Assembly (NCBI RefSeq): GCF_000018865.1
Contig: NC_010175.1
Coordinates: forward strand, 3,100,001 to 3,164,000
Length of the DNA stretch: 64,000 bases
Reading direction: 5' to 3'
Origin: Chloroflexus aurantiacus J-10-fl
GTDB taxonomy: Bacteria > Chloroflexota > Chloroflexia > Chloroflexales > Chloroflexaceae
The notes under the pieces are model-generated. The model was given only the letters and a program-made list of their open reading frames with translations. It did not search any database and was not told where the DNA came from. The position numbers and the translations under genes were made by a program. Of the stretch, positions 1 through 64,000 are shown piece after piece; position 1 is the first letter of the stretch, and every line of letters begins with the position of its first letter.

Positions 1-873
<873 letters not shown>

Positions 874-876
<3 letters not shown>

Positions 877-1151
877 AACTTATTTCATAAAAAGTTGTAC
901 TGTCGCGCTCGAATAACCATCTCCGGTACCATCACGTGCTGGATTGGTTGCCTTGCTCGCTCCTCATCCGCGTGTGGCGTCGTTTGGAGTGCGGCAGCCA
1001 TGCTGCCGCGCCAGCCGTACACACGATCTGGCGCGTGTAACGTCGTTGACCCGGCTGGTCACGCGGAGGCCAGGTGTGCTCGTCACGAACATGGAATCGA
1101 GCGGCAATGAAGAAGATACCTTCTCGTAGATGTTTTTTGAAATAGGTTCTA
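874..1151 (+). mobile_element. MITE-A copy 1 (short form)
   Basis: A 278-bp non-coding element bounded by imperfect inverted repeats: left TAGAACTTATTTCATAAAA, right TTTTTTGAAATAGGTTCTA. The outer TA on each side fits a TA target duplication, as made by IS630/Tc1-type transposases. It carries an internal palindrome (GCGGCAGCCATGCTGCCGC). Nearly full-length relatives lie at 41963-42236 and 56932-57282. Like the 41963 copy it lacks about 75 bp present in the longest copy. No transposase is encoded here, so the element is non-autonomous. The family name is mine. Confidence 0.75.
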
Positions 1152-1290
1152 ACCTCTCTGTCATGTCTGGCCGCCGGGACTGGTACAGCCTGCCTGATTG
1201 CGCACCCGGCTGGACGCGACGGTCATTTGTCTTCATCAACTTGCAAAGATATGCTGACCAGTGTTGACAGATATGCTGTCGAATTTCACC

Positions 1291-1572
1291 TCATTCGCCG
1301 GGTTCTTCCCGTTTTAGATGATCTCCCCGGCGCAAACGGGCTAATTTGGCCTGGATGCGCCGACGAGCAGCATCGGTTGCTTCCGGGTCGAGTTCAATCG
1401 CGGTTATTTGATCCGCTAGCCATTGAATGCGCAGCCAGTCGCCTTCACGGGCATTTGGCGGGAGCATGGTGCGCATCACATCGTGCGGTCGCTGGGTTTG
1501 ACCGATCAGGATCACTGCGTATTCACCTTCAAAGCGATCAATGACGCCCTGCTCATACCGAACCTCTTCCAT
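1291..1572 (-). CDS. DUF3006 domain protein
   Basis: Protein of 93 residues matching the DUF3006 family, which is usually encoded beside ComEC-like metallo-beta-lactamase proteins and has no proven function. It begins with a small beta-rich domain (residues about 5-70, including GVIDRFEGEYAVIL) and ends in a basic, charged helix. The ATG follows AAAGGA at suitable spacing. It lies 20 bp downstream of the metallo-beta-lactamase gene on the same strand, so the two are probably cotranscribed and act together. Confidence 0.75.
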   Translation of the reverse strand: MEEVRYEQGVIDRFEGEYAVILIGQTQRPHDVMRTMLPPNAREGDWLRIQWLADQITAIELDPEATDAARRRIQAKLARLRRGDHLKREEPGE

Positions 1573-1592
1573 ACCGCAGTTCCTTTCATGTT

Positions 1593-2912
1593 TTAAGGGA
1601 GGCTTTCACAGGCAATTCCATCGTCGTCACCGTCTAACCGGTGTGGATCGCGGGCCGGACCGCCGTTGGCGAGGAAAAATGCCTGGGCTTCGGCCTGGGT
1701 CGCAAAATTTCTGCAATCACGATCACCCTGGGTCGTGTTGTTGGATGAAGGAGCAGTACCGGGCATTTCCGGTGCAGCAGTCGGTGGCCGATCATACCCG
1801 GTTTGAATCTGGTAGTCAACGCCGTCGGTGACAATAACGATAGTGCCGTGTTCATCCGTGCCGTACACTTCGGCCCCTATTTGCTGCAGGGCTTGAATGG
1901 TTTCGCGGTGTGGATGACCGTAATTGTTGTCGCGTCCAGCCGAGTAGACGGCAATCCTCGGCTGGACTGCCGCCAGAAACCCGGCTGTTGAAGAGGTGCG
2001 CGATCCGTGATGAGCGACCTTCAGAATAGTGGCGTTGAGACGCTCACGCACTGTTGATAGCATGTCCAGCTCGGCAGCCGCCTCCACATCGCCGGTGAAG
2101 AGAAACGAGACATTCCCGTAAGCCAGGCGCAGCACGACCGAGGTGTTGTTGAGATCGTCGGCATCGGGATTGCTGTGCAGCACCTCAAAGCTTAACCGAC
2201 CCAGCGGAATGGTATCACCGCGCTGCACTTCATAATACGGAACCCTTGCCGCATCAATCGCATCGAGGAGCTGTTCGTAGGTGCCGGTGGTATGGGTTGC
2301 GCCGGAAGTCCAGAACCCTTTGACCGGCAACGCTCTCAGCACTTCAACCAGCCCGCCAATGTGGTCGGCGTGCGGATGCGAGGCTACCATCACGTCAATC
2401 TGGCTGATCCCCTGCTCACGGAGATAGGCAAGTGCCAGGCCGTTGTCGTATCCACCATCGATCAGCGCCGTTTTCCCCTCTGGGGTGCGGATCAGAATGC
2501 TGTCTCCCTGACCAACATCAATCACATGCACTTCCAGGGGTTGCTCCCCGGCGATAATGGGTTCCGCGACGGTTACGGTCGGCGCAGCCGATGGAACCTG
2601 CGTGGCTGTTGGGGTTGGTGGTCGTGTGGTTGGAGTATCATTACCTGTCGTGCCGACAGATTGTTGCCGCTCTTGATCAGCCGTACCTGATGTTACGGCC
2701 CGGTCTGGCAAGAGAGCGTTGAGAGCGCCGCAGATCAGAATGAGTCCGATCACGCCAATCACCAGACCACCACAGCTCAGCCGGAAACGCGATCTGGCAG
2801 GACGTTGCCGTGGTGTGGCTGGACGACGAAGGTCTCTTCCGCACATGCTACAGAATCTGGCCGATGATCGTAGCATTGCACCACAGAAAGGGCACGTAGT
2901 CTGACGGGGCAT
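1593..2912 (-). CDS. Membrane-anchored ComEC-like metallo-beta-lactamase protein with zinc ribbon and excalibur domains
   Basis: Predicted extracytoplasmic metal-dependent hydrolase of about 439 residues. From the N-terminus it has a CxxC...CxxC zinc ribbon (CPFCGAMLRSSARFCSMC), one membrane segment at about residues 48-68, a Pro/Thr-rich linker, a metallo-beta-lactamase domain with the metal motif ASHPHADHIGG, and a C-terminal excalibur-type calcium-binding motif with a DxDxDG-like loop. The catalytic domain resembles the C-terminal domain of ComEC, so a phosphodiester substrate is plausible but not shown. The start at 2912 is preferred to the GTG nine codons upstream because GGGAG sits just before it. 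The DUF3006 gene follows directly. Confidence 0.8.
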   Translation of the reverse strand: MPRQTTCPFCGAMLRSSARFCSMCGRDLRRPATPRQRPARSRFRLSCGGLVIGVIGLILICGALNALLPDRAVTSGTADQERQQSVGTTGNDTPTTRPPTPTATQVPSAAPTVTVAEPIIAGEQPLEVHVIDVGQGDSILIRTPEGKTALIDGGYDNGLALAYLREQGISQIDVMVASHPHADHIGGLVEVLRALPVKGFWTSGATHTTGTYEQLLDAIDAARVPYYEVQRGDTIPLGRLSFEVLHSNPDADDLNNTSVVLRLAYGNVSFLFTGDVEAAAELDMLSTVRERLNATILKVAHHGSRTSSTAGFLAAVQPRIAVYSAGRDNNYGHPHRETIQALQQIGAEVYGTDEHGTIVIVTDGVDYQIQTGYDRPPTAAPEMPGTAPSSNNTTQGDRDCRNFATQAEAQAFFLANGGPARDPHRLDGDDDGIACESLP

Positions 2913-3082
2913 CGTTATCTCCCTTTCATTGACGATCACTCTGACGTAGCACAGGTGTTAGCCGGGACTGTGCAGGTCGCACATACTGGATCACCTGGTC
3001 ACAACGGAATGCGTATGAGTGCCGCATACCGGTGGGAGCGATCAGGAGGTCAGGTGTACCATGCGACCGGAACAGAGTACGG

Positions 3083-3310
3083 TAGAACGTATCTCATAAA
3101 GCTGTGCTGTCGTGCTACCAGACAAGCGCACAGCTTCATGCACTTGCCAATCACCAACGACAACATATCATGCTCCCAGGCTGCCGTATGGAAGCGAGCA
3201 GGGATGACAACCATCTCCAGTGGAATCATTCACCGGCTTGCTTGCCTTGCCCGCTCGTCATGCGCGTGTCGCATCGTTTTGGAGAGTGAGGCAGCCACGC
3301 TGACGCATCA
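3083..3310 (+). repeat. MITE-A fragment, left end intact
   Basis: Within the 560-bp non-coding gap 2913-3472. The left end (TAGAACGTATCTCATAAAGC) and the long-form internal segment match MITE-A, and similarity continues through the TTTGGAGAGTG..GGCAGCC core. The right inverted repeat is missing, so this is a decayed copy. The rest of the gap holds the upstream region of the alcohol dehydrogenase gene, where I see no clear promoter. Confidence 0.6.
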
Positions 3311-3472
3311 ATAGAATCATCACACCCGCACTCCAAACGACGTGATCCGTGCAGTACTGTAAAGCGAAATGCATGCACGCTGCACGGATGAACGCGATGA
3401 CCTTAGTTATACTGCAATCATGTATGACCGATCAACATCCCGGTTAATTCAGTTCTCTTCTGGAGGCACGCC

Positions 3473-4459
3473 ATGCGCGCAATGGTCTTCACCGCACCTG
3501 GTCAACCGCTCGAATACCGTGATCTTCCGGTGCCAACACCACAGCCCGAAGAGGTCTTGATTCGGGTTGAGGCGTGTGCTGTCTGTCGTACCGATCTTCA
3601 TATTATCGATGGGGAATTACCAGCGCCGAACCTGCCACTTGTTCCAGGTCATCAAATTGTCGGTACTATCGAGCGTCTCGGCGAGCGGGTCACACGCTGG
3701 ACGGTTGGGCAACGGGTTGGGGTGCCCTGGCTGGGCTGGACGTGTGGCGAGTGCCGTTTTTGCCGTGATGGGCGCGAAAATCTTTGCGATCAGGCGCAGT
3801 TTACCGGCTATACCCGACCCGGCGGCTTTGCCGAATATACCGTTGCCGATCAACGTTTCTGCTTTGCTCTACCCACCGACTACGACGCAACCGCAGTTGC
3901 ACCGTTGCTCTGCGCTGGTCTGATCGGATATCGGGCACTCCGCCTGGCCGGTACTGGCGAGCGACTGGGTATCTACGGCTTCGGTGCCGCAGCACACCTG
4001 ATGACGCAGGTTGCACGCTGGCAGGGTCGCGAAGTCTTCGCCTTCACCCGTCCCGGTGATACTGAAGGGCAACGTTTTGCCCGCGAATTAGGCGCAGTCT
4101 GGGCCGGCAGTTCAACCGAGCTGCCGCCGGTGCCACTCGATGCCGCAATCATCTTTGCCCCGGTAGGCGATCTCGTTCCGTATGCGTTACGTGCCGTCGA
4201 GAAAGGGGGCGTTGTCGTCTGTGGCGGCATTCATATGAGCCAGATTCCTGCCTTCGCCTACGAATTGCTGTGGGGCGAGCGCGTATTGCGCTCGGTCGCC
4301 AACCTAACCCGTGAGGACGGCGAGGCATTCCTGCAGATCGCGCCACAAATCCCGGTGCGGACAACCGTCCAGACCTTTCCACTCACCGAACTGAACACAG
4401 CCCTGAACGCACTCCGCCAGGGGAAGTTACAGGGTGCCGCCGTGATCCAGATTTCGTAA
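3473..4459 (+). CDS. Zinc-dependent alcohol dehydrogenase family protein (MDR)
   Basis: Medium-chain dehydrogenase/reductase of 328 residues that should oxidise an alcohol or reduce an aldehyde with NAD(P). The N-terminal half has the catalytic-zinc Cys (ACAVCRTDLH) and GHQIVGTIERLGERV, then four structural-zinc cysteines (CGECRFCRDGRENLC). The Rossmann part carries GIYGFGAAAH. It resembles the subfamily of short zinc alcohol dehydrogenases with an incomplete GxGxxG loop. The ATG has GGAGG upstream (tctggaggcacgccATG). It stands alone between repeat-rich gaps, so its pathway is not indicated. Confidence 0.85.
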   Translation: MRAMVFTAPGQPLEYRDLPVPTPQPEEVLIRVEACAVCRTDLHIIDGELPAPNLPLVPGHQIVGTIERLGERVTRWTVGQRVGVPWLGWTCGECRFCRDGRENLCDQAQFTGYTRPGGFAEYTVADQRFCFALPTDYDATAVAPLLCAGLIGYRALRLAGTGERLGIYGFGAAAHLMTQVARWQGREVFAFTRPGDTEGQRFARELGAVWAGSSTELPPVPLDAAIIFAPVGDLVPYALRAVEKGGVVVCGGIHMSQIPAFAYELLWGERVLRSVANLTREDGEAFLQIAPQIPVRTTVQTFPLTELNTALNALRQGKLQGAAVIQIS

Positions 4460-5079
4460 GGGGTGGGGCGATCAGGTGAATGGTTGCGTAGAATCTATCT
4501 TCGCAGACGACAGGGGAGCGCATTGGATGAGAACCCTGCCGGGTATGCTATATCTACATCGGTTCACGAGCAATCATCACTTGTGATTGCACCATCACGC
4601 CAGTGGCAATCTGATGTGGATACAGAAGCGCATAGTTTGGAGTGGGTGGCCACGCTTCCGTATCCTCCGTGCGCACAGGCAGATGTGGGTCGCAGCGCGG
4701 ACTCGTACCGGTAATTATCCCTGGTGAGGATGTACGAGCGCGGGCCAGACGTTCGTCTTGCCGGGAACGTCCAGATCATCACTGACAACACAGCAAAGCG
4801 TCGTAAAGGAGCGCGGCCAACCAATGAGGATTGATACCCTCGGCGATGATGATCTGCTCCGTCCCAACACATCACTGCCGAAAGGGGTGTGCCGGTCTAT
4901 CAGTTGCCGGTGGATAGCAGAAGGCTGGACACGGGTCGTATGGTTGGGAGTACGAAAGCCATGCTTCCGCACACACCATAGCCCACTATGCGCTCACCAG
5001 TGTATCGCGGGCCACATCCCGGTGTGGTGCAAAAGAATGCCCCTGTTCCAGGCATAGTCAGGAACAGAGGCTTATCAGA
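4460..5079. other. Non-coding gap with two decayed palindromic repeats
   Basis: No convincing gene. Two stretches near 4636-4660 and 4943-4972 look like eroded copies of the TTTGGAGTGCGGCAGCC core found in MITE-A and elsewhere in the window. Otherwise I see no promoter, RNA or terminator I can support. Confidence 0.4.
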
Positions 5080-5289
5080 TCAGGCATTGGTACGCCGTAC
5101 CCATTCTAACATGCGCTGCCACCACGTCCGCTCGCGGTTCGACCGCTTCGCCACACGCTCTAGTTGCTCACGTTCGGCATCGCGGTTCGACCGCTTTGCC
5201 ATACGAATTAATCGCTCACGTTCGGCATTACGGATCAGATCACGTTGGTGGATTTCAGCCGCAGCCAATTCTAACCAGGTATCTCCCAT
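5080..5289 (-). CDS. Small charged protein with internal repeat
   Basis: Hypothetical protein of 69 residues with no recognised family. The middle contains two similar 18-residue units (ERERLIRMAKRSNRD and EREQLERVAKRSNRE), so it should be largely a basic, amphipathic helix, ending in a Trp-rich segment (WWQRMLEWVRR). The start is supported by GAGGAGGGT six to seven bases before the ATG. It is flanked by repeats on both sides and has no operon partner. Confidence 0.6.
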   Translation of the reverse strand: MGDTWLELAAAEIHQRDLIRNAERERLIRMAKRSNRDAEREQLERVAKRSNRERTWWQRMLEWVRRTNA

Positions 5290-5599
5290 AGGTACCCTCC
5301 TCGATTATTGGGTAACGAACTGACGCCATTGTCGTTCGTTGGATGAAAGGCACGTTCGGTACCTCACATCAGAACTAAGCATAGCCAATGAAAGAGGGTT
5401 TGTGCAAAAAAGAACAATCACGGTTGGTTGTTAGTTGACTACCGGAGTGTCAGTTCAGTTTGCGATCACGTTGCAGGAGGCATACCGTGATCTAACATCT
5501 GGTGCAATAGCGGTCATAACATGCAATGATCACCATGACACCACACCTGAGCGTTGTACTGCTATGCGCACGCCGGAGGCGCGTCCTGAGCGCACGCCT

Positions 5600-6180
5600 C
5601 CGGCGCGTTCCCACCGGAAACCGCACATCGTGCCTGCTTCCAGCGTAGTATCGCCCCCTGAACCAGTGTGTAACAGCGGGAGTCGTCCTGGCCTGGCGGT
5701 TCCTGCCCCCAGCAGGGGCGGCGAGGGTGGGGCATGTCTATCCGCTCTGGAAGCGCGCGTCTCCAGCTCATCCTGGGAGCGCGTCTCCGGCGCGCTCCCA
5801 CCGGAAACCGCACATCGTGCCTGCTTCCAGCGTAGTATCGTCCCCTGAACCAGTGTGTAACAGCGGGAGTCATCCTGGCCTGGCGGTTCCCGCCCCCAGC
5901 GGGGGCGGGTGAGGGTGGGGGCGTTTCTGTCCGCCCTGGGAGCGCACGCCTCCGGCGCACTACGTAAACCGCAATCGTGCCTGCTTCCAGCGTAGTATCG
6001 CCCCCTGAACCAGTGTGTAACAGCGGGAGTCATCCTGGCCTGGCAGTTCCCGCCCCCAGCGGGGGCGGGTGAGGGTGGGGGCGTGTCTGTCCGCTCTGGA
6101 AGCGCGCGCGCCGCCGACGCGCTACTGATACCGCACATCGTGCCTGCTTCCAACGAGGTACCATCCCCTGAACCAACGCA
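5600..6180. repeat. GC-rich tandem repeat array 1
   Basis: Four imperfect units with starts near 5621, 5808, 5969 and 6131 (spacing about 160-187 bp). Each contains CCGCACATCGTGCCTGCTTC, a segment GAACCAGTGTGTAACAGCGG, the palindrome GCCCCCAGCGGGGGC and a G-run motif (G5-C-G3-TGA-G3-T-G4/5) at 5901-5921 and 6061-6081. The open frames through this region are by-products of the repeats. Related arrays occur at 34410-34800 and 57340-58520. Confidence 0.75.
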
Positions 6181-6218
6181 CGATAGCGAGAGCCATTCCA
6201 CCCTCCAGCAGGGGCGGG

Positions 6219-6470
6219 CTATGCATTACCCACAACTGGTGTCAACCACGTGCGTATCAGCGGGGATGATCGCCATAGGTGCTGTTGTGGGCGACTGGTC
6301 AGGTGACAGTGCGCCGCTCCAGCCGTGCCGGCACGTGCTGGATGAATTGCTTTACCCGTTCGTCATACGTGTGTCGCGCGGTGTGGAGTGCGGCAGCCAT
6401 GCTGCCGCGCCAGCCACGCTCACGATCCAGCGCGGATTGCAGCGGACTCCCGTGCCGGTACGTGACTCTG
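6219..6470 (+). repeat. Repeat core shared with 58631-58905
   Basis: About 250 bp that closely match 58631-58905, including GTGTCAACCACGTGCGTATC, and then the MITE-A-type core GTGCGGCAGCCATGCTGCCG. No terminal repeats of MITE-A are present. It is non-coding. Confidence 0.55.
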
Positions 6471-6545
6471 ATGATGGGGATGGCTGAACGCAGGCCGGCA
6501 GCCTGCCCCACAGCGTACTCGTGCCGGTGGTGTGTAGAGGCGGGT

Positions 6546-6580
6546 TCCGGAGGGGCGGGTTGAGAACCCGCCCCTCCGGA
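6546..6580. repeat. Perfect 16-bp inverted repeat
   Basis: TCCGGAGGGGCGGGTT, loop GAG, then its exact complement. There is no U-run on either side, and no gene ends here, so it is not a normal terminator. It lies in the repeat-rich gap between the small protein at 5289 and rhaB. Confidence 0.6.
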
Positions 6581-7213
6581 CGGTATCTGTACCGTTCACC
6601 TGACCATCCAAGGGATGCGGTGAATAGGAATGAATAGGAATGTCTTGCATCGCGTGCAGTGGATAGTTGTTCAGATGTGATTGCAGCCGCTACGCTTCCC
6701 GCTTTCGCGCGGCACTATGCCTTACCCATACCCGGGTTGACCTTACTTCGCTCATGTGCAGCGCCTATCTCATTGTGCGCGATCCTGGTCACTATCGCGT
6801 TGCATCGCTGTCGCGTGGGTCTCACGTCACGAATGGGAAGCGGATGGTCGCAGTGGTAGCGGCGGTAGCCAGTGTATTAGACCGTGGGGTAGGCTGGAAG
6901 CCTGCCAGCGGTAGAGATGATGCCTGCACGCAGGCTGGAAGCCTGCGCCACAGGGAGCGCTGGCAGCCCGCCCTAACGCAGCGTGACATGTGGGTAATGT
7001 ATAGGCGGGGGCGGGTGAGGGTGGGGGCGTGTTACAGCACACCGCACGGTGCTGCCGGATCGGCAGACGCAGGGAGAGCCAGTAGCATACGTTTCCAGGC
7101 GTGGCGGAACACAACGTACACCACTTCCCCGCACCTCTGCTCTTCCCGTGGCCGAGGTGCGGGCGCGCGGTGGCTTCACCTGTTCCTCATTCGGTCACCG
7201 CGCCACCCAATCC
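6581..7213. other. Repeat-rich non-coding gap downstream of rhaB
   Basis: Contains repeated GGCTGGAAGCCTGC motifs (about 6891-6960), and another G-run motif of the array type at about 7004-7027. I see no gene and no clear terminator for the rhamnose operon, which ends at 7214. Confidence 0.45.
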
Positions 7214-8650
7214 TCACATCAACACCCCCGGCCGGTATGTAGTCTGGCTGACCGACGCCGCAGCAACCTGCCGTGCCGTCGCCAGATCAGGCAGATACCC
7301 CATCGCTATCGCCTGCACCAGAATGTTGCCCAGGGCCGTGCCTTCGGTTGGCCCGGCAACTACCGGTCGCCGGCACAGATCGGCCGTTAACTGGCAGAGG
7401 AGCGTGTTCTGACTGCCGCCACCAACAATCCGTACCGTCGTGATCGGTTGACCGGTGAGATCGGCCAGCGCATCAATGACCTCTCGGTAACGTAACGCCA
7501 GGCTATCGAGGCAGCAGCGGGCAATCTCGCCTACCGTCTCTGGTACGGGCTGACCATTGCGTCGGCAGTATTCGCGGATGCGGGCCGGCATGTCGCCAAC
7601 GGCCAGGAATTCTGGCGCGTCGGGGTCGATATATGAACGTCCTGCTGGTGCAGCAGCAGCCTGCGCGATGATCGCATCCCAACTCAGGTTCAGGCCATCG
7701 GCCTGCCAGCAGCGCTGACACTCTTGCAAGAGCCATAATCCGCTGACATTTTTGAGCAGGCGAATCGTTCCATACACGCCACCTTCGTTCGTCACGTTCA
7801 GGCGGCGGGCAGCTTCATTGATCAGTGGTTCGCTGCGCTCCACCCCTACCAGGCTCCACGTCCCACTACTGATGTAGGCGCTCTGGGCATCAAGGTGAGG
7901 TACGGCAGCAACGGCACTGGCGGTGTCGTGCGTGCCGACCGCCACCACCGTAACGTTGCCCGGCAGTCCGAGCGCTTCACGCAGTTCGGGCACGAGAGGG
8001 CCAAGCGGCGTTCCCGGCATAACCAGTGGTGGTAGCAAGTGAGTTGGGATGCCCAACCGCTCCAGGAGATCGGTTGCCCATACCCGTCGTCGGGCATCGA
8101 GGAACATGGTCGTTGACGCATTGGTATACTCGGCGACCCGTTTCCCGGTCAGCCAGTAGTGAAAGAGATCGGGTATAAGCAACATCGTGGCTGCTCGCGG
8201 CAAGCGGTCACCCTGCCGTTCGGCGTACAACTGGTAGAGGGTGTTGAAAGGGAGCCGTTGCAGCCCGGTACGCTCATATAGTTCGGTCGGCGGGATAATC
8301 GCATCAACTCGCTCGGCCATGCCTTCATTGCGAGCATCGCGGTAGGCGAAGGGATCACCGATGAGATTACCCGCTTCATCAATCAGGCCGTAATCGACTG
8401 CCCAGGTGTCGATCCCAATGCTGGCTAACCGGCTTGATTGCTCGTGACGGGCGTAGGTACGCAGTCCGTGCTGCACCTCGTGCCAGAGTCGATTGACATC
8501 CCAAAACAGATGACCGTCACGCTCGATCATCCCATTCGGAAAGCGATGGATCTCCTCCAGGGTGAAGCGTGTGCCGTCCCAACGCCCTAGAATGACGCGC
8601 CCGCTCGAAGCACCGATGTCAATCGCAATAAAATGTGCCAGTTCTGTCAT
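7214..8650 (-). CDS. rhaB: Rhamnulokinase
   Basis: FGGY-family sugar kinase of 478 residues that phosphorylates L-rhamnulose to L-rhamnulose 1-phosphate with ATP. The N-terminal phosphate-binding loop has the rhamnulokinase signature IDIGASSGRVILGRWDG, followed by WAVDYGL and the central GTHDTASAVAAVP, and a late GGGSQN motif. Length is normal for the family. It is the last gene of the minus-strand rhamnose unit, 12 bp after the aldolase/dehydrogenase gene, which makes the assignment firm. Confidence 0.95.
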   Translation of the reverse strand: MTELAHFIAIDIGASSGRVILGRWDGTRFTLEEIHRFPNGMIERDGHLFWDVNRLWHEVQHGLRTYARHEQSSRLASIGIDTWAVDYGLIDEAGNLIGDPFAYRDARNEGMAERVDAIIPPTELYERTGLQRLPFNTLYQLYAERQGDRLPRAATMLLIPDLFHYWLTGKRVAEYTNASTTMFLDARRRVWATDLLERLGIPTHLLPPLVMPGTPLGPLVPELREALGLPGNVTVVAVGTHDTASAVAAVPHLDAQSAYISSGTWSLVGVERSEPLINEAARRLNVTNEGGVYGTIRLLKNVSGLWLLQECQRCWQADGLNLSWDAIIAQAAAAPAGRSYIDPDAPEFLAVGDMPARIREYCRRNGQPVPETVGEIARCCLDSLALRYREVIDALADLTGQPITTVRIVGGGSQNTLLCQLTADLCRRPVVAGPTEGTALGNILVQAIAMGYLPDLATARQVAAASVSQTTYRPGVLM

Positions 8651-8662
8651 GGTGTTGCCCCC

Positions 8663-10855
8663 TCAACGCAGGAAGGCTTCGTGGAGTCCGCCGTCAACCG
8701 TGATGATCTGGCCGGTTGTCTGACTCAGCCGCTGGCTCAGGAGCAGGAAAAAGGCTTCGGCCTGGTCGGCTGGCGTGATTGGGCGCTTGAGCAGTGAGCG
8801 TTCAGCGTAGAAACGGGCCAGTTTGTCGGTGAGCACGTCGGTCGGTTCGTCGGCAGTGAACGGAATCCCGTATTTGGTCAATGACGCGATCACCCGCTCA
8901 CGCGGAAACATGCCGCTTCCTTGCACGACAGTCGCCGGGGCTACACCGTTGACCCTCACCAGCGGTGCCAGTTCGATAGCCAGTTCACGGATCAGATGAT
9001 TGGCTGCGGCTTTGCTGGTATCGTAGGCGAGCGATCCCTTCTTGGCAACTACTGCATTCACCGATGTTGTCAAGACGAGGTTGGCCGGTAAACCCTGTTT
9101 ACGCCAGATACGGGCAGCTTCATCGGCCACCAGATAGTGACCGGTGACATTGATGGCAAAGGTTAATGCCCATTGTTCGTCGCGAATGCGGCCTTCGCTA
9201 TCGGGAGCGACAAAGATACCGGCAGTCACCGCTACGGCGTCCAGACCGCCGTAGGCCAGTACAACTTGTTCGAGCATTGTCCGCACACTGGTGCGATCCG
9301 TGATGTCGGCCACCAGCCCGATTGCCGGGCCGCAAGCCGAAATATCACTCCCGGCAACCCCAATGCCCATCCCGTGGCGATCAATGATCGCCTGTGCCGT
9401 TGCCTGCGCCGCTGCTCCATCTTTATCCACACAAACGATATGCGCACCCTCGTTAGCCAGCCGTAAAGCCACCTCACGACCGATGCCACTCCCGCCACCG
9501 ACGACAGCTATCACCTGACGGGCCAGCTCCTTCTCCGGCGGCATTCGTCGCAGTTTGGCCTCTTCAAGCTGCCAGTACTCGATATCAAAGGCTTCTTGTA
9601 GCGGTAGTGCAGTGTATTCGTCAATCGCTTCAGCACCGCGCATCACCTCTATCGCTGCCGTATAAAACTCTGCCGTCACCCGCGACTCGCTCTTGTCTTT
9701 GCCCCAGGCGATCATCCCCAGTCCCGGAATGAGAATCACGCTTGGATTCGGATCGCGCATCGGTGGTGAGTCGGGACGGCGGTGGGTTTCGTAGTAGTGG
9801 GTGTAATCGGCGCGATAGCGTTCAAGTCCTACGGCCAGTTTGCGCTGTAAATCGTCGAGCGTTTCCGCCTGGGGATGCCAGTCAATGTAAAGCGGCTTAA
9901 TCTTCGTCCGCAGAAAATGATCAGGACAACTGGTGCCCAATTCGGCCAGGCGAGGTGCATCGACACTATTGACAAAGCGGAGCGTGGTCGCATCGTCCTG
10001 AATGGTGGCGATGAAGCGTCGTTGCTGGCTGATCTGCCCTCGCAGCCAGGGTAAGATGGCCGCCAGAACTGAGCGGCGTTGTTCAAATGGGAGTGCATCA
10101 TAGCGCGCACCACCAAACGTTGCCTCGCCACGATCATGGGCTTCGATGTATCGTGCTGCACGCTCGATCAGATCAAGCGTCCGCTCATAGCATTCCTGAT
10201 CATCATCGGCCCAATTGATCAATCCGTGCCCGCCGAGAATGACCCCCTTCGCCTGCGGATGCTCACGACAAATCTGCTCCAGCTTCAGACCGAGATCAAA
10301 ACCCGGACGTTGCCAAGGCATCCAGATAACCTCATCACCGTAAATCTCGCGCGTCAATCGCTCGCCGTTGCGTGAAGCAGCGATGGCGATCACCGCATTC
10401 GGATGCATGTGATCGACGTGACGGTAGGGAATGAACGCATGGAGCGGTGTATCAATGGATGACGCCCGTGGGTTGAGATTGAAGGTGCAGTGCGGGTAGA
10501 GATCAACCATCGCATCCTCGATGGCAGTCTTCGGGCCGCGAGCCGGATCGCGCAGATACATCGTGCGCAATTCGCGTAATTTGCGTAGTTCGAGTGAAGC
10601 AAAATTGGCGCGGGTGCTGGTGCGCAAATCACCACCTGAACCTTTCACCCACAACACCTCGACCGGCGCTGCCGTGAGTGGATCACGCTCGGTGATCTTA
10701 GCCGATGTGTTTCCGCCGCCGGTATTCGTAATCCGCTGATCACTCCCTAACAGATTCGAGCGGTATACCAGACGTGCTACCGGATCGAGTGTCGCTGCAT
10801 AGGCTGCATCCCACCCATACTTGACATGGCGAAACCGAGTGTTATCTGTGTTCAT
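8663..10855 (-). CDS. rhaEW: Bifunctional rhamnulose-1-phosphate aldolase / L-lactaldehyde dehydrogenase
   Basis: Fusion of about 730 residues. The first ~430 residues are a class II aldolase/adducin domain that splits rhamnulose 1-phosphate into dihydroxyacetone phosphate and lactaldehyde (HGLINW and the His-containing HVDHMHPNAVIA region are likely metal ligands). The last ~260 residues are a short-chain dehydrogenase with the nucleotide loop VVGGGSGIGREVA and catalytic YDTSKAAANH, expected to oxidise lactaldehyde. This fused form is known in Chloroflexi and bacilli. The start at 10855 is chosen because GGGAG precedes it; a longer frame begins 14 codons earlier. Confidence 0.9.
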   Translation of the reverse strand: MNTDNTRFRHVKYGWDAAYAATLDPVARLVYRSNLLGSDQRITNTGGGNTSAKITERDPLTAAPVEVLWVKGSGGDLRTSTRANFASLELRKLRELRTMYLRDPARGPKTAIEDAMVDLYPHCTFNLNPRASSIDTPLHAFIPYRHVDHMHPNAVIAIAASRNGERLTREIYGDEVIWMPWQRPGFDLGLKLEQICREHPQAKGVILGGHGLINWADDDQECYERTLDLIERAARYIEAHDRGEATFGGARYDALPFEQRRSVLAAILPWLRGQISQQRRFIATIQDDATTLRFVNSVDAPRLAELGTSCPDHFLRTKIKPLYIDWHPQAETLDDLQRKLAVGLERYRADYTHYYETHRRPDSPPMRDPNPSVILIPGLGMIAWGKDKSESRVTAEFYTAAIEVMRGAEAIDEYTALPLQEAFDIEYWQLEEAKLRRMPPEKELARQVIAVVGGGSGIGREVALRLANEGAHIVCVDKDGAAAQATAQAIIDRHGMGIGVAGSDISACGPAIGLVADITDRTSVRTMLEQVVLAYGGLDAVAVTAGIFVAPDSEGRIRDEQWALTFAINVTGHYLVADEAARIWRKQGLPANLVLTTSVNAVVAKKGSLAYDTSKAAANHLIRELAIELAPLVRVNGVAPATVVQGSGMFPRERVIASLTKYGIPFTADEPTDVLTDKLARFYAERSLLKRPITPADQAEAFFLLLSQRLSQTTGQIITVDGGLHEAFLR

Positions 10856-10900
10856 CAGGAAACTCCCTGTCTGACGAAGAGACCTTGTTTGTCGCAACGA

Positions 10901-12184
10901 CTAGCTACGCATCGCCAGGACTGCTGCTTCATAGTGACGGATCTCGTTGAGAAACGCGATCCCTATCGGAACGTCGTGACGGTAACAGTACATGTCCCAG
11001 ACCGCCTGCCACGGCATTCCCTTGAGTTCTTCGAGGATGGCAAGACGGGCAGTTGTATCACCCGCCAGTTCCAGTTCGCGGAGCCGTCCCGTAGGTTCAA
11101 GCAAGGCGATCAGTAACGCCCGCAGAACATTCCGGGCGCCGATTGTCCAGGCCGCTACCCGATTGATACTGGCGTCGAAGAAATCGAGGCCGATATGCGT
11201 GCGTGACAGAAACCCACCACGCACCACTTCCTGCATCATCGCCTGGGTTTCATCTGAAAGTGTGACTACGTGATCACTGTCCCAACGCACACCGCGACTG
11301 ACGTGTAACAGGAGTTCATCAACAAACAGTAAGACTGCCGAAATCTTATCGGAAATCACTTCGGTCGGATGAAAATGGCCACTATCAAGGCAGATCAGCA
11401 GTCCTGGATGACTCACCGCATACCCTAGGTAGAACTCGTGTGAGCCAACGACATAGCTCTCAGAACCGATGCCAAAGAGCTTGGCTTCAACGGCATCGCG
11501 GTTATGCGCCGGATCGAGCGGCTCGGCCAGAATGGCGTCCAGCGATTCACGCAAGCGCTGCCGTGGCCCTAACCGGTCAACCGGATTATCTTTCATGCCA
11601 TCGGGTATCCAGATATTGGTGACGCACGGTGTTCCCAGCTCGCGCCCAAAGTGTGCCCCAATTCGCCGGCAGGCGATACAGTGATCGATCCAAAACCGGC
11701 GAATCGCCGGATCGGGATGGGCCAGCGTCATCCCATCCGCTGCCAGTGGATGTGAAAAGCAGGTCGGGTTGAAATCGATCCCATGACCGTTTGCTTTTGC
11801 CCAATCCAGCCAGGTGGCGAAGTGTTCAGGGCGCAGCTCGTCCCGACTCACCTTAACCCCACCGGTTTCCGCGTAGATGGCGTGCAGGTTGAGCCGGTGC
11901 CGACCGGGTAAGAGGCGATAGACCAGATCGAGATCACTGCGTAATTCATCGCCGTTGCGGGCTTTGCCGGGATAGTTTCCGGTTGCCGCGATGCCACCCT
12001 CTAGCGGGCCACCGGGATTTTCAAAGCCGCCTACATCGTCGCCTTGCCAGCAGTGAAGGCTCAGGCTGACAGTGGCCAGGGTTGTCATTGCCGCTTCAGT
12101 ATCAACACCGAGGGCCGCGTAACGTTCACGTGCTACAGTGTACGCTGCTTCAATCTGCGCCGGCGTCGGAGCAGTAAAGGTCAT
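10901..12184 (-). CDS. rhaA: L-rhamnose isomerase
   Basis: TIM-barrel aldose isomerase of 427 residues converting L-rhamnose to L-rhamnulose, using divalent metal. Motifs seen: [14 protein letters not shown] near the N-terminus, [20 protein letters not shown] and RWDSDHV, which carry the metal-binding Glu/Asp/His residues of the family. The start at 12184 has AGGAGG six bases upstream; an upstream in-frame extension of 33 codons has no ribosome site. It precedes the fused aldolase/dehydrogenase by 45 bp in the same unit. Confidence 0.93.
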
Positions 12185-12391
12185 ACGTTTCCTCCTGTGC
12201 CGGATAACCGGCCTGTCGTCCGGTATCAATCTCTCGTTATATCCGGGCCGCGCTAGTGACGCTGCCCTATCTATTGCGGACAACGATCAGGTGTCGCCCA
12301 TTATGCAACTCTTCCCATACATAACAGAGTCGTGCGCCCGACGTGACACCTGCTGTCAGCGTGTAGTGCAGATGGGCATCATCTGCCAGTG

Positions 12392-12715
12392 TCAATCCAG
12401 ATGAAATACCTCTTCCAGTTGCACCATGCTCTGGTCGGCGTATGCACCGCTAAGATTCTCAAAATAGGGAGCCATCATTGCCTGCCAGCGTGCATTCACC
12501 TCTTCTGTAGCCATCCCGGCCAGGGCTTTCTCAAAACTCTCCGGGACTTCAACATAGCCAAACAACAACCCATCATCACGCATGAACAGGGTATAGTTGT
12601 GCCAGCCATGCCGGCGCAGGGCGTCGAGCATCTCCGGCCAGACATTGGCATGATGGGCCTTGTACTCTTCGATCAGCTCCGGTTTGACTTTGAGCGTGAA
12701 ACCAACTCGTTTCAT
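12392..12715 (-). CDS. rhaM: L-rhamnose mutarotase
   Basis: Protein of 107 residues that interconverts alpha and beta L-rhamnose. It matches the YiiL/RhaM family over its full length: KRVGFTLKVKPELIEEYKAHH at the start with the conserved His, HGWHNYTLF in the middle and WQAMMAPYFEN near the end. The ATG has GGAGAGG upstream. It sits between the binding-protein gene and rhaA, with about 120 and 200 bp gaps. Confidence 0.95.
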   Translation of the reverse strand: MKRVGFTLKVKPELIEEYKAHHANVWPEMLDALRRHGWHNYTLFMRDDGLLFGYVEVPESFEKALAGMATEEVNARWQAMMAPYFENLSGAYADQSMVQLEEVFHLD

Positions 12716-12798
12716 GGTTGCCTCTCCGGGGGTAACAAGATCATTGATAACAATGGAAACATCTCTATAGTATCACTACGCCTATCTTTAGTGTGAGC

Positions 12799-12825
12799 GA
12801 CGGCAGGGATGATCTCCCTGCCGTC
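12799..12825 (-). terminator. Intercistronic hairpin after the binding-protein gene
   Basis: Perfect 11-bp stem GACGGCAGGGA / TCCCTGCCGTC with a 5-nt loop, in the gap between the binding-protein stop and rhaM. There is no U-tract, so it more likely attenuates or protects the upstream mRNA than ends transcription fully. Such a hairpin would raise binding-protein levels over the downstream enzymes (inference). Confidence 0.5.
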
Positions 12826-12836
12826 TGCAACATCAA

Positions 12837-14963
12837 TTACTCATTCACGTTTTCGGCAGTGTAGACGGTGAACGGCCCCATCAGCACCCGTAGCCCGTTC
12901 GGTCGCGTCGGATCCTTCTCGATGGTGTAGGTGCCCATCCGCCCGGCGTTGAAGCGCTCACCTTCCACCCCCTGCAACTGACCGGTGGCAATGCCGTAGG
13001 CCAGATAGTAGGTCAGATAACCCAGGTCTTTGAAGCTCCAGAGGGCAAACTGCGGCGCACACCCGCTGAGGGTGTAGCTGGCCATCTCTGCCGGCAGACC
13101 CAGCCCCGACACCTTGACCCGGTCGCACAACCCTTCGTCGGTCATCGCCTTGGCTGCCGCCGCGATGCCAACGGTGGTGGGGGCCATAATCAGCTTCAAA
13201 TTCGGGTATTTATCGACCAGCGCCAACGCCTGGTTGTAGCTCTCCTCGGACTGGTCGTTACCATAGACGGTGTCAACCAGTTTGAGATTGGCATACTTCG
13301 GCTCGGTCAAGACCTGCTTCATCGCCGCGATCCAGGCGTTCTGGTTGGCGGCATCGGGTGAGGCCGAGAGAATGGCAAACTCACCCCCCTCCGGGCCGAG
13401 GATCGACAGCGCCATATCGGCCATCACCCGCCCGGTCTCGCTGAAATCAACCTGCGCGACAAAGACGCTCTCGCCTTGCGCCGAGGGGATGGGCGAGTCC
13501 CAGGTGATTACCTTCACTCCTGCCGCCTGCGCTGCCTGGGCAGCAGCGGCAATCTGGTCACCGGCGTTATTCGAGAGCATCACCGCCTTCACCCCCTGCG
13601 TCGCCGCGTTGGTCAGCGTCTCGATCTGACCGGCCACCGAATTCTCGGCGGTTGGCCCGGTGAAGATTAACTGTCCCGGATTGCCCAACTCGGCGTGCGC
13701 TTCCTTGGCGCCTTCGTGTGCCTGATCGAAGACGGCGATCCCCAGGAACTTGGGCAGCAGGATCATATCGGCCTGCAAGCCCGGTTGCAACGTGATCGGA
13801 GCATTACCCGTCCCGCTCGGTGCCTCAACCTCTTGCAAGATGTTTTCGGCAGTGTAGACGGTGAACGGCCCCATCAGCACCCGTAGCCCGTTTGGTCGCG
13901 TCGGGTCCTTCTCGATGGTGTAGGTACCCATCCGCCCGGCGTTGAAGCGCTCACCCTCAACCCCCTGTAATGCGCCGGAAGCGATCAGATACGTCAGATG
14001 ATAGGTCAGATAACCCAGGTCTGTGAAGCTCCAGAGGGCAAACTGCGGCGCACACCCGCTCAGCGTGTAGCTAACCATCTCGGACGGCAGACCCAGCCCT
14101 GACACCTTGACCCGGTCGCACAGCCCTTCGTCGGTCATCGCCTTGGCTGCCGCCGCGATGCCAACGGTGGTGGGGGCCATAATCAGCTTCAAATTCGGGT
14201 ATTTATCGACCAGCGCCAACGCCTGGTTGTAGCTTTCCTCGGACTGGTCGTTGCCGTAGACGGTGTCAACCAGTTTGAGATTGGCATACTTCGGCTCGGT
14301 CAATACCTCTTTCATCGCCGCAATCCAGGCGTTCTGGTTGGCGGCATCGGGCGAGGCCGAGAGAATGGCAAACTCACCACCCTCTGGGCCAAGGATCGAC
14401 AGCGCCATATCGGCCATCACTCGTCCGGTCTCGTTGAAATCAACCTGCGCGACAAAGACACTCTCGCCTTGCGCCGAGGGGATGGGCGAATCCCAGGTGA
14501 TCACCTTCACCCCTGCCGCCTGGGCTGCCTGGGCAGCGGCGGCAATCTGGTCACCGGCGTTATTCGAGAGCATCACCGCCTTCACGCCCTGCGTCGCCGC
14601 GTTGGTCAGCGTCTCGATCTGCCCGGCCACCGAGTTCTCGGCGGTTGGCCCGGTGAAGATCAATTCGCCCTTGTTTTGCAGTTCGGCGTGTGCTTCCTTA
14701 GCGCCTTCGTATGCCTGATCAAAGACGGCGATCCCCAGGAACTTGGGCAACAGGATCATATCGATATCCAGACCAGGTGTTGCCGACACAACGCTACCGG
14801 TTGGTGCAGTCGTCGGCGCAGGAGCACTGGTTGGCGCCGGGGCACTGGTCGGTGCCGGGGCACTGGTTGGGGCAGGCGTCTGAGCTTGCGGTGTACAGGC
14901 TGCCAGCAACAGAGCGACGATCAGCAGAACAACCGGAAAGAGATGGGATTTTGTCAACTTCAT
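12837..14963 (-). CDS. Double-length sugar ABC transporter binding lipoprotein (two fused binding domains)
   Basis: Periplasmic-binding-protein type 1 (RbsB/RhaS class) lipoprotein of 708 residues, about twice the usual length. It starts with a lipoprotein signal (lipobox LLLAAC), then a Pro/Thr-rich linker of repeated APAPTSAP units, then two nearly identical binding domains, at residues about 65-375 and 397-708. Each begins [17 protein letters not shown] and ends [11 protein letters not shown]. Only scattered substitutions separate them, so the duplication is recent. Rhamnose is the likely ligand given the operon. Start at 14963 follows AGGAG; the frame opens two codons earlier at GTG. Confidence 0.88.
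12849..14764. repeat. 993-bp tandem direct repeat within the binding-protein gene
   Basis: The sequence from 12849 recurs from 13842 with an exact shift of 993 bp (331 codons), ending near 13771 and 14764 respectively. The frame is kept. The two copies differ by scattered, mostly silent changes, with more differences near the C-terminal part of each domain. Confidence 0.9.
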
Positions 14964-15020
14964 AGACACACTCCTCTAACCACGAGCAACGATTGAACAC
15001 CACTGTTCGATACCTGTCAT

Positions 15021-16034
15021 CTACGACGAAACACTGGTCTCGATTTCGGCAGGCACCTCCTTTCGCTGTACAATGCGTCGTTGCCAGCGTTCACGCACAA
15101 TCTGAGCCAGATTAGGCAACAACACCGAGAGGATCAACAACAAGCCCACAACACCGGTTTGCACGTTGCCCGTTACATTGAGCAACGACATCCCGTTGCG
15201 CAGATTGAGGATAACGAGGATCGAAAGTCCGACGCCAACCAGATTGCCGACCCCGCCAAAGATGCTTACGCCGCCGAGGAGCACCATCGTGATAATATCC
15301 AGCTCAAACCCATCGGCGGTATTCCCTCGCACAGCACCCAGCCGGGCTGCCAGCAAAATACCGGCCAGCGCCGCAATCAGACCAGAGGCGACAAAGAGAC
15401 CGAGCTTCAGCCGGGCAACATCGATGCCGGAATAGCGGGCAACCGCCGCGTTATGGCCCACCACGTAGACCAGACGACCAACGCCGGAGTATTGCAGAAC
15501 GACGAAGGCAATCGCGAACAGACAGCCAAAGACGATCAGACTGAAAGGGAATGGGCCGATCAGTGGTTGCTGTCCAAGCGCAGTAAACCAGGCTGGAAAA
15601 CCTCCAATCGAACGATCCTCGATCAGAATCCGGGCCACGCCACGAAACCCGATCATACCGGCCAGGGTCACTGCCAGCGACGGTAGCCCGACATAGGCGA
15701 CCCAGAAACCGTTGAATGCGCCACACAACGCACCGGCCAGCAGCGCCACCACAATCGCCAGCTCCATCGGTATGCCTTGCTCGAAGAGAACAGCCACGAT
15801 ACAGGCAGCCAACCCCATCACCGACGCCACTGACAGATCGATCTCACCATTGATGATGATGAAGGTCATCACCAGCGCCACAATAATCTTCTCGATTGAC
15901 AATTGAAAGAGATTAATCTGATTATTCAGGCTTACATACGCCGGAGCCAGATTGGTGTTGATGATTGCAACCAGCAGCAAAACTGCCAGTAACAACCCCT
16001 CCCAACTCAGCAGGCGACGCAGTTTAGCGTTCAT
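15021..16034 (-). CDS. Sugar ABC transporter permease (RbsC/RhaQ class)
   Basis: Inner-membrane permease of 337 residues with about ten hydrophobic segments and the conserved cytoplasmic loop [21 protein letters not shown] that contacts the ATPase. It forms the channel with the neighbouring permease. The start at 16034 has GGAGG five to six bases upstream and overlaps the end of the preceding permease gene by 11 bp, which suggests translational coupling. Confidence 0.9.
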
Positions 16035-17055
16035 GGCCGACCTCCGCACGCAAGGCCGGCGCTGCCCACAAACGGCGTAGCCAGCCTAAAATGACCGAGT
16101 CTGAAGCAACTGCCAGCAGGATCAACAATCCCAAGAGAGCATCACGCCAGAACTCACTGATACCGAGCCAGCGCAACAGCCCCTGGCCGAGCAAGTCGAT
16201 GAGGAAAGCACCCAATAGCGCACCCAGCACCGTTCCCGATCCGCCAAACGTGTTCACACCACCAACAACCACTGCCGCCACCGACTCGAGTTCGATGCCC
16301 TGCCCGGCAACCGCCGTGATATTGCCAAAGCGGGCCAGAAACAGGAACCCGGCCAACCCGGCGAGCATGCCGCAGAGCACAAACGCTGCCAGCACCATAC
16401 GCTGAGCCGGCAAACCGGCAAAACGTGCTGCTTCGGGATTGGAACCAATCGCGTACAATCGCCGACCGAAGATGGTGTAGCCCAACACCAACTGAAACAC
16501 CACCACGGCAACAACCGTAATCGCAAACAGTGGTCGAACGGCAAAATCACCGATAGAGAAGAGATTCTGTCTGCTCAACTCAACCACCCACGACGGCAGC
16601 GAGTCGACAGTAATCGTGCGTGCATTCGCGTAATTAATCAGCAACATCCGGTAGATTGCCAGCGTCCCCAGGGTTGTAATAATCGCCGGCACCCGGCCAT
16701 AGGCCACAATCAGACCATTGATCAGACCCATCGTACCGCCCACCAGCAGGGCCAGCCCTACCGCAACGAGCGGCGGTAAGCCGTTATTCGCGGCCAGTTG
16801 CGCACCGACAAAATAGGCGGTAAAGCCAACGATAGAACCTACTGACAGATCGATATTGCGGGTCAGCACCACGAGCGTCTGCCCGATGGCTACCATACCG
16901 ACAATCGCCACACTCGACGTAATGCGGTTAAACGTGCGCGCCGAGAGGAAATTTTCGATCTGCCAGCCAAAAATCAACAGCGCAATGACGATTAACCCGA
17001 TCAAACTCAACTCGCGGATCTGCTCTGGCCGAATCCGCTGTCGCCACGTATTCAT
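16024..17055 (-). CDS. Sugar ABC transporter permease (RbsC/RhaP class)
   Basis: Permease of 343 residues with about ten membrane segments. It has [14 protein letters not shown] near the N-terminus, [17 protein letters not shown] in the ATPase-contact loop and [19 protein letters not shown], all typical of RbsC-family permeases. The ATG follows GGGAG. Two distinct permeases are encoded here, as in the RhaSPQT systems of rhizobia, so a heterodimer is expected. Confidence 0.9.
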
Positions 17056-17130
17056 GGTGTGCTCCCTACCTGACCTACCGGTAATCTTCCTCAGCGCGTG
17101 ATCAACTGTTCCATGCCGTTCTCTAGGGAA

Positions 17131-18642
17131 TCACCCGACCGGCATCCCGTCATACATTTGGCCCATCGCCGCTGCCAGCACCCGTTCCTGAGTTGCTTCC
17201 TGACGTGAAAAGATCGCCATCTGTCGGCCCTCACGCATCACTAACACCCGATCACTCATCGCCAGCACCTCGGGCAAATCCGACGAGATGAGAATGATGG
17301 CAATCCCTTCCGCCGCCAGATCATCAATCATCTGGTGCACCTCAGCCTTTGCCCCAACATCGATCCCGCGGGTTGGTTCATCGAGGATCAACAAACGAGG
17401 CCGGGTATTAAGCCATTTGCTCAGCATCACCTTCTGCTGATTGCCACCTGACAGTTTGCCCACTTCGACCGCCACTGAGGGTGCCCGGATGGCCAGCCGT
17501 TGGCGATACGCCTCGGCGGTCGCAATCTCATCTGCCTGTCGTAACAAACCGAGTGGATTGAGATAGCGACGGAGCGTTGGTAAGGTGATATTGGCCGCAA
17601 TCGACATAGGCAACGAAAGGCCGAGACCGCGCCGATCCTCACTGACATACGCGATACCGTGACGCATAGCCTGACGGGGATTGGTAATTCGGACGAGTTG
17701 CCCATCGATCCGCACCGTCCCGCTATCGGCGGGAGCGATGCCGAAGAGCGCCAGCCCCACATCGGTGCGTCGTGCCCCAACCAGACCGGCAAAGCCCAAC
17801 ACTTCCCCAGCCCGCACATCAAACGAAATCCCCTGGAACGCACCCTGACGGCTCAGATCACGCACCTCTACCAGCACCTGATCGCGCACCGTATGACGGC
17901 GCGGAAAGAGCTGCTCAACACTCCGCCCGGCCATATCACGAATCGCCTGTTCGGGCGTCACCTCAGCGCGTGGCGCTGAAGAGATCAGCCGGCCATCACG
18001 AAACACCGTAATGCGGTCGGCAATCGCAAACACCTCTTCCATCCGGTGCGAAATAAAGAGGATGGCCACCCCTTGATCGCGCAAACGTCGCACAATTGCA
18101 AAGAGCTGCTCCACTTCATGCGCCGACAGCGCTGCCGTCGGCTCATCCATAATCAACACACGCACCTGAAGCGCCAGCGCCTTCGCAATCTCTACCGTCT
18201 GCTGGGCAGCGACACTCAACCCACGGGCCGGCAGACGCACATCCAGCCGCACATCGAGTTGCGCCAGCAGCGCCTCCGCCTCGCGGTACATCCGTCCCCA
18301 ATCGACAAACGGCCCCCGACCGGCGTGAGCGATAAAAATATTCTCAGCCACATTCAGATCGGGATACATCAGCGGTTCCTGATAGATCGCCGCAATCCCC
18401 AACCGCTGTGCAGCCAGCGTACTCCCGATATGCACCGGACGGCCATCGAGCAGGATCTGACCGCTATCAGGCTGGTACACACCGGTCATAATCTTGATCA
18501 ACGTAGACTTACCGGCGCCATTCTCACCGAGCAGCGCATGCACCTCACCCGGATACAACCGCAAACTGACGCCATCGAGCGCCTGCGTATTACCGAACCG
18601 CCGCGAAATATCGCGTATCTCAAGCACCGGCGAAACCTGCAT
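17131..18642 (-). CDS. Sugar ABC transporter ATPase with two nucleotide-binding domains
   Basis: ATPase of 503 residues that powers rhamnose import. The first half has a complete Walker A ([13 protein letters not shown]), signature ([16 protein letters not shown]) and Walker B ([11 protein letters not shown]). The second half has a degenerate Walker A ([13 protein letters not shown]), signature [16 protein letters not shown] and [14 protein letters not shown], the usual asymmetry of RbsA/MglA proteins. Start at 18642 is chosen by the family N-terminus and a GAGGG site; the frame opens 22 codons earlier. It follows the regulator gene by 10 bp. Confidence 0.92.
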
Positions 18643-18652
18643 ACAACCCTCA

Positions 18653-19435
18653 CTACACAATCGTGATCGGAAAAAAACCGGTAAACGGTGCACTCCGCTC
18701 CGGAGCATCCGGCCCGGCGGTAATCAAATGGTGAATCGCATCCACCGGACAAAAGCTGGTCAACGCCGTCTGACCGAGCTTACTGCTATCAAGCACCGCA
18801 ATCACCCGATCCACGTGGCGCACCATCTCAGCTTTCAGCAACCCTTCGGGAATAGAACTTTCGGTCAAACCTTTCGCCACAGTCAGACCACGTGCCGAAA
18901 AAAAACCCTTATCAGCGTGCAGTCGTTGCAACATCTCTTCGGCCAGCGTACCGGTGAGCGAACCGGTATCACCGCGCACCTGCCCACCGATCACAATCGT
19001 CGTAATTGCCGGATTAGCGCCCAACGCCAGCGCCAGATGCATCCCATTCGTAATGACCGTCAAATTACGGCGATCCGCAATCTGACGGGCAATCGCATAG
19101 GCCGTCGTACTGGCATCGAGCATCACCGTATCACCATCGACGATCAACTCAGCCGCAATACGGGCAATCCGCTCCTTCTCGGCTGCCTGCTGCTTCAAAC
19201 GCGAAGCGAAACTGCCTTCAGGCCAGAGCGGTCGATCCAAAACAGCCCCACCCCACACCCGGCGCAGCATACCCTCGCGTTCGAGAATGGCAAAATCGCT
19301 CCGAATCGTCACCTCAGAAACACCGAGCTGCTCGGCACACCACTTCACAGTGATCTGACCGTAGCGCTGGAGCAAGGCCATAATCTGATCACGCCGTACT
19401 TCTGGCGGAAGCGCATCATTGCTGTGATCTGTCAT
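18653..19435 (-). CDS. DeoR-family regulator of the rhamnose operon
   Basis: Transcription regulator of 260 residues. The N-terminal winged helix has [18 protein letters not shown] and [15 protein letters not shown], followed by the DeoR sensor domain ([34 protein letters not shown] region) that binds a phosphorylated sugar. Start at 19435 is preferred because an upstream ATG at 19477 overlaps the promoter -10. It is the first gene of the unit and probably senses a rhamnose intermediate such as rhamnulose 1-phosphate and represses the operon (inference). Confidence 0.88.
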
Positions 19436-19477
19436 ACACGATTGCCCCGTTCGATACTTATCGGGAATGGTTTCCAT

Positions 19478-19506
19478 AGTCTATAGTGATTTTCAAGATT
19501 TGTCAA
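19478..19506 (-). promoter_or_regulatory. Promoter of the rhamnose operon
   Basis: On the minus strand, TTGACA (19501-19506) lies 17 bp before TAGACT (19478-19483); a 15-bp spacing to TATAGA is also possible. The -35 is perfect. Transcription would start near 19471, just ahead of the regulator's ATG at 19435. Confidence 0.65.
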
Positions 19507-19510
19507 GTAC

Positions 19511-19526
19511 TTACGAGATTTTACGA
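19511..19526. promoter_or_regulatory. Direct repeat upstream of the rhamnose promoter, possible operator
   Basis: TTACGA, four bases, TTACGA on the plus strand, immediately upstream of the -35 box. DeoR-type regulators often bind direct repeats, so this could be an operator. There is no second site to compare, so this is only a suggestion. Confidence 0.3.
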
Positions 19527-20113
19527 ATTTAGTGGGGAGTGAAAGAAGGTCGTAACCAGTTCTCACCACCAATACCGGGTGAGAAGCGGATCGCGAGCAT
19601 CTCCCTCGTACATTCGAGAGAATCGCGTGCTGCTGGATGATCGCCGCATTCGGTTATATCAAATCGGGTGCACGAGCGTTCATAACCCGTGGCCCGACAA
19701 TCCCTCTGCCACCACGCCTGAGCGCGGACGCACAGAACTGGCATTGCCGTTCAGCCCGCAGTAGTCTCCCGTTTCGGCGAGGGTACCGTTGTCAGCCAGG
19801 GTTGTCAGTGGCGCAGCGCAGCATTTGGAGTGCGGCAGCCACACTGCCGCATGACCGTGCTCACGCTCCGGTGCGGGTCGCAGCGGTTTCCCTGCCGGTT
19901 ACAAGGAGGACAAGCGGTCAGACTTGACCATCTTCCGCGCTCATCCCGTGACCGTGGTGCAGGTCATGGACGAGCACAGGTGGAAAATCCACCCCTCAGA
20001 GCGCGGCAACCTCCATCACCGAACTGATCGACAGCGCCGAGACCAGTAGTTGTGATGCACCGTATCAATGAAGATGTGATATTACCCTGTACAAACCACG
20101 TCCCACCGGTTCT
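19527..20113. other. Non-coding gap between the rhamnose and CRISPR loci
   Basis: Contains an eroded copy of the TTTGGAGTGCGGCAGCC core at about 19828-19900. No gene with a start site and family match is seen. After the CRISPR-like repeats (20234-20645) the sequence is also non-coding and includes the short inverted repeat GACAACTGTCTGTTGTC near 20515. Confidence 0.4.
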
Positions 20114-20233
20114 GCGCTTTACTCCCCGACGGGTCGCCAACACATTCGCAAACGCAACCGCTCCGTTTAGGGGTAAGTGCAAGTGGTTAACTGGCGCTTT
20201 ACTCCCCGACGGGTCGCCAACACATTCGCAAAC
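20114..20233 (+). CRISPR. Two CRISPR-like direct repeats with one spacer
   Basis: Two identical 40-bp copies, 20114-20153 and 20194-20233, beginning GCGCTTTACTCC and ending ACATTCGCAAAC, separated by a unique 40-bp segment. The repeat has a short central palindrome (CCCGACGGG) and a CAAAC end, features common in CRISPR repeats, and it lies 0.4 kb before a type III locus. Two repeats are few, and slight similarity just after both copies (CA.ACGCTC) weakens the call. It may be a remnant array or simply a duplicated sequence. Confidence 0.45.
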
Positions 20234-20645
20234 CCAGACGCTCTACCGCGACACCCTGCACAGGGTTGTGATGTGAGGGATCAGGACAGGCTTCTCTGGG
20301 TGTCACCCCCCCCGAAACGGTATCGGCTCGTCAGGCTTGTGGCGTTTGCGATCACCCTTGCCCTCGATGTAAAACCCGGCATCCAGAATCATCGGCATAT
20401 CAGAGGTCATTTCATCTGCCAAAAGACCACTTCTACGTGTACAATATGACACATATACAAACCGATGGCCTGTAGCGGATCACCATTCGACTGATAGCGC
20501 CCCATTCCTTCTTAGACAACTGTCTGTTGTCACGTGGGTAGGAAGGAATTAGCAGGAACATTCAGCACGACTGTCGATCCCTTGTGTGCTTCTTGCTGGT
20601 ATTTCTGGTGGGGGGTGTTATTGTTATTTTACTGGAGAGGCCTCT

Positions 20646-22310
20646 ATGAGCAAAAGTGGACAACAGATACTTCTGCACGGTGATGTAGATGCTATCAAAG
20701 AGTTCGTTTTTGAAACATCTTCTCTGCCTCAGATTCGTGGCGGCAGTCAACTGCTCCTGGAATGCGAAGATGAGGTTACGAAAAAGATTGAAAAGCTGGG
20801 TGGAAAGAAAATTTATTGCTCAGGAGGCAGCTTCCTTTTCGAGCTTCCAGAAGACAAAGTTAATGATGCCAGGGAAGCTATTGAGGATATTTACTTGAAG
20901 CATACGCTAACTGCTACAGTGACAATCTCTCATGAAAGTGACCCATTACCTCCTGCGCCTGCAAGTCATCCTCACAATGGATGGTCAAAGCGGCTTTGGG
21001 ATGCTCATCAACCAACTCTGCAGAGCGGCGATTTTGCTCGACGAGTGGCTTTTCTGAGTGCCCAGGTTCGTAGAATGAAGTATCAGAGGTCAAACTCCCC
21101 TTTCTTCGAGGCTATCCCCTTTGGCAAGAGGTGCGAAGCATGTGGTAAAAGAGTTGCCGTAGAGAACGTTCACCGTTACGAACCTGAAGAGCAAGAACAA
21201 GTCGAGATAGTATCATTATGTGTAGTCTGTTTGCAACGGCACAGAACAGGAGTGCGAAGCGAAGCACACACTGTTCGGGGCCGATTTAATGTGCGTTTTT
21301 ATCAAAAATACCGGCAATGCAATCTTACAGCCAGGCATCCTCCAGATTTAGACCATTTAGTGAAGAGTGCTCGTCGTAACTATGTGGCGTTTCTCTATGC
21401 CGATGGGAACGATATTGGCCAGTTGCTGCAACGGGTTAGTAGTCAGGAGGAATTTGCAGCTCTTTCACAAGCATTAAGGGAAGGAACTGAACAGGCCCTG
21501 TTTGAGGCTTTATGGGAGGTATGCAGCGAGGAATTGCAGAAAGTTGACAGATACTGGCCCTTTGAAATTGTTAATATTGGTGGTGATGACGTAACACTCT
21601 TGATCCAGGCAGGTTATGCCTGGGAAGTAGCAATACGGTTCCTGGAGCGGTTTGAAAAAGAGATTAAGAGCCGGGTGACACAAAACTTGGGCTATTGGCC
21701 GCAGAGCTGGCCGCAAGCAGTTACAGCCTCGTGTGGGATTGCCGTTGCTGATGTCAAGCATCCAGTTCGCTATCTGGAGTATCTCGCTAACGATCTACTC
21801 AGGAGTGCTAAAAGAGAAGCCAAAATGGTTCAAGCACATCCTCAGAGTGCATTAACTTTTCTCTGGCTACCTACTCCTATCGCTGCAGAAAAGGCTGAGG
21901 CTTTGATGAGCTACTACCAGCGTGATATTAATAGACTCACAGCCAGGCCGTACAGCCTTGATCGGGCCAGAAAGTCCATCGCACTGGTAAAGGAAGCATC
22001 CCGATGGCCTAGGTCTTTACGCCATCGATGGGGTGAAATGTTAGACAGGGGAATGTGGATCTCGCTCAACATGATTTACTACGACATTGCCCGTAGAAGC
22101 GATCAAGATCGTCTCCAATTGACCACCTTTTTATCGGAGGTGGGCGAACTAGCCACACAGCAGGGTTATCAAACTAAAGCACCCTCATCTCTCTGGCAAG
22201 TATACAAAAAGCATAGTAGGGTTGGCTGGCAAACTGCCCTGCTCGATATCCTGGAACTGGCCGAATTGCGGGCAATGCGGGCTGATGTTCAGATAGAGGA
22301 GCAAGACTAA
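20646..22310 (+). CDS. cas10: Cas10 (type III-D), HD domain absent
   Basis: Large subunit of a type III effector, 554 residues. It opens directly with the first palm domain (GDVDAIKEFVFETSSLPQIRG), so the usual N-terminal HD nuclease is missing. A zinc-binding pair CEACGK...CVVC lies near residues 160-200. The second palm carries YADGNDIGQLLQ and then GGDD at residues 312-315, the active site that makes cyclic oligoadenylate from ATP when target RNA is bound. Thus signalling should be intact while Cas10 DNA cleavage is not expected. The ATG at 20646 follows GGAGAGG. First gene of the unit; base composition is visibly more AT-rich than the flanking genes. Confidence 0.92.
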   Translation: MSKSGQQILLHGDVDAIKEFVFETSSLPQIRGGSQLLLECEDEVTKKIEKLGGKKIYCSGGSFLFELPEDKVNDAREAIEDIYLKHTLTATVTISHESDPLPPAPASHPHNGWSKRLWDAHQPTLQSGDFARRVAFLSAQVRRMKYQRSNSPFFEAIPFGKRCEACGKRVAVENVHRYEPEEQEQVEIVSLCVVCLQRHRTGVRSEAHTVRGRFNVRFYQKYRQCNLTARHPPDLDHLVKSARRNYVAFLYADGNDIGQLLQRVSSQEEFAALSQALREGTEQALFEALWEVCSEELQKVDRYWPFEIVNIGGDDVTLLIQAGYAWEVAIRFLERFEKEIKSRVTQNLGYWPQSWPQAVTASCGIAVADVKHPVRYLEYLANDLLRSAKREAKMVQAHPQSALTFLWLPTPIAAEKAEALMSYYQRDINRLTARPYSLDRARKSIALVKEASRWPRSLRHRWGEMLDRGMWISLNMIYYDIARRSDQDRLQLTTFLSEVGELATQQGYQTKAPSSLWQVYKKHSRVGWQTALLDILELAELRAMRADVQIEEQD

Positions 22311-22978
22311 TGGAGCGTTTATCCTTGAAATTTTACTTTACTCTAACAACAGCTTTTCATACCGCAGGGAATCGATGGCGATGGGGAGCTGATAAGGCAT
22401 TGTCAAGATCGTCTGATGGTGTGTACGTTATCCCCGCGACTACGATGAAGGGTGCCTTGAGGGATCGGGCTGAGGTACTTCTGCATACCTGGGGTCAAAA
22501 AGTATGTAATGGGCCGACCCCAAATACAATGTGCCCTGATCCGAACCATCTTTGTATTGTTTGTCAAGTATTCGGTCATCCGCGTTTTCCGGCACCCCTT
22601 CGCTTTCAGGATGTACGATTTGAACTGGATACGATGACGCAAATTCGAAGTGGCGTTTCAATCAGTCGCCAACGGCGTGCTGCTTTGCCAGGACGTTTGT
22701 TCTTTATCGAGACTACTTCACCTGGTTTGCTTGAAGCTACGGCAATCTGCGAGGGATATTTTCCAGATCAGACGAGCGCTATGCAGGCCTGCGCATTAGT
22801 CATCCTGGCTGCAAGATCGATGTCTGGTATCGGTGGGGGACGTACACGAGGTATGGGATGGCTGGAGATTGAAAAAACGAGGATTGAGGCTACTGTGAAT
22901 AGCTTGCCAGTCTCTCAACAACATCTGGAAATGCTTTGGAGTCAATGGTCAGGGGGCCAAAATGTGGCTGAAGATTAA
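22310..22978 (+). CDS. Csm3-like RAMP (Cas7 group), 222 aa
   Basis: Backbone subunit of the crRNA complex. It has the RAMP start with Asp28 in GADKALSR, the position that cleaves target RNA in Csm3, followed by YVIPATTMKGALRDR, a cysteine cluster (CPDPNHLCIVCQVFG) and the glycine-rich loop GIGGGRTRGMGW near the C-terminus. Its ATG overlaps the cas10 stop by one base, and its end overlaps csx10 by 17 bp, so translation is coupled. Confidence 0.88.
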   Translation: MERLSLKFYFTLTTAFHTAGNRWRWGADKALSRSSDGVYVIPATTMKGALRDRAEVLLHTWGQKVCNGPTPNTMCPDPNHLCIVCQVFGHPRFPAPLRFQDVRFELDTMTQIRSGVSISRQRRAALPGRLFFIETTSPGLLEATAICEGYFPDQTSAMQACALVILAARSMSGIGGGRTRGMGWLEIEKTRIEATVNSLPVSQQHLEMLWSQWSGGQNVAED

Positions 22979-24164
22979 GCCAAATAACCCTCTCATATTA
23001 GGTGATGTACGGGCCAGCTCTCAGTTTTTGAGTCCAACTCAGTACATTCCAGGCCGGATACTGCGGGGTGCATGGGCTGAATGGCTCCTGATCCAGGGTC
23101 GGCAGGATATTTTGCCCACTGTGCAACGTGTGCGTATTGGAAACTTTTTCCCCACAACAGAATGGCGTCCAATATGTTACGCCCTTCCGTTACCACTCAG
23201 TGCTCTAACATGCAAACAGGCAAGTGGCTTCAAAAAGGAACCACATCCCGACAATCAGGGCCATGGGGTTGTGGATGCCCTTATACCTCAACTGGCATAC
23301 TCTCTTCTTGAAAGAGCCGGGGCCTGTTTTGCCGCGCCGTTCGTTCTAACATGTCTCACATGTGGCAGCCGTATGGAAGCGATAACGGGGTTTTACACAG
23401 TCTACCGTGACGGTACCACTGAACGCTACTGCCAATCACGGCTACGTTACCACTCACAGACAAAAGTGGGGATCAGTCGATACCGACGCGCTGCCGTAGA
23501 ACAGGTGCTGTACACGGCGAACGCCTTAAGTCCGGTAACGGTTCAACCAGATGAAAAGGTGTCCGACTTGGTCTTTCTGGGACGCATATATGGTGAGCGA
23601 TCAGATGTGGCAGACCTTATAGAGGCCATTAATCACATCGCGATTGGTGCCCTTCACACGCGAGGTTATGGTCGTGTAAAAGCTGAGGAAGCTGAGGTGG
23701 TAGGTTTTCCCGATATCGAGGAGCGAGTAAGGCTTTTCAATGAGATACTGGTTCATTGCTGGCAAGATCTGAAATCTTTGGCTACCAACGCTGAAGATCT
23801 TCCTGCAAAGCCAGAAGGCACATACTTCTCTGTAGACTTGTTAAGTCCTGGCGTATTCCAGGATAGCGGTATACCTGCTTTGGCACCAATCCTGCGTATC
23901 AACGGACAGGCACTGGAACCAGTCTGGTGGATGACGCGCCCTGATTTTGCCGGTGGTTGGTCTACCGCCTGGGGTTTGCCCAAACCGACCAACTTGGCTG
24001 CCCGTATGGGTAGTGTTTACGTGTACCGCTGGGATGGAACGTTGGATGAGATCATCTCTACTCTACAAACTTTGGAGGAACAGGGAGTCGGCAAGCGACG
24101 AGATGAAGGCTTTGGCGAGTTTCTGGTTTGTCATCCATTCCATCAGGAGGTAGAAGAGAAATGA
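22962..24164 (+). CDS. csx10: Csx10, Cas5-group RAMP of type III-D
   Basis: Protein of 400 residues matching the Csx10 family, the hallmark Cas5-like subunit of type III-D, which caps the crRNA 5' handle. It starts with a RAMP strand (LKIKPNNPLILGDVRAS) and FLSPTQYIPGRILRGAWAEW, has a CxxC...C zinc site (CLTCGS, YCQS) in the middle, the glycine-rich HTRGYGRVKA, and a second RAMP-like fold ending in RRDEGFGEFLVCHPF. Start overlaps the preceding gene. Family assignment is by recall of its conserved blocks. Confidence 0.85.
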   Translation: MWLKIKPNNPLILGDVRASSQFLSPTQYIPGRILRGAWAEWLLIQGRQDILPTVQRVRIGNFFPTTEWRPICYALPLPLSALTCKQASGFKKEPHPDNQGHGVVDALIPQLAYSLLERAGACFAAPFVLTCLTCGSRMEAITGFYTVYRDGTTERYCQSRLRYHSQTKVGISRYRRAAVEQVLYTANALSPVTVQPDEKVSDLVFLGRIYGERSDVADLIEAINHIAIGALHTRGYGRVKAEEAEVVGFPDIEERVRLFNEILVHCWQDLKSLATNAEDLPAKPEGTYFSVDLLSPGVFQDSGIPALAPILRINGQALEPVWWMTRPDFAGGWSTAWGLPKPTNLAARMGSVYVYRWDGTLDEIISTLQTLEEQGVGKRRDEGFGEFLVCHPFHQEVEEK

Positions 24165-24616
24165 GAAAGTTTACCGATAATCCCAGGAAGAATGCTCATA
24201 TCTTGCGCGAGATAGATCGCAGAGAGGAGAAGTTAGTCCAGATGTCTAGAGATTTGGCAGACAAACTGGCTCAGATCTTTGAGAATGTAGAAAAAAAACC
24301 TCTTAGCGACAAAGACCACAAAGAGCGACAACTCCGTAATATCCAGGCTGTTGCTGAACAGAGTCCCTCCTGGCTGCCAGTAGAACTCTTTATCCGCTAT
24401 CAGGCAGCCCGGAAGGAAATCTACATTGAATGGGCGGAGGAGGCGAACAGCCTTCTGGATAGTCTCAGAAGCGAAGCTCAATCGATTGTGGGTACCGACA
24501 ATTCTCAGTTAGTTGGCGATGTACACATGGAACTGGTGCGGCGCACGCTTGGCTATACAGTGCGCTGGCACGTCTGGGATGCTAAGGGAACGACTCAGCG
24601 AGAGGTTAAGCAATGA
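24161..24616 (+). CDS. Type III-D small subunit (Cas11/Csm2-like)
   Basis: Helical, highly charged protein of 151 residues located where type III-D loci encode the small subunit that lines the target RNA. No enzymatic motif is seen. AGGAGG lies 10 bp before the ATG, which overlaps the csx10 stop as ATGA; the 3' end overlaps the next RAMP gene in the same way. Function is inferred from position, size and helical content. Confidence 0.65.
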   Translation: MRKFTDNPRKNAHILREIDRREEKLVQMSRDLADKLAQIFENVEKKPLSDKDHKERQLRNIQAVAEQSPSWLPVELFIRYQAARKEIYIEWAEEANSLLDSLRSEAQSIVGTDNSQLVGDVHMELVRRTLGYTVRWHVWDAKGTTQREVKQ

Positions 24617-25419
24617 GTGTCTTCGCAACATTCGCTAGTCAGACCAGAATCCAGGCAATTCTGGTAATGCAGACGGCTTTGTCTGTGAGCAGCCGCCTCT
24701 CTCTGGAGCCAACTGGTACTGACATGCCTGTGATCAAAGGACCGGATGGTCTGCCCTTCATTCCCGGCTCTTCCATTAAGGGCGTGGTGCGTTTCCAGGT
24801 GGAACGAATCCTGCGCACCTGGGATCGTAGACCAGATTTTTGGGCATGTGATCCTTTTGACGCCCCATGCATTCCGGCTAAGAAGAAGGAACAGCTCCTG
24901 AACGACGCGGAAACAGACCAGTCCTTCGCCGAGACTGTCTGGAAAGAGAGTTGCACCGCCTGTCGTCTTTTCGGATCTCCCTGGTTTGCTGGACGGGTTG
25001 CTTTCAGGGATGCGTATTTGCTTAACCCAGAAGACCTGCCAACGCTCACTCAGATCCGTGACGGCGTGGGTATTGATCGAGATCTGGGCACAGCTCGTTC
25101 AGGTATCAAGTACGATTTTGAGACTGTGATTCCCGGGGCGCGCTTCGGTCTGGAGATCCTGGCCGAGAACCTGGAAGAGTGGGAAATTGGTTTTCTCCTC
25201 ACAGTCTTGCGGCTTTGGGAGGAGGGTGGTATTGCAATTGGTGGTAAGACTACCCGCGGTCCGGGCTGGGGAAAACTTCAAGAAATCAAGATACAGCGAG
25301 TAGGTATCAGCAATTTGATGGACTATCTGCTAGAGCGCAAGTCGAGTGAGGTGGCTGCGACGCAGTTTCTGCAAACGTTCCGCGAGTGGCTGAAGGAAAG
25401 GGGGGCAGGCGATGCATAA
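24613..25419 (+). CDS. Csm3-like RAMP (Cas7 group), 268 aa
   Basis: Cas7-group backbone subunit. Asp37 in GTDMPVIKG aligns with the target-RNA cleaving Asp of Csm3 (which has DSPVIKD), followed by LPFIPGSSIKGVVRFQVERIL, CTACRLFGSPWFAGRVAF with zinc-site cysteines, and the glycine-rich AIGGKTTRGPGWGKLQ. All expected elements are present, so it is probably catalytically active. Start and end overlap its neighbours (ATGA before, 8 bp after). Confidence 0.9.
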   Translation: MSVFATFASQTRIQAILVMQTALSVSSRLSLEPTGTDMPVIKGPDGLPFIPGSSIKGVVRFQVERILRTWDRRPDFWACDPFDAPCIPAKKKEQLLNDAETDQSFAETVWKESCTACRLFGSPWFAGRVAFRDAYLLNPEDLPTLTQIRDGVGIDRDLGTARSGIKYDFETVIPGARFGLEILAENLEEWEIGFLLTVLRLWEEGGIAIGGKTTRGPGWGKLQEIKIQRVGISNLMDYLLERKSSEVAATQFLQTFREWLKERGAGDA

Positions 25420-26296
25420 GACACGATATAACGCTCTCAGTGTAGCCTTCCAGATCAGTCCCCGCGGTCCTTTACTGATCAAAGCTGGTGGCATTTCTGC
25501 TAACCCTACATTGCCAGATATGCAGTTTGTGCGCACATATCATCCTGAGAAAGGCGAGACAGTCTACATTCCCGGCTCGTCCCTCAAGGGGGTAGTACGT
25601 GGGTTTGTAGAGAAGGCACTACGTACTCTTGATGACCACACGTCCTGGCAGTGGGCCTGCCCCACCTTTCCTGATGAAGATGAAAGCTGCGCTAAAAAAC
25701 TCGGGAAAGAAGAAAACAGCGCCACGATTTACAAAAACTCCTGTGGTGCCTGTCGCCTCTTCGGCCATACCCGTCTGAAAGGTCGTGTTGCCTTCACTGA
25801 CCTGCTGCCCGTGGATGAAGTCAAGACCGAGATCCGCTACGGAGTTGCTATCTCCCGGCTGAGCCATGCTGTAGCTCATGGCCCATTTGAGATGGAAGTA
25901 GCCGTTGCTGGTACCTTTGAAGGGTACCTGATTTTGGAAAATTTTGAACTTTGGCAACTGGGATTACTTGTCCTGGCATTCCAGGGTATGAACAGTGGCC
26001 TGCTCCAAATTGGCTTTGGCAAAAACCGGGGGTTTGGTGAGGTGGCCGTTCAAGTGCAGGAAGCTCGCCTGGACGAAGTCACCTCTGGCATGGAGATCGG
26101 ACTCTGGCGAGGATTGGCAGACTTCGTAAGTGACGAGGAGAAGACAAGATACGGTCTCAGCACTACCTTCACCCTAAACGGAATGCCTGATCCTCTACGA
26201 ACCGAACCCCTCGGGCTGTATACTCGTCGTATCTACGATCCTAAAAGATGGGATGAGGTTGCTCAAAGAGTAACAGACAAGCTAGGCACTACGTGA
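25412..26296 (+). CDS. Csm3-like RAMP (Cas7 group), 294 aa
   Basis: Third Cas7-group subunit. Asp36 (LPDMQFVRT) stands at the catalytic position, followed by VYIPGSSLKGVVRGFVEKAL, CGACRLFGHTRLKGRVAF and the loop QIGFGKNRGFGEVAVQ. The last ~60 residues extend beyond the RAMP core. Its start lies within the end of the preceding gene, and Csx19 follows after 10 bp. Confidence 0.88.
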   Translation: MHKTRYNALSVAFQISPRGPLLIKAGGISANPTLPDMQFVRTYHPEKGETVYIPGSSLKGVVRGFVEKALRTLDDHTSWQWACPTFPDEDESCAKKLGKEENSATIYKNSCGACRLFGHTRLKGRVAFTDLLPVDEVKTEIRYGVAISRLSHAVAHGPFEMEVAVAGTFEGYLILENFELWQLGLLVLAFQGMNSGLLQIGFGKNRGFGEVAVQVQEARLDEVTSGMEIGLWRGLADFVSDEEKTRYGLSTTFTLNGMPDPLRTEPLGLYTRRIYDPKRWDEVAQRVTDKLGTT

Positions 26297-26306
26297 GGAG
26301 TCTGCT

Positions 26307-26774
26307 ATGAAAGTCTATGCCTATGTGCTGCGGGTCGGACTGGGATACCTGGAAGGCTATGCCCGGTCATTAGGGCAACCTCTCTACCATTGGATTGCTG
26401 ATGGTGCCTGTCTCACGATGGGTGAAGGAATGCCACAAGATTGGAGAGAGCAGGGTGCGGTTTTCGGTCCGCAAGGGGAACTACGCTGGTGGCGGACAGA
26501 AAACAATTATCAGGCACTGCTGCTTACCAGTGATCCCGTGGATGGTCTGGATCCCATCTCTGGCATATGGGAAGCTAAAGAAGGAACATTTTTTCTGCAG
26601 AACCTGAATGATCTCCGAGTCAACCCAAACTTTCCGGCCTATCCCCACGGAAGCTCGAATGGACGCTTCAAAGCCATGATCTATTACTGCAACGGCATTG
26701 CCACCTTTATCAGCCTTAGAGAACTATTGACAGTGCAAGGAGGATGTGATGGCAAGGCAGAAGGTCTCGGTTGA
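26307..26774 (+). CDS. csx19: Csx19, type III-D associated protein
   Basis: Protein of 155 residues resembling Csx19, which accompanies Csx10 in type III-D effectors. Recognised by FGPQGELRWWRTENNYQ followed by an LLLTSDP-like strand, and by its size and gene order. Its role is probably structural. The ATG has GAGGAG upstream. Its end overlaps the next RAMP gene by 26 bp, which carries its own strong AAGGAGG site. Confidence 0.75.
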   Translation: MKVYAYVLRVGLGYLEGYARSLGQPLYHWIADGACLTMGEGMPQDWREQGAVFGPQGELRWWRTENNYQALLLTSDPVDGLDPISGIWEAKEGTFFLQNLNDLRVNPNFPAYPHGSSNGRFKAMIYYCNGIATFISLRELLTVQGGCDGKAEGLG

Positions 26775-27714
26775 ACCCAAGCCTTTCTTCTGGGTACCAC
26801 TGGACAAGGAACGACCTCCCCAGAAATATGAACCTCCTACCCATGAAAGCTATAGGGACTGGAGTGGTCGGTTGAAATTAGAGCTAGAGGTGGTATCCGA
26901 CTATCTCTTCGTGGGTAGTGGTGAGTTTGGTTTATTCACCTTGCAAGGTTGTGAGCGGTCTTACTATGCTTTTGCGCGACGCAATGATCAGTTAATTATT
27001 CCGGGAACAGGCATAAAGGGCGCGGTACGCAGCGTGGTGGAGGCTATCTCGAATTCATGCGTGCGACAAATCGCCAAAGGTGAGCGAGTGCCTCAATTGC
27101 ACGAGGGATGTAAAAACGAGAATTCGCTGTGCCCAGCCTGTCGGTTATTTGGCTCCACTGGTCATCGGGGTCGCGTTCACTTCTCGGATGCGGTGCTGTT
27201 GAGTCAGGTTGAACCCACCAAGATAAAGATTGCTGACCTCTGGCCACCGCGTCAGACGAAGGGTCGGAAATTCTATCAGGCGAAGCAATTCCAGCCTTTG
27301 GACATGCAACCAAAGAAAAATCATCGCTTCCTGGAGGTAGTACCCAAAGGTACTCGCTTTCAAACTACACTTTACTTTGAAAACACCACTGCTGCGGAGA
27401 TGGGAATAATGATGCGAGCTATAGGACTGGACGGTGATCAAGGGGATGCGGTCGTGTCAGCCTTTCCTATCAAGCTTGGTGGTGCAAAACCGCGCTGTCT
27501 CGGAGCTGTGCGATGGAAATTGGTAGGACTTCATTTAATAACGCCTTCTTCTAACCTGCTAGCTGCTTTATCTACTGGTGGGGAGCAAATGCCCATCTCA
27601 GATTCTGTGCGAACGTGGCTGGCGGATCACACGCTGCTGAATGATAAGGCATGGACGAAGTTCCGCGATCAAGCAAGATCCCTGAATGAGCCGTGTCCCA
27701 GGGAGGTGTACTGA
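26749..27714 (+). CDS. Csm3-like RAMP without recognisable catalytic Asp, 321 aa
   Basis: Fourth Cas7-group subunit. The core is clear: LIIPGTGIKGAVRSVVEAIS, CPACRLFGSTGHRGRVHFSD and the loop KLGGAKPRCLGAVRW. The stretch matching the catalytic loop of the other RAMPs reads SGEFGLFTLQG with no Asp, so this subunit is likely structural. A ~40-residue N-terminal extension precedes the fold. Start at 26749 follows AAGGAGG; a GTG one codon earlier is less likely. Confidence 0.85.
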   Translation: MARQKVSVEPKPFFWVPLDKERPPQKYEPPTHESYRDWSGRLKLELEVVSDYLFVGSGEFGLFTLQGCERSYYAFARRNDQLIIPGTGIKGAVRSVVEAISNSCVRQIAKGERVPQLHEGCKNENSLCPACRLFGSTGHRGRVHFSDAVLLSQVEPTKIKIADLWPPRQTKGRKFYQAKQFQPLDMQPKKNHRFLEVVPKGTRFQTTLYFENTTAAEMGIMMRAIGLDGDQGDAVVSAFPIKLGGAKPRCLGAVRWKLVGLHLITPSSNLLAALSTGGEQMPISDSVRTWLADHTLLNDKAWTKFRDQARSLNEPCPREVY

Positions 27715-28037
27715 TGGCTGCAGTTGATTACCAGATCCAACTTGCTGAACAGATTGCCGAAGACCTTCCTGAAGTCTCGCGCAACGAGTGGATGCGATAG
27801 ATGGGTGTCGTCGAAAAGCACGGTCTAGACCGGGCCATCCAGTACGCTGAGCAGCTCTCGCATGATGATACCTTGCGGCCGGCAATCCGGCGAGCCAACA
27901 GCTTGATCGCACAGGCAGTCAAATCCCAGCGAAATACCCTGAAACGCCTCCAGATAGAAGAATGTAGTACTGTGCTAGGTTATGTGGCGTGGTGGCTCCG
28001 AATCAAGACTCTACGAGGTTCATTGCGGTCGGAGTAG
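27714..28037 (+). pseudogene. Small helical ORF split by an in-frame TAG
   Basis: A 108-codon frame starting at 27714 (GGGAGG seven bases before, ATG overlapping the preceding stop) is interrupted at 27798-27800 by TAG, immediately followed in the same frame by ATG at 27801. The pieces encode 28 and 78 residues; the second has GLDRAIQYAEQL and ends GYVAWWLRIK, an all-helical pattern faintly like Cmr5/Cas11 small proteins. Whether it is a broken gene, a stop-restart pair or a readthrough product cannot be told. I do not recognise the family with confidence. Confidence 0.5.
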
Positions 28038-28042
28038 AGAGT

Positions 28043-28564
28043 ATGCGCTTTATTTTTGACACCTCTGTGCTCATTGATTACTTGCGGGATGACAGGCCAG
28101 GTGATCAGGAAGTAGCTGCTGATGCTTTTGCACTCGCATCTCAACAGGGTCATACCTTTCTTACGTTAGTCAGCCTAATGGAATTGTACAGTCCGATACT
28201 GCAAGAAACGAGTACAGATGGAGTTGAGGAAGAGGAGTCGCTTATGACAAGAACAAGAGGAAAGGAAGCTATTGAACGCGATCTTTCGAGAGTCAAAAAG
28301 TTACTTGAAACCTATGGTATCCGACTTATTCATTGTTCAAGGAGGGCGCAAGAGGTTGCTCTTGATATTTTGCGAGATCACCGATCTCCGTTGGGTAAAA
28401 ATGCTCTAACCGATAGCTTGATCATTGCGAATGGCCTTGTTCGCAGGGCATACCTGGTCACGAGAGATCGTAAGTGGAGTCAGGTTGCACGAGGGCTTCA
28501 GCAGAGAAAGCCATGCGCTTTAAGAGTGGTATCTCCGGTAGATCTGATTCAAGGGAGGTTGTAA
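28043..28564 (+). CDS. PIN-domain nuclease
   Basis: Protein of 173 residues with a PIN fold: FIFDTSVLIDYLRDD supplies the first acidic residues, TLVSLMELYSPIL the conserved Glu, and GKNALTDSLIIANGL the Asp of the C-terminal metal site. Such proteins are VapC-type RNases or other metal-dependent RNases. Start at 28043 is chosen by the PIN N-terminus and a GGAG site. The frame before it is not a typical VapB antitoxin. Its position between the effector and CARF genes suggests either a captured toxin or a CRISPR-linked RNase. Confidence 0.8.
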   Translation: MRFIFDTSVLIDYLRDDRPGDQEVAADAFALASQQGHTFLTLVSLMELYSPILQETSTDGVEEEESLMTRTRGKEAIERDLSRVKKLLETYGIRLIHCSRRAQEVALDILRDHRSPLGKNALTDSLIIANGLVRRAYLVTRDRKWSQVARGLQQRKPCALRVVSPVDLIQGRL

Positions 28565-28566
28565 AA

Positions 28567-29574
28567 ATGTCAAAAAAACTCCTCATCGCCACGCTAGGCA
28601 CTGCCCCGGCAGTGATCACCGAAGCTATCGAACTGCTAGAAGAGCAGAGTCTTCATCCAGACGGAGTAGTGTTGCTCTACACCGAGGACTATGATGTACT
28701 CAGTTCACTGGAATTGCTAATGAAACATCTTCCAGCACACTGTGAAATCAGTTGGATCGTACCGATTTCTGTCGGAACATACCACGATATTGACTCTACC
28801 AAGGCGGCAGTGGAGTTCATGCAGATAGCCTGCACTCAGTTGCGCACCTACCGAAACAATCATCGGTTGTTTGTGAGTATCGCCGGCGGGCGGAAAGTAA
28901 TGTCAGCACTGCTGGCTTTGGCCGTCCAGTTTTATGGTGCCGAGTGTCTATTTCATATCTGGGTACCTCCCTGGTTGGAAGAGGAAGGGGAAATTGGACA
29001 ACTGCGAGGCCTACAGCCCGAGCAGATCAATGCACGACTTCATCCCCCCCTTGTTAATCGCGATCCTAAAGATCGTCCTCAACTGGTGGATCTACCTTTC
29101 ATTGCCCTGTTTCCTATGCTTCCCGACATTCGCGAGGCGCTGGCTGGAGGAACACCTATCGATAAAAATGTGAAATCCATGCTCGTTTCTACTGGCCTGT
29201 TGACAACAGATGGCACGCCTACACCGCTTGGTGAAAGTGTGGCAGCAATTCTGAACTTGGTAGAGGCCTTGCCCCCAGCACGGCAGATAGAACCCAAAGT
29301 TCACATTTCATCTCATCATTACAAAGATCGGATAGAAGGTTTTGCCAAAGAACTGATAGGCTACGCGCCGTTTGTGGTAGAGGTTCGCGGGGAACAATGG
29401 GGTCAGGGTGAGCCTGGCGTTAGCGCACAACAACCGCGAGATCTTATTGTCCGTGCACGCCTTGGTACCGACATTCGCTTTCAATTGCGTCTGGTGACCA
29501 CAGCTACAACAGAAGGTGAACTGGAAGCAGCACGTCGCCACGTGGAACGGTATGTGCAACGGAAGGAAAGATAA
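28567..29574 (+). CDS. CARF-domain protein of the NE0113/Csm6-like family
   Basis: Protein of 335 residues beginning LLIATLGTAPAVITEAIELL, the start of the NE0113-type CARF domain, with SIAGGRKVMSALLALA as the ligand-binding loop near residue 105. CARF domains bind the cyclic oligoadenylates made by Cas10; NE0113-type members have been linked to ring-nuclease or Csm6-like roles. The C-terminal ~150 residues have no clear HEPN motif (no RxxxxH seen), so degrading the signal, not RNA, is the more likely job. Start follows GGGAGG. Only 2 bp separate it from the PIN gene. Confidence 0.82.
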   Translation: MSKKLLIATLGTAPAVITEAIELLEEQSLHPDGVVLLYTEDYDVLSSLELLMKHLPAHCEISWIVPISVGTYHDIDSTKAAVEFMQIACTQLRTYRNNHRLFVSIAGGRKVMSALLALAVQFYGAECLFHIWVPPWLEEEGEIGQLRGLQPEQINARLHPPLVNRDPKDRPQLVDLPFIALFPMLPDIREALAGGTPIDKNVKSMLVSTGLLTTDGTPTPLGESVAAILNLVEALPPARQIEPKVHISSHHYKDRIEGFAKELIGYAPFVVEVRGEQWGQGEPGVSAQQPRDLIVRARLGTDIRFQLRLVTTATTEGELEAARRHVERYVQRKER

Positions 29575-29627
29575 TTCGTTTTGCCCCAGAGGACTGGCGG
29601 CTAAGACTGTCAAAGAGGAGTTTTTCT

Positions 29628-30548
29628 ATGCCTTTAGCATTGATCCTACTGATAGGCGAACAGCCAGCGGCCAATTTGTTACCAACTCGATATCTCCGAC
29701 CTGATATAGCGGTATTGGTGCACACTGAACGAACCAAAGCAATCGCAGAACGGTTACAGAACGTGCTAGAAGGCGGAAGCATTAACTGTGTTCTACTTAG
29801 CGTTGATCCCTATGATCTTCCAGCCATCCGAAACGATCTGCAGCAGTTCATCCAGACAAACTTCAAAGGACACAACACCATCTTCAACCTGACTGGTGGT
29901 ACCAAAATCATGTCTCTGGCCGCTTTTCAGGTCGTCTCCGAATTTGGCACTCCCTTTGTGTACTTCCAGACTGAAGGTGGTCGTAGTTTGCTCTATCGCT
30001 ATCGATTTACCGAACAGAAGGACGTGCAACTGCAAGAGCAGAAGGAAATACCGGGTTCCATCACTCTGGACGATTACTTACGCGTCCAGGTTGGGAAATA
30101 CACCACAGCACAGCCAAGAGACCCGTTTGAGCAACAGATACATCAGACGCTGCGAACTATTCCTGGGTTGGAAATACTCGCCAGTGTCCGACCCCAGAAC
30201 CAACCGGCTCTGGAGGTAGATTTCCTCATCCGTTTAGACAACCAAATAGGCGTGATCGAAGCCAAAAAAAAGGGAGCCAAGTCTGGCATTGACCAGCTTC
30301 AGGCAGTGGCGGAGCAGCGATATTTGGGTACCTACGTTTTCAAATTCCTTGTCTCCGCAGACAAAGTAGACGACAATAACAAGAACCTGGCAGCGGCGTA
30401 TGGTATTGAGGTGATCGAGTTGACAAGCTTCAAGTTGACCAACGGCAGTCTAAGCAAAGAAGATGAAGATGAGCTTAAGCAGCGAATTATGAATATATTG
30501 AAATTGAAGAGGCACGGCTATGGAAACCAGTCATCTCAGCGACCCTGA
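29628..30548 (+). CDS. Card1/Can2-like CARF nuclease
   Basis: Protein of 306 residues combining a CARF domain (NLTGGTKIMSL at residues 87-97) with a PD-(D/E)xK nuclease domain: Asp198 in LEVDFLIRL, then Glu211 and Lys213 in IGVIEAKKK. This is the layout of Card1/Can2, which cleave DNA and/or RNA when cyclic tetra-adenylate binds. All catalytic residues are present. The ATG follows GAGGAG. It is the last gene of the CRISPR unit, 53 bp after the NE0113-type gene. Confidence 0.85.
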   Translation: MPLALILLIGEQPAANLLPTRYLRPDIAVLVHTERTKAIAERLQNVLEGGSINCVLLSVDPYDLPAIRNDLQQFIQTNFKGHNTIFNLTGGTKIMSLAAFQVVSEFGTPFVYFQTEGGRSLLYRYRFTEQKDVQLQEQKEIPGSITLDDYLRVQVGKYTTAQPRDPFEQQIHQTLRTIPGLEILASVRPQNQPALEVDFLIRLDNQIGVIEAKKKGAKSGIDQLQAVAEQRYLGTYVFKFLVSADKVDDNNKNLAAAYGIEVIELTSFKLTNGSLSKEDEDELKQRIMNILKLKRHGYGNQSSQRP

Positions 30549-30974
30549 TAGTCATACTCTAGCAGACTGCTGCACTGACTGAATTCCGAACAACCAACAA
30601 CACCCCATCATTACACCCAGACAATACCTTAATGCTCTGGTCGTAACTACGGCTGAAGAAGGCAGCGCTATGATAGTGGGCAGGGGAAGCCATTGCCATC
30701 GCCTCCCCCCCAGTCCCCCTCTTCAGATCGTCCCCGGCAAGTCGCTGAAAGGGATGAAAGTGTCGTCTCGTTTGACGTGTAAAAGTCGTGCTTTCACTCT
30801 TGCTATACCACACCCTGAACAGCCACATCATACTGTATCAGGTCATACAACGTGCAACAGCATCGGGGGTGAGCCACACCTCACACACCTACCGACACGT
30901 GGATGGTGCCTCACCCCCACACTCGCCCACCACCAATTGTTGAGACAATTTCTCTATTTTCTTGCCAGAAATGA

Positions 30975-31003
30975 TTGACATCTGCCACAACCTGTACTAC
31001 CAT
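30975..31003 (+). promoter_or_regulatory. Promoter of the lipoprotein gene
   Basis: TTGACA (30975-30980), 17 bp, TACCAT (30998-31003). It lies at the end of the otherwise empty gap 30549-31068, about 65 bp before the lipoprotein ATG. No terminator for the CRISPR unit was found in this gap. Confidence 0.5.
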
Positions 31004-31068
31004 GGGAATACCCTTCTGCCGGGAAGGGGTGCTTTATCTTTCTCTTAGAAAGCGCATGGTTTTGAGCG

Positions 31069-31716
31069 ATGAGCCACCGTTACCGCTGGTTGCTCCTGGC
31101 AGGTGTGGTTGTCGCATTGTTAAGTGGTTGTCTTTCGACATTGCCAACGAATATTGATGTGAACGGACCATTACCGGCTACACTGCCACCACTGGCACAA
31201 ACACTGCGCGCTTCAGCGGTGCCGACGCTGTTGCCGTCGGCGTCAGTTACTGTTGCACCTGTGATGTCATATACCGCAACTGTTGCGCTGATTGTGGCGA
31301 CGCCGCAACCTCCTACGGTTGTACCGCCAACGCCAACAATTCCTCCAGCACCAACCCTCGTGCTGCCGACGTTACCCTCGCTCTCGCCGGAAGAACGCTG
31401 GCGCGCCCAGCAATTGGACCGGCAAATTATTGATCCTCCTCGTTTATACAATACGAAACGAAGTGAACTTTACTGGTACGATCCAGTAAACCAACAAAAA
31501 GTTCTCCTTGGTATTGTAAGTGGTGATTTTATGGTACAGGCAACGTTCACATTTCGTGAAGATGGTCAGCCTGCCCTTGAAGTACCGTATGAAGTGAATC
31601 GCGGGTATGGCATTACCGCACTCTCTCCCGCTGTGCTCGAACGGATTCGGGCTGCCGGATACTCCGACTGGATTGAGACATTCGTTTTTTTGACTCCAGA
31701 GGTGCAACCTAAGTAG
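31069..31716 (+). CDS. Hypothetical lipoprotein
   Basis: Protein of 215 residues exported as a lipoprotein: signal peptide ending in the lipobox LLSGC, then a Pro/Thr/Val-rich linker of about 85 residues, then a compact C-terminal domain of about 110 residues (from PEERWRAQQLDRQIIDPPRL). No known domain was recognised. Its own promoter and a strong hairpin at the stop codon mark it as a single-gene unit. Confidence 0.75.
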   Translation: MSHRYRWLLLAGVVVALLSGCLSTLPTNIDVNGPLPATLPPLAQTLRASAVPTLLPSASVTVAPVMSYTATVALIVATPQPPTVVPPTPTIPPAPTLVLPTLPSLSPEERWRAQQLDRQIIDPPRLYNTKRSELYWYDPVNQQKVLLGIVSGDFMVQATFTFREDGQPALEVPYEVNRGYGITALSPAVLERIRAAGYSDWIETFVFLTPEVQPK

Positions 31717-31730
31717 TTGGTTGCACCTCT
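31698..31730 (+). terminator. Hairpin over the lipoprotein stop codon
   Basis: Perfect 12-bp stem AGAGGTGCAACC / GGTTGCACCTCT with a 9-nt loop that includes the stop codon. Only a short T-containing stretch follows (GTTGCAGTG), so termination strength is uncertain. Confidence 0.55.
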
Positions 31731-31810
31731 GTTGCAGTGTGGTAGTATAATAGGTTTCGCCTTTGTCGGCATTGTTGGTAATCGTTATTTTTAGTAGCAA
31801 GGAAACCGCC

Positions 31811-32713
31811 GTGAGCAGTCGCTATCTGGAAATGGTGCGCGGACAACGTCGCCGGGGTGGATGGCAGTTCACCTCAAAGTCATTGCTGGCTATTCTTGCG
31901 TTCATTGCCATGATAGGCTCTGCCGTCTACTGGTGGGGGGTTCAGAGCCAGTTGACCGGTAATTGGATTATCGCTGCTGCCTATACCGCTATTCTGGTAT
32001 TGGCACCACCAAGCCTGATGTCGTTCCTGATCCCGTGGTCACCTGGTGGTATGCTCCTCCAGAAGATTAATGCGCGGACCTGGGGATATGTTGCGGTGAT
32101 GATTGCCGCACTCTACCTTGTCTATTATTCGTTTGAGATTCAGTGGACCTGGTGGGCTTCGCAACCTGTTGTGCAGAGTACCGGTCTGGTCATTCAACAG
32201 GTGCTGATTGGCATTATCGGATTCATTATCATCCCCGCCCTGCTCTGGACTCCTGTCACTTCGGAAGAGCTGGTTGAACAGGTGCGTCAGGCCCATCTTG
32301 TGCGTCGGTATGAATTACAAACCCAGGCCGATATTGCCATTCTCCGTGCCACGCTGCTCCGCGCCCAAGAGAAGGCGCTCATCGGGTTTGCCAATCTTAC
32401 GGTGCAGGAACGGGAAGAACTGGCAGCAGTGATGCGCGGTCTGGTTAAAGGGATTGATGCTACGCTCCGTGATATTGGCGAGAGTGTGAAAACGGTGAGC
32501 GGGGCAACCATTCCTTTCAACAGTCTTGAAGATAACGAGGACATCAGACAGTATCTCGATTTCGTCGCTGAGACGTTGACCGATAATTCCCTCTTGCCGC
32601 GTCGCGCATCCGCTACCGGGCAACACGAATCGGTAACACGCCAGATTTCCCAACGCGACCAGGAAGAGTATTATGAAGATGATCGGCGAACCCGTGCACT
32701 CAGGCAACGGTAA
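31811..32713 (+). CDS. Integral membrane protein with coiled C-terminus
   Basis: About 300 residues with four predicted membrane segments in the first ~150 residues (for example LLAILAFIAMIGSAVYWWGV and VLIGIIGFIIIPALLW), followed by a charged cytoplasmic helical region. No family recognised. GTG at 31811 with AAGGA upstream is preferred; the frame also opens at a TTG 16 codons earlier. It precedes a small gene and nadD on the same strand. Confidence 0.7.
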   Translation: MSSRYLEMVRGQRRRGGWQFTSKSLLAILAFIAMIGSAVYWWGVQSQLTGNWIIAAAYTAILVLAPPSLMSFLIPWSPGGMLLQKINARTWGYVAVMIAALYLVYYSFEIQWTWWASQPVVQSTGLVIQQVLIGIIGFIIIPALLWTPVTSEELVEQVRQAHLVRRYELQTQADIAILRATLLRAQEKALIGFANLTVQEREELAAVMRGLVKGIDATLRDIGESVKTVSGATIPFNSLEDNEDIRQYLDFVAETLTDNSLLPRRASATGQHESVTRQISQRDQEEYYEDDRRTRALRQR

Positions 32714-32724
32714 GGTGGTCTGGT

Positions 32725-32967
32725 ATGCGCGGCTACCGTTATACAACCGATGACAGGCTTCCTGAACGCGATCTCACTGAGCTTGCCGATGAGCTGGCAA
32801 TTCAGTTGCATTATGCGCTCGGAGAGCGGGTTTGTCTTTTGCCGCGAAGTGATGTTGCCGAGCTGATCTGGCCGTATATCGATGACCTCCATCCCGATGA
32901 TCAGAACGATTTGGTCTGGCTCGTCTGGCACCTTTTTCAGGAAGCACGCGAGCTGAGTGAAGAATAA
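32725..32967 (+). CDS. Small acidic hypothetical protein
   Basis: Protein of 80 residues, acidic and predicted helical, ending in DLVWLVWHLFQEARELSEE. No family recognised. The ATG has AAGGTGG upstream. It lies 11 bp after the membrane protein and 12 bp before nadD, so it is probably part of that transcription unit. Confidence 0.65.
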   Translation: MRGYRYTTDDRLPERDLTELADELAIQLHYALGERVCLLPRSDVAELIWPYIDDLHPDDQNDLVWLVWHLFQEARELSEE

Positions 32968-32979
32968 GCTGCGCAAGCC

Positions 32980-33597
32980 ATGACCACTGTTCGCCGCCTG
33001 GGGATTTATGGAGGTACGTTCGCCCCAATTCATTTCGGTCATCTCGCCATTGCCGAAGAAGTGCGCTGGGTCTGTGACCTTGATCAGGTTCTGATTATTC
33101 CGGCTGCTGCCCAGCCTCTAAAGCCGACCCACAGTGCTGCCCCCCATCACCGGTTGGCGATGGTCAGGCTGGCCTGTGCCGGGAATGCTGCACTGATTCC
33201 CTCGCCGCTTGAATTGGAACGACCACCACCCTCGTATACCATCGATACGCTCCGCATTTGTCAGGAGCGCTATGGTGTTGGAGTGCATCTCACCCTTATC
33301 GTTGGTGCCGATGCTGCCGGCGACCTGCCCCGCTGGCGCGATCCGGATCAGATTGCCCGTATCGCCCATCTGGCAGTTGTTGAACGGCCCGGGCATCTCT
33401 TCGATCCGGCAACCCTGCTTGCTGCCGTGCCCGCTTTCACTGGTCGGATAACGGTCATTAAGGGGCCTCAACTTGCCATCTCAAGCACCGATCTGCGCCA
33501 CCGCCTTGCCACCGGTCGTCCGGTACGCTACCAGTTGCCAGACGCCGTTCTTGATTACATTACTCGCCATCGCCTGTATCAAGCCGGGGAAGCATGA
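32980..33597 (+). CDS. nadD: Nicotinate-nucleotide adenylyltransferase
   Basis: Enzyme of 205 residues that joins ATP and nicotinate mononucleotide to form deamido-NAD in NAD synthesis. It has the nucleotidyltransferase motif [18 protein letters not shown] with the HxGH-type site and the C-terminal [10 protein letters not shown]. Length is typical. The ribosome site is weak. Its stop overlaps the rsmG start (ATGA). Confidence 0.93.
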
Positions 33598-34310
33598 CCA
33601 ATAGCACTGCCCATCTGCTCAGAAAAACCACCGCTGATTGGGGTCTGTCGCTGAACGATCACCAACTGGCGCAGTTTGAACGCTATCTGGACGAGCTGAT
33701 GACCTGGAACGAACGCTTTAACCTGACTGCCGTTCGTGACCGGGCTGCGATGGTTCGCCGGCATCTGCTCGACTCGCTCTGGTTGGCCAGGGTCTGGGAA
33801 ACACCACCGGATAGTTTGATCGATATTGGGAGCGGTGCCGGCTTCCCGGCGCTGCCGCTCAAAATCCTCTATCCTGCGCTGCCGGTTACTCTGGTAGAGG
33901 CTACCGGCAAAAAGGCCACGTTTCTGCGTCACGTCATTGATTGCCTTCAGTTGCACAATATTCGAGTGTTAAACGAGCGCATTGAAACCGTCGGCCAAAA
34001 CCCCACCGAACGCGAACACTATCAGGTGGTGACTGCTCGTGCCGTCGCCGAATTACGGGTGTTGCTCGAATACGCCTTGCCACTCTTGCGCCTCGGCGGG
34101 CATCTGCTTGCTCCCAAAGGGCGGCATCCAGAAGTAGAAATTGCTGCTGCCCAGAATGCCCTCGCCCTGCTTGGTGGTGAAGTCAGCGCCTGCCTGCCGG
34201 TCGAGATTCCTGATGAAGAGCCACGTAGTCTGGTGATTGTAACCAAAACTGCTCCTACTCCCAACCGCTTCCCCCGCGCCGTTGGCATCCCGGCGCGCCG
34301 GCCTTTGTAG
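33594..34310 (+). CDS. rsmG: 16S rRNA (guanine-527-N7)-methyltransferase
   Basis: Enzyme of 238 residues that methylates G527 in 16S rRNA using S-adenosylmethionine. Motifs: [27 protein letters not shown] (cofactor loop) and [21 protein letters not shown]. Length matches the family; the last ~15 residues are Pro/Arg-rich. Translationally coupled to nadD by a 4-bp overlap. Confidence 0.94.
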
Positions 34311-34409
34311 AGAGTGATACCCGCCGGCATGAGCTTATGTCGTGCGTACCTCAAACCAACGTCACCCCGCCGCGCCACCTGATCACCATCGTGCGCAAAA
34401 CCGGTATCA

Positions 34410-34800
34410 CCCTGGGATCGCACACCTTCAGCTCGCTCAGCACCTGGAAGCGCATGCATTGCCGAACCTCGCCAACCCATTGACTCCCGCCCCCAGCGGG
34501 GGCGGGCAGGAGTGGGGGCAGAATCCCCTGGGAGCGCACACCTCCAGCTCGCTCAGCACCTGGAAGCGCATGCATTGCCGAACCTCGCCAACCCATTGAC
34601 TCCCGCCCCCAGCGGGGGCGGGCTGGGGTGGGGGGCAGTATCCCCTGGGATCGCACACCTCCAGCTCGCTCATCACCTGGAAGCGCATGCATTGCCGAAC
34701 CTCGCCGACCCATTGACTCCCGCCCCCAGCGGGGGCGGGCTGGGGTGGGGGGCAGAATCCCCTGGGAGCGCGCGCCTCCGGCGCGCTCTGCACCTGAACC
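34410..34800. repeat. GC-rich tandem repeat array 2
   Basis: Three to four units with about 118-bp spacing just downstream of rsmG. Each has CTGGAAGCGCATGCATTGCC, CCATTGACTCCCGC, the palindrome GCCCCCAGCGGGGGC and a G-rich tail (G5-C-G3-CT-G4-T-G6). The last unit switches to the GCGCGCGCCTCCGGCGCGCT type seen in array 3. The open frames across it are repeat-derived. Confidence 0.75.
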
Positions 34801-34965
34801 GGCACGTGCCAGCGGGTGCCATTCGGTGCCGCTGGTTCCCATCCCCAGCGGGGTCAGGCTGTGATAGGGGCGTGTCGCATCACTGAGATCAGCGCCAGCG
34901 CGACCCGCTTGCTCCCTATCACCCTTGCGCTGCATTTGCGTGCGGACAGTCTATCAAATCTGTTT

Positions 34966-35177
34966 TAACGAAGCCATCGCTCGTCACGGAGGCTGACTGC
35001 CAGGCTGAACAGCACGACGTTGCACGCAACACCGGATGGCGTAACCGCATGCACGATGTGGACAGCAGCCAGTTCCTGTAGACGGGCTACGTCACGCCTC
35101 ACAGGAGCAATTCCGGGGTATACCCATTCTCTGCGTCCTCCGTGTCTTTGTGGTGATAAAGGTAGCAACTTGGGTTA
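34966..35177 (+). repeat. MITE-B copy with degraded left end
   Basis: About 210 bp that match the elements at 42338 and 48441: ACAGCACGACGTTGCACGCA, the segment GCGTCCTCCGTGTCTTTGTG and the right end GGTAGCAACTTGGGTTA. Only TAAC of the left terminal repeat remains. Located in the gap 34311-35410, which otherwise has no gene. Confidence 0.65.
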
Positions 35178-35410
35178 TCCAGGATTTGACCCCTCTCGCC
35201 GGTTTGGTGTGCGGAAGCCGTGCTGTATCTCTCCCTCATGGCCTCCAGCCAGTCGGTAGCACGTTGCAACTTATCTGCCTTTTGACTCGTACAGATCATA
35301 GGGTTGTAGAAGCGGGATCGGCGTGCTACAATGCAGGCAGCATCTCATCTCCGGACACGTATCTCTACAGCCAGGGTCTGTTTCATGTCGCAACCAAAGG
35401 AGGAGCGTCC

Positions 35411-36073
35411 ATGTCCATTCTCGGTCGAATTAAAGATCTGATCAGTGCCAACATTAACGCCATGCTCGACAAAGCGGAGGATCCGGAGAAGATGGCGAAC
35501 GAGTACCTGCGCCAGTTAACGAACGAGCTATACGAGGCGCGAACGGGGGTTGCTCAGGCGATGGCTGATGAAACCCGCCTTGAACAGCGGCGTATTGCTG
35601 CCGAGGGTGAGGCCGAGCAGTGGCAAATTAAGGCCGAGCGTGCGTTACGTGCTGGTGACGAAGCGTTAGCGAAAGCCGCATTGGCGCGTAAGGTGCAGGC
35701 GCAGAAACTGGCTGAGCAATACCGTGCCCAGGAAAAGGCTCAGGAAGAGCAGGTGGAAGCTCTCCAGCAGGCATTGATTGACCTCGAAACCCGGATCGCT
35801 GAGGTTAAAGCACGCAAAGAGCTGATTATCGCCAAAAAGAACCGTGCTCAGACCCAAGAGGCACTTCAGCGCACGGCGGCTTCGATTGGTCGGGTCAGTG
35901 CCCTTGATAAGCTCGATCAGCTCGAAGAAAAGGTGGATGACCGCCTGGCCCGCGCCGAAGCAATGGCGAAACTGGAAGGGGACTCGCTCGAAGCACGCTT
36001 CCGTGATCTGGAAAAAGAGACCGAGGTGGATAGCGAGCTGGCTGAGCTGAAGCGTAAACTCGGCTTGAGCTGA
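35411..36073 (+). CDS. PspA/IM30 family protein
   Basis: Membrane-stress protein of 220 residues of the PspA/Vipp1 (IM30) family, which forms coats on the inner face of the cell membrane. It starts MSILGRIKDLISANINAMLD, with the family's amphipathic first helix and AEDPEKMANEYLRQL, and is coiled-coil rich throughout. Start at 35411 is chosen by the family N-terminus and GGAGGAG upstream; the long upstream extension of the frame is not coding. It stands alone, without phage-shock operon partners. Confidence 0.9.
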   Translation: MSILGRIKDLISANINAMLDKAEDPEKMANEYLRQLTNELYEARTGVAQAMADETRLEQRRIAAEGEAEQWQIKAERALRAGDEALAKAALARKVQAQKLAEQYRAQEKAQEEQVEALQQALIDLETRIAEVKARKELIIAKKNRAQTQEALQRTAASIGRVSALDKLDQLEEKVDDRLARAEAMAKLEGDSLEARFRDLEKETEVDSELAELKRKLGLS

Positions 36074-36101
36074 TTGACATTCGTCTCCAATGCACCTGGT
36101 G

Positions 36102-36127
36102 ATGGGGCGGGCTGATGCTCGCCCCAT
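36102..36127. terminator. Convergent hairpin between pspA-like gene and tdk
   Basis: ATGGGGCG paired with CGCCCCAT around a 10-nt loop, lying between two converging genes. No U-tract on either side; it probably serves both as a weak terminator. Confidence 0.5.
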
Positions 36128-36136
36128 TGCTACAGC

Positions 36137-36718
36137 TTATACCGCTGGCTCGTAACAGGTCCGGCAGCGCGCTTCGTACATGTCAAGCCCTCCCACCACA
36201 ATGGTGGGCGCATCGGCGGGTGCCGGTTTGCCGTCAATTAATCGTTGTGACCGGGTTGCGTAGGCGCCACACTTCACACAAATGGCGTATAGCTTGTCTA
36301 CCTGCTCGGCGAGCGCCAGCAGATGCATCATGGCCGGAAATGGCTCGGCGCGATAATTTAGATCAAGGCCGGCTACAATCACTCGCACACCGCGATTGGC
36401 CAGCCATTGACACCCACGTACCATTTCGGCCGGATCATCATCAAAGAGGTGCAATTCATCAATGGCCACAACCTGGGCATCCTCGGCATGGGCCAGAATG
36501 TCCTTCATGGTCGCCACTGTGATTGCCTCGAGCCGGCTCCCGCTATGGCTCGCCACCTGCCCTTCGGCATAGCGCGTATCCATACGCGGTGTGAAGATGC
36601 GGTACGACTGGCGGGCAATCCGTACCTGACGCATTCGCCGAATGAGTTCCTCGGTCTTCCCGCTGTACATACAGCCGCAAATCACCTCGATGCGGCCACC
36701 ATCGCTTGGGCGAGTCAT
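36137..36718 (-). CDS. tdk: Thymidine kinase
   Basis: Type II thymidine kinase of about 193 residues that phosphorylates thymidine with ATP in nucleotide salvage. P-loop [28 protein letters not shown] (Walker B/lasso area) and a C-terminal zinc site (CVKCGA, CRTCYE). ATG at 36718 follows GGAGGAG; a GTG precedes it directly. Length is normal. Confidence 0.95.
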
Positions 36719-36785
36719 CACTCCTCCTGAATTTGTAGTATCCTATGGGCAGTGTTGCCCATCAATTTGCGGAGTATACCATACC

Positions 36786-37508
36786 ATGTCACGACAGACA
36801 GAAGACGAACGATTGTTGCATACCGATCCCTATCGGCAGGTTCACGACTTTACCCATACGGATACCTGGCGGGTATTGCGCATTATGGGTGAATTTGTCG
36901 AGGGTTTCGAGAATATGGCCGGCCTGGGGCCTGCCGTCTCGATCTTTGGCTCGGCCCGCATTCCACCGGCATCGCCAATCTACGCTGCGGCTACCGAAAC
37001 GGCCCGCCTGCTGGCCCAGGCCGGGTTTACGATCATTACCGGTGGTGGCCCCGGTCTGATGGAAGCGGCGAATAAGGGCGCGCGTGCCGGTGGTGGCCGC
37101 TCGGTTGGGTGTACGATTGAATTGCCATTTGAAACCGGCGCCAATCCTTTTGTTGATCTCGAAGTGCGTTTTCGCTATTTCTTCATTCGCAAAATCATGT
37201 TTGTTAAGTATGCCCAGGCATTTGTGATCTTTCCCGGTGGTTTTGGTACCCTTGACGAGTTGTTTGAAGCGTTAACGCTCATTCAAACCGGAAAAATTCA
37301 CGACTTTCCGGTTATTCTGTACGGCTCCGATTTCTGGCAGGGGATGCTTGATTGGGCACGCAATACCCTGCTTGCCCATGGCACGATTGCCCAAACTGAT
37401 ATTGATCGGTTACTGATCTGCGATGACCCTCAACAGATTTGTGCGCATGTTGTGCAGTCGTACCAGCATCGACACGGTAAGCGAGGAACTGAACCGTGGA
37501 CACACTAA
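36786..37508 (+). CDS. LOG-family (TIGR00730) Rossmann-fold protein
   Basis: Protein of 240 residues with the LOG motifs TGGGPGLMEAANKGA and PGGFGTLDELFEAL. Members are cytokinin-type nucleoside-5'-monophosphate phosphoribohydrolases or related nucleotide hydrolases often misnamed lysine decarboxylases. The ATG at 36786 is chosen by the family start; its ribosome site is weak. It overlaps the next small gene by 13 bp. Confidence 0.88.
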   Translation: MSRQTEDERLLHTDPYRQVHDFTHTDTWRVLRIMGEFVEGFENMAGLGPAVSIFGSARIPPASPIYAAATETARLLAQAGFTIITGGGPGLMEAANKGARAGGGRSVGCTIELPFETGANPFVDLEVRFRYFFIRKIMFVKYAQAFVIFPGGFGTLDELFEALTLIQTGKIHDFPVILYGSDFWQGMLDWARNTLLAHGTIAQTDIDRLLICDDPQQICAHVVQSYQHRHGKRGTEPWTH

Positions 37509-37711
37509 TCTGGCCGGCCAGTGCTGAGCTGTGTGCGCTGTTGCTTCGCTACTATCGGGGGGAAGCGGGGCTATGGGGCGAGATTATGGCCTGTGTTGAT
37601 CAAGAACTGGCCCGCCGGCAATTGCCGCCGGTGCCGCGCCATGTTCGTTTCCGACGCACCGCCGACGGCTATCTGGTAGAGGTGAGATCGGCTGACGGAT
37701 TCCAGGTTTGA
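37496..37711 (+). CDS. Small hypothetical protein
   Basis: Protein of 71 residues starting at GTG, with GAGGAAC upstream, overlapping the LOG gene by 13 bp. No family recognised; it is moderately basic with RRTADGYLVEVRSADGFQV at the end. The overlap and spacing suggest coupled translation. It could be a spurious frame, but a convergent hairpin ends just after it. Confidence 0.5.
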   Translation: MDTLIWPASAELCALLLRYYRGEAGLWGEIMACVDQELARRQLPPVPRHVRFRRTADGYLVEVRSADGFQV

Positions 37712-37731
37712 TGCAAATCTGCTTAATAATA

Positions 37732-37757
37732 CAGGGGCGGCCAATCGGTCGCCCCTG
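37732..37757. terminator. Convergent hairpin after 37711
   Basis: CAGGGGCGGCC paired with GGTCGCCCCTG (one mismatch) around AATC, between a plus-strand and a minus-strand gene end. No U-run. Confidence 0.5.
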
Positions 37758-37786
37758 GGATTGGCTGTAACCTCACCGCCGGTATG

Positions 37787-38800
37787 CTACCCCCGTTCGA
37801 CATACTGGCGGCGGTAGTATTCCAGATACTCCCCCGATTTAATCGGTCGCCACCAGGCTTCGTTCTCAACGAACCAGCGCACCGTCTTTTCAAGTGCTTC
37901 GTCGAAGGTATGGCGTGAACGCCAGCCTAACGCGCGTAATTTGGAGCAATCGAGCGCATAGCGCCGATCATGACCGGCCCGGTCGGTGACGTGTTGAATA
38001 AGACTGTAGGGCTTGCCGAGAATATCGAGAATCTTGCGGGCCATTTCGATATTGGGCGTTTCGACCTCGGTACCCACATTGTATACTTCCCCAATCTGAC
38101 CCTTGTGCAGCACAAGATCAATCGCTTCGCAATGGTCGAGGACGTATTGATAATCGCGCACTTGCAGGCCATCGCCATAGATCGGCAGGGGCAGATTGTC
38201 AATCGCGTTGGTGGTGAAGAGTGGTACCGCCTTTTCCGGGTAGTGGTACGGCCCAATATTGTTCGAGCCGCGTGTAATCGTCATTGGTACGCCATAGGTG
38301 ATGTAGTAGGCGTACACCAGATGCTCGGCACCGGCTTTGCTGGCCGAATAGGGGCTGCGCGGTTCGAGCGGATCACCCTCGCGTGACCGGCGCGGTGCCG
38401 GAATAGCGCCGTACACCTCGTCAGTACTGATCTGGTGAAATCGCTCAAGCTGAAACTCGCGGGCCACTTCGAGTAAGGCCCAGGTGCCGTTGACGTTCGT
38501 GCGCACGACGGCATCAGGGGCCATGATCGACCGATCAACGTGCGTTTCGGCGGCAAAGTTGACGATGGTGTCGATGTTGTACGAACGTACAGCCTGCCGT
38601 ACTGCATCAATATCACAAATATCGCCCTGCACAAAGGCAAAGCGTGGATCATTGGCAACCGGGGCCAGGTTAGCCAGATTACCGGCATACGTCAGCTTGT
38701 CGTACACCACAATCCGGTAATCATCATATTTGCCAAGCATATAGTGGACAAAGTTACTGCCAATGAAGCCGGCTCCGCCGGTAACGAGCAGATTCCGCAT
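37787..38800 (-). CDS. rfbB: dTDP-glucose 4,6-dehydratase
   Basis: Extended SDR enzyme of 337 residues that converts dTDP-glucose to dTDP-4-keto-6-deoxyglucose, a precursor of dTDP-L-rhamnose and other deoxysugars. NAD loop VTGGAGFIGSNFVHY, STDEVYG (with the family's Asp-Glu pair), catalytic YSASKAGAEH and TRGSNNIGPYHYPEK. Start at 38800 is set by the family N-terminus; an ATG seven codons upstream is possible. No other deoxysugar genes lie nearby. Confidence 0.92.
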   Translation of the reverse strand: MRNLLVTGGAGFIGSNFVHYMLGKYDDYRIVVYDKLTYAGNLANLAPVANDPRFAFVQGDICDIDAVRQAVRSYNIDTIVNFAAETHVDRSIMAPDAVVRTNVNGTWALLEVAREFQLERFHQISTDEVYGAIPAPRRSREGDPLEPRSPYSASKAGAEHLVYAYYITYGVPMTITRGSNNIGPYHYPEKAVPLFTTNAIDNLPLPIYGDGLQVRDYQYVLDHCEAIDLVLHKGQIGEVYNVGTEVETPNIEMARKILDILGKPYSLIQHVTDRAGHDRRYALDCSKLRALGWRSRHTFDEALEKTVRWFVENEAWWRPIKSGEYLEYYRRQYVERG

Positions 38801-38925
38801 AGGACGGCCTGTTCCTTTCATATACCAGAATGATGACCTGCAACATCCTGCGAGCGTTCGGTATACCCGCAATTGGGTTATAGCATACCGGATGCGCAGC
38901 ACGATGACAACAACAGGCCATCATA

Positions 38926-39420
38926 TTACATTTCAGTAAAGATGCGGTTCTTGGCCCGCGACTCAGCGGCCATGCGCTCTTTGTACGCCTGTACGCGCGC
39001 CAGGAGTTCTGGATCGGCACTCGCCAGAATCTGGACGGCCAGCAAACCGGCGTTGCGACCGTTCCCAATCGCGACTGTGGCTACCGGCACTCCCGCCGGC
39101 ATCTGCACAATCGAGAGTAACGAGTCGAGACCGTTGAGGGCCTTGCTGGGGACAGGTACCCCGATCACGGGCAAAGGTGAGTGCGCCGCAATCATGCCGG
39201 GTAAATGGGCCGCTCCGCCGGCACCGGCAATGATCACCCGAATACCGCGTTGATGGGCTGTCATGCCATATTCGGCCATATCGAGCGGGGTGCGATGGGC
39301 CGAGACAACCCGTGCTTCGTAGGGAATGGCGAATTCGCGACAGACATCAATTGCGCCCTGCATGGTTGGCAGGTCGCTGTCGCTGCCCATAATAATGCCT
39401 ACTAATGGATGATCTGTCAT
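38926..39420 (-). CDS. purE: N5-carboxyaminoimidazole ribonucleotide mutase
   Basis: Class I PurE of 164 residues, which moves the carboxyl group of N5-CAIR to give CAIR in purine synthesis. It has [13 protein letters not shown] at the start, SAHRTP in the middle and [11 protein letters not shown] with the conserved His. Start at 39420 has AAGGA seven bases upstream. It follows purK by 50 bp on the same strand, as is usual for the pair. Confidence 0.95.
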
Positions 39421-39470
39421 CGCTCGTTCCTTATCCGCGAGAAATGCTGTATCTGGCCCAGAACGATTAA

Positions 39471-40613
39471 TCATTGCTGCCCGTCCGGCATCGCCACTAG
39501 CGCCGCCGCCTGACGGGCAATGGCTTCTGCTTCAGCCAGTGTTGACCCAAGCGCAGTGACGTGCCCCATCTTACGTCCGATGCGCTCCTCGCGCTTTCCA
39601 TAAAAGTGCATATGGGCACCGGGTACGGCCAACGCTGCGGTGATCGCCGTTGGGGTGATCGGCCCATTACGACGGCCAAGCAGGTTGACCATCACCGCTG
39701 CCGGTGAGCGGAGTGCGGTTGCTCCCAACGGCCATCCGGCAACAGCACGCAGGTGGTTCTCAAATTGCGAGGTTACGCACGCTTCAATCGTGTAGTGACC
39801 AGAGTTGTGGGGACGGGGCGCTAATTCATTGATCAGCACCTGACCATCGGCCAGGGCAAACAACTCAACCCCAAAAATACCCACTCCATCAACAGCCTGA
39901 ATAGCCGCTACAGCCAGATCGGTCGCCTGTGCGGCCAGCTTTGCCTCAATCGGGGCCGGTGCCCGGACAATGTGACAAATGTGGTTTTGCTGCACCGTCT
40001 CTACCACAGGATAGGACGCGATGGTGCCATCACGTCCACGCACCACCATCACTGCCAGTTCACACGTAAAAGGTACCCACGCCTCCACCAGCAACGGACT
40101 ACCACCGCGGGTAAGCCGTTCCCAGGCCGGCAGCACATCTTCTGCCGTGCGGAGCGTCGCATTGCCATAGCCATCATACCCGTTACGACGTGTCTTGAGC
40201 ACGAGTGGCCAGCCGAACGCCTGGGCCGCAGTGAGGACGTCATCCGGGGTCGCAACAGAACGAAACGGTGGTACGGCCAGGCCGGCAGCGGCCAGCCGTT
40301 CTTTCTGCCACAATTTGTCCTGCACCACTGCTACAGTTGCCGGTGCCGGCCAGACCGGTACCCCCTGAGCGACGACCCGTTCGAGCAGGCCGGCATCGAT
40401 AAACTCATTTTCCAGCGTCACAATATCGCACTGATGGGCAAACGTAGTCAGTACCGTCTCATCCTCCCAGGGGCCAACGATGGCGTGTTGGGTATAGCGC
40501 GCAGCGGGACTATCCGCAACCCGTTCGCAGATCACGATCTCAATCCCCAGTGAAATTGCCGCCTGGGTCAACATCTGGGCCAGTTGTCCACCACCAAAGA
40601 TTCCAATACGCAT
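39471..40613 (-). CDS. purK: N5-carboxyaminoimidazole ribonucleotide synthase
   Basis: ATP-grasp ligase of 380 residues that makes N5-CAIR from AIR, bicarbonate and ATP, feeding PurE. N-terminus [32 protein letters not shown] in the ATP-grasp core and [18 protein letters not shown] near the C-terminus. The start at 40613 fits the family although its ribosome site is weak. Confidence 0.95.
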
Positions 40614-40772
40614 ATAGTTATTGAGCAATAAAGCCTCGTTTGAGTCTGAACCGTCATGAATCTACGTCGGGTATAGTACCCTCAGAAGAGCGGATGTGCA
40701 AGCTGCCGGTAACAACACAACTTCCGTTATAATACGACAGGAACACTAAACCAGATCAAGGAGTTTTGTCGT

Positions 40773-40967
40773 ATGTCGATCTCTTCGCGTAGCAATCGTC
40801 GTCGATCAAATCAGCGTCCTGGCCCGGTACGACGCCCGGTTGCGCGTTCGATTGAGCCGCCTGATTACAGCCGTGAGTATGCCGATGTACGCCGTGATCT
40901 GTTTTGGATCACCGTGTGGGGCGGACTACTCATAATTGGGATGATAGTCGCTTCATTTGTATTGTAG
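40773..40967 (+). CDS. Small basic single-pass membrane protein
   Basis: Protein of 64 residues with a strongly basic N-terminal half (SRSNRRRSNQR) and one membrane helix at the end (FWITVWGGLLIIGMIVASFV). AAGGAG precedes the ATG and a TATAAT -10 box lies at 40728-40733. Function unknown. The WYL regulator begins 3 bp after its stop, so the two are probably cotranscribed. Confidence 0.7.
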   Translation: MSISSRSNRRRSNQRPGPVRRPVARSIEPPDYSREYADVRRDLFWITVWGGLLIIGMIVASFVL

Positions 40968-40969
40968 AT

Positions 40970-41938
40970 ATGTCCGAGACCAATGATCGTGTGCGGAGCA
41001 AAGCTGCTCGTCTCCGCCGCATTGAACACCAGCTCTACAACGCCCCCGATGGGCTGAGTGTGGTTGACCTGGCTCGACTATGTGGTGTCAATCGGCGCAC
41101 CATCTATCGCGATCTCGACATTCTGAGCGAGAGTGGTGCGCCGATCTGGCAGCACAACGGCAAGTACGGGATCGACCGCAATGCCTATCTGGCAACGATC
41201 CGTCTAAACCTCAATGAAGCCGTTGCGCTGTTCTTTGCTGCTCGCCTCCTGAGCCATCACAGCGACGAACACAATCCCCATATTGTCTCGGCCCTCGATC
41301 AACTGGCCGCCGGTCTCCCTGATCAGACGATTGCCGGTCATATCGCCCGCCTCGCCAATCTTGTTCGCGAACGGCCACCCAGTCCGCGTTACGTCGAAAT
41401 CCTCGAACGACTGACCCGAGCCTGGGCAGATCGGCGCATGGTGCGGATCCGCTATCGAGCGCCTAACCGACCGGCAACCGAACGTGATATTGCCCCTTAT
41501 TTTCTTGAAGTTGTGCGCATGACACCGGGCCTGTACGTCATCGGCTATGATCGTCTCCGTGATGATGTGCGCACCTTCAAGGTTGAGCGCATCGAACACG
41601 CTGAGTTACTCGACGAGCATTACCACATTCCTGAAGGCTTCGATCCATACGACCATCTGGCGCGGGCATGGGCCGTTATGAGCGAAGCCGAAGTCACGAT
41701 TCATCTGCGTTTCACCCCTCAGGTTGCACCCCGCATTCGCGAAAATCGCTGGCACCATAGCCAGCAGCTCATCGACAATGCTGATGGCGGTTGCGATCTT
41801 CACCTCACTGTCGGCGGTATTCGCGAGATTTTGAGTTGGGTCTTGAGCTGGGGCGCCGATGTTGAGGTATTGGCGCCAGAAGAATTGCGTAACGAAGTGA
41901 TCAACCACGCTCGCCAGATGCTGGCGCGCTATGTGTGA
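40970..41938 (+). CDS. HTH and WYL-domain transcription regulator
   Basis: Protein of 322 residues. N-terminal HTH of the DeoR/HTH_11 type (GLSVVDLARLCGVNRRTIYRDLDIL), a central helical region, and a WYL domain around residues 150-235 (here with RIRYRAPNRP..., ending PYFLEVVRMTPGLYVIGYDRL), then a C-terminal extension typical of the family. WYL proteins sense nucleic acids or small ligands; the target here is unknown. The start at 40970 sits just after the small membrane gene. Confidence 0.85.
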   Translation: MSETNDRVRSKAARLRRIEHQLYNAPDGLSVVDLARLCGVNRRTIYRDLDILSESGAPIWQHNGKYGIDRNAYLATIRLNLNEAVALFFAARLLSHHSDEHNPHIVSALDQLAAGLPDQTIAGHIARLANLVRERPPSPRYVEILERLTRAWADRRMVRIRYRAPNRPATERDIAPYFLEVVRMTPGLYVIGYDRLRDDVRTFKVERIEHAELLDEHYHIPEGFDPYDHLARAWAVMSEAEVTIHLRFTPQVAPRIRENRWHHSQQLIDNADGGCDLHLTVGGIREILSWVLSWGADVEVLAPEELRNEVINHARQMLARYV

Positions 41939-41962
41939 TCTGGCGGTCCAGGTCGAAGAGTC

Positions 41963-42236
41963 TAGAACTTATTTCATAAAAAGCTGTACTATCGCACTCT
42001 AATAACCATCTCCAGTGCCATCACGCGCTGAATTGGTTGCCTTGCTCTCCCATCACCCGCGTGGTGCGTCGTTTGGAGTGCGGCAGCCATGCTGCCGCGC
42101 CAGCCGTGCTTACGATCCAGTACGTGGTACGTCGTTGACCTGGCTGGTCACGCCGATGCGGTGTACCTGTCACGATCCTGGAGTCGGTCGGTAGAATGAG
42201 ATAACTTCTGGTAGATGTTTTTTGAAACAAGTTCTA
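41963..42236 (+). mobile_element. MITE-A copy 2 (short form)
   Basis: A 274-bp copy bounded by TAGAACTTATTTCATAAAA and TTTTTTGAAACAAGTTCTA, with TA on each side and the same short internal form as the copy at 874. It starts 25 bp after the WYL regulator stop, in the same orientation relative to the upstream gene as the other full copies. Confidence 0.75.
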
Positions 42237-42337
42237 CCGGCGCTGACGCTGCATTCCCTCTGCGAGCGAACTGCGCGGGCATAGAAGCTGAGCCGTACAT
42301 CCACGGAACAATGACCGGATGGCCTGAACGTATTTCA

Positions 42338-42556
42338 TAACCCAGGTTGCTATCTTTGTCACCACAGAGAGACGGAGGACGTAGAGGCCGGGGATAACCC
42401 GGGTTGCTACCGTGCGCGTAGCACGTCTATGGGAACTGGCTACTCCCCACATCGTGCATGCGGTTACGCCACACGGTGTTGCGTGTAACGTCGTGCTGTT
42501 CATCCTGACAGTCAGCCTCCATGGCCTGCTCACCGCATAGGTAGCAACTTAAGTTA
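42338..42556 (-). mobile_element. MITE-B copy, inverted
   Basis: A 219-bp element ending TAACCCAGGTTGCTATC and GGTAGCAACTTAAGTTA. On the minus strand its interior aligns with the elements at 34966 and 48441 (ACAGCACGACGTTACACGCA, AGTTCCCATAGACG). An extra internal terminus, TAACCCGGGTTGCTACC at 42393, suggests a nested or rearranged copy. Flanking bases match MITE-A termini. Confidence 0.65.
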
Positions 42557-42690
42557 TTTCATAAAGCTGTGCTGTCGCGCTACCGGATTGTCGGACAGGC
42601 TCATGAACGCTTGCCAATCATCAAAGCATATCCTGCTCCCAGCCCGCCGGTATAGAAGAGAGCAGCGCTGGTGACCATTTACGGTGAGAA
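42546..42690 (+). repeat. MITE-A fragment abutting MITE-B
   Basis: Starting at TTATTTCATAAAGCTGTGCT this follows the long-form left half of MITE-A for about 145 bp and then stops. Its outer end is merged with the right end of the MITE-B copy. No right terminus is present. Confidence 0.55.
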
Positions 42691-42775
42691 GGTTGGGCCA
42701 AACTGACGACCCAAACCGGTGACGGTGCCTGTGCTGATGCACCATTCTTCTGGAAGTACAAGTCACCGTGAACGA

Positions 42776-42806
42776 AAACGAAAAAGGTCGGCGAAAAGCC
42801 GACCTT
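42776..42806 (-). terminator. Rho-independent terminator of the ribosomal protein operon
   Basis: On the minus strand, AAGGTCGGC, loop TTTTC, GCCGACCTT followed by TTTCGTTTTCG. Stem of nine base pairs with a U-rich tail, 25 bp after the rpmE stop. This is one of the two clearest terminators in the window. Confidence 0.85.
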
Positions 42807-42830
42807 ACCGAACGCAAGCGAACCGATAGC

Positions 42831-43130
42831 CTACTCGGCATCTTCACCATAAATCTCTTTAAGCAGGCTCTTCTTTTCCGGCTGAGTACGAGCTGCCCGC
42901 CGGCTCTCGCGCTCATTCTGGCGTTCTTGCGCCACATTCAACCGCCGCATAAAGCGGTCAACCTGGCCGGCAGTATCGACAATCCGCTGCTCGCCGGTGT
43001 AGAACGGATGGCAATTGGCGCAAATCTCAACTCGCAGATTGGGACGAGTGGAACCAATCTTCCAGACCGTCCCACAGGTTCCGCACACAATGCCATCAGT
43101 GTAATACTTGGGATGAATACCCTGTTTCAC
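42831..43130 (-). CDS. rpmE: 50S ribosomal protein L31
   Basis: Ribosomal protein of 99 residues. It begins MKQGIHPKYYTDGIVCGTCG and has the four-cysteine zinc site (CGTCG, CANCHPFYTG) of zinc-type L31. The C-terminal ~30 residues are an extra charged tail beyond the usual ~70. Starts at GTG. Last gene of the L21-L27-L31 unit. Confidence 0.93.
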   Translation of the reverse strand: MKQGIHPKYYTDGIVCGTCGTVWKIGSTRPNLRVEICANCHPFYTGEQRIVDTAGQVDRFMRRLNVAQERQNERESRRAARTQPEKKSLLKEIYGEDAE

Positions 43131-43142
43131 GACACGTCCTCT

Positions 43143-43418
43143 CTAATGAGCCGTTTCTGCGGCAGTAACTGGGATCACGCTCACCATCTTCTGGGTGCGT
43201 GAATAGTGGCCGAACTGCACGACGCCATCAACAAGCGCGTACAGAGTCCAGTCACGACCTACCCCAACATTCTCACCCGGCTTAATTTTGGTGCCACACT
43301 GGCGGACGATAATGTTTCCGGCGCGAACATGCTCGCCGCCAAAGCGCTTGACACCGCGCATTTTTGGATTGCTATCGCGTCCGTTACGCGAGCTACCTAC
43401 ACCTTTTTTGTGGGCCAT
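43143..43418 (-). CDS. rpmA: 50S ribosomal protein L27
   Basis: Ribosomal protein of 91 residues starting [19 protein letters not shown], the typical L27 N-terminus, with [25 protein letters not shown] precedes the ATG. It lies 14 bp after rplU and 12 bp before rpmE in the same unit. No N-terminal cleavage extension is seen. Confidence 0.96.
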
Positions 43419-43432
43419 CGTTCAAGCTCCTC

Positions 43433-43744
43433 TCAGGCGACGATCTCGCTAATCCGAATTTTAGTGTAGCGCTGGCGATGACCGGTGCGCCGGCGATAGC
43501 GGGTCTTGTTGCGGTAGCGGAAGACAACGATCTTATCGCCCTTCTGCTCTCCCAATACTTCTGCCCGCACCACAGCACCTTCGACCAGCGGCGAGCCGAC
43601 CTTGACCTGTTCCGCGTCGCCCACCAAAAGCACCTCCCCCAGCTCGATCTGGCTACCCGGTTCGGCGCTGATCAGGTCGATGGTCAGGACTTGGCCCGGC
43701 TCGACACGGTATTGCATGCCTCGGTCACGAATAATTGCATACAC
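43433..43744 (-). CDS. rplU: 50S ribosomal protein L21
   Basis: Ribosomal protein of 103 residues beginning [18 protein letters not shown], with [12 protein letters not shown] and the C-terminal [19 protein letters not shown] signature. It starts at GTG with AAGGAG upstream. First gene of the unit; preceded by a structured leader and a strong promoter. Confidence 0.96.
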
Positions 43745-43822
43745 GGTCTTCTTCTCCTTGGGGCGACGCTATCCTAGCGTCGAGACAACATGAAAACAGA
43801 GCGGTTGCACCGCCCTTTGCCT
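43745..43822 (-). promoter_or_regulatory. Structured 5' leader of the L21 operon
   Basis: Between the promoter and rplU the transcript can form an 8-bp hairpin, CGACGCTA / TAGCGTCG (43764-43782), directly ahead of the Shine-Dalgarno, and a second small hairpin (GCGGT/ACCGC near 43801-43813). Its place fits an L21 autoregulatory leader; the match to the known L21 leader family is not verified. Confidence 0.45.
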
Positions 43823-43827
43823 TGCGT

Positions 43828-43856
43828 AGTATAGCAAAGGGTGTGCTCAGTGTCAA
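43828..43856 (-). promoter_or_regulatory. Promoter of rplU-rpmA-rpmE
   Basis: On the minus strand TTGACA (43851-43856), 17-bp spacer, TATACT (43828-43833). A near-consensus housekeeping promoter about 85 bp before the rplU start. Confidence 0.8.
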
Positions 43857-43870
43857 ACAGCGCAGTCGTG

Positions 43871-44794
43871 CTATTCACTGTGAGCGATACGTGCCATCTC
43901 TTCACAGGCACGCAGAGCGGCAATCCGCGCCCAACCGAGTGAAGCGTTGGCACCAATGGCCAGCAGCAGAATCAGATCATCAACAGAAGCCATAATGATA
44001 TTTTGATCCTGCCCTTCGTGGATCACCAGATGACCAGGCCGCTGTTGCCCCAGATGGCGGCCAATCTCGGCCAGTGCCAGCGTGTTACCGGCTGCCAGTG
44101 CAGCAACAACCGTCACGTTAATATCACGTCGGCGACTCCAGTGGCTGAGGACCAGCCCACTCATATCGGCCAGAATCGCACACTGGACATCCGGCGCCAG
44201 CGCCAGGTCCTTCAGCGATTGGCGCATACGCTCAAGTTGCGCTTCGGAATAACTCCGTCCGCTACGGCCACTCTGGTGCGGCGTGAGGCGCATCGCCACA
44301 TTCGATGATCCGGTTGATGCTGACTGCACCGGTTGCCGGGAACGGAGCATCGCCAGTCGTTGACTGAAGCGACTGCCACCGGACGTCTCTCCCGCCGGGG
44401 CTTCAGGACGGCTTGCCGCAGCCGGCTTGATCGGATCGAGAAGGGTCGTTGCCGCCAGCCGTAATTGTTCAGCGGTGGCCGGTTTCGTCAAGACGTAGTC
44501 AATTTGCAACTCTGTTTTCAATTGTGGTGACAAATCCTCCGGGCTAATGGTAAAGACAACGACCGCCGTACCCGGATCAAGTTGACGTACCCGTTGAATG
44601 AGTTCGATCCCGCTCATTCCCGGCATCCGCACGTCGGTAAATAACAGATCGACCGGTTGCCGGGAGATGTGGAGGAGAGCTGCTTCCGCCGAGGATACAT
44701 CACTTACCTCATACGGTGTGTCCTCGGTGAGAGCGAGTGATACCAGCCGGCGAATATTCGGATCATCATCAACAACTAAAATGCGCTTAGGCAT
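43871..44794 (-). CDS. Response regulator receiver fused to a Roadblock/LC7-like domain
   Basis: Protein of 307 residues. Residues 1-125 are a CheY-type receiver with the phosphorylated Asp in LLFTDVRMPGMSG, the acidic pair in ILVVDDDPNIR and the Lys in YVLTKPAT. After a Pro/Ser/Arg-rich linker of ~65 residues comes a Roadblock/LC7-like domain (residues about 185-305: DVQCAILADMSGLVLSHWS, NTLALAEIGRHL, IIMASVDDLILLLAIG). Roadblock domains often act on small GTPases, so phosphorylation may steer polarity or motility (inference). No kinase gene lies adjacent. Confidence 0.8.
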   Translation of the reverse strand: MPKRILVVDDDPNIRRLVSLALTEDTPYEVSDVSSAEAALLHISRQPVDLLFTDVRMPGMSGIELIQRVRQLDPGTAVVVFTISPEDLSPQLKTELQIDYVLTKPATAEQLRLAATTLLDPIKPAAASRPEAPAGETSGGSRFSQRLAMLRSRQPVQSASTGSSNVAMRLTPHQSGRSGRSYSEAQLERMRQSLKDLALAPDVQCAILADMSGLVLSHWSRRRDINVTVVAALAAGNTLALAEIGRHLGQQRPGHLVIHEGQDQNIIMASVDDLILLLAIGANASLGWARIAALRACEEMARIAHSE

Positions 44795-45236
44795 AACCGC
44801 TCCGGCGAACGCAACGCCGCGCCTCGAGGCGCGGCGGCGGCATGGACGTCGTGCATCCTATAGTATAGCCGGTTTATGGTGATTTTGTCGTCAGGTCAAA
44901 GGTACTAATTTGATGAAGAATTTGTAAGAAGCCGGTGTCGTGCATCCGGCAAATAGGGCATTGTGCCGGCTCTGTTCGTAGCAGGCTTCTGCTCTCGCCT
45001 CCGCGCCGCAGGAGATGGGCCGGAGGTGAGGGTGTTCAGTGCATCGCCCGGCTCTGTCTGCTTTATACGCTCCCATGTTCTGTCAGTTTCTGAAGAGGTA
45101 GACCGTCTGGGATTACAGGTAAAGTGGTGCACAGGTGATCGTGTTATTGCACACCTGCCGTCTTACAACACATCTGCCGGGCTTTACACCCGGCAGGCTT
45201 GTGATACGTTCGCACTTCACAACTATCAGGCTCGGC
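44795..45236. other. Gap with a hairpin downstream of aspS
   Basis: Contains CTGCCGGG / CCCGGCAG at 45174-45196 (8-bp stem, 7-nt loop), which lies 40 bp after the aspS stop on the minus strand and may end that transcript, though it lacks a U-tract. A GGGCCGGAGGTGAGGG motif at about 45018 recurs at 59354. No gene seen. Confidence 0.4.
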
Positions 45237-47006
45237 TTATTCTGGCATCACGATCCTGATATGCAGCTCTTTCAACTGCCGCTCATCCACCGGCGATGGT
45301 GCATTCGTCATCAAATCAACCGCTTGCTGGGTCTTGGGGAAGGCCATCACCTCGCGAATGGTCGGTTCATCGGCCAGAATCATCACCAGGCGATCAATGC
45401 CGGGGGCAATGCCACCGTGGGGAGGTGCACCGTATTCAAAGGCTTCGAGCATGTGCCCAAACTGCGCCTGGGCCAGCTCTTCGCTAATCCCCAGCAGCGA
45501 GAAGATCTGTTGCTGAACATCGCGGCGATGAATACGGATGCTGCCGCCACCGGCTTCATAGCCGTTGAGGATGAGATCGTAAGCCTTCGCCCGTACCTTG
45601 CCGGGATCGGTTGCCAGCAGGTGCATGTCTTCATCTTTGGGTGCCGTAAATGGATGGTGAACGGCATCCCAACGTTGCTCGTCTTCGTTCCATTCCACTA
45701 GCGGGAAGTCAACGATCCAGGCGAAGCAGAGCGTATTCGGATCGGCCAGTTGCAGCCGTTCGGCCAGGTTGCGACGCAGTTTGTCGAGCGAAGCGGCAAC
45801 GACTGCCGGTTGATCGGCGACGATTAAGAGCAGATCGCCGGCTTCAGCCTGCATCCGTTCGACGATAGCAGCAAACTCGCCGGGTGCCAGGTTTTTGGCA
45901 AAGCTCGACCGTACCTCACCACCATCTGTCGGTAATACTGCCCAGGCTAACCCTTTAGCGCCACCAGCCCGTACCACATCGGTCAACTCATCAATCTGCT
46001 TGCGCGAGAAGTGGGCACAGCCCGGTGCTCGAATACCTTTGACCTGCCCACCACTGTTCAACACATTGCGAAAGACCTGGAATGGTGTCTCGATCAGCAG
46101 ATCGCTCAGGTTGACCAGCTCCAAACCGTAGCGCAGGTCTGGTTTATCCGAGCCGTAGCGCTCCATCGCTTCCGCATACGACAACCGCCGAAAGGGTGTG
46201 GGCAGATGTTTGTGGGGGACGACGGTGCGACAGAGGGCGGTGAACATGCGCTCGATCAGATCAAGCACATCGTCTTGATCGACGAAGCTCATCTCCATGT
46301 CGAGCTGCGTGAATTCCGGTTGCCGGTCGGCACGCTGGTCTTCGTCACGAAAACAACGGGCAATCTGAAAATATTTGTCGTAACCGGCAACCATCAACAG
46401 TTGCTTCAGTTGCTGTGGGCTTTGCGGCAGGGCGTAGAACTTGCCCGGATGCAATCGCGACGGCACCAGGTAGTCACGCGCACCTTCCGGGGTCGATTTG
46501 ATCAAAATTGGTGTCTCAATTTCAAGAAAACCTTCCGCATCGAGGAAGTCACGAATGAATTTGACGACGCGATGGCGTAAGATCAGGTTGCGCTGCATCC
46601 GTTCGCGCCGTAGATCGAGATACCGGTACTTCAATCGCACCGACTCGTCTTCACCACCCTCTTTAGCAATATAAATGGGTGGTGTGCGGGCCGGATTCAG
46701 CACCTGTGCTTCCGACGCTTCCAGCTCGATCTCGCCGGTGGCCAGGTCAGGATTCACCGCCTCTGGGGGGCGAATCCGTACCTTCCCGCGAACCTGAAGC
46801 ACATATTCCGAGCGAACAGTTTCGGCAACCTCGTGGGCGGTTGGATGGGCGCTGTTGAAAACAACCTGCGTGATCCCATAGCGATCACGCAGGTCGATGA
46901 AGATGAGATCGCCGTGGTCGCGCCGACGATGAACCCAGCCGGCCAGCGTCACCTCCTGACCGGCGTGTGCCGGACGTAACTCACCACAGGTATGTGAACG
47001 GTACAT
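45237..47006 (-). CDS. aspS: Aspartyl-tRNA synthetase
   Basis: Class II synthetase of 589 residues that charges tRNA-Asp. N-terminal anticodon-binding OB fold ([23 protein letters not shown]), motif 2 region ([18 protein letters not shown]), a bacterial GAD insertion domain, and motif 3 ([16 protein letters not shown]). Start at 47006 with AGGAG five bases upstream; a GTG two codons earlier is less likely. Discriminating versus non-discriminating type cannot be decided by eye. Confidence 0.95.
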
Positions 47007-47053
47007 AGACACTCCTGCCGAATTGAAAGCAGCATTGCTTGCTTAGCCGTCGC

Positions 47054-47062
47054 ATTATAACA
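47054..47062 (-). promoter_or_regulatory. Extended -10 box upstream of aspS
   Basis: TGTTATAAT on the minus strand, a consensus -10 with the TGn extension, about 50 bp before the aspS start. No good -35 is visible. Confidence 0.5.
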
Positions 47063-47078
47063 CAGGCATTCAGGTCTC

Positions 47079-47996
47079 TTATGCGCCAGTCTCATCGATC
47101 AATTGGTTCAACCAGGCAGTTGTGCTGCCGGCAGGCAACTGTTGGAGCGCCTGCCGGGCTGCGTGTTGTTGTTCAATAAGTGCGGCACGTGCCTTCGGTA
47201 GCCCGTGGTTGCGAATCAGCGGTAAGACGGCGGCAATCGTTGCTGGAGTGGGATGATCAAATACCGCTTGTACTTCTGGGGCCAGCGGTTCGGTGGCCGC
47301 AAACAGGAGCGCCAGCGGAATATTACCCGCCTGTAACAGTCTGCCTTCCGCTTCCAGATCGCGAATTTCGGTCGCCAGACGCCGCGCCAGCCCCAGATGC
47401 ATACCAAACCGTGCTGCTGGCTCAAGCAACGTATCCGGGAGATTGCCACATAGTATTCCGGCCTGGGCTGCTGCTGCCAGTAATGCCCCTGAGAGCGCTT
47501 CAGTGCGCTGCCAGTAGGTGGCCAGGGCTGTTTCCGGCGGGGTCAGGCTGGTAATGGTGATCAACTGCCCTTCACAAACCTGCATGACTGCCTGTGAATA
47601 GAGACTGATAATCCGTGGATCAGGGCTGCGTGCCATTTCGCCGGCAGCCAGGGCAAAGAGGTAGTCACCTATCATCAGGACGACACCATGATCCCACGAT
47701 CCGTTCGCTCCGCGACCTGTCCGTCGGGCGTGTTCATCAATCAAGGTGTCATGCGCACGGGTTGCTGCTTCAATCAATTCAACGGCAGCAGCCGCATGGA
47801 CTACCTGTGCATCGGTGTAGTTGCCCAACCGGGCAACCGCCAGCACAACGAGTGCCCGCAACCGATCTGTTGCGTCAGTAACTACGTGTGGATTAACCAT
47901 TGCAATAACGCTATAGCGCGCTCGCATCCGCTCTTGAAGAATCTGCTCAACCCGCAACAGATCGTGATGCAATTCTGATGGGATAGCGAAGGTCAT
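47079..47996 (-). CDS. Polyprenyl synthetase family protein with degenerate active site
   Basis: All-helical protein of 305 residues with the trans-prenyltransferase fold. The first Asp-rich motif is altered to DTLIDEHARRTGR (normal DDxxD), and the second motif region reads RDLEAEG instead of DDxxDxxG. SWDHGVVLMIGDYLFALA matches the helix after the first motif. Catalysis of chain elongation is therefore doubtful; it might be a regulatory subunit of a prenyl synthase or a divergent enzyme. Lies 70 bp upstream of aspS on the same strand. Confidence 0.75.
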   Translation of the reverse strand: MTFAIPSELHHDLLRVEQILQERMRARYSVIAMVNPHVVTDATDRLRALVVLAVARLGNYTDAQVVHAAAAVELIEAATRAHDTLIDEHARRTGRGANGSWDHGVVLMIGDYLFALAAGEMARSPDPRIISLYSQAVMQVCEGQLITITSLTPPETALATYWQRTEALSGALLAAAAQAGILCGNLPDTLLEPAARFGMHLGLARRLATEIRDLEAEGRLLQAGNIPLALLFAATEPLAPEVQAVFDHPTPATIAAVLPLIRNHGLPKARAALIEQQHAARQALQQLPAGSTTAWLNQLIDETGA

Positions 47997-48440
47997 GGTC
48001 TGTCACTTTAGCTATGTTTTATCGCCCATTACTAGGAAAGATACGCTATCCCTGTACCACTGTCAACCGCGACTGGTGCAGCGACGCTCCCCGTCTGCCA
48101 GACGCGAAAACAGCCATCCCGGCAGGGATCTCGTATATTCCGCCACACTGCCGGTCTGGGTCACTCTTTGGCGTGCGGAAGTCATTGTTCTGCATACCCC
48201 GTACCAGAGGTATGCAGAATCCTCACCCCACCGGTCGTTGTTGATCCAACCTCATTGTCATCGTATAGCTTTTTACAAATGCACATGATCTGCTCAATAT
48301 GCTGCTCTGTACCATTTGGCGGCCACGTTGTCACATGTGATATGATGGCGTAACATATACAACTATTAGCAGCATTCGTATCCGTCTCAGATAAGTAATA
48401 CTGCATAACCCAAACACGTGTGGAATTCATAGCAGTAACA
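47997..48440. other. Non-coding gap before MITE-B
   Basis: No gene seen. An eroded TTTGGCGTGCGGAAG-type core lies near 48170. The region leads into the MITE-B copy and then the acylase gene. Confidence 0.35.
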
Positions 48441-48667
48441 TAACCCAAGTTGCCACCTACGCTGTGAGCAGGCCACGTAAGCTGACTGCTATAATGAACA
48501 GCACGACGCTGCGCACAACACCCTGAAGCGTAACCGTATGAACCATGGGGGGTAGTAGCCAATTCCCATAGACGCACGGATTCACGCCTTGATGTAGCTA
48601 CTCAGATTATGCCCATCCTCTGTGTCCTCTGTGCCTCTGTGGTGATATAAGGTAGCAACTTGGGTTA
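48441..48667 (+). mobile_element. MITE-B, best-preserved copy
   Basis: A 227-bp non-coding element with 18-bp inverted ends TAACCCAAGTTGCCACCT and AGGTAGCAACTTGGGTTA (17 of 18 match). The outer TA would fit a TA target duplication. Interior carries CTCTGTGCCTCTGTGGTG near the right end, a segment that appears in repeats of many bacteria. It ends 41 bp before the acylase start codon, so it may hold or interrupt the promoter. Confidence 0.75.
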
Positions 48668-48708
48668 ACATAGATATATCGCTTTTTCGTCTGAAACGGA
48701 GGTCAATC

Positions 48709-51165
48709 GTGACGCTCAACCCCACCCGTATCGGAAAGGCTATCGGTATTACCGCCGGCGCACTTGCGGCGTTGGCCGGTATTGGTGCAATCACAGCGTT
48801 ACGCCGTCCTCTCCCCCGTACCGGCGGTCGTATCAGGCTACCCGGCCTGCGCGCAGCGGTTGAAGTACGTCGTGACCGCTGGGGTATTCCTCATATCTAC
48901 GCCGAACACAACGACGACCTCTTCTGTGCACTTGGCTATGTTCACGCCCAGGATCGTCTCTGGCAAATGGAGCTGCATCGCCGGATTGGGCACGGTCGCC
49001 TGGCAGAGATTGTCGGGCCGGCAGCCCTCGATTCTGACCGTTTCATTCGCACCCTGGGCTTTAGCCGCCTGGTGCAGCGCGAAGTCTCGCTGCTCGATGA
49101 CGAGACCGCGACGCTGATGACCGCCTATCTGCGCGGCGTGAATGCCTGTATCGATCAGACCACTCATCGCCTACCACTCGAATTTACCATTCTCGGCATT
49201 CAGCCCCAACCGTGGGAACTGACCGATTTGCTGGTCTGGCCGAAAATGATGGCACTCACGCTGTCGAGTAACTGGATGCAAGAGTTGTTGCAGGCGCAGA
49301 TCGTCGCTCTGGTTGGGGTGGAGCGGGCCATTGCATTGCGCCCTCGTTATCCAGAAGATGGTCCACTGACCGTGCCGGCGGATGCTCACTACACACCTGA
49401 TCTCGGCGCGGCTGCGTTGCAGTTGGCCAGTGACGCGGCTCTCTTCACCGGTGAAAATGAGACGCCGCAGGGTTCAAACGCCTGGGTTGTCTCCGGGCAA
49501 CGTACAACGAGCGGTCGCCCGTTGTTAGCGAATGATCCCCATCTCAACCTTTCGCTCCCCAACCTCTGGTATCAGGTTCACCTGGAGGGCGGTGATTTTC
49601 ACGTGGCGGGGGCGACGATTCCGGCCACCTGTGGCGTGATTATCGGCCACAACCGTCGCATTGCCTGGGGACTCACGAACGCTCGCACCGATAATCAAGA
49701 CCTCTTCATCGAGCAGTTTGATGCCGCTGATCCGCTGCGGTATCGCTGGCGCGACGAATGGCTGACTGCCGAGGTGGTACGCGAGACGATCCACGTCAAG
49801 GGGCAGACTGAACCTACGGTCATCGATGTCCGTATCACGCATCACGGCCCAATCATTGATCCGGTGGCCGGTGCGTTGCGCGGTGAACCGACCACAACCG
49901 ATACCACGACGCAGGCACTGGCCCTGCGCTGGACCGCCCTTGATCCCTCGCCAACCCTTACGCGAGCTGTGTTCAGGCTCAACCGCGCTCAGAACTGGGA
50001 TGAATTTCGGGCGGCCCTGCAAGACTGGGATGTCCCCCCGCAGAATGTGGTCTATGCCGACATCGACGGTCATATTGGCTACTGCCTGGCCGGGCGCCTG
50101 CCGATTCGCCGACAGAGCGACGGTTCGTTACCGGTACCCGGCTGGAGCGGCGAGTACGAATGGGCAGGCTACATTCCGTTTGTCGAATTGCCCAGCCAGC
50201 TCGATCCGCCGGCTGGTGCTCTGGTCACTGCCAACCACCGGATTATCGATGAGCGCTACCCGACCAGCGCTCCGATCCGTGGTCTCTGGCTCAATCCCTA
50301 TCGCGCCCAGCGCATTCAGGCATTGCTTGATGAACACAAACAACACGACGTGCGCAGTTTTGCCCGAATCCAGGGCGATGTGGTCTCGTTGCCCGGCAAG
50401 GCCCTGGTCGAACAGGTCGCTCGCTTACAGCTCGAACCCGGCATGGAGCAGCGCGTTCGCGATCTGTTTGTCACCTGGGATGGTCACCTGCACCCCGAAA
50501 GCGTCGGTGGAGCGATCTATGAGGGACTGCGTTACCACTTGCTGCGCATTGTGTACCAGGAAATCAGCGATCTCTTTCAGGCACCGGCTGCGCTGGGGTC
50601 TTTCAGCGTTCTGCCGGCCAACATCTATCTCGAATGTGCCTTGCCAACCGTCCTGGCGCGCATGGCCAGCCAGCCACTCGACCAGCCTGATGCATGGCTG
50701 GGTCAGGGCCGCAGTTGGGGCGGTGTCTTGCGGGCGGCACTGGGGCGGACCGTGGCTGAACTTACCGAACGGCTCGGCGATGACCCCAACCGCTGGCAGT
50801 ATGGCCGCTTACACACCCTGACCCTCCGCCATCCCCTGGGCAGTGTGCCGGCGCTTACCCCGCTCTTCAATCGGGGGCCGTGGCCGATTGGTGGCGATCT
50901 CGATACCGTCAACCACTGCTACCTGCCGCGCGATAATGCCGGCATGAAAATTACCAATGGGGTGTCGGTACGCTTCATTTTTGATCTGAACGATTGGGAT
51001 AACTCGCGTGCTATTCTTCCCGGCGGGCAAAGCGGCCATCCGGCCAGCCCGCACTACGCCGATATGATTGCAGCCTGGCGGGCCGGCGCGTATCATCCGC
51101 TCTTATGGAGCCGCCCGGCGGTTGAACGCCATTCGACACAGGTGCTGACCTTACTTGCCGACTAA
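48709..51165 (+). CDS. Penicillin acylase family protein
   Basis: N-terminal-nucleophile amidase of 818 residues, made as a precursor that cleaves itself into two chains. The catalytic Ser of the beta chain is Ser256 in PQGSNAWVVSG, followed by LLANDPHLNLSLPNLWYQVHL and ITHHGPII, typical of the family. Substrates of relatives include penicillins, acyl-homoserine lactones and other amides; which applies here is unknown. The N-terminal hydrophobic stretch (AIGITAGALAALAGIGAITAL) is a signal or membrane anchor. Its last ~20 codons form part of the 246-bp triplication. Confidence 0.88.
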   Translation: MTLNPTRIGKAIGITAGALAALAGIGAITALRRPLPRTGGRIRLPGLRAAVEVRRDRWGIPHIYAEHNDDLFCALGYVHAQDRLWQMELHRRIGHGRLAEIVGPAALDSDRFIRTLGFSRLVQREVSLLDDETATLMTAYLRGVNACIDQTTHRLPLEFTILGIQPQPWELTDLLVWPKMMALTLSSNWMQELLQAQIVALVGVERAIALRPRYPEDGPLTVPADAHYTPDLGAAALQLASDAALFTGENETPQGSNAWVVSGQRTTSGRPLLANDPHLNLSLPNLWYQVHLEGGDFHVAGATIPATCGVIIGHNRRIAWGLTNARTDNQDLFIEQFDAADPLRYRWRDEWLTAEVVRETIHVKGQTEPTVIDVRITHHGPIIDPVAGALRGEPTTTDTTTQALALRWTALDPSPTLTRAVFRLNRAQNWDEFRAALQDWDVPPQNVVYADIDGHIGYCLAGRLPIRRQSDGSLPVPGWSGEYEWAGYIPFVELPSQLDPPAGALVTANHRIIDERYPTSAPIRGLWLNPYRAQRIQALLDEHKQHDVRSFARIQGDVVSLPGKALVEQVARLQLEPGMEQRVRDLFVTWDGHLHPESVGGAIYEGLRYHLLRIVYQEISDLFQAPAALGSFSVLPANIYLECALPTVLARMASQPLDQPDAWLGQGRSWGGVLRAALGRTVAELTERLGDDPNRWQYGRLHTLTLRHPLGSVPALTPLFNRGPWPIGGDLDTVNHCYLPRDNAGMKITNGVSVRFIFDLNDWDNSRAILPGGQSGHPASPHYADMIAAWRAGAYHPLLWSRPAVERHSTQVLTLLAD

Positions 51166-51199
51166 GAACATCTGTGGCAACGTGATACTGGTTCATAGT

Positions 51200-51394
51200 A
51201 TGGTGAATGACCAGCTTAACAATCTTTTCCGGCTTATTACCGCCTGTACGTCGCGCCCGGTGTGGCTGGTCGGTGGTGCAGTCCGAGAGCTTTTAACCGG
51301 GCATCAGCCGGTTGATCTCGATCTCGCGATTGACGGGAGTGGCCTTGCTTATGGAGCCGCCCGGCGGTTGAACGCCATTCGACACAGGTGCTGA
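51200..51394 (+). pseudogene. Truncated duplicate of the nucleotidyltransferase 5' end (unit 1)
   Basis: Starts at the same ATG position as the real gene and follows VWLVGGAVRELLTGHQPVDLD, then runs into duplicated acylase 3' sequence and stops. Only the first part of the catalytic domain is encoded, so it cannot be functional alone. Confidence 0.7.
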
Positions 51395-51445
51395 CCTTAC
51401 TTGCCGACTAAAGACATCTGTGGCGACGTGATCCTGGTTCGTGTT

Positions 51446-51640
51446 ATGGTGAATGACCAGCTTAACAACCTGTTCCAGCTTATTACCGCCTGTACGTCGC
51501 GCCCGGTGTGGCTGGTCGGTGGTGCAGTCCGAGAGCTTTTAACCGGGCATCAGCCGGTTGATCTCGATCTCGCGATTGACGGGAGTGGCCTGGCTTATGG
51601 AGCCGCCCGGCGGTTGAACGCCATTCGACACAGGTGCTGA
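51446..51640 (+). pseudogene. Truncated duplicate of the nucleotidyltransferase 5' end (unit 2)
   Basis: As the previous unit, exactly 246 bp further on and nearly identical to the start of the real gene. It ends in the same acylase-derived tail and stop. Confidence 0.7.
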
Positions 51641-51691
51641 CCTTACTTGCCGACTAAGGACATCTGTGGCGACGTGATCCTGGTTCGTGTT

Positions 51692-53149
51692 ATGGTGAAT
51701 GACCAGCTTAACAACCTGTTCCAGCTTATTACCGCTTGTACGTCGCGCCCGGTGTGGCTGGTCGGTGGTGCAGTCCGAGAGCTTTTAACCGGGCACCAGC
51801 CGGTTGATCTCGATCTCGCGATTGACGGGAGTGGCCTGGCGCTCGCGCAGGCGCTGGCCGATGCCGGCCAGGGCACCTTCGTGCTGCTTGATCGCGAACG
51901 TGATACCGGTCGCGTCGTGCTGCCTGATAGCATCGTGATCGACTGCGCCCGCCTGCGGGCAACCGATATTGTGTCCGATCTTTACCTGCGCGACTTTACC
52001 GTAAATGCGCTGGCACTCCCGTTGGATGCAGCACGCTGGGGCGACTGGAGTGCATTACTTGATCCACTCGACGGGCAGGCCGATCTTGCCGCACGCCGCT
52101 TGCGCCCGTGTACCCCGACCAGTCTACGCGATGACCCGTTGCGCGTGATTCGGGCCGGTCGCTTTCGCGCCACCCATCAGCTCATCCCTGTGCCCGAACT
52201 GGTGACCCCTGCGCGTGAGGTAGTCCCATTGCTATCAGCGATTGCCGTTGAACGCATCCGTGACGAATTGCTCAAGCTCTGCGATGGGTTAGCTGCCGCT
52301 GCCGGTTTGCGCTTCCTGGATCAGGTCGGCGCACTCACCGCCATCTTCCCCGAACTGGAAGCGGCACGTACCTGCGATCAGCCGCACGTCCATTTTCTGC
52401 CGGTGTTGGCCCATATGCTGGAAACAGTTGCCGCGCTGGATTGGCTGATTGACAACGGCGAGCCACCTGTTGCCGTCCAGACCCATCCCCACCTGGAACG
52501 CATACTCCCGTTTGCCGATCAGTATCAGGCTCTTCTCCACCAACGGCGCGGCAATGTCCGGCGGGCAGCCCTCTTAAAACTGGCAGCCCTGCTCCACGAT
52601 AACGCCAAACCGCAGACGAAAGTCAGCCATCCCGATGGTACAGTAACCTTCTACGGCCATCAGGGGTTGGGTGCCGAGCGCGTTTTGATCATCGCTCAGC
52701 GCTTACGGCTCAGTCGGGCCGATACCGCATACCTGGCCTGCATTGTTCGTGAACATATGCGTCCAGGCCAAATGCGGAGTGGTGGTCAACTCACGGAACG
52801 GGGGATTGCCCGCTTCTTCCGTGATACCGGCGATGCCGGGCCTGACATTCTCTTGCACGAACTGGCCGACCATCTGGCAACCCGTGGCCCCTGGCTTGAC
52901 CCAATGGCGTGGCGGGAACATCTCCATTGGGTGGCAATGATGCTGAACCATTACTGGAACGCGCCGACCCCACCGCCGCCACCATTACTGCGTGGCGACA
53001 CCCTAATGGCTGCGTTGGGGATCAAACCGGGGCCGGAAGTAGGTCGCCTGTTACGCTTAATCCACGAAGCGCAACTGGCGGGAGAGATTCATAGTCCTGA
53101 AGAGGCGATTGCGCTGGCTCGCACACTACAGACCACCGATCACGGATAA
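51692..53149 (+). CDS. CCA tRNA nucleotidyltransferase / poly(A) polymerase family protein with HD domain
   Basis: Class II nucleotidyltransferase of 485 residues. The head has the GG...DxD site (WLVGGAVRELL, VDLDLAIDG), followed by IVIDCARL, RDFTVNALALPL and RDDPLRVIRAGRF for nucleotide and tRNA handling, and a C-terminal HD domain (LLKLAALLHDNAKP, FYGHQGLGAERV). It probably adds or repairs the tRNA CCA end. The ATG at 51692 is in the third repeat unit and has no strong ribosome site; it may depend on the upstream duplicated starts for ribosome traffic (inference). Confidence 0.88.
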   Translation: MVNDQLNNLFQLITACTSRPVWLVGGAVRELLTGHQPVDLDLAIDGSGLALAQALADAGQGTFVLLDRERDTGRVVLPDSIVIDCARLRATDIVSDLYLRDFTVNALALPLDAARWGDWSALLDPLDGQADLAARRLRPCTPTSLRDDPLRVIRAGRFRATHQLIPVPELVTPAREVVPLLSAIAVERIRDELLKLCDGLAAAAGLRFLDQVGALTAIFPELEAARTCDQPHVHFLPVLAHMLETVAALDWLIDNGEPPVAVQTHPHLERILPFADQYQALLHQRRGNVRRAALLKLAALLHDNAKPQTKVSHPDGTVTFYGHQGLGAERVLIIAQRLRLSRADTAYLACIVREHMRPGQMRSGGQLTERGIARFFRDTGDAGPDILLHELADHLATRGPWLDPMAWREHLHWVAMMLNHYWNAPTPPPPPLLRGDTLMAALGIKPGPEVGRLLRLIHEAQLAGEIHSPEEAIALARTLQTTDHG

Positions 53150-53156
53150 CGGATCA

Positions 53157-53309
53157 TCAGCGTGGTCGGCGCGGCAAACGGATCTGGTCGGTCTGCTGCC
53201 GTTCACCGGCGGCAGGACGATCATCGTCAAGGAGCGGCAACAGGATCAGGGTCAGTGCAATCATCCCAAACAACAACAACGATGGCAGGAATGACACCAA
53301 ATCGTTCAT
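53157..53309 (-). CDS. Small membrane protein, 50 aa
   Basis: A frame too short for routine gene calling. It encodes 50 residues with one membrane helix (LLLFGMIALTLILLPLL) and a charged tail ending LPRRPR. GGAGG lies six bases before the ATG, which supports translation. It converges with the nucleotidyltransferase gene and ends 8 bp from it. Function unknown. Confidence 0.6.
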   Translation of the reverse strand: MNDLVSFLPSLLLFGMIALTLILLPLLDDDRPAAGERQQTDQIRLPRRPR

Positions 53310-53402
53310 GACGTGCCTCCGTCTGAAATGGTAACGCTTGAATGGCAGGCGTCATCATCGTAACGAGGAGGCTACGCAGAGAGAATGACAGCGATCTGAT
53401 GT

Positions 53403-53798
53403 CTAGCTGATGTATGAGCGCAGTACATCACGCACGATTTGTTCGAGGCGATCCAGCGGGAAAGGCTTAGACAAATAATAATCGATACGTTGCTCGCGAG
53501 CGCGTCGTTCTAGCTCAGGCGTCGCATAGGCTGTAATCATCACCACACAGGTATCAGGCGAAGTCTCCTTGATCGCAGCCGCAAGCTGCAAGCCATTCAT
53601 ACCTGGCATATTGTAATCGGTGATGACGAGCGGCACTTTCCTGAGCGCAATCTGGGCAAGCGCGTCAGCACCGCTGTTGACGGTAATAATATCGTATCCC
53701 CCGGTCAAATCTCGCATCAAGCGATGCAAGATGATGAGAATATCAGGCTCATCCTCGACTAGAATGATTGCCGGATTGCGACCGGAAAAATCGGACAT
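53403..53798 (-). CDS. Single-domain response regulator
   Basis: CheY-like receiver of 131 residues without an output domain. Acidic pair in ILVEDEPDIL, phosphorylated Asp in LVITDYNMPGMNG, Thr/Ser switch at MITAYA and Lys in YYLSKPFP. AAGGAG precedes the ATG. Likely a phosphorelay intermediate or motor/enzyme effector; no kinase nearby. Confidence 0.88.
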   Translation of the reverse strand: MSDFSGRNPAIILVEDEPDILIILHRLMRDLTGGYDIITVNSGADALAQIALRKVPLVITDYNMPGMNGLQLAAAIKETSPDTCVVMITAYATPELERRAREQRIDYYLSKPFPLDRLEQIVRDVLRSYIS

Positions 53799-54535
53799 AG
53801 GAGAAACTCCTTAACCTCCCACAAGCCCTGTTACCTGTAAACAATCCACCCCGCAACTGGCGAATATGGCGGTATTGTATCACAGCCCTGCATGACGGGC
53901 AAGCACCGAAGAAGTGGTATTATACGCATGACCAGGGAGACATGAACATGACAGTAGCACCTGAGAACCAGACACACCTGTAAAGGCCGTACAAAAGGTG
54001 GGTTAAAGCTGATGAACGCTCACTGTCTTACTGCAAGTTCTGGCAAAACATCTGCTCTTCTAACGGAACGTATCTCATAAGACCGTGCCTCCATCATATT
54101 ACGCCAGCACAGGCTGATGAACGTTTCCAACGTACCAGAGACAGCATGTCTTGCTTTTAGTGTACCTGAAAGGAAAAGCTTTGTCGCCTGTTCACGGAGT
54201 AATCACGCGCTGGACTGAACATCGTTTACGCTCCGTGATGCCCACAGTATGTGATCTGGCATGCGGAAGCCTGGCTCCCGTTGCCATCGTACTCGAGGTC
54301 AGGTATAAGTCGTACCGGTCACAGGTAGGGTGTGCGTTCTGGTTCCGATGATCTGGTCTGTTAACGATGAAGGACATGTTCGTCAGTACTCGCGGCTAAC
54401 ATAAGGCATACACACCTGATTTCGTCAGAGGATAGAGCGAGTGATAATAAAACAAGACTACGTCGCCTGAAAACATTGTCCTGCCGCCATCGCAACGTAA
54501 CCTATATGGGTCTTTTGTAAAGAAGAACACCAGTT
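53799..54535. other. Non-coding gap with decayed MITE-A traces
   Basis: At 54063-54170 the sequence GGAACGTATCTCATAAGACC and what follows resemble the left half of MITE-A. A worn GGCATGCGGAAGCC core is near 54257. No gene is supported here. The upstream side leads to the AEC transporter start without a clear promoter. Confidence 0.4.
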
Positions 54536-55441
54536 ATGAGTCAACTACCCGGCATCTTCCTGAATGTGCTCGCCCCGGTTTTTCTGCTGGTTTTGCTTGG
54601 TTACATTACCGGCCCCCGGCTGCAACTCGAAGCCCGTACCCTCTCGCGATTCGCCTATTTTATTTTGACCCCCGCCTTTGTCTTTTACATCCTCAGCCAA
54701 ACGCGCATCGAAGCTGGCCTGGCCGGGCGTATGATCGGCTTCATCACAGTGGTCTACCTCGGTTCGATAGTGATTGCCTTCCTGGTTGCCAGGCTATTGA
54801 GGCGCAGTGCCAAAATGACCGCGGCGTATGTGATGATTGCCGCCTTTGGTAATGTCGGTAATTTTGGCTTACCGATCATTCAGTTCGCCGAAGGTCAGGT
54901 AGCACTTGGTGTGGCCACCGTTTACTTTTTGGCCAATCTGGTACTGGCATTTATTGTGTGCGTTGGTGCTGCAAACTTCAGCCGCGGTTTTAGTCTGGGG
55001 ATGGCAGCGCAGGTCTTCCGCACTCCTGCTCTCCTTGCCCTGCCGCCGGCCTTATTGTTTAACTGGCTCAACATCAGCCTACCGCCGGTGGTGATGCGTC
55101 CGCTGGAACTCCTTTCCGGTGCGCTTATTCCGACCATGCTAGTCGTGTTAGGAGCACAACTGGCAGCTGCCGGCATTCCACGGATCAACGCAGACCTCCT
55201 CATTGCCAGCGCCATTCGGCTGATTAGCGGGCCGGTGCTGGCATTTGCTACCGTAGGCTGGTTTGCGTTACCGCAATTAGAACGTAACGTTGGAATCTTG
55301 CAGGCCAGTATGCCGACGGCAGTCCTGGTCAGCATTATTGCGATGGAGAATGAACTGCTCCCAGAATTTGTTACGGCTACCGTGTTATTCTCGAATCTGG
55401 TTAGTATCATTTCACTGGCCATAGTTTTAGTCTTACTATAA
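54536..55441 (+). CDS. AEC-family transporter (auxin efflux carrier superfamily)
   Basis: Membrane protein of 301 residues with about ten hydrophobic segments in two halves. It has NVLAPVFLLVLLGYITGPRL at the start, FGNVGNFGLPI in the first half and a matching MPTAVLVSIIAMEN in the second, both typical of AEC carriers. Members move organic acids such as malate or malonate; the substrate here is unknown. It is followed after 133 bp by a TRAP binding protein gene, which has its own promoter. Confidence 0.88.
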   Translation: MSQLPGIFLNVLAPVFLLVLLGYITGPRLQLEARTLSRFAYFILTPAFVFYILSQTRIEAGLAGRMIGFITVVYLGSIVIAFLVARLLRRSAKMTAAYVMIAAFGNVGNFGLPIIQFAEGQVALGVATVYFLANLVLAFIVCVGAANFSRGFSLGMAAQVFRTPALLALPPALLFNWLNISLPPVVMRPLELLSGALIPTMLVVLGAQLAAAGIPRINADLLIASAIRLISGPVLAFATVGWFALPQLERNVGILQASMPTAVLVSIIAMENELLPEFVTATVLFSNLVSIISLAIVLVLL

Positions 55442-55501
55442 AGAGCTTTGACTTGCAAATCACTGAATCAACAAATGTTTTTCGATCAATAACATCAGGA
55501 T

Positions 55502-55530
55502 TTGCGTAATTTCGTGATTTCGTGTATAAT
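55502..55530 (+). promoter_or_regulatory. Promoter of the TRAP binding-protein gene
   Basis: TTGCGT (55502-55507), 17 bp, TATAAT (55525-55530), with TG ahead of the -10. The spacer contains the direct repeat ATTTCGTGATTTCGTG. It lies 45 bp before the gene start. Confidence 0.7.
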
Positions 55531-55574
55531 TAAAGTACCGAATATTCATTATTCAGATTGCCCAGGAGCACAAC

Positions 55575-56786
55575 ATGAAACGACGAGAGTTTCTGCGTGG
55601 CGCCGCAGCAGGCGTTCTCGGTGGCCTTGGTCTGACTCTGGCAGCATGTGGTCAGCCTCCGGCTGTGACCAACCCACCCACTTCGGCGCCTGCCCAGCCG
55701 ACGGCAGCAGGTGGTGAACAACCGACAGCAGCAGCAACCACGGCCCCGGCACCGGCAACGCAAGCCCCCGCTCAGGGTTCGTCAATGCCGGCAGTTGAAT
55801 GGCGTATGGGCACGAGCTGGCCAATCGCGCTTGATACCATCTATGGTGGTGCAACAGTGCTGGCCGAGCGGGTTGCCGAGCTGTCGAATGGCATGTTCAA
55901 AATCACCACCTTCCCCGCTGGTGAACTGTTCCCCGGTCTTGAAGTACTTCAGAACGTTTCGCAGGGTACCGTCGAGTCGGGCCACACCGCACTCTATTAC
56001 TATGTCGGTCTCGATCCGGCGTGGGCGTTTGCGACTTCATTGCCATTTGGCTTGACTGCCCAACAGCAAAACTCGTGGCTCTACCATGGTGGTGGTGAAC
56101 AGGCCGTCAACAAGCTGGGTGAGAACTTTGGTGTGATTAGCTTTGCCGCCGGTAATACCGGTACCCAGATGGGTGGCTGGTTCCGTCGCGAGATCAACAC
56201 TGTTGCCGATATGCAGGGTCTCAAGATGCGCATCCCCGGTCTGGGAGCCCAGGTCATGCTACGGCTCGGCGTAGTTACGCAGACCCTGCCCGGTGGTGAA
56301 ATCTTCCAGGCGCTCTCGACCGGTGCCATCGATGCTGCCGAGTGGGTCGGTCCATACGACGACGAGAAACTTGGCTTGCCTGATGCAGCCGAGTTCTACT
56401 ACGCGCCGGGTTGGTGGGAGCCGGGTCCTAGCCTGCACGCAGTCTTCAATCTCGATGCCTGGAACAAGCTGCCGAAGGAGTACCAGAATTTCCTTCGGGT
56501 TGCAGCATGGGAATCGAACATGAACATGCTCGCCAAGTACGATGCGCTGAACAACGATGCTCTTGAGCGTATTGTTGCCAAGGGTAAGCAGTTGCGCGTC
56601 TACAGCGACGAGATTCTCAGCGCGGCCCAAAAGGCAGCATTCGAGTTGTATGCTGAGTATGAAAGCAGCTCGGCAGCCTTCCGCGAGATCTTACCCGGTT
56701 GGAACGCTTTCCGCCAGAAGATCCAGCGCTGGCACCAGACCAACGAGCTGCCATTCAATAATTTCGTTAAGAACAACCCCGTTTAA
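55575..56786 (+). CDS. TRAP transporter binding protein (DctP family), Tat-exported lipoprotein
   Basis: Solute-binding protein of 403 residues of the DctP/TakP class, which hands carboxylates to a DctQM membrane pair. The signal has a Tat motif (RREFLRG) and a lipobox (LAAC), followed by a Pro/Ala/Thr linker and the binding domain with [37 protein letters not shown] and the conserved Arg in KMRIPG. TakP-like members bind 2-oxo acids. Its dctQM partners lie 3 kb away on the opposite strand. A good terminator follows. Confidence 0.88.
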
Positions 56787-56806
56787 ATTCGAGCATTGGA
56801 AGTAAT

Positions 56807-56846
56807 AAAGTCGGGTGGAGCAGAGGCTTCACCCGACTTTTTGTTT
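56807..56846 (+). terminator. Rho-independent terminator of the TRAP binding-protein gene
   Basis: AAAGTCGGGTG, 12-nt loop, CACCCGACTTT followed by TTGTTTG. Eleven-bp stem with a U-rich tail, 21 bp after the stop codon. Confidence 0.85.
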
Positions 56847-56931
56847 GTACGCAAACCCGGTAGGGGCACGGCCAGGCATCTCTACCGACTGTTCAGTGAC
56901 TCTGGTTTAATAGCAGTCATTGCAGATTTTC

Positions 56932-57282
56932 TAGAACTTATTTCATAAAAGCTGTACGGTCGTGCTACCCGGCCATTGCCCAGGCCCGTGAACGCTTGCC
57001 AATGACCAACGAAAGTCTACCCTGCTCCCAGTCTGCCAGTATGGAAGCGAGGAGCGCTGACGATCATCGCCAGTGCCATCACTCGTTGGATTGGGTGCCT
57101 TACTTGCTTGTCATGCGCGTGTTGCGAAGTTTGGAGTGCGGCAGCCATACTGCCGCGCCAGCCGTGCTTACGATTTGGCGCGTGTTACGTCGTTGACCCG
57201 GCTGGAAACAAGGATGCTGTGTGTGCTCGTCACGATCATGGAGTCGGTCAGCAATGGGAGATGTTTTTTGAAATAGGTTCTA
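56932..57282 (+). mobile_element. MITE-A copy 3 (long form)
   Basis: A 351-bp copy with both ends intact (TAGAACTTATTTCATAAAA and TTTTTTGAAATAGGTTCTA) and TA at each border. It contains ~75 bp (around CCCGTGAACGCTTGCCAATG) absent from the two short copies but present in the fragments at 3083 and 42546, so this is closest to the ancestral form. Confidence 0.8.
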
Positions 57283-57284
57283 AC

Positions 57285-57313
57285 GACACCTGAAGGTCGC
57301 ACCTTCAGGTGTC
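57285..57313. repeat. Perfect 13-bp hairpin beside MITE-A
   Basis: GACACCTGAAGGT, loop CGC, exact complement, beginning 3 bp after the element's right end. No U-tract and no gene end nearby. Confidence 0.5.
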
Positions 57314-57339
57314 ATACTGTGGTACCAAAGCCTGCCATT

Positions 57340-58520
57340 CCCCTGGGAGCGCGCGCCTCCGGCACGCTCGCCACCTGCACCAGCCTGCTATCCCCTGGGA
57401 GCGCGCGCCTCCGGGGCGCTCCCCACTGGAACCAGCTCGCGACAACGATAGCCATTCCGACACCGCTGGTTCCCGCCCCCAGCGGGGGCGGGTGAGGGTG
57501 GGGGCGTGTCTGGAGGCACTGGGAGCGCGCGCCTCCGGCTCACTCACCACCTGCACCAGCCTGCCATCCCCAAGGAGCGCGCGCCTCCGGGGTGCTCCCC
57601 ACTGGAACCAGCCCGCGACAACGATAGCCATTCCGCCCCCGCTGGTTCCCGCCCCCAGCGGGGGCGGGTGAGGGTGGGGGCGTGTCTGGCGGCACTGGGA
57701 GCGCGCGCCTCTGGCGTGCTCGCTACCTGCACCAGCCTGCCATTCCCCTGGGAGCGCGCGCCTCCGGCACGCTCCCCACTGGAACCAGCTTGCGACAACG
57801 ATAGCCATTCCGACACGGCTGGTTCCCGCCCCCAGCGGGGGCGGGTGAGGGTGGGGGCGTGTCTGGCGGCACTGGGAGCGTGCGCCTCCGGCGTGCTCAC
57901 CGCCTGCGCCAGCCTGCCATCCCCTGGGAGCGCGCGCCTCCGGCGTGCTCAGTGCCTGCGCCAGCCTGCCATCCCCTGGGAGCGCGCGCCTCCGGCGCGC
58001 TCCCCACTGGAACCAGCTCGCGACAACGATAGCCATTCCGCCCCTGCTGGTTCCCGCCCCCAGCGTGGGTAGATGAGGGTGGGGGTGTGTCTGGAGGCAC
58101 TGGGAGCGCGCGCCTCTGGCTCACTCACCACCTGCACCAGCCTGCTATCCCCTGGGAGCGCGCGCCTCCGGCGTGCTCGCCACTGGAACCAGCTCGCGAC
58201 AACGATAGCCATTCCGCCCCCGCTGGTTCCCGCCCCAGCGGGGGCAGGTGAGGGTGGGGGTGTGTCTGGAGGGACTGGGAGTGTGCGCCTCCGGCGTGCT
58301 CCTCACCGGCACCAGCCTGCGCCAGCGGGAACCATCCGGCACCGGCAGTTCCCGCTCCCGGTGGGCTATGCATTACCCATAACTTAAATACTGCATTGCC
58401 CGCGTGCCGGAGCGGGTCGGGGGCGTGATGACGGGCGTGCTCCCCAGCCGGGTGCTGGGAGCGCGCGCCTCCGGCGCGCATGGTGCCGGTACCAGTGCTG
58501 GAGGGAGGAGCCAGGCGCAA
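57340..58520. repeat. GC-rich tandem repeat array 3
   Basis: At least five complete and several partial units of about 170-180 bp. Each has GGGAGCGCGCGCCTCCGG, CACTGGAACCAGCTCGCGAC, ACGATAGCCATTCCG, the palindrome GCCCCCAGCGGGGGC and G5-C-G3-TGA-G3-T-G5 (57484-57504, 57660-57680, 57837-57857, with variants near 58066 and 58240). Apparent reading frames here are in repeats on both strands and have no start sites or family match, so I treat the region as non-coding. Confidence 0.8.
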
Positions 58521-58630
58521 GCTCCCGCCCCTGGCGGCATTCACGGACGGCCAGGATAGATGAACGAATACAACGTCTACCCTATCAGGAAGCCCTGGAT
58601 CAAATGTCTGCCCTCCCCTCTCCCACCCCC

Positions 58631-58905
58631 GCTATGCATTCCCCATACCTGGTGTCAACCACGTGCGTATCAGCGGGGATGATCGCTATGGATGCTGTTG
58701 TGGGCGACTGGCCCGGTGATGGTGCGCAGCTCCAGCCGTGCTATCACGTGTCGGATGGGTTGCCTTACGCACGCATCATGTGCGTGGCGCAGGGTTTGGC
58801 GTGCGGCGGCCATGCTGCCGCGCCAGCCGTGCTCACGATCCGGCGCGTGTTACACCGTTACCCATCCTGGTCACGGCGGTACTGGATGTGCTCGTGACAA
58901 TCATC
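58631..58905 (+). repeat. Repeat core shared with 6219-6470
   Basis: Shares GTGTCAACCACGTGCGTATC and the whole following ~250 bp with the region after array 1, including the GCGGCCATGCTGCCGCGCC palindrome. Both lie at the edge of a GC-rich array, so array and core may have spread as one unit. Confidence 0.55.
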
Positions 58906-59667
58906 GAGTCAGTCAGGCATACATGCGATACCTGGGCGTAGCGGTGTTGTTGCACTTGGTTCGTGCCTGCGCACCAGCGGCCACGGCCAGCACCTGACAG
59001 CGGTGCGAGGATGCCGGCACGTGGGCTGGAAGCCCGCGCCACGGAGAGTGCTTGCAGCCTGGCCTAACGCAGCGCGATATGTGGGTAATGCATAGCCCGC
59101 TGGGGACGGGTGAGGGTTGGGCGTGTCGCATACGATTGCTGGACACAGCAGCGGACATCACCAGATGCCAGCCGGTAACCATCGTCGCTCCGTGGGTGGC
59201 TGCATCATCCAGTCCTGATATTGGTGGGGCGCACGGACGTGCGCCCCTGCCGGGCACGGTCCTGACATCCCTGGTAGCCCGTGACACGACCAGCGCATCA
59301 TACCGGCTACTGGTTGACATGTGGGTAATGCCATAGCCCGCGCCGCAGGAGCGGGGCCGGAGGTGAGGGCGTTCAGCGTATTGCTAGTGCCTATCCTTTG
59401 TGCGACACATGGGTAATGAAAAGCAGTGGGGGCAGGTTAGGTTGGGATGGGGGTGTGGCGCGAGGCACTGCTGGACGCAGCACTATCTATCATCCCCGTT
59501 TGTCTCTCATCACGCTGGCACAGCTCCTGCATGCGACTGCCCGTGAACCAGTAAATCCGTCTCTGCGGAACCACCGGCGGCTTATTGCTGGCAGTCCTGG
59601 CAGTCAGTACGGCTTATGACACCCTGAATATACCCGACATCTTCAAGATTTGGCATGGCTGATTTTA
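58906..59667. other. Non-coding, repeat-derived gap
   Basis: Contains the GGCTGGAAGCCCGC motif (near 59029), three GACATGTGGGTAATG-type segments (59078, 59318, 59406) also seen at 6986, and GGGCCGGAGGTGAGGGCG at 59354. No supported gene. Confidence 0.4.
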
Positions 59668-59714
59668 CATGAAACCAGCAGAGTGCATTGGTTACGCACT
59701 CTGCTGGTTTCATG
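59668..59714. terminator. 19-bp perfect hairpin after dctM
   Basis: CATGAAACCAGCAGAGTGC, 9-nt loop, exact complement, 29 bp after the dctM stop on the minus strand. No U-tract follows on either strand, so it may protect mRNA ends or terminate weakly. Confidence 0.55.
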
Positions 59715-59743
59715 CGGTACAGTATCAGCGAATAGTGAATTCT

Positions 59744-61078
59744 CTACTGGCCGAAGGAGATCGCCGGCAGATAGAGGGCCAACTGCGGGAAGAAGATCAA
59801 AACAACGACAATCGTAAGCTGGATCGCAATGAACGGTACAACACCCCGGTAAATATCGGCAGTTGTAATGCCTGGAGGGGCAACACCGCGCAGGTAGAAG
59901 AGAGCGAAACCAAATGGTGGTGTCAGGAACGAGGTCTGCAAATTAGCGCCGAGCAACACACCAAACCATATCAGGTCAAATCCGAGAGCCTGCGCTACTG
60001 GAACGAAGAGCGGGATCACAATAAAGCAAATCTCGAAGAAATCGATGAAAAAACCGAGAAAGAAGACGATAAGCATGCTGACAACCAGGAAGCCCCAGGC
60101 ACCGCCGGGCAGGTTCGCCATCAGATCGAACACAAACTTATCGCCGCTCAAGGCGCGGAACACCAGGGCGAATGCGGTCGAGCCAATTAAAATGAAGAGA
60201 ACCATCGTTGTGGCGCGCATCGTGGCATCGCAAACCGCCACGAAATTCTTCCAGGTCAATCGTCGATTAGCAGCCGCCAGCAACGTTGCCCCAAGTGCGC
60301 CAACAGCCCCCGCCTCCGTTGCCGTCGAGATACCGAAGAAAATAGAACCGAGTACGGCGACAATGAGCAGAAGCGGGGGAATCATCACCTGCACTACTCG
60401 TTTCGCCAGGGCTGCACCACTGATCGAACGTGCCGATAATGGAAGTGCTGGTGCCATTTCTGGCTTCAGTAAAGCAACAATCCAACAGTAAAATGCCAGC
60501 GCCGCTGCCAGCAAAAGTCCTGGTATCAACGAGCCGAGAAAGAGTTTGCCAACCGAAACACCGATCTGGTCACCGAGAACCACCAGAACGACCGAAGGTG
60601 GAATAATCTGCCCTAGTGTACCGGCAGCACAAATCACGCCACAAGCCAGCTCTTTGTTGTAGTTGTAGCGCAACATAATAGGCAGCGAAATCAATCCCAT
60701 TGCCACCACTGTTGCGGCAACAACGCCGGTAGTGGCTGCCAGCAAAGCACCTACAGCGACAACCGCAATCGCCAGGCCACCCCGCACGGGGCCGAAGAGA
60801 ATCCCCATCGTATCGAGTAAGTCCTCTGCCAGGCCAGATTTTTCCAGCATTGAGCCGAGGAAGATAAAGTAAGGGATTGCCAGCAGGGTGTAATTTGACA
60901 TCACGTTGAAGATACGTGATGGCATCGCCCGAATGATGATGGGGTCAAAGATGCCAAGTGAAACGCCGATGATACCGAAGACAATCGCTGTTGCCCCCAG
61001 CGAAAATGCAACCGGATAGCCGATCCCGAGAATGACCAGCGCTCCAAGGAACATCGTGGGTCCGAGCCAGTCGTACAT
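59744..61078 (-). CDS. TRAP transporter large permease (DctM family)
   Basis: Membrane protein of 444 residues with about 12 hydrophobic segments, the ion-driven translocation subunit of a TRAP uptake system. Motifs include YTLLAIPYFIFLGSMLEKSG, CAAGTLGQIIPPSVVLVVLG, STATEAGAVGALG and the C-terminal QTSFLTPPFGFALFYLRG typical of DctM. GGAGG precedes the ATG. It follows dctQ by 14 bp. Confidence 0.93.
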   Translation of the reverse strand: MYDWLGPTMFLGALVILGIGYPVAFSLGATAIVFGIIGVSLGIFDPIIIRAMPSRIFNVMSNYTLLAIPYFIFLGSMLEKSGLAEDLLDTMGILFGPVRGGLAIAVVAVGALLAATTGVVAATVVAMGLISLPIMLRYNYNKELACGVICAAGTLGQIIPPSVVLVVLGDQIGVSVGKLFLGSLIPGLLLAAALAFYCWIVALLKPEMAPALPLSARSISGAALAKRVVQVMIPPLLLIVAVLGSIFFGISTATEAGAVGALGATLLAAANRRLTWKNFVAVCDATMRATTMVLFILIGSTAFALVFRALSGDKFVFDLMANLPGGAWGFLVVSMLIVFFLGFFIDFFEICFIVIPLFVPVAQALGFDLIWFGVLLGANLQTSFLTPPFGFALFYLRGVAPPGITTADIYRGVVPFIAIQLTIVVVLIFFPQLALYLPAISFGQ

Positions 61079-61092
61079 GAATCCTCCACAAA

Positions 61093-61653
61093 TTACAAGC
61101 GCGTCTCGTGCTCTTCCTCAACCTGCGATGGATCAAGGACACCTCGCCAGGCGGCAAAATATTTTATCGCTTCAGATATACCCTGAATAATCAGGAGAGT
61201 CGGGCTGACTATCAGGAATGTTTTAATGATATACCTTGGCAGACCACCGGGGTCAGGCGAATTTTCGCGGATGCGCCATGATTGCTCGACATACGGCCAG
61301 CCGAAGTAGATAAGCAATCCGCAGAAAGGTATGAGGAAGAAGAGAGTTCCTAAAAAATTGACTAGGGCTTTGCGTTGTGGTGAAAAGTTACTGTAAAATA
61401 CGTCAACCCGCACGTGCTCATTATGCTTTAATGCGTATGCAGCACCGAGCAAAAAGATTAAAGAGAAGATGTACCACTGGGCTTCAATATAGAAATTAGA
61501 ACCAAGGGTGCGCCCAATTGCCCGTCCAACGTACCGATTTGCAACGTTCCATACCCCAACCGCAACAACGATGGGAACTAGAAAATAAGCTATACGTCCG
61601 ACCCATTCAGTAAAGGTATCGATAATTCGTGAAATGCGTAACAGTATCGGCAC
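61093..61653 (-). CDS. TRAP transporter small permease (DctQ family)
   Basis: Membrane protein of 186 residues with four hydrophobic segments and the conserved Trp-rich region AQWYIFSLIFLLGAAYALKHNEHVRVDVFY, diagnostic of DctQ. A GTG start at 61653 has GGAAGG six bases upstream and fits the family length; an ATG 18 codons earlier lacks one. Together with dctM it forms the membrane part; the binding protein is at 55575 on the other strand. Confidence 0.88.
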   Translation of the reverse strand: MPILLRISRIIDTFTEWVGRIAYFLVPIVVAVGVWNVANRYVGRAIGRTLGSNFYIEAQWYIFSLIFLLGAAYALKHNEHVRVDVFYSNFSPQRKALVNFLGTLFFLIPFCGLLIYFGWPYVEQSWRIRENSPDPGGLPRYIIKTFLIVSPTLLIIQGISEAIKYFAAWRGVLDPSQVEEEHETRL

Positions 61654-61795
61654 ACTAACCCTTCCTTTCCTGATCAAAGCGTTATTCACGACGCAAGAAT
61701 GAGCCATGATCAGTTAGCAACATAATTGTTGCAATTCGCTTCCACGCATGATGTGTGTAGTATTACACTATGGGAATTCGCAAACGTATAGTCCA

Positions 61796-61824
61796 ATAGT
61801 ACACGGAATCGGTACTCTTGTCAA
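61796..61824 (-). promoter_or_regulatory. Promoter of dctQM
   Basis: On the minus strand TTGACA (61819-61824), 17-bp spacer, TACTAT (61796-61801). Transcription would begin near 61789, leaving a ~135-nt leader before dctQ in which I see no clear structure. Confidence 0.7.
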
Positions 61825-61921
61825 AATTGCTTTCCGAAGCAACGCACTCCCAGTTTATGCTTAAATTCGTTCTACCCGATAGCTCGCGGATGCTTGTAAA
61901 CCTGATATTTATATTTATTTA

Positions 61922-61952
61922 GGGGCGGCGTACATGTTGCGCACGCCGCCCC
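61922..61952 (-). terminator. Hairpin after pckG
   Basis: GGGGCGGCGT / ACGCCGCCCC with an 11-nt loop, 25 bp after the pckG stop. On the minus strand it is followed by an AT-rich, T-containing but not U-run stretch. Confidence 0.55.
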
Positions 61953-61977
61953 CTCCTATGTTCACATTGTACAGGTG

Positions 61978-63813
61978 TTATTCGTGGGTCGCTCCCCATT
62001 TCTCAGGCATACGCCAGAGGCTCGAAAGGATTAAGTCGCGTACCGATAACAGTTCTTTCGGGAGACGGTCGTATAGTTTGATGAACAGTTCTTCGTGCAG
62101 TAATATCTCTTGCTGCCACTCACCGACGTTACACTCCATCACCTGTTCAAACTGCTCGGCGCTAAAGCTGAGACCACGCCAGTCGATGTCTTCATACCGT
62201 GGTACCCAGCCAATCGGTGTTTCGACACTGACGGCCTGGCCGTGGGCACGTTCGATGATCCACTTTAACACTCGCATATTCTCGCCAAAACCTGGCCAGA
62301 TAAACTTACCGTTTTCATCTTTGCGGAACCAGTTGACGCTGAAGATTCGCGGTGGATTGCGCAAGCGACGGCCAAAACTCAGCCAGTGATTGAAGTAGTC
62401 GCCCATATGGTAGCCGGCGAATGGTAGCATTGCAAACGGATCACGGCGAACAACACCCTGTTGCCCCATCGCTGCTGCGGTTGTTTCTGAACCCATCGTG
62501 GCGGCCAGATACACACCATAGGTCCAGTTGAACGCCTGATAGACCAGTGGCACCACCCGGCTACGTCGACCACCGAAAATGAAAGCCTCAATCGGCACCC
62601 CATTCGGATTTTCCCACTCCGGATCAATGGCCGGGTTCTGCCTGGCCGGTGCTGTAAAACGTGCATTCGGATGGGCTGCCAGGCGGCCACATCCCGGTGT
62701 CCAATCACGCCCCTGCCAGTCGATCAGGTGTGCCGGTGGTTCATCGGTCATGCCTTCCCACCAGACATCGCCGTCATCGGTGAGCGCAACATTGGTGAAG
62801 ATGGTATTGGCGCGGCAGCTTTCCATCGCATTGGGATTGGTTTTATATGATGTGCCCGGCGCAACACCAAAATACCCTGCTTCAGGATTGATTGCGTAGA
62901 GTTTGCCATTTGCACCGGGTTTGATCCAGGCGATGTCGTCGCCGACGGTTGTAATTTCCCATCCCTCTCGCTTGAAGGTGTCAGGCGGGATGAGCATGGC
63001 AAAATTGGTTTTTCCGCATGCCGAGGGGAACGCTGCCGCTACATAGGTCTTGCGTCCAGATGGTTCTTTTACTCCCAGGATCAACATGTGTTCGGCAAGC
63101 CAGCCCTCTTGCCGGGCCATGACCGACGCAATCCGCAATGCGAAGCACTTTTTACCAAGCAGAGCATTACCGCCATACCCCGATCCGAAACTCCAGATCG
63201 AACGCTCTTCGGGAAAGTGAACAATATATTTGGTTGGATTGCAGGGCCAGGGTACGTCGGGCTGACCCGGTTCCAGCGGCATTCCAACGCTATGGAGGCA
63301 TGGGATGTACTCGCCGTCCTCACCCAATACGTCGTAAATTTTAGTTGAGACGCGGGTCATTATGTGCATGTTGACCACGACATATGGCGAGTCGGTTAAT
63401 TGAATACCAATGTGGGCAATGGGTGATCCGATTGGCCCCATGCTGAAGGGAATAACGTACAGGACACGGCCCCGCATACTCCCTTTAAACAATTTGAGCA
63501 GGATTTCCTTCATCTCTTTCGGCGGCATCCAGTTATTAGTGGGGCCAGCATCGTCTTTCGAGATGCTACAGATGAAGGTACGATCTTCAACGCGAGCAAC
63601 ATCTGAGGGGTCTGAGCGGGCGAGAAAGCTGTTGGGGCGTAGTTTGGGATTGAGTCGAATGAATGTTCCGTTTTCTACCATCTGGTTGCAGAGCGTGTCG
63701 TACTCTGCCGGTGTTCCGTCACAAAAATGAACTTGTGCCGGTTCGCAGAGTGCGACAATGTCTGAAATCCACTCGCGTAACCGGTGGTGTTTAATGTATG
63801 CCGGAAATTGCAT
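61978..63813 (-). CDS. pckG: Phosphoenolpyruvate carboxykinase (GTP)
   Basis: Enzyme of 611 residues converting oxaloacetate and GTP to phosphoenolpyruvate, CO2 and GDP, linking the TCA pool with gluconeogenesis. It has the kinase loop [15 protein letters not shown] with the reactive Cys, [27 protein letters not shown] and [11 protein letters not shown]. Length is normal. The ATG follows GGAAGG. Single-gene unit. Confidence 0.95.
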
Positions 63814-63900
63814 ACGAAGCCTTCCTTTCGCTCACGGCACCATTGGCGGGCGATGACTGTGACACATTGAACAATGATAATCATAACATGGCGAGAAACA

Positions 63901-64000
63901 ATGATGAGTGCAGAACCGAGTGCTATTTCGCATGAAACCAATAACGATTGGATTGATGATCAGGTCTCTCGCATCTGTTTCGGCTGGTCGTTATTCCAGT
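63901..64000 (+). CDS. Possible gene start running off the window
   Basis: An open frame from ATG 63901 (or 63904) continues to the window end (MMSAEPSAISHETNNDWIDD...). It is divergent from pckG, with a weak ribosome site. Too short to name. Confidence 0.3.
   Translation, partial: MMSAEPSAISHETNNDWIDDQVSRICFGWSLFQ

Follow-up and report, generated by a model that had tools for sequence, protein, structure and literature searches.

Hoyne and Maher are said to have carried out earlier work on an intrastrand triplex motif of Escherichia coli. The E. coli motif related to the one described here (TM_ECO or PIT; consensus CCCTCNCCC N3-6 GGGNGAGGG N3 GGGNGAGGG) gave NMR signals indicating a triplex and no quadruplex in vitro, no stable triplex was found in vivo, and the same work ties triplex motifs to instability (Holder et al. 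2015, PMC4666352). By the ITxF rule stated there, a class II motif consists of three stems in succession, each of 6-15 nt, joined by loops of 1-6 nt, and is built from G.GC, A.AT or T.AT triplets with at most one mismatch. Five inverted pairs of two motif types occur in E. coli MG1655, and Chloroflexi are not mentioned in the main text of that paper (0 occurrences). Among the papers listed by our literature searches, none described triplex motifs in MITEs or Chloroflexi. A second class of bacterial hairpin repeats, the REP elements, is defined by GTAG or GTGG located 0-2 nt before a hairpin with a stem of 7-20 bp and a loop of 2-5 nt (PMC6006769), and GTAG repeats have been reported in Chloroflexi (PMC3733652). 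For Chloroflexus aurantiacus itself, the cited sections of the genome paper mention repeats only at oriC, where one is AT-rich, and in a method reference, and neither palindromes nor quadruplexes (PMC3150298).

The window analyzed here is a stretch of 64,000 nucleotides of C. aurantiacus J-10-fl, a photosynthetic bacterium of hot springs, positions 3100001-3164000 of chromosome C1 (a single contig of 5,258,541 bp). An earlier note on this DNA had described three arrays of G-run motifs, and these arrays are real. Allowing ≤2 mismatches, the motif GCCCCCAGCGGGGGC has 11 matches in the window, every one on the + strand and inside the three arrays (Table 1), whereas 100 dinucleotide shuffles gave 0.27 matches on average and at most 4; the arrays are thus far from a chance occurrence. 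Tandem repeats were called by TRF at 5802-6175 (period 160), 34410-34796 (period 117), and 57343-57950 plus 57924-58320 (period 176). As the note had stated, array 2 directly follows rsmG, and array 3 lies between two TRAP genes, which converge on it. Its placement of array 3 at 57340-58520 missed the end of the array, since the repeat extends past 58520, with a further copy interrupted at 58365 by a TIR-bounded stretch of 730 bp and a second half-motif at 59096. The arrays are also more than a repeated G-run motif: a second hairpin repeat, CTGGGAGCGCGCGCCTCCGGCGCGCT, threads through them with 14 window matches (≤3 mismatches; 0.00 expected). A scan of the window against Rfam at gathering thresholds gave no match. 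Elsewhere in the window, we observed a 246-bp tandem repeat (51102-51840; three copies, 97% matches), which extends into the start of ORF 51647, a match to poly(A)-polymerase / CCA-enzyme domains, and two copies of a 48-bp repeat at 5132-5228.

Table 1. Arrays, motif copies, neighboring genes and associated elements (window positions, except where C1 is given)
Feature	Position	Strand	Details
Array 1	5702..6081	+	degenerate TM2 ~5702-5733; intact TM2 5889-5921, 6049-6081; 160-bp tandem unit
rsmG (GidB)	33594..34310	+	upstream neighbor of array 2
Array 2	34410..34796	+	117-bp units 3' of rsmG; TM2 34486-34518, 34602-34634, 34719-34751; REP-like hairpin 34762-34787
DctP	55575..56786	+	TRAP solute-binding protein; upstream neighbor of array 3
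Array 3	57343..58365	+	176-bp units, REP-like hairpins interspersed; TM2 57472-57504, 57648-57680, 57825-57857
Array 3, remaining TM2	~58053, ~58228; 58351-58365	+	two degenerate copies; first half of a further copy
Type TM2 copy	57472..57504	+	C-arm 57472-57480, loop AGC 57481-57483, G-arm 57484-57492
Type TM2 copy, 3' part	57493-57495; 57496-57504	+	spacer TGA; mirror tail GGGTGGGGG
REP-like hairpin	57976..58001	+	CTGGGAGC-GCGCGCC-TCC-GGCGCGC-T; 1 of 14 window matches
TIR-bounded stretch	58366..59095	.	730 bp, inverted CTATGCATTACC at ends; separates two half-motifs where array 3 ends
TM2 half-motif	59096..59121	+	CCCGCTGGGGACGGGTGAGGGTTGGG, after the 730-bp insertion
DctM	59744..61078	-	TRAP large permease; convergent neighbor of array 3
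Other CTATGCATTACC-bounded elements	C1:94779-95130, 387338-387648, 3404926-3405391, 3430407-3431103, others		examples outside the window

The core of the G-run motif, which we call TM2, spans 33 nt and reads CCCGCCCCC - AGC - GGGGGCGGG - 2-3 free nt - GGGTGGGGG, i.e., a 9-bp hairpin followed by a tail that mirrors the 3' arm of the hairpin, with a T opposite the C of that arm. The earlier note had read it as a palindrome followed by G5-C-G3 and further G-runs. Both parts are there, with the first G5-C-G3 being the right arm of the palindrome and no separate element; similarly, the TGA which it placed between G-runs occurs in some copies, others having TTA, CTG, CCG or GTA. Across the 115 distinct sequences among 123 copies in the stretches examined, mismatches per site amount to 0.032 in the C-arm, 0.025 in the G-arm, 0.035 in the tail, 0.052 in the loop and 0.499 in the spacer; because copies were picked at ≤3 mismatches without constraint on the spacer or on two of the loop bases, the difference from the spacer is overstated, and the comparison of arms and tail is a fair one. 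The mirror order itself was seen in leave-one-out triplets over perfect 9-bp hairpins, with 303 distinct triplets in mirror order vs 5 in direct order, the 303 deriving from related TM2 copies and representing no independent events. Facing bases follow the same plan, an arm C meeting a tail T in 22/23 cases, A meeting A in 12/13 and G meeting G in 254/266. A looser scan for mirror tails (spacers of 1-5 nt, one misfit) separates the two orders poorly, yielding 152 mirror, 87 direct and 78 both among 2,044 hairpin bins, and 4 mirror and 2 direct among 822 in spaced stretches. A sister family, TM1 (CCTCCCCCC..GGGGGGAGG NNN GGAGGGGGG), shows the same hairpin and mirror tail in other letters.

With consecutive lengths of 9/3/9/2-3/9 nt, TM2 falls within the class II stem and loop ranges of ITxF; eight of its nine consensus triplets are G.GC, and the ninth, T opposite C-G, is the single mismatch. 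Judged from its sequence, TM2 thus has the layout of the bacterial class II intrastrand-triplex motifs (TM/PIT). It shares with TM_ECO the order of C-arm, short loop, G-arm, 2-3 nt and G-tail, as well as an intergenic location, many near-identical copies and a patchy occurrence among close relatives. Another common trait is the inverted pairing of two motif types, represented in C. aurantiacus by TM1-TM2 pairs such as those at 4819975 and 1151909. Unlike the E. coli motif, TM2 has in its stem a C-G inversion facing a tail T, outside the allowed triplets, and resides in tandem arrays of composite units that include REP-like hairpins. No strict copy of the E. coli consensus occurred in 577 kb of targeted stretches. 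T may be one of the bases favored opposite a C-G inversion in purine-motif triplexes, and a C-interrupted stem with a T exactly opposite puts the triplex code of the purine motif to a natural test.

Compensatory changes within the stem were considered and found to be weak. Of 56 non-consensus stem pairs in C. aurantiacus, 36 are breaks, 17 are G-T and 3 are Watson-Crick. Since the changes mostly leave bases unpaired, no selection to maintain pairing is visible, and the copies would be either young or unconstrained.

The earlier note had described the arrays as able to form G-quadruplexes (G4). If G4 formation explained the arrays, the G-rich strand would fold into a G4 and affect transcription or replication. 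Most TM2 copies indeed resemble known G4 repeats in having four G-runs with short loops: the G3+N1-7 rule is satisfied by all 64 strict TM2 copies in the stretches examined and by 7 of the 11 window copies, the copies at 5705, 34489, 58056 and 58231 being without four G3 runs. Moreover, the 577 kb of targeted stretches contain 221 matches to the rule (77 overlapping strict TM motifs), vs 16 in 400 kb of spaced stretches. With its quadruplex option, ViennaRNA assigns the RNA form of TM2 -30.6 kcal/mol as G4 vs -20.9 kcal/mol as plain hairpin and leaves TM1 unchanged; these are RNA parameters under which a triplex cannot be scored, so the preference does not decide between the folds, and it counts in favor of the G4 as a rival fold. 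However, constraint is not confined to the G-runs. The C-arm, which plays no part in a G4, is conserved as much as they are, the conserved unit includes the mirror order, and the sister family TM1 never meets the rule (0/30 strict copies); a G4 is thus not the defining feature of the repeat. Nor is there an overall bias in strand or sense, as detailed below. Altogether, a G4 may form as a competing fold, and we consider it improbable that G4 formation accounts for the arrays.

A genome-wide count of the motif with a comparison of strands, proposed in the earlier note, gave 56 forward and 59 reverse matches of TTCCCGCCCCCAGCGGGGGCGGG at ≤2 mismatches (reversed control, 0), that is, an abundant motif and no strand bias overall. 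The full TM2 33-mer had 45 + 42 = 87 matches at ≤3 mismatches (control, 0), and we estimate that the C. aurantiacus genome holds roughly 90-120 copies. At the same threshold, the 33-mer was found 0 times in seven other Chloroflexus genomes and twice in one of 23 other genomes, and TM1 was found in 11 of the 31 genomes, including 5 of the 7 other Chloroflexus (two with a single copy). The presence of TM2 at >50 sites in C. aurantiacus and at none in seven other Chloroflexus may serve as a natural experiment on the claim of instability. The exact TM2 pattern retrieved 18 stretches from genome_contigs, all titled Chloroflexi or Oscillochloris (15 from MAG L.E.CH.5, 1 from MAG L.E.CH.39_1 and 2 from Candidatus Oscillochloris fontis), a collection which may omit the C. 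aurantiacus genome itself. Carriage by viruses was not seen, with 0 exact matches in viral_contigs.

With ORFs called mechanically from 200 codons upwards, the genomic context of TM2 is predominantly intergenic, 54 of 56 clusters not falling within an ORF. A location of 16 of the 56 clusters between convergent genes, compared to 7 between divergent genes, is what might be expected if the neighboring genes had kept the motif as a transcription terminator or RNA-stability hairpin. The remaining evidence speaks against such a role: none of the 123 copies is followed by TTTT within 12 nt, the window shows no Rfam match at gathering score, and the motif is absent from relatives at the two sites that were checked. 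Between tandem genes, the G-strand of TM2 has the sense orientation in 13 cases and the antisense orientation in 16, an even split which lends no support to a function on the sense strand. The related E. coli motif is likewise described as having no terminator activity, according to earlier work cited in the paper (PMC4666352). We regard conservation as terminators or stabilizing hairpins as very improbable, and nothing that we observed would support a host function for TM2.

Comparison with sister species indicates that the two window sites checked, DctP-DctM and rsmG, are insertions relative to the relatives. DctP and DctM are 2,957 bp apart in C. aurantiacus, vs 89-456 bp, measured between the matched ends, in the 6 relatives with loci that extend to both genes. 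A strict TM/REP pattern, by which 3 features are marked at one C. aurantiacus site and 4 at the other, was found in 0 of 14 orthologous loci (seven for each site; 12 reach the next gene, six for each site, and one per site stops at a contig end). Pairwise alignments likewise left the array segments without a counterpart in the relatives. In another Chloroflexus genome, the gap between DctP and DctM contains a partial duplication of both gene ends.

As for the second repeat of the arrays, a 25-mer of CTGGGAGCGCGCGCCTCCGGCGCGCT has 94 forward and 150 reverse matches genome-wide at ≤3 mismatches (control, 0). The repeat forms a REP-like hairpin with a 7-bp stem and a TCC loop, within the limits set for REP stems and loops, and lies within 160 nt of 72 of the 123 TM2 copies; the two share their orientation in 113 of 115 pairings. 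When each cluster is represented by one copy, TT immediately precedes TM2 in 29 of 54 clusters, approximately 25 of which share, by eye, the linker CAGC.C.CG.CAGCGGGAGCCAT-CCGGCACCG...GTT. TM2, REP-like hairpin and linker thus constitute a dispersed composite of ~150 bp, and the periods of 117, 160 and 176 bp in the window arise by tandem duplication of this composite.

Such a close partnership raises the possibility that the arrays are chiefly REP hairpins of the REP/BIME type, moved by a RAYT (Y1 transposase), with TM2 as passenger. In addition to the linkage with TM2, the repeat shares with these systems a short tag, a 7-bp stem and a 3-nt loop as well as intergenic clusters, and 12 copies in the stretches examined have a mid-stem C-G pair replaced by A-T. 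The genome also encodes an intact 184-aa RAYT-like Y1 transposase, the sole intact one, within the locus C1:3877127-3880369, with dense arrays to either side made of the hairpin GGAGTGCGGCAGCCATGCTGCCGC (GGAGTGCGGCAGC, GGAGTGC) of a plan similar to the GGGAGCG repeat. Against this stand the tag, which is GGAG at 1 nt rather than the known GTAG or GTGG, and the RAYT locus itself, whose 3,243 bp lack the GGGAGCG pattern (≤7 mismatches) and thus show the transposase linked to a repeat of its own; nor does TM2 carry such a tag. Outside C. aurantiacus, the TM2-bearing MITE of L.E.CH.5 described below has no such REP, and O. fontis gave 0 matches to the GGGAGCG REP at ≤2 mismatches. We judge this explanation possible, at clearly less than even odds. 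The intact RAYT as the mover of TM2 was rejected, its locus containing neither TM2 nor the GGGAGCG REP; another Y1_Tnp match in the genome contains a stop and, by ORF reading, lies among insertion-sequence remains.

A vehicle for TM2 was found in MAG L.E.CH.5. Here, TM2 sits between 18-bp TIRs (CAATACCTTGCAAATAAG), adjoining an inverted TM1-like hairpin, and the TIR has 95 forward and 102 reverse matches genome-wide at ≤3 mismatches (control, 0). To avoid selecting for TM2, elements were chosen by the TIR alone, taking the best 30 of 197 TIR matches; these comprised 16 distinct bounded elements of 119-293 bp, the rest being single TIRs or recurrences of the same element. TM2 was present in all 16 elements from these best 30 (0-3 mismatches in 15, 6 in one). 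Nine of the same 16 have exact 10-bp target duplications, many with a central CTA, and three have 9/10, the others scoring 8, 8, 6 and 5, vs 0 of 240 unrelated flanks reaching ≥9/10. In L.E.CH.5, TM2 is thus the body of a MITE that has transposed with 10-bp target duplications. TIRs, length and duplications are those of non-autonomous TIR elements; unlike in these, the interior consists of two triplex-type hairpins and a parent transposase was not found, as the 4 DDE_Tnp_1 matches in this draft assembly, in which many TIRs are at contig ends, had no TIR pair in their loci. In O. fontis, one of the two TM2 copies is enclosed by a different TIR pair, AGGGCATGTGCAAAGTC, with no clear target duplication; matches to this second TIR number 121/121 in O. 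fontis and 0 in C. aurantiacus (≤2 mismatches). Four elements of this abundant O. fontis MITE (242 TIR ends) hold other large hairpins and no TM motifs. The C. aurantiacus copies, in contrast to those of L.E.CH.5, are not TIR-bounded, inverted-repeat scores around them being no higher than in re-paired flanks; there is hence no TIR excess at these copies, and the MITE route is demonstrated for the relative alone. Carriage by MITEs also sets TM2 apart from the E. coli motif, which is reported without a mobile association in the cited parts of PMC4666352. The L.E.CH.5 element provides a concrete vehicle for a class of repeats reported without one and suggests how such repeats spread between sites.

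Taken together, we favor, with a probability of about 0.7, the interpretation that TM2 is a triplex-class motif with the G4 as a rival fold, a selfish or neutral repeat rather than a regulatory signal, and MITE-borne in a relative; for its composite, slippage and landing sites, we infer the following. The 3' arm of the hairpin and its own mirror image would allow a single strand to fold into a purine-motif triple helix. An ancestral TM2 may have joined the REP-like hairpin and linker in C. aurantiacus to form the ~150-bp composite, which would then have dispersed through the genome. Single-stranded DNA exposed at replication could then fold into a triplex or quadruplex and promote slippage and tandem duplication, giving rise to the arrays, and TM2-type hairpins may further act as landing sites for other elements. 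A bolder proposal would treat intrastrand-triplex hairpins as a class of mobile DNA, with the inverted motif pair as the ancestral transposing unit and the fold both driving local amplification and marking landing sites for other elements. In that case, the unit would be intact as the MITE of L.E.CH.5, and C. aurantiacus, perhaps also E. coli, would retain its decayed remains as pairs and single motifs. We consider this broader proposal speculative and rather unlikely.

Candidates for elements that landed in hairpins exist in C. aurantiacus. Elements with inverted CTATGCATTACC ends, ~300-1,040 bp long, form 23 pairs with several interior types and are frequently located midway in GC-rich hairpins; one of them separates the two TM2 half-motifs at the end of array 3. 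In the targeted stretches, 43 of 109 CTATGCATTACC element ends abut half a hairpin, compared to 233 of 20,000 random positions. Duplications of 7-11 bp flank 8 of the 23 elements vs 4.1% of unrelated flank pairs, with the pairing, which took the best left partner for each right end, favoring the detection of duplications; the window element itself had no target duplication.

Several further observations concern orientation and other repeats. By chromosome half, TM2 clusters are oriented 18-/9+ before 2.7 Mb and 7-/20+ after (Fisher p 0.006), a pattern spotted by eye before testing and reported as an observation only. Similarly, 39 of 54 TM2 clusters lie on the G-skew-positive strand (p 0.0015; 0.0005-0.02 across nine boundary choices), as do 38/56 REP, 3/15 TM1, 26/44 TATGCATTACC and 129/236 long ORFs. 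The GC-skew turning points, at ~1.87 and 4.6 Mb, are at odds with the origin near dnaA (Caur_0001) given in the genome paper (PMC3150298), and leading and lagging strands can therefore not be assigned for TM2. At C1:2112628-2115496, a TATGCATTACC element of 239 bp is repeated in tandem about a dozen times. Lastly, minisatellites with a period of ~31 bp, consisting of TM1 half-motifs, lie immediately upstream of single TM2 copies at C1:3622407, 3348132 and 1141361.
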